DNA from: a virus
Strand: one strand, 5' to 3'
Virus record (IMG/VR): IMGVR_UViG_3300022851_000033
Coordinates: 1 to 40,975 of that record
DNA length: 40,975 bases
Made by a program: the position numbers and the translations under genes. Shown here piece after piece: positions 1 to 40,975 of this stretch. How positions within the stretch are numbered: position 1 is the first letter of the stretch; every line of letters starts with the position of its first letter. The notes below the pieces were generated by a model. It did not search any database and had not been told where the DNA came from. It saw only the letters and a list, made by a program, of their open reading frames with translations.

Positions 1-987
1 GTGGATAGGGCATTTAATGATATCGGTGGTGTAAATAGTGTTGTTGGTGATAAAACCCAAAGAGGGTGTGTTATTTCAGTGGATCAATTGGTGGATGCTT
101 CCAAGGACTTTAATATAAATATGTTTACATTAATGTCACAAATTTTATCTGTAAATAATTTTGAGTTCTTCCCATTAAGTACTTTCCTTAGTTTTAAGGA
201 GGGGGATTGGGAAGATTCCTTTAGAACCTTTACTAGTCTAGAACAAACAGCACAGCAATCATTTGTGTGTATGTATATTGGTGGTACCTCTAGTGTCTTA
301 GATAATGGTAACGATGAGTTTGGTGAAGATGGTATTGTTAGCTTAACAGAAGACCTACCATCAGATTTTAGTAATGGTTGTATAGACAGTACACCACAAC
401 CATTAAATCCTAATTACGGTGATGGTAAATACGGTCAAGTGAGAGCATTTAGAATTAGATTCGGGAGTCAGGCACAGTCGGTATTCACTGATATTAAATT
501 TGCATCTAGAGAGTATACAGAAACTAATGAGTCTTTACAAATCTTATCTAGGATTGCACAAGACGAAAGTAAATCAACACCAGTACCTAAAGGTCAAAAT
601 CTGTTTTCTGTATACGAAAATAGAGCGTATTCATCCACAGTAACAATGATGGGTAATATGATGATACAACCAACACAATATTTTCAAATAGAGAATATTC
701 CATTATTTAATGGTGCATATATAATTACAAAAGTGACACATGATTTTAGTCCAAATACTGCAAAAACTAGTTTTGAAGGTACTAAGATTGTTAGATATCC
801 AGTTCCATTTGTTTATGATTTTGCGACCTCTATGCGATTAAAAGGAAGTACAATACTTTCTGCTGGTGAGGGTTTATCTAATGGTGGTACAATCACAATA
901 AATCCAGATAAGAATGGGAATACTGATTTAGGTAATATTGGTGGTGCTGTTTTTGTTGGAATGAATGAATTAAAAATAATACGATAA
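1..987 (+). CDS. Baseplate hub-like structural protein, 5' end cut by the window
   Basis: The frame is open from base 1, so the GTG there is probably an internal codon and the protein is incomplete at its N-terminus. The C-terminal part (about residues 220-265) has the pattern PTQYFQIENIPLFNGAYII followed by KVTHDF, which resembles the last beta-domain of phage baseplate hub proteins (T4 gp27/late control protein D fold). This is family-level resemblance, not proof. The stop overlaps the start of the lytic transglycosylase by one base (TAATG), so the two are translationally coupled, as expected for a hub and its cell-wall-degrading partner. Confidence 0.55.
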   Translation: MDRAFNDIGGVNSVVGDKTQRGCVISVDQLVDASKDFNINMFTLMSQILSVNNFEFFPLSTFLSFKEGDWEDSFRTFTSLEQTAQQSFVCMYIGGTSSVLDNGNDEFGEDGIVSLTEDLPSDFSNGCIDSTPQPLNPNYGDGKYGQVRAFRIRFGSQAQSVFTDIKFASREYTETNESLQILSRIAQDESKSTPVPKGQNLFSVYENRAYSSTVTMMGNMMIQPTQYFQIENIPLFNGAYIITKVTHDFSPNTAKTSFEGTKIVRYPVPFVYDFATSMRLKGSTILSAGEGLSNGGTITINPDKNGNTDLGNIGGAVFVGMNELKIIR

Positions 988-1814
988 TGGGTGCATTGAA
1001 GGGTGATTTAACAATAAAGGGAATAGATTTCATTGAGTCTACTTGCAATAATGATGCGAACATATTATCAGGTAAAAGAGATACCCCATTTGGGTATCTC
1101 GGTGAGGATATTACTTATACATCAATAATTAATTATAATGGTTTGGAGATTACAACACCACAACAATATTCAAAACTATTAATAGAATCATTTAATAAGT
1201 ACGGTAGGGAATATGGTTTGGATTCTAATATACTTGCAGCTCAAGCATATCAAGAGAGTTCATTTAGACCTTGGAATTACTCTAGTGGAAATGCTATGGG
1301 TGTATCTCAATTTATTCCTATATCTGCATATGATGTTCTAATTAATAATCCCGCAACGAAAAAAGATTTTTCATCAGAAGAGTTAGGTAAATTATTAAAT
1401 GGATTAGTAGACCCAATATATAAAAATAAAAGATATTGGAAACTCCCTCTTGGTAATTCTCAAACAGAAGATCAGCAAGTGAGAAATAATGTAAATCAAG
1501 TGTTTGAAAACTTAAGAAATAATCCTGATTTATGTATTAAAATGCAAGCATCATACATGAGATTTATTTCATTAAATAATAATGGTTTGGCTTCAAGTAC
1601 ATTGATGGCATATAATAGAGGTGGCTACTATAGAAGTAAGACATATGGTGGAATGATAAATAATGTTATTAATGGTAAAACTAAGATTGAAGAGGGTGCA
1701 AATTATGTTGAAAGAATCTTTAGAAATCTAGGTAATTCATTTGGTTACGAAGATATGATCGATTTCAATATAATTGACATAACAAAAAATTCAAAACCCT
1801 TATTTTTAGAATAA
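987..1814 (+). CDS. Lytic transglycosylase (SLT-like) of the tail or baseplate
   Basis: This 275-residue protein probably cleaves peptidoglycan glycan strands during DNA entry. Residues about 80-115 carry the SLT signature: ILAAQAYQESSFRPWNYS with the candidate catalytic Glu in QESS, then GNAMGVSQFIP, the conserved G-x-x-Q-F block. A later AYNRGG matches the usual AYNAG motif. There is no signal peptide, which fits a virion-carried enzyme rather than an endolysin exported by Sec. The start overlaps the hub-like gene by one base. The 3' end overlaps the converging minus-strand gene by 9 bases. Confidence 0.8.
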   Translation: MGALKGDLTIKGIDFIESTCNNDANILSGKRDTPFGYLGEDITYTSIINYNGLEITTPQQYSKLLIESFNKYGREYGLDSNILAAQAYQESSFRPWNYSSGNAMGVSQFIPISAYDVLINNPATKKDFSSEELGKLLNGLVDPIYKNKRYWKLPLGNSQTEDQQVRNNVNQVFENLRNNPDLCIKMQASYMRFISLNNNGLASSTLMAYNRGGYYRSKTYGGMINNVINGKTKIEEGANYVERIFRNLGNSFGYEDMIDFNIIDITKNSKPLFLE

Positions 1815-2543
1815 GGATTCGTATAGTCTATATATCTCAATCATATTGTCCTCCGAATATTCGAGTGAATTTGTTTTATTAAGCGTCTCCTGAATCTTTG
1901 ACTTCATTGCTGGTGTTTCTTCAGTGTAGTCATTAAGCATTCCAACAACCTCGTTCTTACAGCTTTCAAATAGCTCTACTTTTCTTTCTTGGTTAGAATA
2001 AATAAGAATGTTCATTATTTTTCTCTCATTCTCATTAAGATTTGAATACTTGTTATTAAAAATTTTGATCGATTCATCGAGTAAGTCGGTAAAATCTATA
2101 TTAGTATTTAATGAAGATTCTTCTATAGCTTCTTCTGGTCTAAGTAAGTTTTCGAGTATTATATTATAACAACTAGTTATTTTCTTTGGATTAGGTATAG
2201 TACTTATTTCTTCTCTAATTAACATATCGACTGCATCATATAAAGCTTCAGTATCCTTGTTTATTTCTTTATCAGTGTTGAACCTACTAATCTTCTTATT
2301 CTCACTTAAGTAATCAGACTCATTAAAGTCTATGATTCTTCTATTGTCATCAATAAATTTAATTGCAAGTGCTTCGTTAGTGAATTTTTCGTTCTCTAGG
2401 TTGCTATAAATAGAAAATTCTTTTTGTAAAGTTTTTGACTCTTTTATGACGTTAATATAATCCAAAACATCTTTTTGTGTTTCAGTTTTAGCTAACTTTG
2501 TTGCCATCCTGTTATTTATTTTACCAAAATTTAAAATTTCCAT
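1806..2543 (-). CDS. Hypothetical protein downstream of the portal
   Basis: This 245-residue, Glu/Asn/Ile-rich, probably all-helical protein has no motif I recognise. It is the last gene of the minus-strand head block, 27 bp after the portal stop codon, and carries its own AGTATTTATATAAA element 12 bp upstream of the ATG. In T4-like gene order the position next to the portal often holds prohead core or protease genes. I see no catalytic signature for a protease, so a head-assembly role is only positional inference. Confidence 0.6.
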   Translation of the reverse strand: MEILNFGKINNRMATKLAKTETQKDVLDYINVIKESKTLQKEFSIYSNLENEKFTNEALAIKFIDDNRRIIDFNESDYLSENKKISRFNTDKEINKDTEALYDAVDMLIREEISTIPNPKKITSCYNIILENLLRPEEAIEESSLNTNIDFTDLLDESIKIFNNKYSNLNENERKIMNILIYSNQERKVELFESCKNEVVGMLNDYTEETPAMKSKIQETLNKTNSLEYSEDNMIEIYRLYESLF

Positions 2544-2554
2544 CCTATATAACT

Positions 2555-2568
2555 TTTATATAAATACT
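2555..2568 (-). promoter_or_regulatory. Putative phage late promoter element (AGTATTTATATAAA)
   Basis: On the minus strand this reads AGTATTTATATAAA and sits about 12 bp before the ATG at 2543. The same element precedes the portal, terminase, acidic protein, fibre-like gene and others on both strands. Confidence 0.55.
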
Positions 2569-2570
2569 CA

Positions 2571-4532
2571 CTAATTATCTATTTCAGGACTATCTAAATT
2601 TAATTCATCAATATTAACATTTTCGATATCGTCAACCCATTTTTTCATAGGTACTTCCTTAAAATTAGATTTAATTTTATCATCCTCATCAATAAGATTA
2701 TCGATCTCTTCTACCATCTTATTTACAACACTATTATCAATATTCATTTTTTCAACACTAGTGTTTTTCTTTTCAGCCTCCATGAGGCTAATTCTTTCTG
2801 CCTCAAGTTGTTTATTCTGTCCCGTCTTTGAGACTGATATTATCTCATTTAAATATGAGTCAATAGATATTTTCACTTGACGTTTCTTACCTTCTCCTTG
2901 TACTGGTGGTAAATCATTAGGGGTGTCGAAATCACCATCACCACCTGCTCCTGTTGGACTTGGGTTTGATTCAAAATCACCTTCTCCTTGTTCACGATCC
3001 TCATCACTTGGTGCTTCACCTGTTCCATACTTGTCTTCAATCACACTGAATAATCCTGTGTCCTTAACTATGAATGGTGCATCTTGTAATTGTTGTGCCA
3101 AAGCCCTTTCCATATATTGTACCTTAAGGTCATTAACAATTTCCTGATCAGACATACGGAATATTTTCTTTTTTGCTAACGTATGTGACATACCAGCAAT
3201 CCCATTTTCACTTCTAGTTAGATCGTTATAGATTTGTCCTTTGGTACTTAAAATTTCATTTTCTAAAATTTCATTCTGTCTAGATGGGTTATTTAAAGAA
3301 ATATCGAAATCTTTCATATCTTCTTTCTTAAACCCACATAAGAATAAATGAATTATGGCAATCTTCTTAAGTTCTTGAACCATAGCAACCTGAACCCTAT
3401 TCACCATTTTGGTGAATCTAATATCCATTTGTGCCATGTTTTTACCTTCACCAGCAGAACCTTGAAAACTAAGAAATTGCTTAGGAACACCTAAACCAGT
3501 GTATAAATTATCTCTTAGATATTCAATATCTTGTATTTGATCTAGGTTAGAAGCACCTTGTAATGTATCAATACCTGTTTGAGTATTTCCGTTTCTAACT
3601 GGTAAAAAAATATCTTCGTCATTACCTAAAATATTAAATTTATAATCGATATTTCCATTCTCTGGAAATACGTTTGCAGTTCTTTTAAAGTTGTTTGCAA
3701 CTTGAGCAATATATGGTTCGATATCATCATCATCCATATTACCTACATCAATCTTAAAGACTCTTTTTTCTCCAGCCCTTAAAATTCTATATGTAAGCAT
3801 AGCATCTTCTGCCATAATTAGCTGCCTAAATACTCTTCTAAGTTTATTAAGAATAGATGATCCGTATGGTAAATATTTATCGTCACCTAAAACCCTGAAA
3901 TGTGCAATTTCAAATATATTAAATTCATTTTTACCGTCTCTTTCTGTGAATTTAACGGTTAATTTACCATTAGTGATTGTTTCTTTTCTTTCAACATCAT
4001 AGTTGGTAAGTTGTTTCGCATGAACTATTCCCTTTGTCTTCTCACCTAATAAATAAACAAAGTTATCACCATATTTTATTGTATTTCTAGTCCATAGAGG
4101 TAAAGTAACATTTACATTAAGTTTATCGTAAAATAGACTTTCTAGTTGATCTTTAATTCTATCTTTATCACTATATATGTTTAACATTTTACCAGTCTCT
4201 CCAATGGTAGTTGCTTCTTCAGCAATTAGATCGAGTGCTCTACCGATTATTGGGTAATACTCCATACCCTCGTAATCAAGATATGCTGGTAGTCTCTGTG
4301 CTTCAAATTGCATTGATTTTTGATACGCCTTATCTGTGGTATCAAAAAATTTCTTCTGATTTTTTTGTGCTTGCTGAAGTTCTCTGCTTTTTCTTAGAAT
4401 ATCTTCAGGCTTATTACCTCTAATTACAATCTTCTTATTTTGCTGATCTTCACCAGATGGCATACCAGACTCTTCAAACTGTAGGTATTGTGTTATTTTT
4501 TCTAAAATCGTACTATTTGTTCTGTCTGCCAT
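2571..4532 (-). CDS. Portal protein (T4 gp20-like)
   Basis: This 653-residue protein would form the dodecameric head vertex channel for DNA packaging and tail attachment. Its middle part fits T4-type portals: YEGMEYYPIIGRALDLIAEE (residues about 88-107), then LRRVFRQLIMAEDAMLTYR, RAGEKRVFKIDVGN and DNLYTGLGVPKQFLSF. These blocks belong to the clip, wing and stem regions of gp20. The length is slightly above T4 gp20 (about 520) because of an acidic, Pro/Gly-rich C-terminal extension. The stop is TAG, which shows amber is used as a stop in this genome. It has its own upstream promoter-like element and sits just downstream of terL. Confidence 0.92.
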   Translation of the reverse strand: MADRTNSTILEKITQYLQFEESGMPSGEDQQNKKIVIRGNKPEDILRKSRELQQAQKNQKKFFDTTDKAYQKSMQFEAQRLPAYLDYEGMEYYPIIGRALDLIAEEATTIGETGKMLNIYSDKDRIKDQLESLFYDKLNVNVTLPLWTRNTIKYGDNFVYLLGEKTKGIVHAKQLTNYDVERKETITNGKLTVKFTERDGKNEFNIFEIAHFRVLGDDKYLPYGSSILNKLRRVFRQLIMAEDAMLTYRILRAGEKRVFKIDVGNMDDDDIEPYIAQVANNFKRTANVFPENGNIDYKFNILGNDEDIFLPVRNGNTQTGIDTLQGASNLDQIQDIEYLRDNLYTGLGVPKQFLSFQGSAGEGKNMAQMDIRFTKMVNRVQVAMVQELKKIAIIHLFLCGFKKEDMKDFDISLNNPSRQNEILENEILSTKGQIYNDLTRSENGIAGMSHTLAKKKIFRMSDQEIVNDLKVQYMERALAQQLQDAPFIVKDTGLFSVIEDKYGTGEAPSDEDREQGEGDFESNPSPTGAGGDGDFDTPNDLPPVQGEGKKRQVKISIDSYLNEIISVSKTGQNKQLEAERISLMEAEKKNTSVEKMNIDNSVVNKMVEEIDNLIDEDDKIKSNFKEVPMKKWVDDIENVNIDELNLDSPEIDN

Positions 4533-4550
4533 TTTTATATAAAATTATAC

Positions 4551-4565
4551 TTTTTTATAAATACT
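4551..4565 (-). promoter_or_regulatory. Putative late promoter element before portal
   Basis: The minus strand reads AGTATTTATAAAAAA about 20 bp before the portal ATG. It is the same core found upstream of other virion genes. Confidence 0.55.
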
Positions 4566-4597
4566 ATTAATATCTATTAAAATCATTAATAAATACT

Positions 4598-6661
4598 TTA
4601 TCTCTTCTTCTTTTCCAATCCTTTGAATAACCATCCATGACCACCATATGGATTTTGTCTTGAACTTGAAAAATCTGGTGACCTAGTATTTGAATTATCT
4701 CTTATGTGTTGTTGAACTTTGTCAATAGTATTAGTATACTTAGCCATAGCCTCAAGTATTTTTTTTGTTTTATTATTATCTGCTTTAAGGTCTACCATGT
4801 CAAAATTAACAACATAACAAGCAATTGCACATCCCATTAATGAATCATCATGAAATGATCTTTTGTGATCTGCAACTCTACTTCCACTTACGGTAACAAA
4901 TGTATCCATCTCATCTGATGTTCTTTTTGACCTAATTGTAACATCTTTCATTCTAACACTTCTTTCAAACTCATGTAATATCGACCCCCTGTTAGAACCA
5001 ATCATAAAACCGGGTATTAAGTCCACTTTTTTATATGAACCGTCTGGATTTTGCTTATTAATTGTTTTTACATAAGACCCTAATACATTAGTTGTTGGTT
5101 TGTGTGTTATTTCCGAGTAGTGTACATTATCATGACCCATTTCCAATAGTTTATCTACTGTCTGTGTACCATGACCACCAGTTACATCAACAATAACATA
5201 ACCATCGTTATAGTGCCCCGCATAGTGCTGTGCAATATCTCCCAATTGTTGTGGATTTAATTTACCATAGTATTCCGCAACCTGTTCTAATTTATGGGAG
5301 TTAACCATTTTCTTTTTATTCCTACCGTTTTTCCTGATCATCTTCTCAGCGACAACCTTCCTAATTTTAAAAACGTTAAGTGTGGAATAGTCCTCACCAT
5401 GACCAGAAGATGCGTCTAGTGAAATAATATACTCCTCACCATCGATAGGGTCTTCCCATATCCACATATTCTTATCGAGCCATTCTTCACGAATAGGTTT
5501 TTGATGTTCTTCGTCTTTAATTCTTTTAAGGTGCTCTTCAGATATGAAGTTATCACCTGACCCTAGAAACGAACATAGAAGCTCCTGAGCGAGTTTCTTT
5601 GGGTTGTCTTGATAATCTATTAACTGAAGGGCAAACCAACTTGAGGTAGGCTTAAAATCATCCTCAATGAATTGTTTTCTTTTTTTAATTGTAAAGTCCT
5701 CATCTTTGATACTAATCTCATTATCAAGACCCTTATTTTTTACCCATTTAAGATCATGATCTCCAGTTTCTTTGTTTCTTGTATATCTAGGGTCATTATA
5801 CCACCAAAGTTCAATTGCATTAAAATTACTTTGCTTTTTTGAATCACTTGCCTCATTAAAGTTCTTATAGTAAACTGGGTCAAGACCATTTGGTGTACTA
5901 ACGAAAATAACGCTACCCCCTGTTTGTAGTGTTGGTTTTGCTGATGTCCAAAACTGTAAACTTTTATCACACCACGCAACCTCGTCCCAAAAAACAAGTG
6001 TTGGGGTAAGACCCCTCATACCGTTTGCGTTTGCAGCAAATGCACCTATCTTACAACCATTATCATAAATTTTTAATTTATTGGTGTCTTTTACTGTTGG
6101 AAATATTTTTATATAATGAGGACAATCAGCAATAAAGTTTGCAATGTCTTTTAATAGTTCTTCCTCTGCTGTTGTTACTTTATCTGCAACCACACCAACC
6201 TCTCTATTTTCATTAAACATGAGATACCATGCAATATATGCACAGGTACTTGTTGATACTCCTGCCTGTCTATATTTGTTTGTTATGTTCCATCTATTAT
6301 CTCTATAACTATTAATTAATTCCTCTTGAAATGGGAATAATTCAAACGGAACAATCTCACCAGAATATCCAGCAGTTTGGTCAAAAATAGTAAAATATGT
6401 TTTAATGCAATATATTGGATCAATGGAACATCTTAAGAATTCATGATCTTGTTCATCGGGTGTTAATTGGTCAGGTGTTTTAAGTTCACCAGTTGAAGTA
6501 TGTATTATTGGTACATAATGAGGGGTTTCTTCTCTTAGTTTTTTGGCATATAGCCTTCTTTCCCTTTTTAATTGTTCAATTTCATCATTAACTGGGAATA
6601 GTGGCTTGTGATCAACACCACCACTGGTTTCATTATTTAAAGTTTCATGTACTTTAGACAT
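4598..6661 (-). CDS. terL: Terminase large subunit (T4 gp17-like)
   Basis: This 687-residue motor packages DNA by ATP hydrolysis and cuts the concatemer. The N-terminal ATPase has a deviant Walker A RQAGVSTS (131-138), Walker B TLVFWDEVAW (221-230) with the catalytic Glu, and coupling motif STPNG (255-259). The C-terminal RNase H-like nuclease shows YIISLDASSGHGEDYS (411-426), with metal-binding Asp416 and probably Asp424, and VIVDVTGGHG with Asp492. Domain order and length fit gp17-type terminases. No small subunit is recognisable nearby. Confidence 0.95.
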   Translation of the reverse strand: MSKVHETLNNETSGGVDHKPLFPVNDEIEQLKRERRLYAKKLREETPHYVPIIHTSTGELKTPDQLTPDEQDHEFLRCSIDPIYCIKTYFTIFDQTAGYSGEIVPFELFPFQEELINSYRDNRWNITNKYRQAGVSTSTCAYIAWYLMFNENREVGVVADKVTTAEEELLKDIANFIADCPHYIKIFPTVKDTNKLKIYDNGCKIGAFAANANGMRGLTPTLVFWDEVAWCDKSLQFWTSAKPTLQTGGSVIFVSTPNGLDPVYYKNFNEASDSKKQSNFNAIELWWYNDPRYTRNKETGDHDLKWVKNKGLDNEISIKDEDFTIKKRKQFIEDDFKPTSSWFALQLIDYQDNPKKLAQELLCSFLGSGDNFISEEHLKRIKDEEHQKPIREEWLDKNMWIWEDPIDGEEYIISLDASSGHGEDYSTLNVFKIRKVVAEKMIRKNGRNKKKMVNSHKLEQVAEYYGKLNPQQLGDIAQHYAGHYNDGYVIVDVTGGHGTQTVDKLLEMGHDNVHYSEITHKPTTNVLGSYVKTINKQNPDGSYKKVDLIPGFMIGSNRGSILHEFERSVRMKDVTIRSKRTSDEMDTFVTVSGSRVADHKRSFHDDSLMGCAIACYVVNFDMVDLKADNNKTKKILEAMAKYTNTIDKVQQHIRDNSNTRSPDFSSSRQNPYGGHGWLFKGLEKKKR

Positions 6662-6670
6662 ACTTTTTTA

Positions 6671-6681
6671 GTATAAATACT
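6671..6681 (-). promoter_or_regulatory. Putative late promoter element before terL
   Basis: AGTATTTATAC on the minus strand lies 10 bp upstream of the terL ATG. It overlaps the TAG stop of the preceding gene. Confidence 0.5.
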
Positions 6682-7153
6682 AGGATTTGATTTCTCCATT
6701 ATAAATTAGGTTTTCACCATCCAAAACAAAGTCTCTTTCACCTAAAATTTCTAACACTTGAGTTTTTGACATTGCATAATGAAAAACAAGTATTGGTAGA
6801 TCATTCCATAAAACAGCATTATCGTCTAAATTATTATCATCATCCTCACCATTATAGTCTTCATAAGCAATTGCATGTATAGAGAAAAACCCATGTTCGT
6901 ATGGTCTATCGTCAGATTCATGTAAACAAATTAAATTAAACTTTTTGGTTTTAAGTTTCACCATGTCATTAACATACTCAAGTGGTATTAAAGTATCGAT
7001 AAAATTTGATGCTGGTAATTCTCCCCAGTCATAATTATCTGTTTCAATATCATATGGTGCTTTACTGAAAAGGAATTCATAAATCCCTTCTTTTTTTGCA
7101 TTATAACCAACTTTTAATATAAAAATTAATTTTAATTCATCATTTTTTGTCAT
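6680..7153 (-). CDS. Hypothetical acidic protein upstream of terL
   Basis: This 157-residue protein (pI clearly acidic; Asp/Glu/Asn-rich stretch EDYNGEDDDNN near residue 95) has no recognisable domain. It begins with a charged MTKNDELKLIFILKVGYNAK segment. Its stop codon lies inside the terL promoter-like element. Placement between the acidic repetitive protein and terL suggests a packaging or head role, but small terminase features (helix-turn-helix, coiled-coil core) are not evident. Confidence 0.6.
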   Translation of the reverse strand: MTKNDELKLIFILKVGYNAKKEGIYEFLFSKAPYDIETDNYDWGELPASNFIDTLIPLEYVNDMVKLKTKKFNLICLHESDDRPYEHGFFSIHAIAYEDYNGEDDDNNLDDNAVLWNDLPILVFHYAMSKTQVLEILGERDFVLDGENLIYNGEIKS

Positions 7154-7183
7154 AACCTATTATTATTATTTTATAAATATAAC

Positions 7184-7204
7184 AAAAAATCCCCTTACGG
7201 GGAC
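7184..7204 (-). terminator. Intrinsic terminator after the acidic repetitive gene
   Basis: The minus strand forms GTCCCC-GTAA-GGGGAT followed by a run of T (7184-7190). It lies 4 bp after the stop of the 825-residue gene, so the head block is divided into at least two transcripts. Confidence 0.7.
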
Positions 7205-7208
7205 TCTT

Positions 7209-9686
7209 TTATTTGGAAAAGTTTTTGAGATGTTGATCAATCAACTTATCAATTAGTTGGGAGGTTTGTGATTCATTTAGTGAATTCTTACCTTCGACCC
7301 TTTCTTGTAGTTTTTTTCTAACGTATCTCCTTAATTGATCTTCTTTAGATTCAGTTACTGTCATATTAACAGTATCGTTTGCTAGATCAATATTTATACT
7401 CTTTGATTTCGGTGGTGTACCAACCCCCATAATAGTACCCGCTGGTGCCATTGCACTAGGAGCCTCTTCATGATGCTCAGGCATATCTGAATTTGATACC
7501 TCATCATCATCATCTTCACCTAAAGGTTCACCCGTTAAGTCATTACTCTGAACTGCACCATAGTCAAACAAACTACCTTCTTCCACCTTTGGTAATTGAT
7601 CAACATAATCCGCATGTCCATATTCAGCTAATTCAGCAGCAACTTCTGGTGTTACATAAATCGCAACTCTTTCAAAGTCACCGTCATTTTCACCTTCATT
7701 ATAGTCGTTAGCAAAAGAACTAATAAGGTTTGCTGCTTCCATTGAAGAAGCACCACCCATGCCTTCGTATCCTTTATCTTGAATAAATGAATCAAATCCA
7801 CCTTCGTCAGAAACTTCACCACCACCTAGTGCATCAATTTGTGCATCGATATTAGTTTCTTCTTCATCAGAAAGTCCACTATCATCAGTTGATTCCTCAA
7901 CTTCTCCTGTTTCAGGAGCACCGTTAGCGTCAGTAATTTTATCTGCAATCTCTTCTTTATCAATTGTCTCCATTTGAGCAAGCTCATCTTCAACAGATGC
8001 AGTTATACTATTAATCATTGCCTTTACATCCTCTGCTGGCATATTCATATTTCTAGCGATTTCAGCAGCTTTACCAATGTATTTATCTAGTTCTTGTTTT
8101 TCAAGTGAGTTATCACCATTTTCTTCACCAGCTTCAACTTCAGGTTCAGAGGCATCAACAGTATTAATATCAATATCATCTAAATCACCATTTTCTTCAC
8201 CAGCTTCAACTTCAGGTTCAGAGGCATCTAGATCATCAAGAGAATCAATAGCAGCTTCAATTTCATCGCCACCATCACCATCCATTGACGCTTCATCTTC
8301 GTCTTCAAGTCCCTCATTCACTGATAGTGACTTAGGTTGCTTAAGTTCTGCTGGCATTGAATCAGTAGCGTTAGCTTTTTCTGCATTTTTCTTTGCATTA
8401 CTATCGTTTACTGGTGCATCAGCAGATTCCTTTTTATCTTTTTTGTTTGGCATGATATCACCATCAACAATTTCAGAATCTTTAGTTGTCAAATCTTCTG
8501 CCTCTGCAACTACATCTACTTTAGATGGTTCTTTTTTTAGTGCCTCGCCCGATTCTTCTTTATATCCCTTTTCTGGTTGTGTTTTATCTGAATAATCAGA
8601 ATCTGCCGTTTCAGATTTAGTTTCATTATCAACTCTATCTCCATCGGTATGATCAGAATCAGCAGTTATAATATCACTACCGCTATCTGTTGCTTTTTTA
8701 TCGAAAGGTGTTCCTTTATCAACATCTTCACTAACTACATCATCCTTAGTTTTAGCACTATTTACAGATAATGATTCAGGTTGCTTAAGTTCTGCTGGCA
8801 TTGAATCAGTAGCGTTAGCTTTTTCTGCCTCAGATTTCGCATTCTCATCATTAACAGGTGCCTGAGCTGTTTCGTGTTTTTCGTTTTCTTTATTAACAAG
8901 TGAATCAGAAATAGTAATTTCAGAATCAGCAGTTGATAAATCTTCTGCTTCATTAACCTTTGCCTCAGTTGGAATAGAATCCTTAGCCTGAGCTTTATCC
9001 GCTTCAGATTTCGCATTCTTATCATTTACTGGTGACTGAGACTCTTCCTTACCTTTTTTGGTATTAACATCATCAGAATCTTTTCTTTCAGAATCAGCAG
9101 TTATAATTTCCTCACTTTCAGAAACAAGACCCAATGCTTTTTGTATTGAGTTTTTTGCGGTTTCGTTTAATACTCTATCATCATCTTTAGCTTTAAAAGA
9201 CTCCTGAATATTTTTTTCTAACCTTTTTTTAAATGCCTCGTTAGTACTAGTCATTACCTGTTTTCTACCTTCTAGAATTCTATTAGTGATTACATTATTA
9301 GAAGTTACTGTGGTTTCAGGCTTAGTGTCACTAGATTCTTTTTTAGTCTCAAGAGAGAAAGATTCGTCAATAGTGCTTTTAAACATATTTCTTCTCTTCT
9401 GAGCATCATGTAGTGTGGTATATTTATATAAATTTTTGTTCTCAAGCCCATTAATAAACGCAAAATCACTTTCGTTTAATATATTATCTTGTGAGGTACT
9501 AACTTTTATGAAGTAATCGTGATTTTCTTTAACAATACCATATGCTGTTCCACTATTGCTTCTTACATAATCTATAAGAGTGGTATTAATTATTGATTTG
9601 TTTTCGTTTACGTGGTCTTTTGTGCCGTATTTAGCTAATTCTCTGACTCTTGCGTAAAAATTATTGTTAGAAGTATCTTTCTTCAT
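7209..9686 (-). CDS. Large acidic repetitive structural-type protein
   Basis: This 825-residue protein has a conventional N-terminal 115 residues (ending near TTLHDAQKRRNMFKSTIDES), a very acidic, low-complexity centre and a basic C-terminal tail (EDQLRRYVRKKLQERVEG, then LIDKLIDQHLKNFSK). The centre holds near-identical repeats: a unit APVND-NAK-EAEKANATDSM appears at least twice, with a divergent third copy, and SEPEVEAGEENGD occurs twice in tandem. Acidic disordered proteins beside portal and terminase genes often act as prohead cores or scaffolds. That is an inference here; no protease cleavage motif was proven. It has its own promoter-like element and a terminator directly downstream. 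Confidence 0.75.
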   Translation of the reverse strand: MKKDTSNNNFYARVRELAKYGTKDHVNENKSIINTTLIDYVRSNSGTAYGIVKENHDYFIKVSTSQDNILNESDFAFINGLENKNLYKYTTLHDAQKRRNMFKSTIDESFSLETKKESSDTKPETTVTSNNVITNRILEGRKQVMTSTNEAFKKRLEKNIQESFKAKDDDRVLNETAKNSIQKALGLVSESEEIITADSERKDSDDVNTKKGKEESQSPVNDKNAKSEADKAQAKDSIPTEAKVNEAEDLSTADSEITISDSLVNKENEKHETAQAPVNDENAKSEAEKANATDSMPAELKQPESLSVNSAKTKDDVVSEDVDKGTPFDKKATDSGSDIITADSDHTDGDRVDNETKSETADSDYSDKTQPEKGYKEESGEALKKEPSKVDVVAEAEDLTTKDSEIVDGDIMPNKKDKKESADAPVNDSNAKKNAEKANATDSMPAELKQPKSLSVNEGLEDEDEASMDGDGGDEIEAAIDSLDDLDASEPEVEAGEENGDLDDIDINTVDASEPEVEAGEENGDNSLEKQELDKYIGKAAEIARNMNMPAEDVKAMINSITASVEDELAQMETIDKEEIADKITDANGAPETGEVEESTDDSGLSDEEETNIDAQIDALGGGEVSDEGGFDSFIQDKGYEGMGGASSMEAANLISSFANDYNEGENDGDFERVAIYVTPEVAAELAEYGHADYVDQLPKVEEGSLFDYGAVQSNDLTGEPLGEDDDDEVSNSDMPEHHEEAPSAMAPAGTIMGVGTPPKSKSINIDLANDTVNMTVTESKEDQLRRYVRKKLQERVEGKNSLNESQTSQLIDKLIDQHLKNFSK

Positions 9687-9720
9687 CTTTTTAAAAGTTA
9701 ATCTTTAGTGTAATTACATT

Positions 9721-9735
9721 TTTTTATAAATACTT
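9721..9735 (-). promoter_or_regulatory. Putative late promoter element
   Basis: AAGTATTTATAAAAA on the minus strand, about 35 bp before the ATG of the acidic repetitive protein. Confidence 0.5.
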
Positions 9736-9761
9736 AATTTAAGTAGAAAAGTAAGTTTTTA

Positions 9762-9995
9762 TTATCTGGGTGAATATATTTCTTTTATTTTTGTAAAAAT
9801 CTTATCATCCAATAATCCCCGTTTCCTATATTTAAGTAATGTATCTGTAACTGCATCGTTTAATTGTTTACCCTCATGAAGAAATTTTATTTTTTTATCC
9901 ATCTCTTCACATATGGATTTTATTATTCCATTCCTTTTTTTCTTGGTTTCAACAAGTGCATCTATTTGCTCCTTAGTTACTATATATGTTTTCAT
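9762..9995 (-). CDS. Hypothetical small basic protein
   Basis: This 77-residue, Lys-rich, probably helical protein (MKTYIVTKEQIDALVETKKK at the start) has no known motif. Its start overlaps the stop of the nucleotidyltransferase-domain gene by 4 bp (ATGA type), so the pair is translationally coupled. Confidence 0.55.
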   Translation of the reverse strand: MKTYIVTKEQIDALVETKKKRNGIIKSICEEMDKKIKFLHEGKQLNDAVTDTLLKYRKRGLLDDKIFTKIKEIYSPR

Positions 9996-11284
9996 TTTCC
10001 AAAATAAGCTTTAACTCCGCTATCGATCCATTCTTTAGCTTGATTTATTATTTCATCAGCGATCCCAGCATCCTTAAGATCGTTAGAGGTATAGTCAGCA
10101 GCTAGTAACGCAACAACCATCCCTAATCCGACAGTACCCTTTTTTAGTTTATCCTTTAAACCACCCTCAGATAGATTTTCCAGTGTTAAATCTTGAGTTA
10201 GATTATTTTTCTTTATTTCCGAAATCTTTTCAAGATAACCACTTCTTCTAAGTAATTTAAATACAAGGTTTTCAACAGAGTATTCACCTTCTGATTGTAG
10301 ACCAGATTTTCTGTATTCACCCAATCTATCCATTAACTTATCTGCCTCAAGATTTGCAACTTCTGGGTCTTGTATATTTAGAAGCTCGTCAATTTCATTC
10401 ATGTAGTCAGATGCCTTTAATTGTATTGAAGGCATATCCAAATTAATCATTGTTTTCTGTGGTTTACTTGACCACTCATTATTAAAAATAGAATAAATAC
10501 CTGTAGATGAATGATCTTCAGAGGTATCCTGAGCATATAATTCAACAGGCAATCCCTTAACTCTAACTTCTTCTATTTTTTGGTTCCAGTTTCTTTTTTT
10601 CTCTCTAAAATAATCAGAAACAAATTCTCTATCACTTGAAATTTGACCAAAATCAAATAAAATATGAATATCTAAATCACTGTGTTCTGACCAATTGAAA
10701 TTAGCTATTGATCCAGTTAAAATAATATCTTTATATTCTACATCTTCTAGATTAGAATATTTAATAAACTCAAGAACGTTCTTTAAAAGAAATTTTCTAA
10801 CTTCTTCGTGCATATGTTGTTCTTCATCCCAAATCAATGGGTTAAGCTCATCCTTCATAGGTAAGCTAGTTACATCAATACTTTCAGGTTCAATAACCTC
10901 ACCTAAAAGCTCGGAAACTGACTTATCTGACCAAAATTTACTAGACCAGTATCTTGGTTTTTTAGTTTCATCATCTTTAGTTTCTATGTTTTTTTCACTA
11001 ATATTAGTTACTGAAGGTTTGTTAAAATCAACATCCTTACCGTCATATTCAGATTCATTAAGTGAGGTGTTCTTCGGAATAATTATTATATTATGTTTTG
11101 ACTTACATGTTAAGTTTTGGGTCTTAGTTTCATTTATAAATAAACCCATTGCTTTGTCAATCTCACTTCTAAAGTTTTTATGAAACTTCTCATCTAACTT
11201 TAAAATAAAGCTATTGTTATCTTCAGTTAGACTAAAGTTTTTTGTATATGACTCAGCAATTGCTTTAATTTTATTAATGTTCAT
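9992..11284 (-). CDS. Nucleotidyltransferase-fold protein with hydrophobic C-terminus
   Basis: This 430-residue protein has a pol-beta-type nucleotidyltransferase signature: ILTGSIANFNWSEHSDLDIH (188-207), i.e. the G-S helix turn and the D-x-D metal ligands. The roughly 150 residues before it are not recognised. Near the C-terminus GTVGLGMVVALLAADYTSN is a short hydrophobic segment. Substrate is unknown; similar minimal domains occur in phage virion operons and in toxin systems. Head-block position favours a virion-associated role. It is coupled to the 77-residue gene downstream. Confidence 0.7.
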   Translation of the reverse strand: MNINKIKAIAESYTKNFSLTEDNNSFILKLDEKFHKNFRSEIDKAMGLFINETKTQNLTCKSKHNIIIIPKNTSLNESEYDGKDVDFNKPSVTNISEKNIETKDDETKKPRYWSSKFWSDKSVSELLGEVIEPESIDVTSLPMKDELNPLIWDEEQHMHEEVRKFLLKNVLEFIKYSNLEDVEYKDIILTGSIANFNWSEHSDLDIHILFDFGQISSDREFVSDYFREKKRNWNQKIEEVRVKGLPVELYAQDTSEDHSSTGIYSIFNNEWSSKPQKTMINLDMPSIQLKASDYMNEIDELLNIQDPEVANLEADKLMDRLGEYRKSGLQSEGEYSVENLVFKLLRRSGYLEKISEIKKNNLTQDLTLENLSEGGLKDKLKKGTVGLGMVVALLAADYTSNDLKDAGIADEIINQAKEWIDSGVKAYFGK

Positions 11285-11287
11285 GAC

Positions 11288-11539
11288 TTAAAACGGTAAA
11301 TATTTTTTTTGTACTGCATTAAATATATCTTGTTTTACATATCTAAATTCATCTTCACCATATTCAATAATTTTAACTGGATCGGAAATTTCAATGAAAT
11401 AACCATACTTCTCCACTAATGAAGCTAAATCATTAATAAAATTATTTGCTGTACCATCACCAACTTCGTTTATATTTTGTTCTGGTGCACCACCAATACT
11501 TGACATTCTCTCAAATAATAATTGTTTATCGCTTCGCAT
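11288..11539 (-). CDS. Hypothetical protein, first gene of the minus-strand head block
   Basis: This 83-residue protein (MRSDKQLLFERMSSIGG at the start) has no recognised domain. The MRSDKQLLFERM type of start, a short amphipathic helix, resembles the beginnings of small phage head proteins. It lies 3 bp upstream of the nucleotidyltransferase-domain gene and next to a divergent promoter pair. Confidence 0.55.
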   Translation of the reverse strand: MRSDKQLLFERMSSIGGAPEQNINEVGDGTANNFINDLASLVEKYGYFIEISDPVKIIEYGEDEFRYVKQDIFNAVQKKYLPF

Positions 11540-11546
11540 ATATATA

Positions 11547-11562
11547 GTTTTTTATAAATACT
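11547..11562 (-). promoter_or_regulatory. Putative late promoter element, leftward arm of a divergent pair
   Basis: The minus strand reads AGTATTTATAAAAAAC, 8 bp before the ATG at 11539. It faces a copy on the plus strand 10 bp away, so head genes and the fibre-like gene are fired divergently from about 40 bp. Confidence 0.6.
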
Positions 11563-11572
11563 CCTAATTATT

Positions 11573-11587
11573 AAGTATTTATCTAAA
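11573..11587 (+). promoter_or_regulatory. Putative late promoter element, rightward arm of a divergent pair
   Basis: AAGTATTTATCTAAA on the plus strand, 9 bp before the ATG at 11597. It is the mirror of the leftward element at 11547-11562. Confidence 0.6.
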
Positions 11588-11596
11588 ACGAATTAA

Positions 11597-13435
11597 ATGT
11601 CTAATAAGATTACAAAAAGTTTAACAACAGAGGGACTTGTTTCTAGTATAGATATATCAAATATCAGTTCATGGGATTTAAATAGTGGTTTAAGTGTTGT
11701 GAGTTTAAATCAATGGGATTTAGCAATAAGTAAAACACAAACCATTAATGATTTTGGATTAACTGCTATTGATAATGGTAGAACAGATAATCCATATAAT
11801 AAACTAATATTAAATGAAGGTGATAAATCTCTTTCATTATTTAGAATTGGTGAATATACCCCTAATGGTGTTGATTATAGTAATTATGCAATGTCTGGAG
11901 TAACTGACCAAACAATAGGTAATTATTTTACTTTAGACGGTGGTTATTTACAGGGATTCTTTAAGTTAGATGGATATAGCTATGAGGTATTACCGTCTAG
12001 GTATGGTTCTGGGGTAACTCTTGAGACATTAATATATCTAGATCAAGACACAAAAGGAATATTGTTTTTTCTGGGTACAAGATCAGAAGATAAATATAAT
12101 TCTTTTTATGAGGGTGAAGTAAATAGGATCAGCACTGAAGTTGAAACTACGGTACCCAATGGTGTTCTCGGTCAAACACACACCAAAGTAGAGACAGTCA
12201 TTACGTATAGTGGGGTTACAACCAGTGAAGGTAACTACCTCAACTCAATTAAGTATGTTGACCAACAGAAAAAAGCAATTAGAAATTTAGATGAACCAAC
12301 TGAAAGTGTAGAAATTTTCGAAGAAAAAAATTCAATTAACGATAATGCTGTTGCTATTGGTATTGATGTTCAAAAAAGACTTTTTTATAGATATGTTAAT
12401 GAGAATGGTATAACTAGAGAACTAACAACAACTAAAATACTCACCACTACTGGATGGACAACGGTTACATTCACATACACACCAAACGTATTATTAGAAG
12501 AGGATGATCCCAAATGTAGTGAGAGGAGAATTGGCACAATATCATTCTATATAAATGGGAGATTGTTTGAAAGTATTGATAATATTAATGAATTCTATTT
12601 TACTGCTATATCAAATACTAGGGATAAACAAATAGGTGTGCCGTATAATATTTCATGGGGTGGTGGTAGTGAAGGTCTAAAGAACTCATACCATTTCGAT
12701 GGTCAGGTAACTGATCTCTATACTGGTAATACACAACAAAATATTGACGATAATTTTACTGTTTTAAGTGGTGAAACAACACCATCAAATAACTTAACTT
12801 TATTGAATGATAACATAACGTTTAGTGAAAATGTGATTGAGGTGGTACCTACCTCTGGTACATCATTTAGCGACAACTACTTTATTAGACTAAATGAATT
12901 TATTGACGTAAAACCAAACAAAGACTATGTTTTTTCCGTATCTATATTTGATTCGGGTATATTCTCATCTAGTTTATCTGAAATAAAATTAGTTTTATTG
13001 GGCAGTGACGGTAAGTTAGTTAAAACACAAACAATATATTCACCACTCCCAAATATGAGTGATGATAGTGTTGAATATAAAAGGGGTTTAAATGAATGGC
13101 ATATTCTATCCAGTAAAATTCTTTTAGAAGAAAATGATACCACTGGGGTATTTCAATTAGCGTTAGAATTAACAACGATTACTGATCTTAACTTAGATAA
13201 ACAAATTTATTTACGTAACTTTGAGTTCTTAACACAAGATTTACTAGTGAAAGACCCAGATAAAAGTAACTTAACCATTGAGAATGGGTTTGCTGATTCA
13301 TTTAATGGTTCACTACAAAAATTAAGAATATATAATAGGGCATTAAATAGTGGTGAAATACTAGATAATACACTATTTGAGTCTACAACAAAACCGATAA
13401 ATATTAACAAAGGTGGTAGGCTTATTTATAGGTAA
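11597..13435 (+). CDS. Tail fibre- or virion surface-like protein with LamG/concanavalin-type modules
   Basis: This 612-residue, beta-rich protein has two segments typical of the laminin-G/concanavalin jelly roll. One is around residues 305-325 (RIGTISFYINGRLFESID), the other near the C-terminus (FNGSLQKLRIYNRALNSGEI, about 572-591), where RIYNRAL is the usual end of such domains. A middle region (about 400-540) looks like a carbohydrate-binding-type beta-sandwich. These modules bind glycans, so receptor recognition is likely. It has no signal peptide and starts from a divergent late-type promoter. Its stop overlaps the next start (TAATG). Confidence 0.7.
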   Translation: MSNKITKSLTTEGLVSSIDISNISSWDLNSGLSVVSLNQWDLAISKTQTINDFGLTAIDNGRTDNPYNKLILNEGDKSLSLFRIGEYTPNGVDYSNYAMSGVTDQTIGNYFTLDGGYLQGFFKLDGYSYEVLPSRYGSGVTLETLIYLDQDTKGILFFLGTRSEDKYNSFYEGEVNRISTEVETTVPNGVLGQTHTKVETVITYSGVTTSEGNYLNSIKYVDQQKKAIRNLDEPTESVEIFEEKNSINDNAVAIGIDVQKRLFYRYVNENGITRELTTTKILTTTGWTTVTFTYTPNVLLEEDDPKCSERRIGTISFYINGRLFESIDNINEFYFTAISNTRDKQIGVPYNISWGGGSEGLKNSYHFDGQVTDLYTGNTQQNIDDNFTVLSGETTPSNNLTLLNDNITFSENVIEVVPTSGTSFSDNYFIRLNEFIDVKPNKDYVFSVSIFDSGIFSSSLSEIKLVLLGSDGKLVKTQTIYSPLPNMSDDSVEYKRGLNEWHILSSKILLEENDTTGVFQLALELTTITDLNLDKQIYLRNFEFLTQDLLVKDPDKSNLTIENGFADSFNGSLQKLRIYNRALNSGEILDNTLFESTTKPININKGGRLIYR

Positions 13436-13608
13436 TGAGTTATAATGATAGAGATTCACATAGGATTATTTCAAAAAAGAAAATTCTATGCACATCGAAA
13501 AAAAAAATCGATAAATTAATAAATTATTTATCTGAGGAACATGGTCTGTCGTATGACGATTCTAGATTCACTCTTATTGAAATTCTAAAAGACATTGAGT
13601 GTGATTAA
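13435..13608 (+). CDS. 57-residue basic hypothetical protein
   Basis: ATG at 13435 overlaps the fibre gene stop by one base and opens 57 codons ending in IEILKDIECD. The protein is Lys-rich and presumably helical, with no known domain. It overlaps the next gene by 14 bp in another frame. Coupling on both sides supports it being real. Confidence 0.55.
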   Translation: MSYNDRDSHRIISKKKILCTSKKKIDKLINYLSEEHGLSYDDSRFTLIEILKDIECD

Positions 13609-13807
13609 AGACATAATCGAGGGTTGGGCTAAACAAATTGCTGAGGGCTTGATGACTGAGGAGGAAAGGGAACTAGCACAAAGTAGAATAGAAACCTGTA
13701 TTGAATGTGAACACTTCACCCCTGTAAAATCATGTACTCAATGTGGTTGTTATATGCCAGCAAAAACTAAAGTAGTTAATGCAAATTGTCCACTAAAAAA
13801 ATGGTAA
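13595..13807 (+). CDS. Zinc-ribbon miniprotein (DUF6171-like)
   Basis: This 70-residue protein starts at TTG (13595). It has two cysteine knuckles: CIECEHF (about 35-41) and CTQCGCYMPAKTK (about 47-59), ending NANCPLKKW. The C-x2-C, C-x2-C-x-C and final C pattern with a Pro-Leu-Lys-Lys-Trp end resembles DUF6171-type phage proteins. Function is unknown. The N-terminal helix (about 1-30) may mediate binding to a partner. Confidence 0.65.
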   Translation: MSVIKDIIEGWAKQIAEGLMTEEERELAQSRIETCIECEHFTPVKSCTQCGCYMPAKTKVVNANCPLKKW

Positions 13808-13810
13808 ATC

Positions 13811-13975
13811 ATGTTAAAAACAATAGCTCAGACTTGTACAAGTAAAGAATGTAAAGAATACTTTAAGGACTATATTTCTAAATCATCAGAAGCAATAGTA
13901 ACACCTCAAAAACTAAATGAGAAAACGGGTAAATATTTTTGTATTTATTGTGGGGAGTCACCCAATAAAAGATAG
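13811..13975 (+). CDS. 54-residue zinc-ribbon-like protein
   Basis: ATG at 13811, 3 bp after the previous stop; 54 codons. Paired cysteines CTSKEC near the start and CIYCG near the end suggest one small zinc site. It forms a run of two Cys-motif miniproteins with its upstream neighbour. Confidence 0.55.
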   Translation: MLKTIAQTCTSKECKEYFKDYISKSSEAIVTPQKLNEKTGKYFCIYCGESPNKR

Positions 13976-13977
13976 AT

Positions 13978-14448
13978 ATGAAAGGAATATTCAAAATACT
14001 CGCAATTTTAGGGTTATTAATGATCACCTCATGTGTGAAACACGAACCTAATGAACTAGCACTATTTAAATTAAACAATCTGTATTTCTTAAAAACGGAG
14101 ATAAACAATAAAAAAGCATTTTTATTGATTGATACTGGTGCATCAATAACAATACTTGATATTAATCAATCTGAAAAATATGGATTTTCTGTTGGGAATA
14201 GAATTGGTAATGGTATGACCACTGGTATTAATGGCTCAAGATCGATGTACAGAATTTCAAACTACAGGATTAGTGCTCAAGACAATGAATTTCAAATGCA
14301 AGTTGCGGGTATTGATATTAATGAAATTGTGAGTAAGTTTAAAAAACTAGGAATTGGTGTTGTTGGTGTTCTAGGTTCTGACTTTTTCCACGATACGAAC
14401 GCAAATATATCATACAAGAAGGGTACTATTGAATTACACCCAGAATAG
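13978..14448 (+). CDS. Retropepsin-like aspartic protease, lipoprotein
   Basis: This 156-residue protein has a lipoprotein signal: a hydrophobic stretch, then LMITSC, with Cys19 the predicted lipidated residue. The mature part has FLLIDTGASITIL (48-60), the D-T/S-G-A active-site loop of clan AA single-domain aspartic proteases, then a glycine-rich flap candidate (TTGINGSRSMYR) and a later VGVLGSDFF, matching the hydrophobic-hydrophobic-Gly motif. Such proteases act as homodimers. Lipid anchoring points to the cell envelope of the infected cell. It is followed by a paralogue. Confidence 0.8.
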   Translation: MKGIFKILAILGLLMITSCVKHEPNELALFKLNNLYFLKTEINNKKAFLLIDTGASITILDINQSEKYGFSVGNRIGNGMTTGINGSRSMYRISNYRISAQDNEFQMQVAGIDINEIVSKFKKLGIGVVGVLGSDFFHDTNANISYKKGTIELHPE

Positions 14449-14534
14449 CGCAACCGATTGTGTAAAAAATTGTCACAGAAGTTAACTTTATCAATACTAT
14501 TTACGTATTTCGTTATATAAACAATTATATAATA

Positions 14535-15002
14535 ATGAAGTTATTGAGAATCATTTTTTTTACATTAGTAATAATACTAACTACATCAATTAGTGAACCC
14601 ATTAATAAAAATTCACATGAATTTAAATTATATGAAAAAAAGGGTCTCTATTTTGTAAGACTAACACTTAATGGTTATATCGGTAATTTTTTATTAGACA
14701 CAGGTGCGACCATATCTATTATTGATATTAATCAGTCTAAGAATTATAAATTTAAATATCATACTACTAATTCTGAATTATCTGGGATTGGTGGTAGTTT
14801 AATTAAATATAGAATTACAAATACAATGGTTAGTGATAGGGATTATATATTAAACATTAAATTTAGTGGCATTGATTTAAAACCAGTAATTAGTGATCTT
14901 AGAAAAAGAAATATGCACGTTATTGGAATTATTGGTGGGGATTATCTAACTCACTGTTCTGCGGTGATAAACTATAAAGAAAAAACATTAACAATTTATT
15001 AG
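14535..15002 (+). CDS. Second retropepsin-like aspartic protease, Sec-exported or anchored
   Basis: This 155-residue paralogue of the preceding gene begins with a hydrophobic signal (RIIFFTLVIILTTSIS, residues 5-20) but no lipobox cysteine. The active-site loop is FLLDTGATISII (52-63), the flap GIGGSLIKYR, and a second hydrophobic-Gly motif VIGIIGGDYL. Both copies share INQSKNY/INQSEKY after the active site. An 86-bp gap with an AT-rich GTATTTCGTTATATAA sequence at 14503-14518 may hold its own promoter. Confidence 0.8.
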   Translation: MKLLRIIFFTLVIILTTSISEPINKNSHEFKLYEKKGLYFVRLTLNGYIGNFLLDTGATISIIDINQSKNYKFKYHTTNSELSGIGGSLIKYRITNTMVSDRDYILNIKFSGIDLKPVISDLRKRNMHVIGIIGGDYLTHCSAVINYKEKTLTIY

Positions 15003-15045
15003 TTTAATCAAAACTTTTTCGATATTAATTCGTATTAATTGGTAT

Positions 15046-15732
15046 ATGAAAATATATTCAAATTTTAGAGACTATTATGATAGTGCATCTGCATTCGGTA
15101 TTGATGAAACTATCCATTACAAAAGAAAGAAGCAAGAAATTAACATCGATAGAAATCAATATAGGTCATTCCCATCTCTTAATAAGTATGATGTTATTGG
15201 TTTTTGTGGTGAAATTTACCCGTTCTTAAACCCTCGGTCATTAAAAATTCCCAATAAAAAAGAAAATACACTATTTGGTGATGATGCAATAATGTATACA
15301 GTCAATGATAAACAAATATTTTCATTTGGAGATTATTCTTTCGATGAAATTTTTGAGAAAGATAAGAACCAAAATTCGTGGTTTAGTAATGTAACATCAC
15401 AAGAAACATATAACACATTAAAAATTAGTCAATCTCTAAAGAATTTGTTTGTGGAATTTAAAACACCAATCTTTTTTCTTAGTGGGTATAAGAAATTAAT
15501 AATTAACCCCAATCTAGGTGATTTACATTTTTATAAAGTAAAAGATTCGGTAATGACATTTTCTGAGATTAGTCAATTCTTAAGTGGTGTGTTATCTATG
15601 GATGTTGAAATCGATACTCCTGTTGGTGGTAATGAGGTTGTTGGAAGAAGTAAGGGGTTCGATGAGAACTCTTTCAGAAAGGAACCAACAAAGGACACTA
15701 AAGTAAGAAGAAAAAGAAAAAATAAAATATGA
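15046..15732 (+). CDS. Hypothetical protein (FRDYYD-type, common in large phages)
   Basis: This 228-residue protein starts MKIYSNFRDYYDSASAFGID. It has a central PIFFLSGYKKLIINPNLGD (residues about 138-156), then SQFLSGVLS and a basic tail VRRKRKNKI. I recall similar starts in uncharacterised proteins of large phages, but no function is known to me. The end overlaps a 14-codon stub (15729-15773) that is broken by the IS605 remnant. Confidence 0.6.
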   Translation: MKIYSNFRDYYDSASAFGIDETIHYKRKKQEINIDRNQYRSFPSLNKYDVIGFCGEIYPFLNPRSLKIPNKKENTLFGDDAIMYTVNDKQIFSFGDYSFDEIFEKDKNQNSWFSNVTSQETYNTLKISQSLKNLFVEFKTPIFFLSGYKKLIINPNLGDLHFYKVKDSVMTFSEISQFLSGVLSMDVEIDTPVGGNEVVGRSKGFDENSFRKEPTKDTKVRRKRKNKI

Positions 15733-15769
15733 GTATTAGTGGTCACTTTAAAGATGACTTAGAATTATT

Positions 15770-15815
15770 GTGAACTACCCACCCACACTACGTGATGAGT
15801 GGGCTTTACGCTCAC
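15770..15815 (+). mobile_element. Minimal IS605-type end remnant (right and left end fused)
   Basis: GTGAACTACCCACCCAC here is the outer right-end sequence found beside both tnpB genes (21507 and 34158). GATGAGTGGG-CTTTACGCTC is the outer left-end sequence found at 23300 and 35494. Only about 46 bp separate the two outer edges, so tnpA, tnpB and most of both ends are gone and one hybrid hairpin remains. It truncates a 14-codon reading frame starting at 15729. It may be an internal-deletion scar or a tiny non-autonomous copy. Confidence 0.7.
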
Positions 15816-15841
15816 TTTTGTAAATAAAAATTAATGCAGTA

Positions 15842-16165
15842 ATGAGTATATATAGAGTAAAGTTAATTGGTGAAGAAGGGGACATTGAACCAGTCATCAA
15901 TAAACATAGTATTGTAATTCAAACTAAATGGAATGGTCTTAAAATGATGGATCACGCTACGTTTGATTTGTGGAATAGACTATTTATATTTCCAGATAAC
16001 GAAAAGGCAGAATACTTTTCTGAGAACTTTAAACATGACATGAACGACTTCAGAGAGGGTATGATGAAGGATGATTATGTTTTTCATATTGTTAATTTTA
16101 AATATCCACAAAAAGAAGAGCTATATGCTGATCAAATGCGAATGACTAAGGATTATAAATATTAA
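15842..16165 (+). CDS. Hypothetical protein
   Basis: This 107-residue protein (start MSIYRVKLIGEEGDIEPVIN) has mixed alpha/beta character and no known motif. It is the first gene after the minimal IS605-type remnant, and the 16 bp upstream are AT-rich. About 95 bp of non-coding sequence separate it from the tRNA array. Confidence 0.55.
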   Translation: MSIYRVKLIGEEGDIEPVINKHSIVIQTKWNGLKMMDHATFDLWNRLFIFPDNEKAEYFSENFKHDMNDFREGMMKDDYVFHIVNFKYPQKEELYADQMRMTKDYKY

Positions 16166-16259
16166 ATGTGATATGAGTGAACAAAGACGTTATTGGTCAT
16201 TTGATGAATGTTGTCAACATATGGTTTGTGGTAGATAATTAGAATTAATATTAACTAGA

Positions 16260-16344
16260 TGGTCTGGTGGGACTCGAACCCACAAGAGCGATGTGCTCAT
16301 CAGAATCAAAACCTGACGTGTTTAGCCAATTCCACCACAGACCA
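16260..16344 (-). tRNA. tRNA with UUG anticodon and long variable arm (Gln anticodon, Leu-like body)
   Basis: The minus strand folds with acceptor TGGTCTG/CAGACCA and D-arm GTGGAATTGGCTAAACACG. The anticodon arm is TCAGG-TTTTGAT-TCTGA (anticodon TTG), the variable arm is long with stem GAGC/GCTC, and the T-arm is GTGGG-TTCGAGT-CCCAC. It is 85 nt. UUG decodes Gln CAA, yet a long variable arm and this D-arm are features of Leu tRNAs. The discriminator base would be T with this acceptor. CCA is not encoded. Amino-acid identity is therefore uncertain. Confidence 0.75.
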
Positions 16345-16359
16345 TTGTTTAAATAAAAG

Positions 16360-16451
16360 TTGTTCCTACAAAAGTTCTCTACTACTAAGGCAAGTCCTCC
16401 ATTTGGGGTTCCGTTAACTACTTTATGAGTTTATAACCCCTGACGGAACAA
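16360..16451 (-). other. Structured intergenic RNA candidate with pseudoknot potential
   Basis: The ends pair as TTGTTCC/GGAACAA. Inside, GTTCCGT can instead pair with ACGGAAC while GGGG in its loop pairs with the CCCC that follows, an H-type pseudoknot arrangement. No T-arm or anticodon arm can be built, so it is not an ordinary tRNA. It has no reading frame. Confidence 0.3.
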
Positions 16452-16471
16452 GCAAGGTAACTATTATTTTG

Positions 16472-16551
16472 GCAGGCAGTTGGACTTGAACCAACGTAAC
16501 TAGTATACGCCAACAACCAACCCCCAGCTTCGGGAGAATTTGTTTACCTGC
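16472..16551 (-). tRNA. Degenerate tRNA-like sequence, anticodon not resolved
   Basis: A good T-arm (GTTGG-TTCAAGT-CCAAC) and acceptor pairing (GCAGGTA/TGCCTGC) enclose about 80 nt. No 5-bp anticodon stem with a 7-nt loop is found in between; the middle is GC-rich with CCCGAAGCTGGGGG. It may be a decayed tRNA gene or one with an unusual fold. Confidence 0.4.
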
Positions 16552-16556
16552 ATTTG

Positions 16557-16616
16557 GGTATAAGACGAGGAACGAACTCGCATCTACAGAGACCACAACT
16601 CTAAGCTACTTACACC
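16557..16616 (-). tRNA. tRNA-His(GTG)-like, lacking the D-arm
   Basis: Only 60 nt. Acceptor GGTGTAA/TTATACC (one G-U), anticodon arm TAGAG-TTGTGGT-CTCTG with anticodon GTG, T-arm GCGAG-TTCGTTC-CTCGT. Between acceptor and anticodon stem there are just 6 nt (GTAGCT), so there is no D-arm. A full-length tRNA-His(GTG) lies 116 bp away. Confidence 0.55.
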
Positions 16617-16627
16617 ATATATTTGAT

Positions 16628-16697
16628 GCTCTATTCAGAATCGAACTGAATTTTTTCGGATCAAAACCGAACGTAATAAACCACTATACGATAGAGC
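16628..16697 (-). tRNA. tRNA-Gln(TTG)
   Basis: Seventy nt with perfect acceptor GCTCTAT/ATAGAGC, anticodon arm TTCGG-TTTTGAT-CCGAA and T-arm TTCAG-TTCGATT-CTGAA. The discriminator is A, and CCA is not encoded. The D-arm is short but present. Confidence 0.85.
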
Positions 16698-16731
16698 AAT
16701 ATAAATAAGTCTCTCATATAGAGACATCTGG

Positions 16732-16804
16732 GGTGTCAACGGGGATCGAACCCTGTTCTCTCGATTCACAGTCAAGCGTAATAACCTGTTATACTTTTGA
16801 CACC
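16732..16804 (-). tRNA. tRNA-His(GTG)
   Basis: Seventy-three nt with perfect acceptor GGTGTCA/TGACACC and anticodon arm CTTGA-CTGTGAA-TCGAG. The T-arm is imperfect: ACAGG/CCCGT with an A-C mismatch and an apparent 8-nt loop. Confidence 0.8.
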
Positions 16805-16846
16805 ATTTTAAAAAAATATTATCACATTGTGTTTCCACTAACTTTG

Positions 16847-16920
16847 TCGGGTATGCCAGATTTGAACTGTATCTCGTAGACCCAAACTACGCATGTTACC
16901 TGATTACACCACATCCCCGA
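16847..16920 (-). tRNA. tRNA-Pro(TGG)
   Basis: Seventy-four nt. Anticodon arm CGTAG-TTTGGGT-CTACG is perfect. The acceptor TCGGGGA/TACCCGA has one G-A mismatch and the T-stem pairs only over three inner base pairs around TTCAAAT. Confidence 0.75.
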
Positions 16921-16957
16921 TATTTTCTAAAATCAATATTTCAAATAACTTTATTGT

Positions 16958-17030
16958 CTAAGTGGTGAGAGTCGAACTCACAATAACCCTCCTTCCAAGG
17001 GAGGTAACCATGCCAGTGGATCACACCTAG
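16958..17030 (-). tRNA. tRNA-Pro(TGG), second copy
   Basis: Seventy-three nt. Acceptor CTAGGTG/CACTTAG, anticodon arm CCTCC-CTTGGAA-GGAGG and T-arm GTGAG-TTCGACT-CTCAC are all well paired. The C1-G72 pair fits prolyl-tRNA identity. It is the first tRNA of the leftward array. Confidence 0.85.
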
Positions 17031-17041
17031 TTTTTGGACAT

Positions 17042-17070
17042 AAAAAAACCCATTCATTACTGAACGGGTT
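17042..17070 (-). terminator. Intrinsic terminator of the 28-codon microgene
   Basis: The minus strand reads AACCCGTTCA-GTAA-TGAATGGGTT followed by seven T. The 10-bp stem includes one G-U. It lies between the microgene and the tRNA array. Confidence 0.75.
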
Positions 17071-17100
17071 TAGCTATATTTTATTAAGTTTTATTCCTTA

Positions 17101-17187
17101 TTAAATATGCATAGTTTCCCCGTTCAACATTCTTTGCGGATGCTGTGCTTGGGGTTGATGTGCGATATTTAATAAAACTGTTTTCAT
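17101..17187 (-). CDS. 28-residue microprotein gene with own promoter and terminator
   Basis: ATG at 17187 opens 28 codons, MKTVLLNIAHQPQAQHPQRM followed by eight more residues ending in MHI. A Bacteroidetes-type promoter lies just upstream (17209-17239) and an intrinsic terminator downstream. The transcript would be about 160 nt. It could be a true peptide or a leader/small RNA. I do not recognise the peptide. Confidence 0.5.
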   Translation of the reverse strand: MKTVLLNIAHQPQAQHPQRMLNGETMHI

Positions 17188-17208
17188 TACTTTAATTTTC
17201 TTCTTTTG

Positions 17209-17239
17209 CAAACCTACAACAATATTTGAGGTTTCCAAA
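17209..17239 (-). promoter_or_regulatory. Bacteroidetes-type sigma-ABfr promoter
   Basis: The minus strand has TTTG (17239-17236), a 19-nt spacer and TAGGTTTG (17216-17209), an exact match to the known Bacteroidetes pattern TTTG-N19-21-TAnnTTTG. Confidence 0.75.
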
Positions 17240-17319
17240 ACTTTTTTTTACAAAAAGCAATAATTTTTACTACTTCACCAATAAATACGTTAAAAAAACT
17301 AATTTGTTTAAAAAAGTTT

Positions 17320-17335
17320 AGTATTTATTTTTAAA
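17320..17335 (+). promoter_or_regulatory. Putative late promoter element
   Basis: AGTATTTATTTTTAAA directly precedes the ATG at 17336. It fits the element seen before virion genes. Bases 17071-17319 otherwise hold only the microgene and its promoter. Confidence 0.4.
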
Positions 17336-17713
17336 ATGGATGATTTAGATTTTTGGAACATAGATAAAGAAAGAAAAGAGAGAATTCCTTTAGACATTAT
17401 TAATACTAAAGAATTTCAAGTAAAATTTATCGTTGATCTATTAAATGATTCCCCCTCTATTGTTAGTCGTGAATCTATTGAGACCCATAGACAAAACGAC
17501 ATATACACCAGTGATATGACCATACTAAAGGTTTTTAATATTGAGTATTCATATGAAAAAATATTAATTCCAATTGATATTGTTGTGGTGACTGACGAAG
17601 GTAAAAATGATTTTAATCTAAAGTTTTCTACCATAGAAAATAAAGACATTGATTTTGGCTGGATAGATAAAAATATTGCGTTAGAAAAAAAAGTTTTGAA
17701 TTCTCTTATATAG
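17336..17713 (+). CDS. Hypothetical protein
   Basis: This 125-residue acidic protein (start MDDLDFWNIDKERKERIPLD) has no recognised domain. It is the first gene of a short plus-strand operon of unknowns ending in a terminator at 18843. Confidence 0.55.
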   Translation: MDDLDFWNIDKERKERIPLDIINTKEFQVKFIVDLLNDSPSIVSRESIETHRQNDIYTSDMTILKVFNIEYSYEKILIPIDIVVVTDEGKNDFNLKFSTIENKDIDFGWIDKNIALEKKVLNSLI

Positions 17714-17729
17714 TTACTATCTTTACTAG

Positions 17730-17987
17730 ATGAATAATGATAATTATGAATTGGTGAATGTGGGGGTTAGTAAAAATTCAAATTCATTCAATGTAACTAC
17801 GAATGGTGGTGCATTATTTAGTATTAAATCAAAGTATGATTTACATCTTCAATGGAAACCCAAGCCTAATATTACTACTTTTGAATTAGCACAATCAATC
17901 CCATATATTTTTATGGGAGAAGTTGAATCTTCATCAATAGACCAAAATGAAAAATTTTGGAGAAACTTTAATATAACACCAAGATGA
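17730..17987 (+). CDS. Hypothetical protein
   Basis: An 85-residue protein without known motif, 16 bp after its neighbour. The stop overlaps the next start by 4 bp (ATGA), so it is coupled to the cREC-domain gene. Confidence 0.55.
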   Translation: MNNDNYELVNVGVSKNSNSFNVTTNGGALFSIKSKYDLHLQWKPKPNITTFELAQSIPYIFMGEVESSSIDQNEKFWRNFNITPR

Positions 17988-18391
17988 AGATTTTTTTAGA
18001 CGACTATAGAATCCCCTTAGATGCGTGGATGTATATGAAAGAAAAACAATATCAAGATAGGGATTGGGTGATTGTTAAGAATTACGATGAATTTGTAAGA
18101 CTACTAAATATGACTAAACCAGAAAATATCGAGAGAATTTCTTTTGATCATGATTTAGCACCTGAACACTATGCCCCAAAAGAACATTGGATTAATTATG
18201 ATGCTTGGGAAGCTACACAAGACTTTGAATTTAAAACAGGTTTAGATTGTTGTGATTACTTCATAGAGTATATGAAAAAAAACAATATTAAAACCCTGCC
18301 TAAATATTCTTGTCATTCAAAAAATATTGGAAGAAGAATAAGAATTTTACATCAATTAACTCACTATAGAAATGGGAGCACCGAAATTTAA
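17984..18391 (+). CDS. Cyclic-phosphate processing receiver-like (cREC) protein
   Basis: This 135-residue receiver-fold protein begins MKIFLDDYRIPLDAWMYMKE with an acidic LDDYR pocket. It continues with RISFDHDLAPE (about 51-61) and ends with KYSCHSKNIGRRIR. The LDD-R-P, SFDHDL and CHS-N pattern matches the cyclic-phosphate processing receiver family (cREC), a predicted processor of 2',3'-cyclic phosphate RNA ends. Placement between two tRNA arrays suggests tRNA end repair after host nuclease cleavage; that is inference. It overlaps the next gene by 20 bp. Confidence 0.7.
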   Translation: MKIFLDDYRIPLDAWMYMKEKQYQDRDWVIVKNYDEFVRLLNMTKPENIERISFDHDLAPEHYAPKEHWINYDAWEATQDFEFKTGLDCCDYFIEYMKKNNIKTLPKYSCHSKNIGRRIRILHQLTHYRNGSTEI

Positions 18392-18650
18392 ATTAAAAGA
18401 AAATATATTAACTATCACATATGACTTTAATGAGGTTTATTTGGAAACATTATTACTTGTTAAGTCAAATAATGGTATTGTGGAGTTTATTAATAGAGAA
18501 GAATTCACATCTGACATCGATCATTTAGAATTAAGTTGGGTAATATGTGATGAGCTTGTTAGTATGGGTCTTTTATTTGAAGACTTAGAAGCTATGAATG
18601 TCACATATGAATTAACCAAAGAAAGTGAAGACTTAATAAATAGTATATAA
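18372..18650 (+). CDS. Hypothetical acidic protein
   Basis: This 92-residue protein (MGAPKFKLKENILTITYDFN) starts inside the end of the cREC gene. There is no known motif. Its TAA is followed in the same frame by 47 further open codons. Confidence 0.5.
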   Translation: MGAPKFKLKENILTITYDFNEVYLETLLLVKSNNGIVEFINREEFTSDIDHLELSWVICDELVSMGLLFEDLEAMNVTYELTKESEDLINSI

Positions 18651-18794
18651 GGAGCAGGTATATGGTACAACGAGAAAGAACCATATGAAGGCACCACAGA
18701 CATATTAAGGAAGGTAGGTGCCATTTGTATACAAATGGGAGAGCAATACTCAATGACAGAAAGAAAGTTCCTTGAGAAGCAAATATTAGGGTGA
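18651..18794 (+). pseudogene. Start-less open frame in phase with the upstream stop
   Basis: Immediately after the TAA at 18648-18650, the same frame stays open for 47 codons with coding-like composition (GAGIWYNEKEPYEGTTDILR at the start). There is no ATG for the first 28 codons. It may be the 3' remnant of a deleted gene or a readthrough extension. Confidence 0.4.
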
Positions 18795-18803
18795 AAAAAA
18801 TTT

Positions 18804-18843
18804 AAAAACCTAATCCTCTGTAAATCAAAGTGTTGGGTTTTTA
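18804..18843 (+). terminator. Intrinsic terminator
   Basis: AAACCTAA (18806-18813) pairs with TTGGGTTT (18833-18840), then TT. It closes the operon of small genes. Confidence 0.6.
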
Positions 18844-18876
18844 TTAGACTTTTTTTTAAAAAAATAAAAACATTTA

Positions 18877-18907
18877 CTTGTTCTTTGCGTATTTAGTTGT
18901 AGGTTTG
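18877..18907 (+). promoter_or_regulatory. Bacteroidetes-type promoter of the 42-codon gene
   Basis: CTTG (18877-18880), a 19-nt spacer and TAGGTTTG (18900-18907). The downstream sequence resembles that of the leftward microgene promoter at 17209-17239. Confidence 0.75.
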
Positions 18908-18938
18908 CATAAGCAAATACAAAAAACAGAAAATTAAA

Positions 18939-19067
18939 ATGAAAAATTTATTCGACATCTTATTAAACACCTTAGAAGCGTTAGCTAACGTGGTGCTAGA
19001 TGCAGTCCTTATGGATGATGCTGAATGGGATAGGAATGGGTTTTCTAAAATAGATGATGTGAGTTAA
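18939..19067 (+). CDS. 42-residue acidic microprotein
   Basis: ATG at 18939, 31 bp after a clear host-type promoter, opens 42 codons (MKNLFDILLNTLEALANVVL at the start, acidic end). The first half is an amphipathic helix. A strong terminator follows at 19092-19122, so this is a stand-alone early-type unit. Early phage microproteins often target host enzymes. No specific target can be named. Confidence 0.65.
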   Translation: MKNLFDILLNTLEALANVVLDAVLMDDAEWDRNGFSKIDDVS

Positions 19068-19091
19068 AAACTTAAATAATCGAAACTAGAA

Positions 19092-19122
19092 AACCTGATC
19101 CGAAAGAATCAGGTTTTTTTTG
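19092..19122 (+). terminator. Strong intrinsic terminator
   Basis: AACCTGAT/ATCAGGTT hairpin (19092-19115) followed by a T-run. Confidence 0.85.
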
Positions 19123-19140
19123 TTTATAGGGGTTTAAGTT

Positions 19141-19455
19141 ATGTCACAAAGAAAAAAACAAATAAGAGAGAAATTCAGAAATGATGTCTTCTCTAGAGAT
19201 AATCACAGATGTAAGGTTTGTGAAGAAGATAGTGAAAAATTAGATGCTCATCATATCACCGATAGAAATGAGATGCCGAATGGAGGTTATGTAAGTGAGA
19301 ATGGAATCTCATTATGTGAACCATGTCACGAAAAAGCAGAAGTTTGGCATTCAAGTTTAAAAGATGATTTTGTAGATGGGTATCAACCAAATGATTTATA
19401 TGTGTTAATAAATAGTAATTATGATTTAGCACATAAAAAATCAGAGCAATTATAA
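19141..19455 (+). CDS. HNH endonuclease
   Basis: A 104-residue single-domain HNH protein: basic N-terminus (MSQRKKQIREKFRNDVFSRD), first zinc pair CKVC, LDAHHI with the catalytic His, NGISLCEPCH with second zinc pair and Asn, then KAE. The full domain is present, so it could be active. Free-standing HNH genes next to phage tRNA arrays are often homing-type. No intron was seen. Confidence 0.85.
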   Translation: MSQRKKQIREKFRNDVFSRDNHRCKVCEEDSEKLDAHHITDRNEMPNGGYVSENGISLCEPCHEKAEVWHSSLKDDFVDGYQPNDLYVLINSNYDLAHKKSEQL

Positions 19456-19573
19456 TTGAGAATGTACTGTGGTGACATAGTACCTCCAACCAGTAAAGAA
19501 GTACCACTTACGGAGTTACCTAAGTTCGCAGGGGAGTAAGGAAGTTGGTCTGGGTGATATGTCTCAATTAAAT

Positions 19574-19647
19574 GGGGGTGTAGCAAGTGTTGGCTATTGC
19601 AACTGCTTTGCAAGCAGTAGATCGTGGGTTCAATTCCCATCACTTCC
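19574..19647 (+). tRNA. tRNA-Ala(TGC)
   Basis: Acceptor GGGGGTG/CACTTCC (two G-U), D-stem GCAA/TTGC, anticodon arm ACTGC-TTTGCAA-GCAGT, T-arm GTGGG-TTCAATT-CCCAT. Discriminator A. Upstream 19456-19573 has no gene that I can identify. Confidence 0.85.
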
Positions 19648-19743
19648 ACTGGCTTGGGTTATATGAATCCAAGTAAAAATAGAAAGTTGGGATTATGGTT
19701 TGTCTGTACCACCAGTACCGTTATAAAGGTAACAGACGCAAAC

Positions 19744-19822
19744 GCCTCTGTGGTTAATGCAAATTGGTACAGCTACTGGTTTTAGAAACCAGACCCTTGT
19801 AGGTTCGAATCCTATTAGAGGT
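19744..19822 (+). tRNA. tRNA with UAG anticodon (Leu codon CUA) and short variable loop
   Basis: Anticodon arm CTGGT-TTTAGAA-ACCAG gives anticodon TAG. The variable region is about 6 nt and the T-arm GTAGG-TTCGAAT-CCTAT. Acceptor GCCTCTG/TAGAGGT is G-U rich. Bacterial Leu tRNAs normally have a long variable arm, so charging by LeuRS is uncertain. The 96 bp before it contain hairpin-forming sequence but no gene. Confidence 0.7.
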
Positions 19823-20031
19823 ACAAAGAAATAAGTTCATTGAAATGTTGGTAATAAAGTAATTAAAATACGAAATCTTGAAGCGAAAGGCAAAAGAAAC
19901 ATTGAGTGGGTTAGATGCCCAACAGGTTCTAGATATTGAAAACTGGTCAGTAAATTAAATAAGTAGGTGTATTAGTAGCGAACGCTCATTAACCAAAAGA
20001 GAGTAGGCACATTAAACCTTAATCCCTGCGC

Positions 20032-20055
20032 ACTGGTTCGATTCCAGTCAAGATA
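20032..20055 (+). other. Isolated tRNA T-arm plus acceptor 3' strand
   Basis: ACTGG-TTCGATT-CCAGT followed by CAAGATA is a perfect T-arm with acceptor-like tail. No matching 5' half is found within normal tRNA distance. The nearest 6-bp partner, ATCTTG, lies about 180 nt upstream near 19874. It may be the end of a decayed or interrupted tRNA gene. Bases 19823-20031 hold nothing else I can name. Confidence 0.4.
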
Positions 20056-20076
20056 AAGTTAGAATGTGTAATTTTT

Positions 20077-20146
20077 GGAGGGCGTAGTGTAACGGTAGCA
20101 TGTGTCACTGTCTATGACAAGGAGGGGTTCGAATCCCACGCTTTCT
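20077..20146 (+). tRNA. tRNA-Asp(GTC)
   Basis: Anticodon arm TGTCA-CTGTCTA-TGACA is perfect. Acceptor GGAGGGC/GCTTTCT relies on several G-U pairs. The T-stem pairs over three G-C pairs only. Confidence 0.75.
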
Positions 20147-20157
20147 GCTAAATAAAT

Positions 20158-20230
20158 AAGAATGAGGTGTGTACTAGCATTTTCTGTATGTCACGCAGAT
20201 AGGTTTAGGGTGAAATTCCTTTACGTTCTT
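20158..20230 (+). tRNA. tRNA-like sequence with GTC anticodon, divergent loops
   Basis: Seventy-three nt: acceptor AAGAATG/CGTTCTT and anticodon arm TCTGT-ATGTCAC-GCAGA (GTC). The D-loop lacks GG and the T-loop lacks TTC, so this may be a decayed duplicate of the Asp tRNAs on either side. Confidence 0.35.
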
Positions 20231-20237
20231 ATTAAAT

Positions 20238-20312
20238 GGAGTGTTGGTCTAGTTTGGCTTAGGATGTCCCCCTGTCACGGGGAAGGTCACGGGTTCAAAT
20301 CCCGTACATTCC
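20238..20312 (+). tRNA. tRNA-Asp(GTC), well formed
   Basis: Acceptor GGAGTGT/ACATTCC, anticodon arm TCCCC-CTGTCAC-GGGGA, T-arm ACGGG-TTCAAAT-CCCGT, discriminator G. This is the best-formed of the Asp set. Confidence 0.92.
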
Positions 20313-20321
20313 GCAATACTA

Positions 20322-20386
20322 CTCCCTCTAGCGAAAACTAGTGAAATAATATAACTACATATATCACTGGTTATATTATGTGGGAG
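20322..20386 (+). ncRNA. Predicted pseudoknotted RNA between tRNAs
   Basis: Outer stem CTCCC/GGGAG (322-326 with 382-386). Inside, CTAGTGA (20338-20344) pairs with TCACTGG (20364-20370) while ATAATATAAC (20346-20355) pairs with GTTATATTAT (20370-20379). The order a-b-a'-b' is an H-type pseudoknot. There is no reading frame. Function is unknown. Confidence 0.4.
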
Positions 20387-20392
20387 AATTTT

Positions 20393-20512
20393 GGAAGTAT
20401 TCCTTTGTAAAGTATGAGCTTAAAGCAGAATACGGGATAAATCAAGGCGTTGATTAAATTCTAGGAGTAACGAGGTGAAAATGCATTTGTTGGTTCGAGT
20501 CCAACTACTTCC
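20393..20512 (+). other. tRNA-like RNA with about 45 nt of extra interior
   Basis: GGAAGTA (20393) pairs perfectly with TACTTCC (20506), and a T-arm GTTGG-TTCGAGT-CCAAC precedes the latter, so acceptor and T-arm domains exist. The enclosed stretch is about 45 nt longer than in a tRNA and no standard anticodon arm is visible; it contains a hairpin AATCAA-GGCG-TTGATT. It may be an intron-bearing, expanded or decayed tRNA. Confidence 0.45.
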
Positions 20513-20524
20513 GCAAATAATACA

Positions 20525-20598
20525 CACATCATAGCATAACGGTATGCAGCAGGTCTCCAAAACCTCGCATAGACAGGGTTCGATTCCTTGATGGTGTG
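20525..20598 (+). tRNA. tRNA-Trp(CCA)
   Basis: Acceptor CACATCA/TGGTGTG, D-stem GCAT/ATGC, anticodon loop CTCCAAA on a four-pair stem AGGT/ACCT, T-arm CAGGG-TTCGATT-CCTTG. One extra A separates T-stem and acceptor. Confidence 0.75.
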
Positions 20599-20600
20599 CA

Positions 20601-20775
20601 AAGGGGGTGTCTAATGATAAAATCTTGTCATATAACAGGTATAGTCGTTTTTAGATATCAAAAACCATGTAGATTTGGCGTGGGATATGGGTCGGGGTAG
20701 GTACCCGAAATTGTTCTTCAAATCGGAACACTAGTAAGAAAACTCCATATATGAGTATATTTAAAACACCCTTTT
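20601..20775 (+). other. Structured non-coding spacer with T-arm-like hairpin
   Basis: AAGGGGGTGT at the left and ACACCCTTTT at the right can pair with small bulges. Inside are CGGG-GTAGGTA-CCCG and TGTTC-TTCAAATC-GGAACA, the latter like a T-arm. No complete tRNA can be built. No reading frame. Confidence 0.3.
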
Positions 20776-20779
20776 ATTT

Positions 20780-20850
20780 ATTCCGTTCGTCTAACGGCAA
20801 GGACATTGGATTTTCAATCCAGAAATAGGGGTTCGATTCCCCTACGGAGG
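20780..20850 (+). tRNA. tRNA-Glu(TTC)
   Basis: Anticodon arm TTGGA-TTTTCAA-TCCAG, T-arm AGGGG-TTCGATT-CCCCT, acceptor ATTCCGT/ACGGAGG with an A-G mismatch at the first pair. Discriminator A. Confidence 0.88.
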
Positions 20851-20865
20851 ACAATATTTAAATAT

Positions 20866-20937
20866 TGGAGATTAACTCAACTGGAAGAGTGCTTCCGTTA
20901 CATGGAAGAAGTTGTGGGTTCGAATCCCTCATCTCCA
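20866..20937 (+). tRNA. tRNA-Val(TAC)
   Basis: Perfect acceptor TGGAGAT/ATCTCCA, anticodon arm CTTCC-GTTACAT-GGAAG. T-stem GTGGG/CCCTC has one T-T mismatch. Discriminator A. Confidence 0.88.
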
Positions 20938-20943
20938 ACACAT

Positions 20944-21074
20944 GCTGTAATGAAGTAGAGTGAACTTAAATGGATTGTACAGTCCTATTAAGGAATCTAT
21001 CAGTCTAAGAGACAATTGGCGTTAGCTACTTATAATGTTGTACAATATTCTAGGGTTCAAGTCCCCAATATGGC
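20944..21074 (+). other. tRNA-like RNA with expanded interior, second case
   Basis: A T-arm TAGGG-TTCAAGT-CCCCA (one mismatch) and acceptor tail ATATGGC-A are clear at 21051-21075. The best 5' partner is GCTGTA at 20944, giving a 131-nt span. Inside, ATTGTACA (about 20974) can pair with TGTACAAT just before the T-arm. Size and layout resemble the 20393-20512 case. No anticodon arm is resolved. Confidence 0.35.
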
Positions 21075-21080
21075 ACAAAT

Positions 21081-21151
21081 TCTCCGTTCGTCTAGGGGTC
21101 AGGACACTGGGTTTTCATCTCAGCAACAGGGGTTCGATTCCCCTACGGAGG
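21081..21151 (+). tRNA. tRNA-Glu(TTC), second copy
   Basis: Acceptor TCTCCGT/ACGGAGG, anticodon arm CTGGG-TTTTCAT-CTCAG, T-arm AGGGG-TTCGATT-CCCCT. It is near-identical to 20780-20850 at both ends, so likely a tandem duplicate. Confidence 0.9.
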
Positions 21152-21162
21152 ACAATATTTAA

Positions 21163-21474
21163 ACATCTATTAATTTTATTAAAAAACCTAATCACCAATA
21201 TTCATATACCTTAACACTATCTAGTGGTGAGGTAGGTGATGAAATTAGAGACTGGATTAATGGTCTTTTCACTAAGATAACATGTGGTGTGGATTCATTG
21301 GAAGAACTAATGGATTTATATAACAAGGCGAAGGAAATGAATTTACCTGTCTCTTTAATTGAAGATGCTGGGTTAACGGAATTTAATGGTGAAAAAACAA
21401 TCACCGCAATTGCAATTGGTGCAGCGTCTTCCGAAAGAATAGATAAATTAACAAAAAATTTAAAGTTACTTTAA
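21163..21474 (+). pseudogene. Peptidyl-tRNA hydrolase 2 (PTH2), N-terminus missing
   Basis: The frame is open from 21163 without an ATG; the first GTG is at 21289. The C-terminal part is clearly PTH2: EIRDWINGLFTKITCGVDS, EELMDLYNKAKEMNLPVSLI, EDAGLTEF, then AIAIGAA and KLTKNLKLL. The N-terminal segment of PTH2, with the conserved Lys/Gln/His catalytic region, is absent and the first 25 codons after the tRNA look unrelated. The gene was probably truncated by recombination next to tRNA-Glu. PTH2 would recycle peptidyl-tRNA. Confidence 0.75.
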
Positions 21475-21511
21475 CCAACGTTCAATAGAAATTGAAAAAT
21501 TAGTTAGTGAA

Positions 21512-22708
21512 CTACCCACCTACACCAAGAGGTGATAGATGGGCTTCGGGTTTCACAGGATGTGCATTGCTAACAATGTCTGATTTTTCCTCCACCTTTG
21601 TAATGGCAAGTTCCTCACCATATATTTTTAATCCTTCTTTTAGAATATTGATACTTGCGTTTAAATCACGGTCTAATTTATGACCATTTTTGCAAGTCCA
21701 TTCTCTATCTGAAAGGTTTAAATCTTGATTTATATATCCACAAACATTGCAAGTTTTTGATGAAGGATACCAACGATTAATCTTAACAACAGTTTTATCG
21801 TTCCAATTTGCCTTGTATTCAACAAATCGAACAAATGTACCCCAACTTGCATCTGCAATATGTTTAGATAGTTTTCTATTTTTAATCATTCCTTTGATAT
21901 TCAAATCTTCAAGGCAAATTATATCATAATTAGATACAATATCGTTACTCACTTTATGTAATACATCTTGTCTTGTGTTTGCTATTTTCTCGTGAATTAA
22001 GGCAACTTTACGTTTTTGTTTTTCAAACATATTGCTACCTTTTGTTTTACGAGAAAGATGTTGTTGTGCTTTTTTTAATTGTCTTTCATATCTTTTTGTG
22101 TATCTATTGTTTTTGTATTTAATTCCATCAGAAGTGATTGCAAAGTCTTTAATTCCTAAATCTATTCCTATCGTTTTACCAGTTTTTTTGCTTGGTACAT
22201 ATTCTTGTTCAGTTAAAATGGAAACGAAATATTTACCTGTTGGTGTTTTAGATATTGTGAATTTACCTATTTCACCTTTAACTTCTCTATGAATATTTAC
22301 TTTAATACCACCCTTGAACTTTGGTGCATATATTCTATCATTAACTACTTTAGTATGTTGCGGTACTGTAAACGTATTCTTTTTACGTTTAGATTTAAAC
22401 TTTGGAAACATTGCATTTCCACGAAAGAAATTAACATAAGCAGTATCTAAACTTCTTAAAGCAAATTGCAAAGTTTGAGAATTAACTTCTTTTAACCAAA
22501 TAGTATCTTCTTTTTTCTTTAGTTCAGTTAAAGTTTTTGCTTGTCCGTAATAATTATCAGTTTTTTTATCTGCTTGATATTGTTCCTTTCTTTCGTTTAA
22601 AAAGTGATTGTAAATATATCTAACACAACCGAAGTGCTTATCCAATAAGGTTTTCTGTTCCTCATTAGGTAGTAATTCAAATTTATATGACCTATGTATA
22701 TTCTTCAC
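21512..22708 (-). CDS. tnpB: TnpB RNA-guided nuclease of IS605-type element A
   Basis: This 398-residue intact TnpB (OrfB) starts MKNIHRSYKFELLPNEEQ. RuvC residues: GIDLGIKDFA (181-190, Asp183), CLEDLN (265-270, Glu267) and DRDLN (346-350). The zinc ribbon has CNVC (320-323) and CKNGH (339-343). TnpB uses a guide RNA from the element's right end to cut DNA and so keep the element. The guide would be the flank beyond 21507, read on the minus strand. Length and motifs fit active family members. Confidence 0.93.
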   Translation of the reverse strand: MKNIHRSYKFELLPNEEQKTLLDKHFGCVRYIYNHFLNERKEQYQADKKTDNYYGQAKTLTELKKKEDTIWLKEVNSQTLQFALRSLDTAYVNFFRGNAMFPKFKSKRKKNTFTVPQHTKVVNDRIYAPKFKGGIKVNIHREVKGEIGKFTISKTPTGKYFVSILTEQEYVPSKKTGKTIGIDLGIKDFAITSDGIKYKNNRYTKRYERQLKKAQQHLSRKTKGSNMFEKQKRKVALIHEKIANTRQDVLHKVSNDIVSNYDIICLEDLNIKGMIKNRKLSKHIADASWGTFVRFVEYKANWNDKTVVKINRWYPSSKTCNVCGYINQDLNLSDREWTCKNGHKLDRDLNASINILKEGLKIYGEELAITKVEEKSDIVSNAHPVKPEAHLSPLGVGG

Positions 22709-22855
22709 TCTATTATTAAATAGTCTAATATTCTGTAAAAGAACATATTTCTATACGAAATGTAAAGGTTTTTGTAAATATATTTTAATTAATACCGTAT
22801 TTAATTTAAATCATTCCGTCTTTGGTTGTAAATAATTTAAACTAAATACTACATT

Positions 22856-23260
22856 ATGCAATCAAATTACATTTCTACAAATCATTCAAAACATTACTTA
22901 AAAGCACATATCATTTTAGTTACTAAATATCGTAAACCATTATTGGTTAATCAACTTAAACAAGATATGTACACAATATTCAACAATATTATAGATAACT
23001 CAGATTTTAGCGTAGAAGTATTCGAGAGTGATATTAATCACATACATTTTCTAATCCGTTACATACCACGTCTTTCAATCTCTCAAATAGTTCGTAGGTT
23101 AAAACAACAATCTACTAAACATATTTGGCTACTACACCCAGCATTACTTCGTAGAGAGTACTGGTAGAAAAATATGTTTTGGAGTTCTGGTTACTTCGTT
23201 TGTTCAATCGGTGAAGCATCCCCAGATACCATTCGTCAATATATTTTAAGTCAAGGTTAA
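22856..23260 (+). pseudogene. tnpA: TnpA Y1 transposase interrupted by an amber codon
   Basis: The reading frame runs 134 codons with TAG at 23165-23167, codon 104, where AAG (Lys) is expected after RREYW. HUH-motif HIHFLI (about residues 61-66) is kept. The catalytic Tyr lies in TIRQYILSQG, after the stop, so the truncated product cannot cleave DNA. TAG is used as a normal stop elsewhere in this window (portal, the first retropepsin), so recoding is unlikely. Confidence 0.85.
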
Positions 23261-23300
23261 TCGTTACCTTTGTCGCTTACATCTCACCCACGCAAAAGCG

Positions 23301-23816
23301 ATGAGTGAGTTTTACGCTCCGATTTATAAAAAAATTATTAATGTTAATGAGAATGATCGAATGCTGGAAAAAATTTATCCAGTGTATGGTTTAGATTATA
23401 AACCGAAACCAATAAGAATTTTTATTGATAGTTTTGGAGGTGTGGTTTATGTATTATTAGGGACTATTGGGTTAATTCAACAAAGCAAAACACCAGTTCA
23501 CACTATCGGTATGGGAGCAGCAATGTCATGTGGATTCCTTTTATTAATATGTGGTCATAAAAGATTTATGACAAAAGAAGCAACCATTATGTATCATCAA
23601 ATTTCTGCTGGAAATTTAGGTAGTATTAAAGAACTTGAGGAGAATTTGGAGCAACTTCAGTTCCTTCAACATAAGATTGAAGAAATGACAATTAAATACA
23701 CCGATATCAGTAAAAATAAACTACAGAAAGTTCGTAAAAAGAAATTCGATTGGTATATTAATGTTGAAGAAGCCTTAAAACATGGGATGGTTGATGAAAT
23801 TTTTAAAATGAACTAA
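23301..23816 (+). CDS. clpP: ClpP-like serine protease with start codon inside the IS605-type left end
   Basis: This 171-residue ClpP/SppA-fold protease has IRIFIDSFGG (39-47), the catalytic Ser76 in GAAMSCG, His99 in MYHQIS and a candidate Asp150 in KKFDWYINVEEAL. ClpP peptidases degrade unfolded or tagged proteins with a Clp ATPase. The first 7-8 residues (MSEFYAP) are encoded by the IS left-end hairpin, so the original N-terminus was probably replaced. Length is near the low end for ClpP. Possible roles are prohead protease-like maturation or degradation of tagged proteins. Confidence 0.82.
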   Translation: MSEFYAPIYKKIINVNENDRMLEKIYPVYGLDYKPKPIRIFIDSFGGVVYVLLGTIGLIQQSKTPVHTIGMGAAMSCGFLLLICGHKRFMTKEATIMYHQISAGNLGSIKELEENLEQLQFLQHKIEEMTIKYTDISKNKLQKVRKKKFDWYINVEEALKHGMVDEIFKMN

Positions 23817-23874
23817 ACATTTTAGAGAAAAAAAACGTATATACTATTAATTAAGAATTTTAAAAAATAAATTT

Positions 23875-24162
23875 ATGAAAAAAGGATTATTAGGTTTTGG
23901 GATCATAATTGTGATCGCAGTGATTTTTGGGAGTACTTGGATTGGTATGAACAATAACTATCAGATGTTATCTAACAGATATGAAGCAAAAATCACTGAC
24001 AACGAGGTTGTTTATGATAATATGTGGAAAACAATTAAACAGAATTCAGAGGTTACCAATAAGTATAGTAGTGATTTCAAAGATATTTTCACTGGTATTA
24101 TGGCTGGTCGTTATGATAGTGGTGGGGGTGAAATGGATCACAGAGGCAAATCCAAATTCTAA
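23875..24162 (+). pseudogene. LemA-like membrane protein, frameshifted after about 90 codons
   Basis: The N-terminal transmembrane helix GLLGFGIIIVIAVIFGSTWI (residues 4-23) and the following YEAKI...YDNMWKTIKQNSEVT pattern match phage LemA-like proteins, which are usually about 180 residues. At GGGEMDHRGKSKF the frame goes wrong. The next frame reads VKWITEANPN from the same bases, the usual continuation of the family, so a small indel near 24130 broke the gene. Confidence 0.6.
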
Positions 24163-24469
24163 CAATAAAGTAAAGTGGTGTGAGGTGTTTAGTTGGACAA
24201 CTGTTGGTGAAATACCTGTTGAAATTAGATCGTTTGTTGAGAGTCAATCAGAGCTTAATTTAGATAAGACAATCGACTTCTTGGAGCCACTAATAAAGGA
24301 AAAATTCATAAGATTATCGTTTGATAATTTTTCATACCTTAACGTTGAACCTCAACCTAAACATATAATCATATCCTTTGTTGTGAATTTAATTTTATGT
24401 ATATTTATGTCAGTTATTGTAGTTAATAATAACCAGAGTAATAATTATTATAGACGATGGAGAAATTAG
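24122..24469 (+). pseudogene. Shifted-frame continuation fused to an unrelated membrane-type tail
   Basis: This frame starts with VKWITEANPN, belonging to the LemA-like gene upstream. From about codon 20 the sequence (FSWTTVGEIPVEIRSFVESQ) is different, and it ends with one hydrophobic helix (IISFVVNLILCIFMSVIVV). It has possible GTG starts at 24122 and 24128 and overlaps the helicase start by 13 bp. It could be a real hybrid membrane protein or a relic. Confidence 0.4.
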
Positions 24470-25797
24470 GAGAAAAAGTAAAGTTTAAACACAAAGGAGT
24501 AGAGATTGAACTTGAATTAACTGACGAATTTAAAAAAGCGTCATATTTGATGGACAAAACCAATGAAAGCTTTTTTCTTACGGGAAAGGCAGGTACTGGT
24601 AAGTCAACTATTTTAAGTTATTTTTCTGAAAAAACAACAAAAAATGTTGCGGTATTATCCTTCACAGGATTGGCTGCAATTAACGTAGGTGGTGCAACAA
24701 TACACTCTTTCTTTAAGTTCCCTTTGGGATTCATAGATACTGCAAAAATCAGCAGACCCAAACCAAGTATACAAAAAATATGCATGAACATTGATACTAT
24801 TGTTATTGATGAGGTTTCTATGGTTAGGGCTGATTTAATTGATGGGATAGACAAAACACTTCGTGTTAATAGAAATAACCCAAGACCTTTCGGTGGAGTC
24901 CAAATGGTTTTTATTGGCGACCTTCACCAATTACCTCCAATCATTGGTAATGAGGAAAGGGATGTTTTCTATAAATTTTATGAAACCCCTTATTTTTTCT
25001 CCGCTTCAGTATTTGAAGGATTTAATATACCATACATGGTATTACAAAAAGCACATAGGCAAAAAGATATTAATTTTGTAAAAATTCTAAATTCAATTAG
25101 AGAAAGAAAAAACCTAGATATTGCAATACCAGTATTAAACAAAAGAGTTGGATATAATAAGGAAGAATTGGTTAATGGGTCAACTGTATGTTTAACAACT
25201 ACAAATAAAAAATGTGATCACATTAATAAATTTTTCATGGATAAGTTAATAACAAAAACCCAAACTTATCGTGCTAAAATTAATAATATTTTTGATAAAG
25301 GTTCCTATCCAAATGATGATGTACTTAAACTAAAGGTAGGGGCTAAGGTTATGACAATTAGAAATGATGGTGAGGCTGGTTATGTAAACGGTGATATTGG
25401 TATTATTAAGGAACTCCATAAGGATCGTATTATTGTTGAAATGAAAGGAAGAGATGTAGCTGTTTGTGAACAAACTTGGGAAAAAAACGAATACGACTAC
25501 ACACCTAAGACAGAAGAAGCACCTGCAATAGTTAGTAAAAAAATTATCGGTACATATAAACAATTACCAATAAAATTAGCTTGGGCAATTACAATGCATA
25601 AAAGTCAAGGTCAGACATATGAAAAGGTGTATCTTGATTTTAATAATGGTACCTTTGCTAGTGGTCAGGCATACGTAGCATTGTCTAGATGTAAAACATT
25701 TGAGGGACTTAGTATGAAAAGAGAATTAACCTCAAGTGATATAATTCTAGACTACAAAATAAATCATTTTTACCAACAATTCTCAGAAATAAACTAA
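24457..25797 (+). CDS. PIF1/Dda-type SF1 DNA helicase
   Basis: This 446-residue SF1B helicase has Walker A GKAGTGKS (43-50), motif Ia SFTGLAAINV, Walker B VIDEVSM (116-122), motif III GDLHQLPP (154-161), and a C-terminal WAITMHKSQGQTYEKV plus YVALSRCK, the motif V/VI region. This is the PIF1/RecD2/Dda layout. Such helicases start replication forks or remove proteins and RNA from DNA. The stop overlaps the next ATG by one base. Confidence 0.9.
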   Translation: MEKLGEKVKFKHKGVEIELELTDEFKKASYLMDKTNESFFLTGKAGTGKSTILSYFSEKTTKNVAVLSFTGLAAINVGGATIHSFFKFPLGFIDTAKISRPKPSIQKICMNIDTIVIDEVSMVRADLIDGIDKTLRVNRNNPRPFGGVQMVFIGDLHQLPPIIGNEERDVFYKFYETPYFFSASVFEGFNIPYMVLQKAHRQKDINFVKILNSIRERKNLDIAIPVLNKRVGYNKEELVNGSTVCLTTTNKKCDHINKFFMDKLITKTQTYRAKINNIFDKGSYPNDDVLKLKVGAKVMTIRNDGEAGYVNGDIGIIKELHKDRIIVEMKGRDVAVCEQTWEKNEYDYTPKTEEAPAIVSKKIIGTYKQLPIKLAWAITMHKSQGQTYEKVYLDFNNGTFASGQAYVALSRCKTFEGLSMKRELTSSDIILDYKINHFYQQFSEIN

Positions 25798-26153
25798 TGG
25801 AAAGTAACACTAAACCATGTGATGGAATCTATGGTAGTTCTTGTAATAAGAATAATAAATGTAATTATCCTGACTGTAAAACAATTGAGCAGATTCTTAA
25901 GGATTATTGCTCATTAGATATAAGGGGTGGTCAGAGACTAGATAATGATATTTTTAATGATTATCTAGTTAGTACGACAGAACCTTATTGGGTTTGTATT
26001 GATTGTTCCATAGATAGAAATGCAGATTTTCCTAAAGGTCATCAATACACTATACACCCTGATGAGTGCGGTATTTGCTTAGAAAAGAAACAGGTAACTC
26101 AACCAAGAGATTTGGGGTTAGATAGATATAAAATAAGAGTAATTAATGAGTAG
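25797..26153 (+). CDS. Cys-rich hypothetical protein
   Basis: A 118-residue protein with cysteines spaced as in small zinc-binding domains: CDGIYGSSC, CNYPDC, later CIDC and CGIC. Coupled to the helicase (TAATG overlap) and overlapping the methyltransferase start by 8 bp. Role unknown. Confidence 0.55.
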   Translation: MESNTKPCDGIYGSSCNKNNKCNYPDCKTIEQILKDYCSLDIRGGQRLDNDIFNDYLVSTTEPYWVCIDCSIDRNADFPKGHQYTIHPDECGICLEKKQVTQPRDLGLDRYKIRVINE

Positions 26154-27165
26154 TATTATTCAAAATAAATCCTATTGGGAAAACATGGATGATGTTTCTC
26201 TTAATAATTATGCTGAAGAAATATTTAATCACTATAGACTAATCGGTTTCCCGTATTATTCTCTATCCTTCGAAGAAAAACTAAAAGACTATAGGAAAAC
26301 AGAAAAATATCTCTTAGAAAAAAATCTAATCGAAGATAAATCAGTAAAACAAACTATGCACCTATTGGGTGTTGCTTGGAATTATTTTCCACATGCATTC
26401 GATGTAAAATGTGGGAATAAAAGAACACCAATAGAAGTCTTTAATGATGATGAACTCTTTATGAAAGCAATAAAGAAAAGACTTAAGCATGGTACATATA
26501 TTAGCGATTCTGGGATTAGAAAAATATTGAGAATTTATTCAAATACTCAATCAGTAAGTAACTTTAGACCAACGGCTGCAACAGCCATTTATGATCATTT
26601 TTTGACTGATAATGAGTCGATTGTGTTGGATATGTCTGGTGGTTGGGGTGGTAGGATGTTAGGTGCATCATTATCACCCAAGGTTGGTAAATATATTTAT
26701 TGTGAACCATCAACTAAAACATATAGTGGACTTGGTTGTTTATCATCCTTTCTTTCTTTTGTAAATCCTAATTTTAAAACAATGGGATATGAACTAGGGA
26801 GTGAAGACTTGATTCTAGAGGATAGTTCTTTAGACCTATGTTTTACCTCACCACCATATTTTGACTTAGAGAAATACTCAACTGAAGATACACAAAGCTT
26901 TATTAAGTACCCAACAATTAAAAAATGGTCAGAAGGTTTTTTAAGAAAAACAATAGAGAATTGTTTTTCTGCACTGAAAAACAACAAATATATGGTCATA
27001 AATATAGCAGACCCATCGAGAGGTGGGTATAGTATCGTAGATGAAACCATTAAATTTGCAAAAGAAAGTGGTTTTGAGTATATTGACGAATATAAATTGG
27101 TATTATCTAACTTGAATAAGAGTAATTTTAAATATGAGCCAATTTTAATATTTAAAAAGAGATAA
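26146..27165 (+). CDS. DNA amino-methyltransferase (N4/N6 type)
   Basis: This 339-residue SAM-dependent enzyme has the SAM-binding motif I region LDMSGGWGGR (161-170) and a catalytic motif TSPPYFDLE (234-242), of the (D/N/S)PPY class that methylates the exocyclic amine of adenine or cytosine. The motif order (SAM site first) and a helical N-terminal domain of about 140 residues are visible. A Mom-like gene follows after 5 bp, suggesting a DNA-modification cassette that protects phage DNA. There is no restriction gene here. Confidence 0.8.
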   Translation: MSSIIQNKSYWENMDDVSLNNYAEEIFNHYRLIGFPYYSLSFEEKLKDYRKTEKYLLEKNLIEDKSVKQTMHLLGVAWNYFPHAFDVKCGNKRTPIEVFNDDELFMKAIKKRLKHGTYISDSGIRKILRIYSNTQSVSNFRPTAATAIYDHFLTDNESIVLDMSGGWGGRMLGASLSPKVGKYIYCEPSTKTYSGLGCLSSFLSFVNPNFKTMGYELGSEDLILEDSSLDLCFTSPPYFDLEKYSTEDTQSFIKYPTIKKWSEGFLRKTIENCFSALKNNKYMVINIADPSRGGYSIVDETIKFAKESGFEYIDEYKLVLSNLNKSNFKYEPILIFKKR

Positions 27166-27170
27166 TAGTA

Positions 27171-27941
27171 ATGGATGCCCATCAATATATTAGAAGACTC
27201 GAAACCCAAGCCAGAGACTTAGCCCAAGGCAATAGTTATTGGGAGACATTAGACCTTGATCTTAAAAATTCAGTAGTTAAAGAAATCGATTTAAAGACCG
27301 CTAGAGAGATCATTGAGGAATATGAGTACTTAGGTTGTGTTGCTGCTGTAAACTGGCACCAGTACGGCATATTTTTCGTTGACAAGGCTACAAATGAAGA
27401 GGTTTGTGGTGGTGTTGTAATCTTTGGTCAAGAATATGCTGAAAATAGAGGTGTTTGGGATAAATACGATTTTACTGGTAATATTATACTATTAAACAGA
27501 GGAGTTTGTTTGCATTGGGCACCCATCAATACCAATAGTAAATTAATAATGGATGCAATCAAACAACTACCACCTAAATATGAGGTGATTACATGTACTA
27601 TTGATCCAGATGCTGGTGAGATTGGCACAATATATCAAGCATGTAATTTTCATTATGTTGGTGTACTAAGAAAAAACAAAAAGAGACTTAACTTCGTTAT
27701 TAATGGTAAGAAATATGGGTCTAGATCAATAAGACAAAAATATGGAACCATGTCTAAAAAACTTTTACCTGATTTAGTTAAAGAAAAATTAGGTAAAGAT
27801 GCAACAATTGAGTTTGTTGAGGTTCACTCAAAAGGAAGGTATTTCTATTTTAACTGTAATAAGAGGAAATCCAGATATTATAGAAATAAAATAAAAGATA
27901 TTATTAAACCATATCAAAAAAGAGACGAATGCCAGATGTAA
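27171..27941 (+). CDS. Mom-like DNA adenine modification protein
   Basis: This 256-residue protein has a GNAT-like core. DAGEIGTIYQACNFHYVG (about residues 145-162) matches the signature of the phage Mu Mom family and relatives. Upstream are AAVNWHQYGIFFV and NRGVCLHWAPINTNSKLI, in the usual order. Mom carbamoylmethylates adenine to block restriction. The basic C-terminus (NKRKSRYYRNKIKDIIKPYQ) fits DNA contact. It overlaps the next gene by 13 bp. Confidence 0.72.
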   Translation: MDAHQYIRRLETQARDLAQGNSYWETLDLDLKNSVVKEIDLKTAREIIEEYEYLGCVAAVNWHQYGIFFVDKATNEEVCGGVVIFGQEYAENRGVWDKYDFTGNIILLNRGVCLHWAPINTNSKLIMDAIKQLPPKYEVITCTIDPDAGEIGTIYQACNFHYVGVLRKNKKRLNFVINGKKYGSRSIRQKYGTMSKKLLPDLVKEKLGKDATIEFVEVHSKGRYFYFNCNKRKSRYYRNKIKDIIKPYQKRDECQM

Positions 27942-28468
27942 ATGAAAATTATATAAGTACATACTTACATATGTATGGGGTCTTGCCTATGCTTTATTTA
28001 GTTGAGAAACTTGAGCTTGATGAAGAATATGAAAAATGTGGCATTATTGTATCTGTAATCAAAAAACACGTAAGTGAATTCGATTTAGATAAAGACCTAC
28101 CAATAATATTAAATGAAAGTACATTAAAAATATTTATTGAGAATGACATTGAAAATGCTAAAATTTTAAAAATTGACCCGTTAGAACCAGATCAATTTAT
28201 TAAATTATCTAAACATTACGGTGATGCTATCTATAAAGAGATTAATCTCAAGGGGGTTGAACTAGAGATTTTCGAGCTTTCAGAGTCACTAAACTACGGT
28301 AATATATATATAGATGATGGTACTGTTTTTTGGGAATATACCGCATCTTCTGTGAATAAAATTGAAGAGGCAATTAGGGTTGATAGTGAAATAATAAAAA
28401 ATCTTGGTTATTTTATTGAAGACAATAAAATTGAGTTAAATTTGGCATCATTTAAGATAATATTTTAG
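27929..28468 (+). CDS. Hypothetical acidic protein in the modification cluster
   Basis: A 179-residue protein (start MPDVNENYISTYLHMYGVLP) with no known domain. It starts inside the end of the Mom-like gene, so it may be co-translated and linked to DNA modification. Confidence 0.5.
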   Translation: MPDVNENYISTYLHMYGVLPMLYLVEKLELDEEYEKCGIIVSVIKKHVSEFDLDKDLPIILNESTLKIFIENDIENAKILKIDPLEPDQFIKLSKHYGDAIYKEINLKGVELEIFELSESLNYGNIYIDDGTVFWEYTASSVNKIEEAIRVDSEIIKNLGYFIEDNKIELNLASFKIIF

Positions 28469-28474
28469 AAAATA

Positions 28475-28936
28475 ATGAAAACTACATGTGGAATAATAAT
28501 TTATGACAAGGAAGTGAATAAAATTCTTTGTTGTCATCCAACAGATCATCCAAATAATGTTTGGTCAATTCCAAAGGGAATGTTCGAAAAAAATAAAGAT
28601 GCATCACATAAGGATGCTGCCTTAAGGGAGTTACAAGAAGAAACTAACATAACATTTGATCGATCAATAAGCTTAGGACTTCTTTCTGAACAAGAATATA
28701 GAAATGGTAATAAAAAATTGATACCATTCTTTATTGTTGTGAGTTATCATAAGCTATTTAGTGACTTAAAATGTAATAGTTACTTCCTAAATAAAAAAAC
28801 TGAAGAAATAACATCCGAAATAGATAAATTTAAGTGGTTTGATTTGGATGAGGCAATAAAGGTTGTACACCCCACTCAGGTAAATTCATTACTTGAGCTA
28901 AAGCAAAAATTAACTAGATTACGTATTATAGAGTGA
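28475..28936 (+). CDS. Nudix hydrolase 1
   Basis: This 153-residue Nudix protein has SIPKGMFEKNKDASHKDAAL followed by RELQEETNI, i.e. the Nudix box with a short insert before the REL-EE core. It hydrolyses a nucleoside diphosphate-linked compound; substrate class is unclear. RNA-cap-type or dinucleoside polyphosphates are possible. Confidence 0.8.
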   Translation: MKTTCGIIIYDKEVNKILCCHPTDHPNNVWSIPKGMFEKNKDASHKDAALRELQEETNITFDRSISLGLLSEQEYRNGNKKLIPFFIVVSYHKLFSDLKCNSYFLNKKTEEITSEIDKFKWFDLDEAIKVVHPTQVNSLLELKQKLTRLRIIE

Positions 28937-28939
28937 AGA

Positions 28940-29080
28940 ATGAAAAGAATAACAATAACAAAAAAAGCAGCGTATACAGCAATTGCTGCACACGGAGGTC
29001 AAATGTATGGTGATCTACCATATTTCTACCACCTAGAGCAAGTGGTTGATGTATTAACCGAATTTGAATTTACAAGATAA
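28940..29080 (+). pseudogene. N-terminal remnant of an HD-domain (SpoT-like) phosphohydrolase
   Basis: A 46-codon frame: AAYTAIAAHGGQMYGDLPYF followed by YHLEQVVDVL is the first helix pair of the RelA/SpoT-type HD fold (family pattern AHxGQ...PYxxH). The HD motif itself is gone. A terminator follows the stop directly. Confidence 0.55.
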
Positions 29081-29099
29081 AAAACCCTTTTGGGTTTTC
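29077..29099 (+). terminator. Intrinsic terminator
   Basis: AAAACCC-TTTT-GGGTTTT hairpin, directly overlapping the stop of the HD remnant. Confidence 0.65.
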
Positions 29100-29106
29100 T
29101 TCAAGA

Positions 29107-29241
29107 AGAATCGGTGATCTGTATGCTGGTTTAGAGGGGGATTTTTTCGCCACTAGTAAGTGGAAAAAATATAGGAAAACAAAGCATTCCCATGACCCAG
29201 TAGATGATGCAATGGGTAATGCAGAGGCATTAAAAAAATAA
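29107..29241 (+). pseudogene. C-terminal remnant of a DEDDh-type 3'-5' exonuclease
   Basis: An ATG-less frame of 44 codons ending KHSHDPVDDAMGNAEALKK. The H-x-P-x-D-D-A-x-G-N-A-E-A pattern is the last exonuclease motif (His...Asp) of phage 3'-5' exoribonucleases. The N-terminal catalytic motifs are missing, so it is a fragment. Confidence 0.55.
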
Positions 29242-29272
29242 TTAAGATGAACAAATTAAATGTAATTTTTAG

Positions 29273-29386
29273 ATGAAAATAAATAATAAAAATGGTAAAT
29301 ATGTGTATATACCTAAGTTATATTCACTTATTCCAATAAGGACAATTGAAAATAAAACATTTTTAACAAAAATTTATTACAATTAA
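29273..29386 (+). CDS. 37-residue hypothetical ORF
   Basis: ATG at 29273, 37 codons, basic, with no known motif. It overlaps the next small ORF (TAATG). It may be a degraded gene. Confidence 0.3.
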   Translation: MKINNKNGKYVYIPKLYSLIPIRTIENKTFLTKIYYN

Positions 29387-29541
29387 TGGGTAGATTCACA
29401 TATGGTGAACCTATTACAATTACAATAGAGAAACCAGAACACAAATTAAAATTACATGGAAAGGCAATAAATGATATTGCTAATAAAAGATTATTGAAAA
29501 GAGGATTCAAAGAAGTAGATGGAGGGATTAGAAAAACCTAA
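29386..29541 (+). CDS. 51-residue hypothetical ORF
   Basis: ATG at 29386, coupled to the ORF upstream; MGRFTYGEPITITIEKPEHK at the start. Composition is coding-like. Function unknown. Confidence 0.4.
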   Translation: MGRFTYGEPITITIEKPEHKLKLHGKAINDIANKRLLKRGFKEVDGGIRKT

Positions 29542-29554
29542 TACAGAGAAAAGT

Positions 29555-29656
29555 ATGCATGACACATTAACAATACCTGAAATAGCACAAAACTATCGTT
29601 TGAATATTATTGATCTGGAAGAAGTACTTCTAGAGTGGGAGTCACCTCATGTCTAA
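29555..29656 (+). CDS. 33-residue hypothetical ORF
   Basis: ATG at 29555; TIPEIAQNYRLNIIDLEEVL suggests a small helical peptide or gene fragment. It overlaps the next gene by 8 bp. Confidence 0.3.
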   Translation: MHDTLTIPEIAQNYRLNIIDLEEVLLEWESPHV

Positions 29657-29930
29657 ACGGAGAAAACCAACAATATTTAAAAGTGCCTACTACCGTTCCA
29701 AAAAAGATAGGGATTGCGATGGGTATAAATTTATTGTTAAAAATACTACTGAGTTAGAAAGAAAGGAACTTGGATTCAGTTTAGATAATCTACAAGAAAA
29801 AATACTAAAGGGTGAGCAATATCTTTATAGAGCTGGTATTGATGATGATCATAGTTTTAATTCTATGTATATATCATTGAAAAGTTTTGAAGTTTTAAGG
29901 AAAAAATATTTTAAAAAAGAAGATTATTAA
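29649..29930 (+). CDS. Hypothetical basic protein
   Basis: This 93-residue protein starts MSKRRKPTIFKSAYYRSKKD, with a strongly basic N-terminus and no domain I recognise. It lies 6 bp before the second Nudix gene. Confidence 0.5.
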   Translation: MSKRRKPTIFKSAYYRSKKDRDCDGYKFIVKNTTELERKELGFSLDNLQEKILKGEQYLYRAGIDDDHSFNSMYISLKSFEVLRKKYFKKEDY

Positions 29931-29936
29931 ATAATT

Positions 29937-30320
29937 ATGAAACAATCAGTACAAGTAGTTTTACTAAATGAATATAATGAGGTCTTGGCAGTAAGCAGAA
30001 AAGATAATCATAGCGATATGGGGCTTGTTGGTGGTAAGGTTGATCCAGAAGACATGGGTAATCTAATTAATGCTGCATATAGAGAGACGAAAGAGGAAAC
30101 AGGGTTAGAGATTAGTAACTTCCGAATGATTTTTTCAATGCATAAGCATGGATATATGGGATATACCTATTTATGTGATTATGAGGGAGAAATACAAACA
30201 GATGAGCCTCATATAGTTAAATGGGTTGGGTTTAATGAAGTTATTGCGGGTACTTTTGGTGAATGGAACAAACTTGTTGCATTATCACTAGAAAGTATGG
30301 GTATTGAAATTAAATATTAA
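29937..30320 (+). CDS. Nudix hydrolase 2 (MutT-like)
   Basis: This 127-residue protein has the Nudix box GGKVDPEDMGNLINAAYRET followed by KEETGLEI (residues about 29-56), with a 2-3 residue insertion before the REx2EE core. N-terminal VQVVLLNEYNEVLAVSRK is a typical first strand. It probably removes a damaged or toxic nucleotide. It is a different subgroup from Nudix 1. Confidence 0.82.
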   Translation: MKQSVQVVLLNEYNEVLAVSRKDNHSDMGLVGGKVDPEDMGNLINAAYRETKEETGLEISNFRMIFSMHKHGYMGYTYLCDYEGEIQTDEPHIVKWVGFNEVIAGTFGEWNKLVALSLESMGIEIKY

Positions 30321-30325
30321 AAAAT

Positions 30326-30544
30326 ATTAGTAATATTAAAACCGAAACAGGAAAAATTGTTGTTTTAGTTGAGACACTCGTTAGAGAAAATAACGATAAA
30401 TTATATATTGGTGAAGTGAAGGGTGATTTAACCATTCAAATGGGTTCTGATAATCTTACGCACCTTCTTAGTGTAATAAAAGATAAGTATGAGTATAATA
30501 TTAATCTCAAATTAAAGAACGACCTAAAAGAAATGGGGTTTTAA
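30326..30544 (+). pseudogene. Open frame without start codon
   Basis: 72 open codons with coding-like sequence (TETGKIVVLVETLVRENNDK near the start) and no ATG before an internal one at about codon 40. It may use an unusual start (ATT at 30326) or be a truncated gene. Confidence 0.4.
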
Positions 30545-30614
30545 TTTCTTTGTTTTAGAATATAAATCCATTATATTAGCGTTATAAATAACACGAGTAT
30601 TATAAGAAAGAGTA

Positions 30615-30845
30615 ATGGAAGAAAATAAAAATCAAGAAATTAATGAAGTCCTTTTGGAAGATGGTCTTGATGGATCACTAGAAAATTTAGACCCAGAAAA
30701 ACAAAGAGAGTTATTAATCGAATTCATAAAAGCTAAACATAATAACAATAAAACCAAGAAAGACTTTGGAAAGACTTATAAAAAACAAAGACAAAAGAAA
30801 AATAAGGCACAAAGACAAAGTAGGGCAACTAATCGAAGAAAATAA
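30615..30845 (+). CDS. Highly charged hypothetical protein
   Basis: 76 residues: acidic first half, then a Lys/Arg-rich tail (KKQRQKKNKAQRQSRATNRR) that could bind nucleic acid. Coupled to the next gene by a one-base overlap (AATAATGG). Confidence 0.5.
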   Translation: MEENKNQEINEVLLEDGLDGSLENLDPEKQRELLIEFIKAKHNNNKTKKDFGKTYKKQRQKKNKAQRQSRATNRRK

Positions 30846-31195
30846 TGGATAGTAAATCTGAGTGGATTGAAACTGACGGCTTTCAATCAGAACACGATAT
30901 TGATTCAAGATGGGTTCTTAGTGATGAAGAAACGGGTTTGGACACATCATCACTAAGAATATTCTCTGCACCAGATTTACCACCCGGTTATTTAAGAGCA
31001 GTTTGGATTGTAATTAAAGGCAGAAGAAAAAGAACCGATAGCGAGATTCAGGATTTTATAGAAGAAAACCAATTCAGTGAAATTGATATTGAATACTTTG
31101 GTGACGGGGTAGAGTATGAACTTAATACTGAAACAATAATATATGAAGATTCTCTTCATGTACTGGAAGAAATGTTCGATGTTGAACTTTATTAA
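30845..31195 (+). CDS. Hypothetical acidic protein
   Basis: 116 residues, Asp/Glu-rich, with PDLPPGYLRAVWIVIKGRRK near the middle. No known domain. It is part of a tight plus-strand run of small genes. Confidence 0.5.
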   Translation: MDSKSEWIETDGFQSEHDIDSRWVLSDEETGLDTSSLRIFSAPDLPPGYLRAVWIVIKGRRKRTDSEIQDFIEENQFSEIDIEYFGDGVEYELNTETIIYEDSLHVLEEMFDVELY

Positions 31196-31207
31196 TAACT
31201 AAATTTT

Positions 31208-31444
31208 ATGATAGATAATTATGATCACATAAATCCATCCCACTATGTACAGGATGATGGTAGACAAACATGGGAAAGAATGTTAGATAAATATACAAAA
31301 GAAGAGGTTGCACTTTGGATGGATATTACTGTGTTTAAATACGAAGATAGAATGGGTAAAAAGCCTACCGAAACGGAAGAGAGAGACCGCCAAAAAATAA
31401 TGTGGTATACCAAAAAAGCAAAAGAGTTAAGGGAAGAAATATAA
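31208..31444 (+). CDS. DUF3310-like small protein
   Basis: 78 residues matching the phage DUF3310 pattern: HINPSHYVQDDGRQTWERM, then VFKYEDRMGKKPTE and RQKIMWYTKKAKEL. The KY...R...K...KA..Y order is typical. The family is frequent in phage nucleotide-metabolism regions; biochemical role unknown. Confidence 0.65.
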   Translation: MIDNYDHINPSHYVQDDGRQTWERMLDKYTKEEVALWMDITVFKYEDRMGKKPTETEERDRQKIMWYTKKAKELREEI

Positions 31445-31448
31445 AATT

Positions 31449-31970
31449 ATGATGGAAAGTAATGAATCGCATAATTCACTATTGGGTATTGAGGTCTATT
31501 CGTTCAAAAGTAAAGACATCCAAGAGATTAGAGAAATTTCTAGGGGTAGAGAATATGAAAATGCATATCTACCAACCTATTGTGTAAGAGATAATGGCTT
31601 TATTGATCGCTCTGAAAGTTATTTACAATTTACTGGTTTTGGTGAGAAAAATGAAAATGAATATATTCTTTTTAATATAGTAACTTCTGATCGATTATTA
31701 GATACTGAAATTAGTGAGGTTGGTTTTGAGGAATTTATTAATGAAGAAAAAATCAATGCTACTAATTTTATTTCAATACTAAAAAATAAATTCTCTCACA
31801 AAAAGGGATATGACTATATTGCGCATGGAATTTTTTCACCTGAATATGTTGTAATTCAACTAAGATATTTTAAACATCACACACCTGATGGTGTTGATTA
31901 TGATTTCGAAATGGAATTAATTGGATATTTAGAAAATAGTTTAAATTTTAAAAAATTAGAAGATGAATAA
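31449..31970 (+). CDS. Hypothetical protein
   Basis: 173 residues without a motif I recognise; mixed alpha/beta. Its last 8 bases overlap the DUF5664-HAD fusion gene start, so the two are coupled. Confidence 0.5.
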   Translation: MMESNESHNSLLGIEVYSFKSKDIQEIREISRGREYENAYLPTYCVRDNGFIDRSESYLQFTGFGEKNENEYILFNIVTSDRLLDTEISEVGFEEFINEEKINATNFISILKNKFSHKKGYDYIAHGIFSPEYVVIQLRYFKHHTPDGVDYDFEMELIGYLENSLNFKKLEDE

Positions 31971-32907
31971 AAGTAAAGAAAATCTGGTTAAGAATCCCGC
32001 AGAATTAGCTGAAATTACTAATACAATAAAAGGAAGTGGTGCAAGACACAATGAGGGTAAAATGAGACATGATCTTTTCCAATCAGACTCATTAAATGAT
32101 ATGAGTAGGGTTCTTAATATGGGCGCAAAAAAATATGATCCTCATAATTGGCAAAATGGTATGAATTGGTCTACAGTGGTTCAATCAATGAAGAGACATC
32201 TTAAGGCGTTTGAGAGTGGTGAGGACTATGATTATGACCCTGAGTGCCTAGGGTGTAGGATGAATTCATGTGAGAGTCATAGTGGATTATTACATATGTC
32301 ACATATTCAAACAAATGCACATTTTTTAAATGCGTATTATTATCTATATCCACAAGGTGACGACAGAAGAAAGAAGTTTCTTTTTATACCTAAAGTTGGA
32401 TTGGACATTGATGAGGTGCTTGCTGATTGGCTAGGTGCTTGGATGAAGAGATTTGATATTACTGATGTGCCTACTTCATGGTTTTTTGATAGAGATATTA
32501 AGAAAAGAATGGAAGAGTTAAGAAGTACTAATGAGCTTGATGAACTATATAGCAACTTAAAACCAAGATTACTTCCAGAGGACATTCCCTTTGTACCACA
32601 TTGCTACGTAACCTCAAGACCAATTGAAAGTTCAGTAACAATGAAGTGGTTAGATAAGCATGGATTTCCTGCTAGACCAGTTTATACAGTACCACCAAAC
32701 ACTAGTAAATATGATGTTCTGCAAGAAGCAGGAGTAGAGGTATTTATTGATGACTCTTGGGATAACTTTGTTGATATTAATAATAGAGGGTCACAAGAAA
32801 AACAAAATAAAATAACTTGTTATTTATATGATACACCACACAATAGAGTTGCTGATGTGGGTCATTTGAGAATAAAAAAATTATCAGACTTACCTTTTTT
32901 AAAATGA
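31963..32907 (+). CDS. Fusion: DUF5664 dNTP diphosphohydrolase-like plus HAD nucleotidase
   Basis: This 314-residue protein has two modules. Residues about 22-110 (GSGARHNEGKMRHDLF, MGAKKYDPHNWQNGM, SMKRHLKAFESGEDYD) match DUF5664, the MazG-like dATP/dGTP diphosphohydrolase family. Residues about 140-314 are HAD-type: GLDIDEVLADW with Asp nucleophiles, YVTSRPIESS, FIDDSWDNF, as in 5'(3')-deoxyribonucleotidases. The pair could turn dNTPs into dNMPs and then deoxynucleosides, shifting the nucleotide pool. The fusion is unusual to me. Confidence 0.78.
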   Translation: MNKSKENLVKNPAELAEITNTIKGSGARHNEGKMRHDLFQSDSLNDMSRVLNMGAKKYDPHNWQNGMNWSTVVQSMKRHLKAFESGEDYDYDPECLGCRMNSCESHSGLLHMSHIQTNAHFLNAYYYLYPQGDDRRKKFLFIPKVGLDIDEVLADWLGAWMKRFDITDVPTSWFFDRDIKKRMEELRSTNELDELYSNLKPRLLPEDIPFVPHCYVTSRPIESSVTMKWLDKHGFPARPVYTVPPNTSKYDVLQEAGVEVFIDDSWDNFVDINNRGSQEKQNKITCYLYDTPHNRVADVGHLRIKKLSDLPFLK

Positions 32908-33146
32908 GTGAATTTAATAAAACAACAACAGATACTAACTTTAGCGATGGTTTTCGTAAACAATACGAAGAGAATCTAAAAAAAACACAACAAGAACACA
33001 TTGATAGAATTAATGGTAATGGTGTGTGGATTCCGTGTATGCATGATCAGTGTACAGATTGTCATGGTACTGGTTTAAAGTTGTATGGTGGGATGTGTAT
33101 TCATAATCTAAGTTGCTCTTGCCCTAAGTGTTTGGTAACATATTAA
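32904..33146 (+). CDS. Zinc-binding small protein
   Basis: 80 residues with a Cys/His cluster: CMHDQCTDCHGTGLKLYGG, then CIHNLSCSCPKC. The CxxCxGxG piece resembles a DnaJ-like zinc knuckle. It overlaps the fusion gene by 4 bp (ATGA). Its stop lies in a 9-bp perfect inverted repeat (33134-33142 with 33157-33165). Confidence 0.6.
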   Translation: MSEFNKTTTDTNFSDGFRKQYEENLKKTQQEHIDRINGNGVWIPCMHDQCTDCHGTGLKLYGGMCIHNLSCSCPKCLVTY

Positions 33147-33410
33147 AATCATTTATTATGTTACCAACTAGAAGACTATAGATTAGCAATATTACATGAA
33201 TTCGATTGGATTGAGGATGATGCAATCATAATTGAATGTTCGTATGAAATGGAAGAGTATGAAAAGAATAGTGATGATTGTTGTGATGAAGCAAGAGAAA
33301 ATGGAGAAATGATTATTGATGAATTCAAAAATTTGGAGATATATAATTACTATTGCCACCGAAATAAATATGCAATTGTAGAATTAAAAATAAAGAATAA
33401 GGTAGAATAA
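33147..33410 (+). pseudogene. Start-less open frame in phase with the upstream stop, second case
   Basis: After the TAA at 33144-33146, the same frame runs 87 further codons (CYQLEDYRLAILHEFDWIED, acidic). No ATG occurs before codon 35. An ATG at 33158 is in another frame and closes after seven codons. It is a truncated gene, a frameshift, or a readthrough extension. Confidence 0.45.
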
Positions 33411-33416
33411 GTTATT

Positions 33417-33686
33417 ATGATTTTTGACGATAATTCGTATAGCATTAGTGAACTTGAAAAAATAATAAACCAAAAGTTCAGTGGTGCTATTTTTTATTTT
33501 AAATTAAATGAGGTTTTTGTAAACCAATTACATTTAAAAACGTATGATAGTATAAACCTAGAAAAAGAACAACCAATGAATATGTTCTTATCTGAGGAAA
33601 GAATTAATAAGGATAGAATTGATGAAGTCTTTAATATAATTGAGACTTCATTAAAAATGCTAAAACATTTTAAAGTAATTGAATGA
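33417..33686 (+). CDS. Hypothetical protein
   Basis: 89 residues, no known motif. Coupled to the membrane protein downstream by overlap. Confidence 0.5.
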   Translation: MIFDDNSYSISELEKIINQKFSGAIFYFKLNEVFVNQLHLKTYDSINLEKEQPMNMFLSEERINKDRIDEVFNIIETSLKMLKHFKVIE

Positions 33687-33913
33687 ATTTAATATTAAAG
33701 TATATATTTTTTACTATACCATATTGGGTAGTATTTTTACTTATTAGATCAAGAGGTAATGAGTTATATTGTAGGCACGTAACATTAAGAGGGTATGTTG
33801 ATTCATGGTCTAGTAGAGTAGATAATAATAAATATGAATTAATAAGTATGTCTATCTTAACGTATGTTGTTTTGTTTTTAATTGGTCTTATTATTTATTT
33901 CATTACTAAATGA
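33683..33913 (+). CDS. Small membrane protein with two helices
   Basis: 76 residues: first helix YIFFTIPYWVVFLLI (about 7-21), a charged loop, second helix LTYVVLFLIGLIIYFI (about 59-74). Possibly an inner-membrane antiholin-like or superinfection protein; no specific evidence. Overlaps both neighbours by 4 bp. Confidence 0.55.
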   Translation: MNLILKYIFFTIPYWVVFLLIRSRGNELYCRHVTLRGYVDSWSSRVDNNKYELISMSILTYVVLFLIGLIIYFITK

Positions 33914-34122
33914 AAAGAATTATTAATATACGTTTAGATGGTATTAATACTCAAGTTGAGATTACTGATAATAAGTTGGTGATACCAAAAGATATTAAGA
34001 ATGTTCACTGTGCTTATAATAATCTAAAAGAGTTGATACTACCTAAAGGTATTAGAAGTGTTTTTTGTTTAAATAATAATATAGAGAAGCTAGAAATACC
34101 TAAAATTGCCAATCATAAATGA
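33910..34122 (+). CDS. Leucine-rich-repeat-like fragment beside IS605 copy B
   Basis: 70 residues containing two LRR-like steps (NVHCAYNNLKELILP and SVFCLNNNIEKLEIP, 22-residue period). After its TGA a different frame continues with coding-like sequence (SVLQLIEDIAKGEL) into the right end of the element, so the locus was disrupted. Confidence 0.5.
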   Translation: MKRIINIRLDGINTQVEITDNKLVIPKDIKNVHCAYNNLKELILPKGIRSVFCLNNNIEKLEIPKIANHK

Positions 34123-34157
34123 GAGCGTTCTTCAATTGATTGAAGATATAGCTAAGG

Positions 34158-35513
34158 GTGAACTACCCACCCACGGCAGAGCCGATGGGTTGGGCTTCGG
34201 AAGTCGCAGACTCACCTAATGGCAACGCCTTATTCCGTTTTTGTTTTTTATCCGACTGTATTCCACAACCAGATATTATATTTAATCCTTGTTTAAGTAT
34301 ATTTTTACTTGCATTCAAATCTCTATCGTGAGTTTCATTGCAACTATCACAAGTCCATTCTCTATGTTTCAATTCTAAATCTTGTTTAATCCAACCACAA
34401 GTTGAACACGTCTTAGATGATGGAAACCATCTATCTATTTTAACATATTCTTTGTCGTTCCATTTAGATTTATATTCTAACATAGTGTAAAATGTACCCC
34501 AACTAACATCAGATATTGCTTGTGCTAATTTGTGATTCTTCATCATACCTTTTACATTCAAATCTTCTACTACTATTATGTCGTGGTTTTTGACAATTTC
34601 AGTAGATATTTTATGTAAATAATCCGTTCTTATATTTGTTATATTTTCATATATAACTCCAAGTTTTTGTTTTTGTTTATTTCTTGATTCACTACCTTTT
34701 ATTTTTTTAGATAATTGCCTTTGGTTATATTTTAACTTCTTTAATTTAGTTTTAAGTGGTTTAATATTTTCATATACCTTTCTATCAGACAGTATTGCAA
34801 AATCTTTAATACCTACATCAATGCCAACTGATGTTTTGGTTTTAGAATAAGGTTGGTAGTTTTCTTCACAAGTAACAGATACATAATATTTACCAGTTGT
34901 ATTTTTACTTATCGTAGCAAATAATATCTTGCCTTTAATTTCTCTATGAACCTTTACTTTAATTCCACTTTTAAATTTAGGTATTACCAAAGTGTTTTCT
35001 TCAATGAATACATTTTGAGGTATTTTAAAACTCTGTTTATTATATTTTGATTTAAACTTTGGAAATTTATTTTGTTTATTAAAAAAGTTTTATATGCACT
35101 ATCTAAATTTCTAATAGCAGATTGTAAAGATTGTGAATTAACTTCCTTTAACCACTCAGTACCTTCTTCTTTTTTTAATTGAGTTAAACTATTGGCATTA
35201 TCATAATAATTCAAAGAAGTCTTATCATTCAAATACTGTTCTTTACGAACATTTAAGAAATGGTTAAATACAAATCTTGAACACCCAAAATGTTTAGACA
35301 TAAGAGTTTCTTGCTCCTTTGTCGGGTAAATCCTAAATTTATATGACCTATGTATTTCTTTCATCTATTATTAGATACTCTAATATTTTGTAAAGTTACA
35401 ATTATTTTACAAATAGTAAAGGTTTTTGTAAATATATTTTAAGTCAAGGTTAATCATTACCTTTGTCGCTTACATCCCACCAACGCAAAAGCGATTAGTG
35501 GGTTTTACGCTTG
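34158..35513 (-). mobile_element. IS200/IS605-family element, copy B (tnpA deleted, tnpB frameshifted)
   Basis: Right end GTGAACTACCC at 34158, left-end hairpin at about 35465-35513 ending TTTTACGCTT. Upstream of tnpB the sequence GTAAAGGTTTTTGTAAATAT leads straight into the last codons of tnpA (AGTCAAGGTTAATC), with AATATATTTTAA at the joint. The whole front of tnpA is deleted. It is therefore non-autonomous. Confidence 0.87.
34163..35364 (-). pseudogene. tnpB: TnpB of copy B, split by a one-base deletion
   Basis: The start at 35364 gives 126 codons that go out of frame near 35081-35086 (a run of six A on the plus strand). The second part, 34163-34990, carries RuvC residues in GIDVGIKDFA, VVEDLNVKGM and HDRDLNASKN, plus CSTC/CDSC zinc pairs. 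Restoring one base gives a continuous match to copy A (AYKTFFNKQNKFPKFKSK). It is either a real mutation or a homopolymer error. Confidence 0.85.
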
Positions 35514-35567
35514 ATTTATAAAAAATTAATAATTAGACTTTTAAATTAAATTTGTTCAACATATTTT

Positions 35568-35580
35568 AGTATTTATCTAA
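35568..35580 (+). promoter_or_regulatory. Putative late promoter element
   Basis: AGTATTTATCTAA, 13 bp before the ATG at 35594; same core as before virion genes. Confidence 0.5.
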
Positions 35581-35593
35581 TAAATATTAAAAT

Positions 35594-35848
35594 ATGAGTT
35601 TAGAAGAGGTTTATGATGTTCTTTATAAAGAATTGTCTAATGATTTAACTGGTGTATTGGTTTTTGATGGGGTTACAATCAAATGGGAGTTTGATAGTTT
35701 TAGTGTATTGGGTACTGATGAAGACGCAATGCACGATACATATGAAATGGATTACGAATTGATTATTGGTGTAGTTGACTTAAATGATTTTTCGGTTTCA
35801 CAACCTGAAATTGTTGATCAATTTATTATGTTTTACATTACTGAATAG
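35594..35848 (+). CDS. Hypothetical acidic protein
   Basis: 84 residues, acidic; MSLEEVYDVLYKELSNDLTG at the start; no known domain. It is the first gene of a plus-strand operon after IS copy B. Confidence 0.5.
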   Translation: MSLEEVYDVLYKELSNDLTGVLVFDGVTIKWEFDSFSVLGTDEDAMHDTYEMDYELIIGVVDLNDFSVSQPEIVDQFIMFYITE

Positions 35849-35851
35849 AGA

Positions 35852-36148
35852 TTGTATACAAACAAAAAAGAATTAACTGATTTATTAATAAATAAACCAT
35901 ATGAACTCTATACGGAAGAGTTTAGGGAGGGTATTATTGATGGTTGCTATTATTTCAGTGGGTTAATAGAAGAAATTAACGGAAAAAAACTAAAGACAAT
36001 TGAATTTGGAGAGAATTCGTTTGAGGATTTTAGTACAATTGAAAAATTAGTTTTATATTACATTGGCGTATTAGAAACATACGCAATCTTATATTTTAAT
36101 AACATTATTATCAACACAAATACCTTAAAATGGGAGGAAAGGCATTAA
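35852..36148 (+). CDS. Hypothetical protein (TTG start)
   Basis: 98 residues, starting at TTG 35852, 3 bp after its neighbour's stop. Probably helical (FSTIEKLVLYYIGVLETYAI). It overlaps the next gene by 19 bp. Confidence 0.5.
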   Translation: MYTNKKELTDLLINKPYELYTEEFREGIIDGCYYFSGLIEEINGKKLKTIEFGENSFEDFSTIEKLVLYYIGVLETYAILYFNNIIINTNTLKWEERH

Positions 36149-37113
36149 AAAATACTATTACCAGAAGATACTCCAAGGAAGAATATTCCTTATTGGTTAA
36201 TAGGATGCATAAGATTTTAAGATATAGTTGGAGGGCTAATGGCATGATAATCGATTATTATGTCACTAGAGCGTATACTGGTAAAGATAGCTTTGGTGAC
36301 ATGGATGTTCTAATTAATGCTTCTAGTATTCATGGTAACATTATTGATTTCATTAATAAACAGTTCAGCCCCAATGAAATATTCAGTAATTCTAGTGTTT
36401 ATTCTTTTGATTGGGAGGAATTTCAAATTGATTTCATCGTACTACCAAATAAGCATTTCGATATCTCAAAAATATACTACTCATATAATGACTTAGGTAA
36501 TTTTATTGGTAGAATTGCTAGTAAAATTGGTTATAGGTATGGTCATTTTGGTCTTGAAAGAAGGTTCACTAAATATGATGGTACTAGAATTACAGTATCA
36601 ACCGATCCTAGGGAAATCTTTGAGTTTTTGGGTTTTAGTTATGATAGATATTTAAGGGGGTTTGAGAGTTTAGAGGATATCTTTGAGTATATTATTACTT
36701 CTAAATATTACTCATACGATATTTTTCAATATGATCAATTAAACTCACAGAATAAGACTAGGAATAAGAAAAGAGTAAACTATAATTTATTCTTGGAGTA
36801 TATTGAAGATTATAAAAATATTATTTATGATTTTAAACCAAAGTCATATTACAGGGGTTTATCTCTAGAATATTTTGGTGTTGATCTTGATGCTGAGGAA
36901 AAAATAGTAATAGAAAGACACGAAAGAAAAAAAGAGGTTAGTATTAAGTTCAACGGTAGACATATTATTGATGAAATTGCTATTGAGGGTAAAACCCTTG
37001 GTACTGCGATTCATAATTTCAAAAACTCTATTGAGGATTATGATACCTTTATACTGGAAACTAACTTCGATGAAATAATTTCTAAATTTAAAAAAGTAAA
37101 CAATTTATTATGA
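36130..37113 (+). CDS. Nucleotidyltransferase-fold protein
   Basis: This 327-residue protein has YVTRAYTGKDSFGDMDVLIN (about 43-62), a variant of the Gx-S-x-G-D-x-D nucleotidyltransferase motif, and FQIDFIVLPNKHFD (about 98-111) as the third carboxylate strand. T4-like phages carry related proteins of unknown substrate. It is coupled to thioredoxin downstream by a 4-bp overlap. Confidence 0.65.
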   Translation: MGGKALKNTITRRYSKEEYSLLVNRMHKILRYSWRANGMIIDYYVTRAYTGKDSFGDMDVLINASSIHGNIIDFINKQFSPNEIFSNSSVYSFDWEEFQIDFIVLPNKHFDISKIYYSYNDLGNFIGRIASKIGYRYGHFGLERRFTKYDGTRITVSTDPREIFEFLGFSYDRYLRGFESLEDIFEYIITSKYYSYDIFQYDQLNSQNKTRNKKRVNYNLFLEYIEDYKNIIYDFKPKSYYRGLSLEYFGVDLDAEEKIVIERHERKKEVSIKFNGRHIIDEIAIEGKTLGTAIHNFKNSIEDYDTFILETNFDEIISKFKKVNNLL

Positions 37114-37415
37114 ATCTATATATAGAAGAAAATGATCTCCAATCAAAAATTGAAAATGGGGCGGTATTAGTTTGTTTTTCCGCATCTTGGTGCGGTCCTT
37201 GTCAGGCAATGGCTCCGATGATCGATGAATTAGCTGAAAATGCCAGTGGTTATTCGGTTTTTAAAGCCAACGTTGATGAATATACGAATTTAGGGGACTT
37301 AGGCATTAGATCGGTACCTACTTTTATTACATATAAAGACGGTAACGAAGTCGGTAGAATAGTTGGCTCAACAACAAACTCATTATTGTTTGATCTCGTT
37401 GAGAAAGCAAAGTAA
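37110..37415 (+). CDS. trxA: Thioredoxin
   Basis: 101 residues with the redox site SASWCGPCQAMAP (25-37), the buried Asp region EYTNLGDLGIRSVPTFIT with cis-Pro (about 59-76), and KDGNEVGRIVGS. It could reduce the phage ribonucleotide reductase or serve as a polymerase processivity factor; neither is seen here. Confidence 0.92.
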   Translation: MNLYIEENDLQSKIENGAVLVCFSASWCGPCQAMAPMIDELAENASGYSVFKANVDEYTNLGDLGIRSVPTFITYKDGNEVGRIVGSTTNSLLFDLVEKAK

Positions 37416-37653
37416 ACTCACAAGTCTTTCTAATTTCGATTCAACTGAAAAGCAAATCGAAATACTTAAGTACCCCGTGATGGTAATACATAAGGATTAT
37501 CACGGGGTTACTGGTATTTTAGCATCCACATCTAAACAAAAAGGTTATTTTGACGTATACTTAGATACGCCCTTGACTGTTAACAAAAGATTTTGTAGAT
37601 TACAGTCATTTCACAGAAAATACATAAAGGTTTTAATTAATAAGAATGTCTAA
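37363..37653 (+). CDS. Hypothetical protein overlapping thioredoxin, start uncertain
   Basis: The longest frame (TTG 37363) overlaps trxA by 53 bp. A later ATG at 37480 gives 57 codons beginning MVIHKDYHGVTGILAS, a KOW-like short beta motif. A 10-bp perfect inverted repeat (37472-37481 with 37499-37508) folds over the 37480 ATG. Confidence 0.45.
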   Translation: MAQQQTHYCLISLRKQSKLTSLSNFDSTEKQIEILKYPVMVIHKDYHGVTGILASTSKQKGYFDVYLDTPLTVNKRFCRLQSFHRKYIKVLINKNV

Positions 37654-38539
37654 TAGTGAGTATAATCTTAGTAGTAAAAATGTATCAACCATAAGCTGGA
37701 AGGTTTACAACATGGATGGTAAACTTATGTTTGTAACTGGTAAAAAGAAGGTTGATTGGTATTTGAAGAAGGGTTTAGCGAAAAAAATCAAAGGTTCCGA
37801 ACCATCAATCCGTCTTAATTTCGAGACAAAGGGCAATGGCTACGAAAATGATGATCTTTTTGGCTTAAGCGAGAGAAAACCAGTATGTGTTGTTAGTGGA
37901 AAAGACATAAGAAACGCCAACGGGGAATATGGCTTACAGAAACACCATGTAGTTCCATATTGTTATAGGAAATGGTTTAGGGATGAATATAAATCAAAAA
38001 ACCACCATGATGTTCTATTGGTTACTGATGAAATTCATAGAAATTACGAATATCATGCAACCAATTATAAGGATAATATGGCTGAAAAGTATGGTGTAAG
38101 AACAATTGTTGATTTAAATGGTGAATACAGTAGGATGCTTACTGATTTTTCAAAAAAACAAGTAAAGGTGTTAAGTAGTTTATCTGCATTAATACATTCA
38201 TTTAATCAAATACCTAAATCAAAAATCATAAGTACATTAAACTTCATATCTGAAGTCTCTGGAATAAAAAGGGATTTTTTATATGGCTTAAACATGATTC
38301 AACTATATAAGTTTTATAGACTTATTAGTGATGATAGACATAATAATATTGTAGCATTAAAAAAACAAAATAAACCAGAATATGATCACGGTTTTCAGGT
38401 GGTATCTAAGTTGGATACACACGAAAAAATCGAAGAGTTTGTGAGGATGTGGAGAACACATTTTGTAGAGACAACGAATCCACAACATCTTCCTATTGGG
38501 TGGTCAATTAATTATAAAGTAAAAGTAGATTTAATATAA
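37646..38539 (+). CDS. EXD2-like HNH-type nuclease domain protein
   Basis: 297 residues. CVVSGKDIRNANGEYGLQ then KHHVVPYCYRKWFRDEYKSK and HHDVLLVTDEIHRNYE (about 95-150) match the zinc/HNH-like C-terminal module of EXD2-type proteins (HHVVP-CYR-F...SHD-LL-C..CH). Here the last CxxCH is replaced by TDEIH, so zinc binding may be lost. No DEDD exonuclease domain is present. Probably a nuclease or nucleic-acid binder. Confidence 0.6.
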   Translation: MSNSEYNLSSKNVSTISWKVYNMDGKLMFVTGKKKVDWYLKKGLAKKIKGSEPSIRLNFETKGNGYENDDLFGLSERKPVCVVSGKDIRNANGEYGLQKHHVVPYCYRKWFRDEYKSKNHHDVLLVTDEIHRNYEYHATNYKDNMAEKYGVRTIVDLNGEYSRMLTDFSKKQVKVLSSLSALIHSFNQIPKSKIISTLNFISEVSGIKRDFLYGLNMIQLYKFYRLISDDRHNNIVALKKQNKPEYDHGFQVVSKLDTHEKIEEFVRMWRTHFVETTNPQHLPIGWSINYKVKVDLI

Positions 38540-38541
38540 AT

Positions 38542-39000
38542 ATGGAAAGAGTAAGTGAAATAATAATCGGTGTAACTCTAGGAGAGTTCTTCGAAAATGG
38601 TGTTGAGAAATTTAGTCAACAAATAAATATCGACAACGAGATTGTAGATATAGATAGATATGTTGTTACATTTCCGTCTGGAGGAAAGGCTGAGATTTAT
38701 AATGAAACAGGAAACATAACAATATTTAATTTACAGGCGATTTTTGCGTCTATATTAGCTATGTCCACTTCAGAAACTCTTTCTCTCTTTAATATACCTG
38801 ATCAATTAACTGTAGGAAATCTAGATGAAGTTATTATCGGGTTTGGGTTTGGTGAAGTATGTCTTGACGGCACCATACAAGAAATTCAAATAGATAGATT
38901 TAATGAGACTATCACTGAAGTTAATGAAATGTTTTTTGAGGAATTGCAATATACTAAAGGAGTAAGAGCTATGATCTATGCAAAAAACAAAAAAATATAA
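38542..39000 (+). CDS. Hypothetical protein with internal duplication
   Basis: 152 residues. IIIGVTLGEFFENGVEKFSQ (about 7-26) and VIIGFGFGEVCLDGTIQEIQ (about 97-116) look like two copies of one beta-rich unit. No known family. Confidence 0.5.
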   Translation: MERVSEIIIGVTLGEFFENGVEKFSQQINIDNEIVDIDRYVVTFPSGGKAEIYNETGNITIFNLQAIFASILAMSTSETLSLFNIPDQLTVGNLDEVIIGFGFGEVCLDGTIQEIQIDRFNETITEVNEMFFEELQYTKGVRAMIYAKNKKI

Positions 39001-39002
39001 TT

Positions 39003-39476
39003 ATGGATTTCGAAAAAAGAAAATTTGACTACCAGATAGAGGTAGGAACTAAAGTACTAGTTGCTGAAGATATTCCTACGAACGAATCTAAAAATAATTA
39101 TCTCATGGTACTAGAGAAATATAAAGGTGTGGTGGGTGTCGTTACATTCTGTAAAAAAGAAGTAATGGGATTCGGTCAAGGAGATAAATATATGTGCGGT
39201 GTAGATTTTAATGGTGACAACGTTAAACTCTTAGCTCAATACTTAATAAAACACGTAAGTAATCCCCTAGCATATCTTGATTTCATTGACAAACTTTATA
39301 GTGATATAATTCCAAATAAGGTAGAGACAATAAGAAACGGTCAGGCATTAATGAATTATCTCTCTACAGTAAATAAAGAGTTGTATGATGAGTTAACTGC
39401 GACTGAGAATGATTGCTTTCATAATGATGAAAAGATTGATGACACCCTAGTGTATTTAGGTGACAACTGGGGCTAA
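39003..39476 (+). CDS. Hypothetical protein
   Basis: 157 residues; the first 75 residues read like a small beta-barrel (VGTKVLVAEDIPTN, GVVGVVTFCKKEVMGFGQGD), then a helical end. No known family. It is the last gene before the tmRNA candidate. Confidence 0.5.
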   Translation: MDFEKRKFDYQIEVGTKVLVAEDIPTNESKNNYLMVLEKYKGVVGVVTFCKKEVMGFGQGDKYMCGVDFNGDNVKLLAQYLIKHVSNPLAYLDFIDKLYSDIIPNKVETIRNGQALMNYLSTVNKELYDELTATENDCFHNDEKIDDTLVYLGDNWG

Positions 39477-39509
39477 TACCAATGAATTAGAATACTTCTA
39501 TAAAAGAGA

Positions 39510-39522
39510 AGTATTTATATAA
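39510..39522 (+). promoter_or_regulatory. Putative late promoter of the tmRNA gene
   Basis: AGTATTTATATAA, identical to the core upstream of 2543. It overlaps the right arm of an 8-bp hairpin (39491-39498 with 39508-39515) and lies 8 bp before the first proposed tmRNA pairing. Confidence 0.55.
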
Positions 39523-39527
39523 TATAA

Positions 39528-39729
39528 CATACTAGGTGATTCTTTTATTGAAATCATGTAACACTTGGGTTCGAATCCCAACAGCTCCACAAGTATAATA
39601 TATGGGGTTGAATGGACTTGACTACATGTTAGTAGGAACTGATGATAGTTTGTTAGAATGTCTATAAATGGCGAAACTTTAAAAATGGCTGCGTAAGCAC
39701 CAACGGGGATAGGTACTAGGTATCTATCC
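39528..39729 (+). ncRNA. ssrA: Circularly permuted (two-piece) tmRNA candidate
   Basis: T-arm TTGGG-TTCGAAT-CCCAA (39565-39581) and acceptor 3' strand CAGCTCC-A (39582-39589) lie upstream of the 5' acceptor GGGGTTG (39604-39610), with a 14-nt spacer. All seven acceptor pairs form, and pair 3 is G-U, the alanine identity pair. TACATG/CATGTA (39623-39628 with 39555-39560) and TAGTA/TACTA (39630-39634 with 39530-39534) form a P2-like helix. A tag frame GGC..TAA (39670-39696) encodes GETLKMAA. A D-analogue GGACTTGAC follows the acceptor. The order (acceptor piece first, coding piece second, terminator last) is that of permuted tmRNAs in alphaproteobacteria and some cyanobacteria. Confidence 0.75.
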
Positions 39730-39738
39730 TTTTTTTTT
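39707..39738 (+). terminator. Terminator of the tmRNA gene
   Basis: GGATAGGTAC-TAG-GTATCTATCC followed by a run of T. It lies 11 bp after the tag stop codon. Confidence 0.88.
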
Positions 39739-39821
39739 GTTTTAAAAACAATTCCACTATTTTTGCGTATAGTTATATAAAAAGAACAATAATAAGATCA
39801 ATCCCAATTAAAGATTTAAAG

Positions 39822-39980
39822 ATGTCCTTAGAGGGACGAAAAAACTTTAAAGAGGAATTAGAAGAAGATAAAAACCACTTCATGGGTGTCGATAGTAGAC
39901 AGTATAATAAGTTAACCCAAGAACACGAACTATATAGAGAAACACTAAAAGAGGTACTTGCTAAAGAATATCATGACTAG
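39822..39980 (+). CDS. 52-residue charged hypothetical protein
   Basis: ATG at 39822; 52 codons, Glu/Lys-rich helix (MSLEGRKNFKEELEEDKNHF). The gap before it contains TTTTTGCGTATAGTTATATAA at 39761-39781, perhaps its promoter. It overlaps the next gene by 8 bp. Confidence 0.5.
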   Translation: MSLEGRKNFKEELEEDKNHFMGVDSRQYNKLTQEHELYRETLKEVLAKEYHD

Positions 39981-40209
39981 GGAAGAAAAAATAATTAAAA
40001 GAAAACTAAGAGCTAAAACCAGAAAGGAGAAAAGAAATAAAAAATATTTCAGTTTCCTAGAGGATAACAGAGATGTAATTCGTATGGGTGGTTTTGCTCC
40101 TGCCAAAAAAGGTGGTAGATGGTTTAACTCATCCACAGGCAAATATATGCAGGTATGCTCTTATGATGCATATGGAAGTTGTGAATCACCTTGTAATGGT
40201 GATTGCTAA
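39973..40209 (+). CDS. Basic hypothetical protein with Cys-rich end
   Basis: 78 residues from ATG 39973 (a TTG at 39958 is also possible). Strongly basic first 25 residues, then GGFAPAKKGGRWFNSSTGKY and CSYDAYGSCESPCNGDC. The cysteines suggest a zinc or disulfide knot. Confidence 0.55.
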   Translation: MTREEKIIKRKLRAKTRKEKRNKKYFSFLEDNRDVIRMGGFAPAKKGGRWFNSSTGKYMQVCSYDAYGSCESPCNGDC

Positions 40210-40218
40210 TAAATTTAA

Positions 40219-40278
40219 GCGGGGTAGCTCAGTGTTGGTCAGAGCATTTTCATCGGAGGTTCGAATCCTTCCCCCGCA
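40219..40278 (+). tRNA. Truncated tRNA lacking its anticodon arm
   Basis: Acceptor GCGGGG/CCCCGC, a normal D-arm (TAGCTCAGTGTTGGTCAGAGC) and T-arm GGAGG-TTCGAAT-CCTTC are present. Between D-arm and T-arm only about 9 nt (ATTTTCATC) remain, so no anticodon stem can form. The TTCAT piece may be a relic of a Met-type loop. Total 60 nt. Confidence 0.65.
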
Positions 40279-40306
40279 ACTAGAATATTGATTACATACC
40301 CAATAA

Positions 40307-40435
40307 ATGAAAAGAAAAATAATAATAACCCATAAAGTAGGTTTTACTAAACTGGTTGGTATTGTTGAGGAAAATCCTAAGTACTCGAACTATAAATATC
40401 TTTCTAGTGATTGGTATGGTGTTCATTCAATATAG
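40307..40435 (+). CDS. 42-residue hypothetical ORF
   Basis: ATG at 40307, 42 codons, basic start (MKRKIIITHKVGFTKLVGIV). Function unknown. Confidence 0.35.
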   Translation: MKRKIIITHKVGFTKLVGIVEENPKYSNYKYLSSDWYGVHSI

Positions 40436-40451
40436 TGCAGAATAAAAGAAA

Positions 40452-40598
40452 ATGAAATTATTAATACATTGCTATTCTGTAGGTGGGTGGCAAATCTTTA
40501 AAGTTAATAGCACTGACATTGGGAATGGTGTTCTTAATATGCGAATTAATGAAAATGAATGTGTGATATCTACTAATGTAGGATATCTACTAATGTAG
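40452..40598 (+). CDS. 48-residue hypothetical ORF ending in a tandem repeat
   Basis: ATG at 40452, 48 codons. The last 11 codons lie in a 17-bp tandem duplication (40565-40581 and 40582-40598), which probably changed its C-terminus. Confidence 0.35.
   Translation: MKLLIHCYSVGGWQIFKVNSTDIGNGVLNMRINENECVISTNVGYLLM
40565..40598 (+). repeat. 17-bp perfect tandem duplication
   Basis: GATATCTACTAATGTAG occurs twice head to tail and the first 5 bases follow again. It overlaps the end of the 48-codon ORF. Confidence 0.9.
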
Positions 40599-40606
40599 GA
40601 TATATC

Positions 40607-40804
40607 ATGACTAGAAAGAAAAAACTCATAATCGATCTTAACTCACCAATAACTCAACACATTAACTACTATAATGCACCAAGAACTAATATAAGATATA
40701 TTTGTGGTATTACATCTGATGCTTTATTAATTATTAAAATAATATCCAACCTTAACTGCACGATATTTAACATAACTAAAGACAAAATAGAAGAGATATT
40801 ATAA
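40607..40804 (+). CDS. 65-residue hypothetical protein
   Basis: ATG at 40607, 65 codons; MTRKKKLIIDLNSPITQHIN at the start, then a hydrophobic IIKIISNLNCTIF. No known family. Confidence 0.4.
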   Translation: MTRKKKLIIDLNSPITQHINYYNAPRTNIRYICGITSDALLIIKIISNLNCTIFNITKDKIEEIL

Positions 40805-40975
40805 GATCGAATTTTTGAAAATTTTTCTGGGGATTTTTTTTAGATCGAATATATATAGTGGGACTTAAATCTGAGAGATTTTTTTTATAATTTTTTATAA
40901 AGTGAAATATTAGAAAAGGGTTTTTTGAAAAATTTGCTGGGGATTTTATATGTAGCCCCCCTACCCCCTCAGACC
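40805..40975. repeat. AT-rich gene-free end with dispersed repeats
   Basis: AGATCGAAT occurs at 40804-40812 and 40842-40850. A unit like TTTTTGAAAATTTTTCTGGG with GATTTT after it occurs near 40812-40837 and again, with changes, at 40921-40948. No gene. The last 20 bases are C-rich. It may be a contig end or a regulatory/terminal repeat zone. Confidence 0.5.

Follow-up and report, generated by a model that had tools for sequence, protein, structure and literature searches.

The question raised by this locus is whether a gene at the end of a viral metagenomic contig encodes a working tmRNA in permuted order and, if so, how a phage came to carry it. A tmRNA rescues stalled ribosomes and adds a tag to the incomplete proteins. 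The window (the whole stretch of DNA analysed, 40,975 bases, IMG/VR record IMGVR_UViG_3300022851_000033) contains a circularly permuted tmRNA gene at 39,530–39,738 on the plus strand, in which the tRNA-like 3′ half lies upstream of the 5′ half and the tag. Its elements follow in the order P2-type strand, T-arm, 3′ acceptor strand with A73, spacer, 5′ acceptor strand, D-like region, other P2 strand, eight-codon tag frame, stop-codon hairpin and intrinsic terminator.

Between the stop codon of the upstream ORF and the tmRNA lies a 9 bp hairpin (AATACTTCT / AGAAGTATT, 39491–39515, plus strand like all elements described here, from sequence and fold). The 3′ piece starts with a tentative P2c strand ACUA (39531–39534, from the alignment to model R1, described below), which pairs with UAGU at 39646–39649, and continues with the P2a strand CAUGUA (39555–39560), which pairs with TACATG at 39623–39628 and occupies the site of the covarying P2a of the relatives. 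The T-arm (39565–39581; ARAGORN, Rfam and R1) has a 5 bp stem TTGGG/CCCAA and the loop TTCGAAT and is followed by the 3′ acceptor strand CAGCTCC (39582–39588), which contains U70, and by A73 at 39589 (sequence, Rfam and R1). The 14 nt spacer (39590–39603), which would be removed by processing, starts with CAA directly after A73, so that CCA is not encoded; the 3′-terminal CCA is also absent from all 13 inspected tRNAs of the window. The 5′ acceptor strand GGGGTTG (39604–39610) leads into the D-like region AATGGACTTGAC, which ends at 39622 (sequence, Rfam, relatives and R1). The acceptor stem formed across both pieces has 7/7 pairs, including G3–U70, as the first-pass annotation had described.

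The P2 strands of the 5′ piece lie within 39623–39649 and were assigned by R1 and the covariation of the relatives. The P2-like pairing across the pieces that had been proposed thus corresponds to a 6 bp P2a in the expected place, with weaker P2b and P2c. P2 is short in the window, and unconstrained folding of the region favours local hairpins over P2a. No clear pseudoknot was seen for PK1, and a possible hairpin at 39639–39656, upstream of the tag, competes with P2c. The tag reading frame GETLKMAA-stop (39670–39696) was recognized by ARAGORN together with its resume-site consensus. It overlaps the H5 hairpin TGG(C)TGC-GTAA-GCACCA (39686–39702), which holds the stop codon inside its loop, and the terminator expected after the tag is present at 39705–39738, with a 12-pair stem (39705–39731) before a T run (one found against 0.2 expected in shuffles).

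ARAGORN called a permuted tmRNA (tmRNA*) with the tag GETLKMAA at 39499–39787 and made no tmRNA call in 20.5 Mb of control sequence, obtained by shuffling the window 500 times with its dinucleotides preserved. In a check against Rfam, as had been suggested, tmRNA_permuted (RF04321) scored 44.9 bits (E = 1.6e-7 in 901 bases and 1.7e-9 for the record), which is 2.1 bits under the gathering threshold of 47 bits, a curation limit and no biological feature. A covariance model, R1, which draws on 18 further permuted tmRNAs of phages and not on the window, recovered the gene with 59.8 bits (E = 1.4e-15). Of its 29 pairs the window retains 26, and the three lost pairs are all in P2b. R1 also gives 43–70 bits to several other permuted tmRNAs and is therefore better proof of tmRNA nature than of close kinship. 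With the ARAGORN call, the R1 match and every named element in place, the first-pass reading of a phage-borne circularly permuted tmRNA with its own tag was borne out.

A standard one-piece gene was rejected. RF00023 reached only 24.9 bits (cut-off 47), by matching the T-arm together with a GGGG that occurs by chance in the ORF upstream. A standard 3′ half, which would have spoken against permutation, was looked for after the tag with ARAGORN and Rfam searches and was not found, nor was a one-piece tmRNA found elsewhere in the window. The upstream GGGGCTAA, considered as a standard 5′ acceptor strand, is the end of an ORF and was likewise rejected.

The gene is not unique; that notion was refuted by pattern scans of IMG/VR, which returned at least about 200 permuted tmRNAs and showed them to be common in viral contigs. 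Among the matches listed, most are of alpha, beta or cyano appearance. The markers of the window recur in a separate set, namely U-U-GAC (C being usual there), a D region shorter by one base and, usually, a missing CCA; the tags of this set are such as GEQVEMAMAA and GEQVELAMAA. Eighteen permuted tmRNAs of this GEQVE type were aligned without the window (alignment A1). They form an acceptor stem, a T-stem and a three-part P2 helix between the pieces, with standard pairs in 96.3% of pair cells; this proportion drops to 44–51% in slid control structures. Double changes occur at 13 pairs, in 64 cells against 17.7 in shuffled data (0/500), and G3–U70 is invariant throughout, so that the covariance in related phages for which a search had been proposed is strong in the acceptor, T-stem and P2. 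The H5 hairpin, whose loop encloses the stop codon, is laid out alike in the window and in 23 relatives. The window and the GEQVE type also have in common a GE…MAA tag and, in some members, GCACC..AACGG shortly after the stop codon; they differ in that the GEQVE-type tag has ten residues and the window tag eight, that their P2 is stronger and that the TerL of their phages is only about 35% identical. In five GEQVE-type loci (L300, L355, L123, L298 and L341) the tag frame apparently runs on or has a long insertion, with no short tag.

The gene is very probably a functional phage-encoded two-piece tmRNA that depends on host SmpB and adds a host-like degradation tag. From its anatomy and from work on bacterial permuted tmRNAs (reviewed in PMC3968760 and PMC3978253) we infer the following course. 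A single transcript would comprise the P2 3′ strand, T-arm and 3′ acceptor, the 14 nt spacer, and then the 5′ acceptor, D-like region, P2 5′ strand, tag, H5 and terminator. The spacer would be excised by RNase P and 3′-end processing, CCA would be added by the host, and the two RNAs would be held together by the acceptor and P2 helices. Host AlaRS would charge the product through G3–U70 and A73; with host SmpB and EF-Tu it would enter ribosomes that have stalled, add (A)GETLKMAA and set them free, and the –MAA end would send the product to Clp protease. A search of 16 phage records, the window among them, turned up no SmpB gene, so host SmpB would be needed. If the gene is expressed in this way, the likely benefit would be that ribosomes are kept usable and broken products are cleared during infection.

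A decayed relic or a decoy, in which a tmRNA-like fold would compete with the host tmRNA without tagging, is an improbable reading. The short P2, the ill-defined PK1 and the sub-threshold RF04321 score agree with it, and there is a precedent in phage DS6A, whose CDS-less tmRNA was reported as a competitor of host tmRNA (quoted in PMC11915505). Against it, the tag frame, H5 with its stop codon, G3–U70, A73 and terminator are all intact in the window, and the related family maintains tag and helices with covariation. An assembly artefact, that is, a tandem or rearranged one-piece tmRNA misjoined into permuted order, is very improbable. The region is known from one metagenomic contig because the near-identical record G002 ends near window position 23 kb, and sister phages (below) have one-piece genes; yet the same order recurs in independent contigs and in cultured phages, the terminator follows directly after H5 and no leftover one-piece half lies nearby. 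Chance resemblance of a tRNA fragment beside an unrelated short frame, to which only the RF04321 shortfall would lend itself, is hardly credible in view of the shuffled controls and the R1 E value.

The host is probably a Bacteroidota bacterium, and the Bacteroidetes-type phage assumed in the first-pass annotation is thus likely. The TnpB of an IS605 element in the window is 72–75% identical to copies from Algoriphagus and Sphingobacterium, and also to those of two MAGs of other phyla; the portal protein has Flavobacterium phages among its relatives; and the tag resembles a shortened version of Bacteroidota host tags (GEENYALAA, GENNYAMAA and GEESYAMAA). CCA is often absent from Bacteroidota host tmRNAs as well. 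The idea that a phage tmRNA might change the degradation tag is weakened: with the GE start and MAA end kept, the tag looks like that of the host and does not depart from it, and these predicted ends argue for ordinary degradation over a changed fate of the product.

One-piece tmRNAs were found in 60 of 61 Bacteroidota genomes searched. Among 297 genomes a single permuted match passed the Rfam cut-off, and it lies in a Bacteroidota prophage (G277:C1:986035-986308; L249, L356, L357) beside tRNA-Met and tRNA-Ile, with the tag GKVIQMNNAPVRLAA; genes for a polymerase, a helicase, rIIA/rIIB-like proteins and an integrase surround it, and a different contig of the same genome carries the host's own one-piece tmRNA. 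Chryseobacterium phage MA9V-3 (PV245944) and crAss-like phage cr50_1 (MT774375) likewise have permuted tmRNAs, which are annotated only as SsrA and whose tags (GNVIDINKYVAKLEVAA and GNNFVTDYTAIGA) differ from that of the window.

TerL relatives at about 50% identity sit on contigs of up to 371 kb, so the window is likely to be one piece of a large phage genome. RF04321, a DNA pattern and R1 were run on 39 TerL-related records and found no permuted tmRNA in any of them, returning only tRNAs or weak chance matches; in five of the 39, a one-piece tmRNA passes the Rfam cut-off, with four distinct tmRNAs. Their tags are unusually long, with 28–30 residues, in G031, G012 and G017 (L088, L089, L091; for example AEDIMSIPTSLTRGKAVFARNTELALAA) and have eight residues in G039 (EAEMLMAA). 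These sister jumbo phages share U-U-GAC and the missing CCA with the window, whereas their genes have the standard order and a different site relative to the flanking genes held in common. Exact synteny was not found: the same flanking genes (phrog_4243-like and methylase-like) are present in the window, but the tmRNA lies 24 kb from the phrog_4243-like gene. Since those of the nearest TerL relatives that have a tmRNA carry the one-piece form and the window the permuted one, tmRNA form differs among related phages. Searches with the neighbouring 297-residue protein found no near relatives, and the structural relative Microcystis phage Mel-JY01 gave no tmRNA by ARAGORN or R1. In G017 (G017:C1:43249-43298, L368) a T-arm, UAUCCCCACCA, a spacer and UUGGGGAUA place acceptor-like strands in permuted order, without an ARAGORN gene call.

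Permuted tmRNA has been described from three cellular lineages and organelles, and from phages tied to those. The gene in the window was either acquired or made in place. It is possible, though doubtful, that it was transferred from a carrier of a known permuted lineage (alpha, beta or cyano) and that only the tag was adapted to Bacteroidota. In a tree of the tRNA-like domain and P2 (132 columns) the window neighbours the alpha-type phage sequence L002 (93/81), on long branches; AU tests rejected none of the groupings or placements tested, alpha, beta and cyano included, and all permuted forms as one group stand at p = 0.254. Against transfer, the missing CCA, U-U-GAC, Bacteroidota-type tag and GCACC..AACGG fit other Bacteroidota-linked phage forms and are unlike most alpha, beta and cyano types. 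We put forward tentatively, as a minority prospect, that Bacteroidota phages hold a fourth independent permuted origin, from a one-piece phage tmRNA inside phage genomes, and that in some of these phages a ClpP-like peptidase could supply the last step of a tag-and-degrade pathway run by the phage; the route might be tandem duplication of a one-piece phage tmRNA followed by loss of the outer halves. Were a fourth origin true, nearly all hosts and the closest sister phages would have kept the one-piece form.

A two-piece tmRNA in a Bacteroidetes-type phage had been thought unprecedented, which does not hold: MA9V-3, cr50_1 and the Bacteroidota prophage carry permuted tmRNAs, and two-piece forms from phages have been published. 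Methylophage Melnitz and related marine phages carry them (PMC9004378, published in 2022), of 133 unique tmRNA structures from phages, 53 had been classed as two-piece in 2021 (PMC9004378), and a 2025 tmRNA database holds 79 phage sequences (PMC11915505). The tmRNAs of Melnitz and the window are both phage-borne and permuted, without a one-piece counterpart in the phage, but the Melnitz gene belongs to the alphaproteobacterial type and comes with a glutamine riboswitch (PMC9004378), and Rfam searches found no riboswitch near the gene of the window. With RF04321 and the alpha, beta and cyano forms (RF01849–RF01851) the window shares gene order, the G3–U70 acceptor, T-arm, P2 across the pieces, a tag ending in Ala-Ala and apparently reduced pseudoknots; it differs in its probable Bacteroidota phage, unencoded CCA, Bacteroidota-type tag and short P2. 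In the main texts of the open-licence literature no description of a permuted tmRNA from Bacteroidota phages was found, and that of MA9V-3 was published simply as SsrA. The tmRNA gene of the window is thus genuine. It belongs to a known class, its lineage and form lack a description in the literature searched, and it is one of many phage permuted tmRNA genes, most of them apparently unremarked so far.

The most useful results are the form difference between related phages and the covariation-supported, Bacteroidota-linked group of phage permuted tmRNAs. The permuted form is spread over phages linked to a phylum in whose sampled cells the one-piece tmRNA is the rule, and the difference among related phages makes it testable, in fast-evolving genomes, why and how often a tmRNA splits. 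For annotators, this is a group that a curated Rfam threshold can narrowly miss.

A ClpP-like peptidase (23301–23816, plus strand; PF00574, 88.4 bits) with apparent Ser, His and Asp catalytic residues, read by eye, is a candidate partner, and ClpP homologues are present in seven of 24 records carrying related permuted tmRNAs, a few kilobases from the tmRNA in several contigs. A shared tag-and-degrade pathway is possible. Some ClpP-like phage proteins are head proteases, but Mel-JY01 has, besides its ClpP-like gene, a prohead protease that is annotated separately. In MA9V-3 an annotated ClpX also lies near the tmRNA. The window further contains a 430-residue protein (9992–11284, minus strand) of a PHROG without assigned function, with a weak nucleotidyltransferase match (polymerase-beta or poly(A) polymerase type); an IS605-type element (TnpB and Y1 transposase) together with a further copy of TnpB, which is split (21512–22708, minus; 22856–23167, plus; 34163–35364, minus); and a Mom-like DNA modification gene (27171–27941, plus strand; PF25680, 79 bits), which adjoins an N6/N4 methylase-like gene at 26146–27165.
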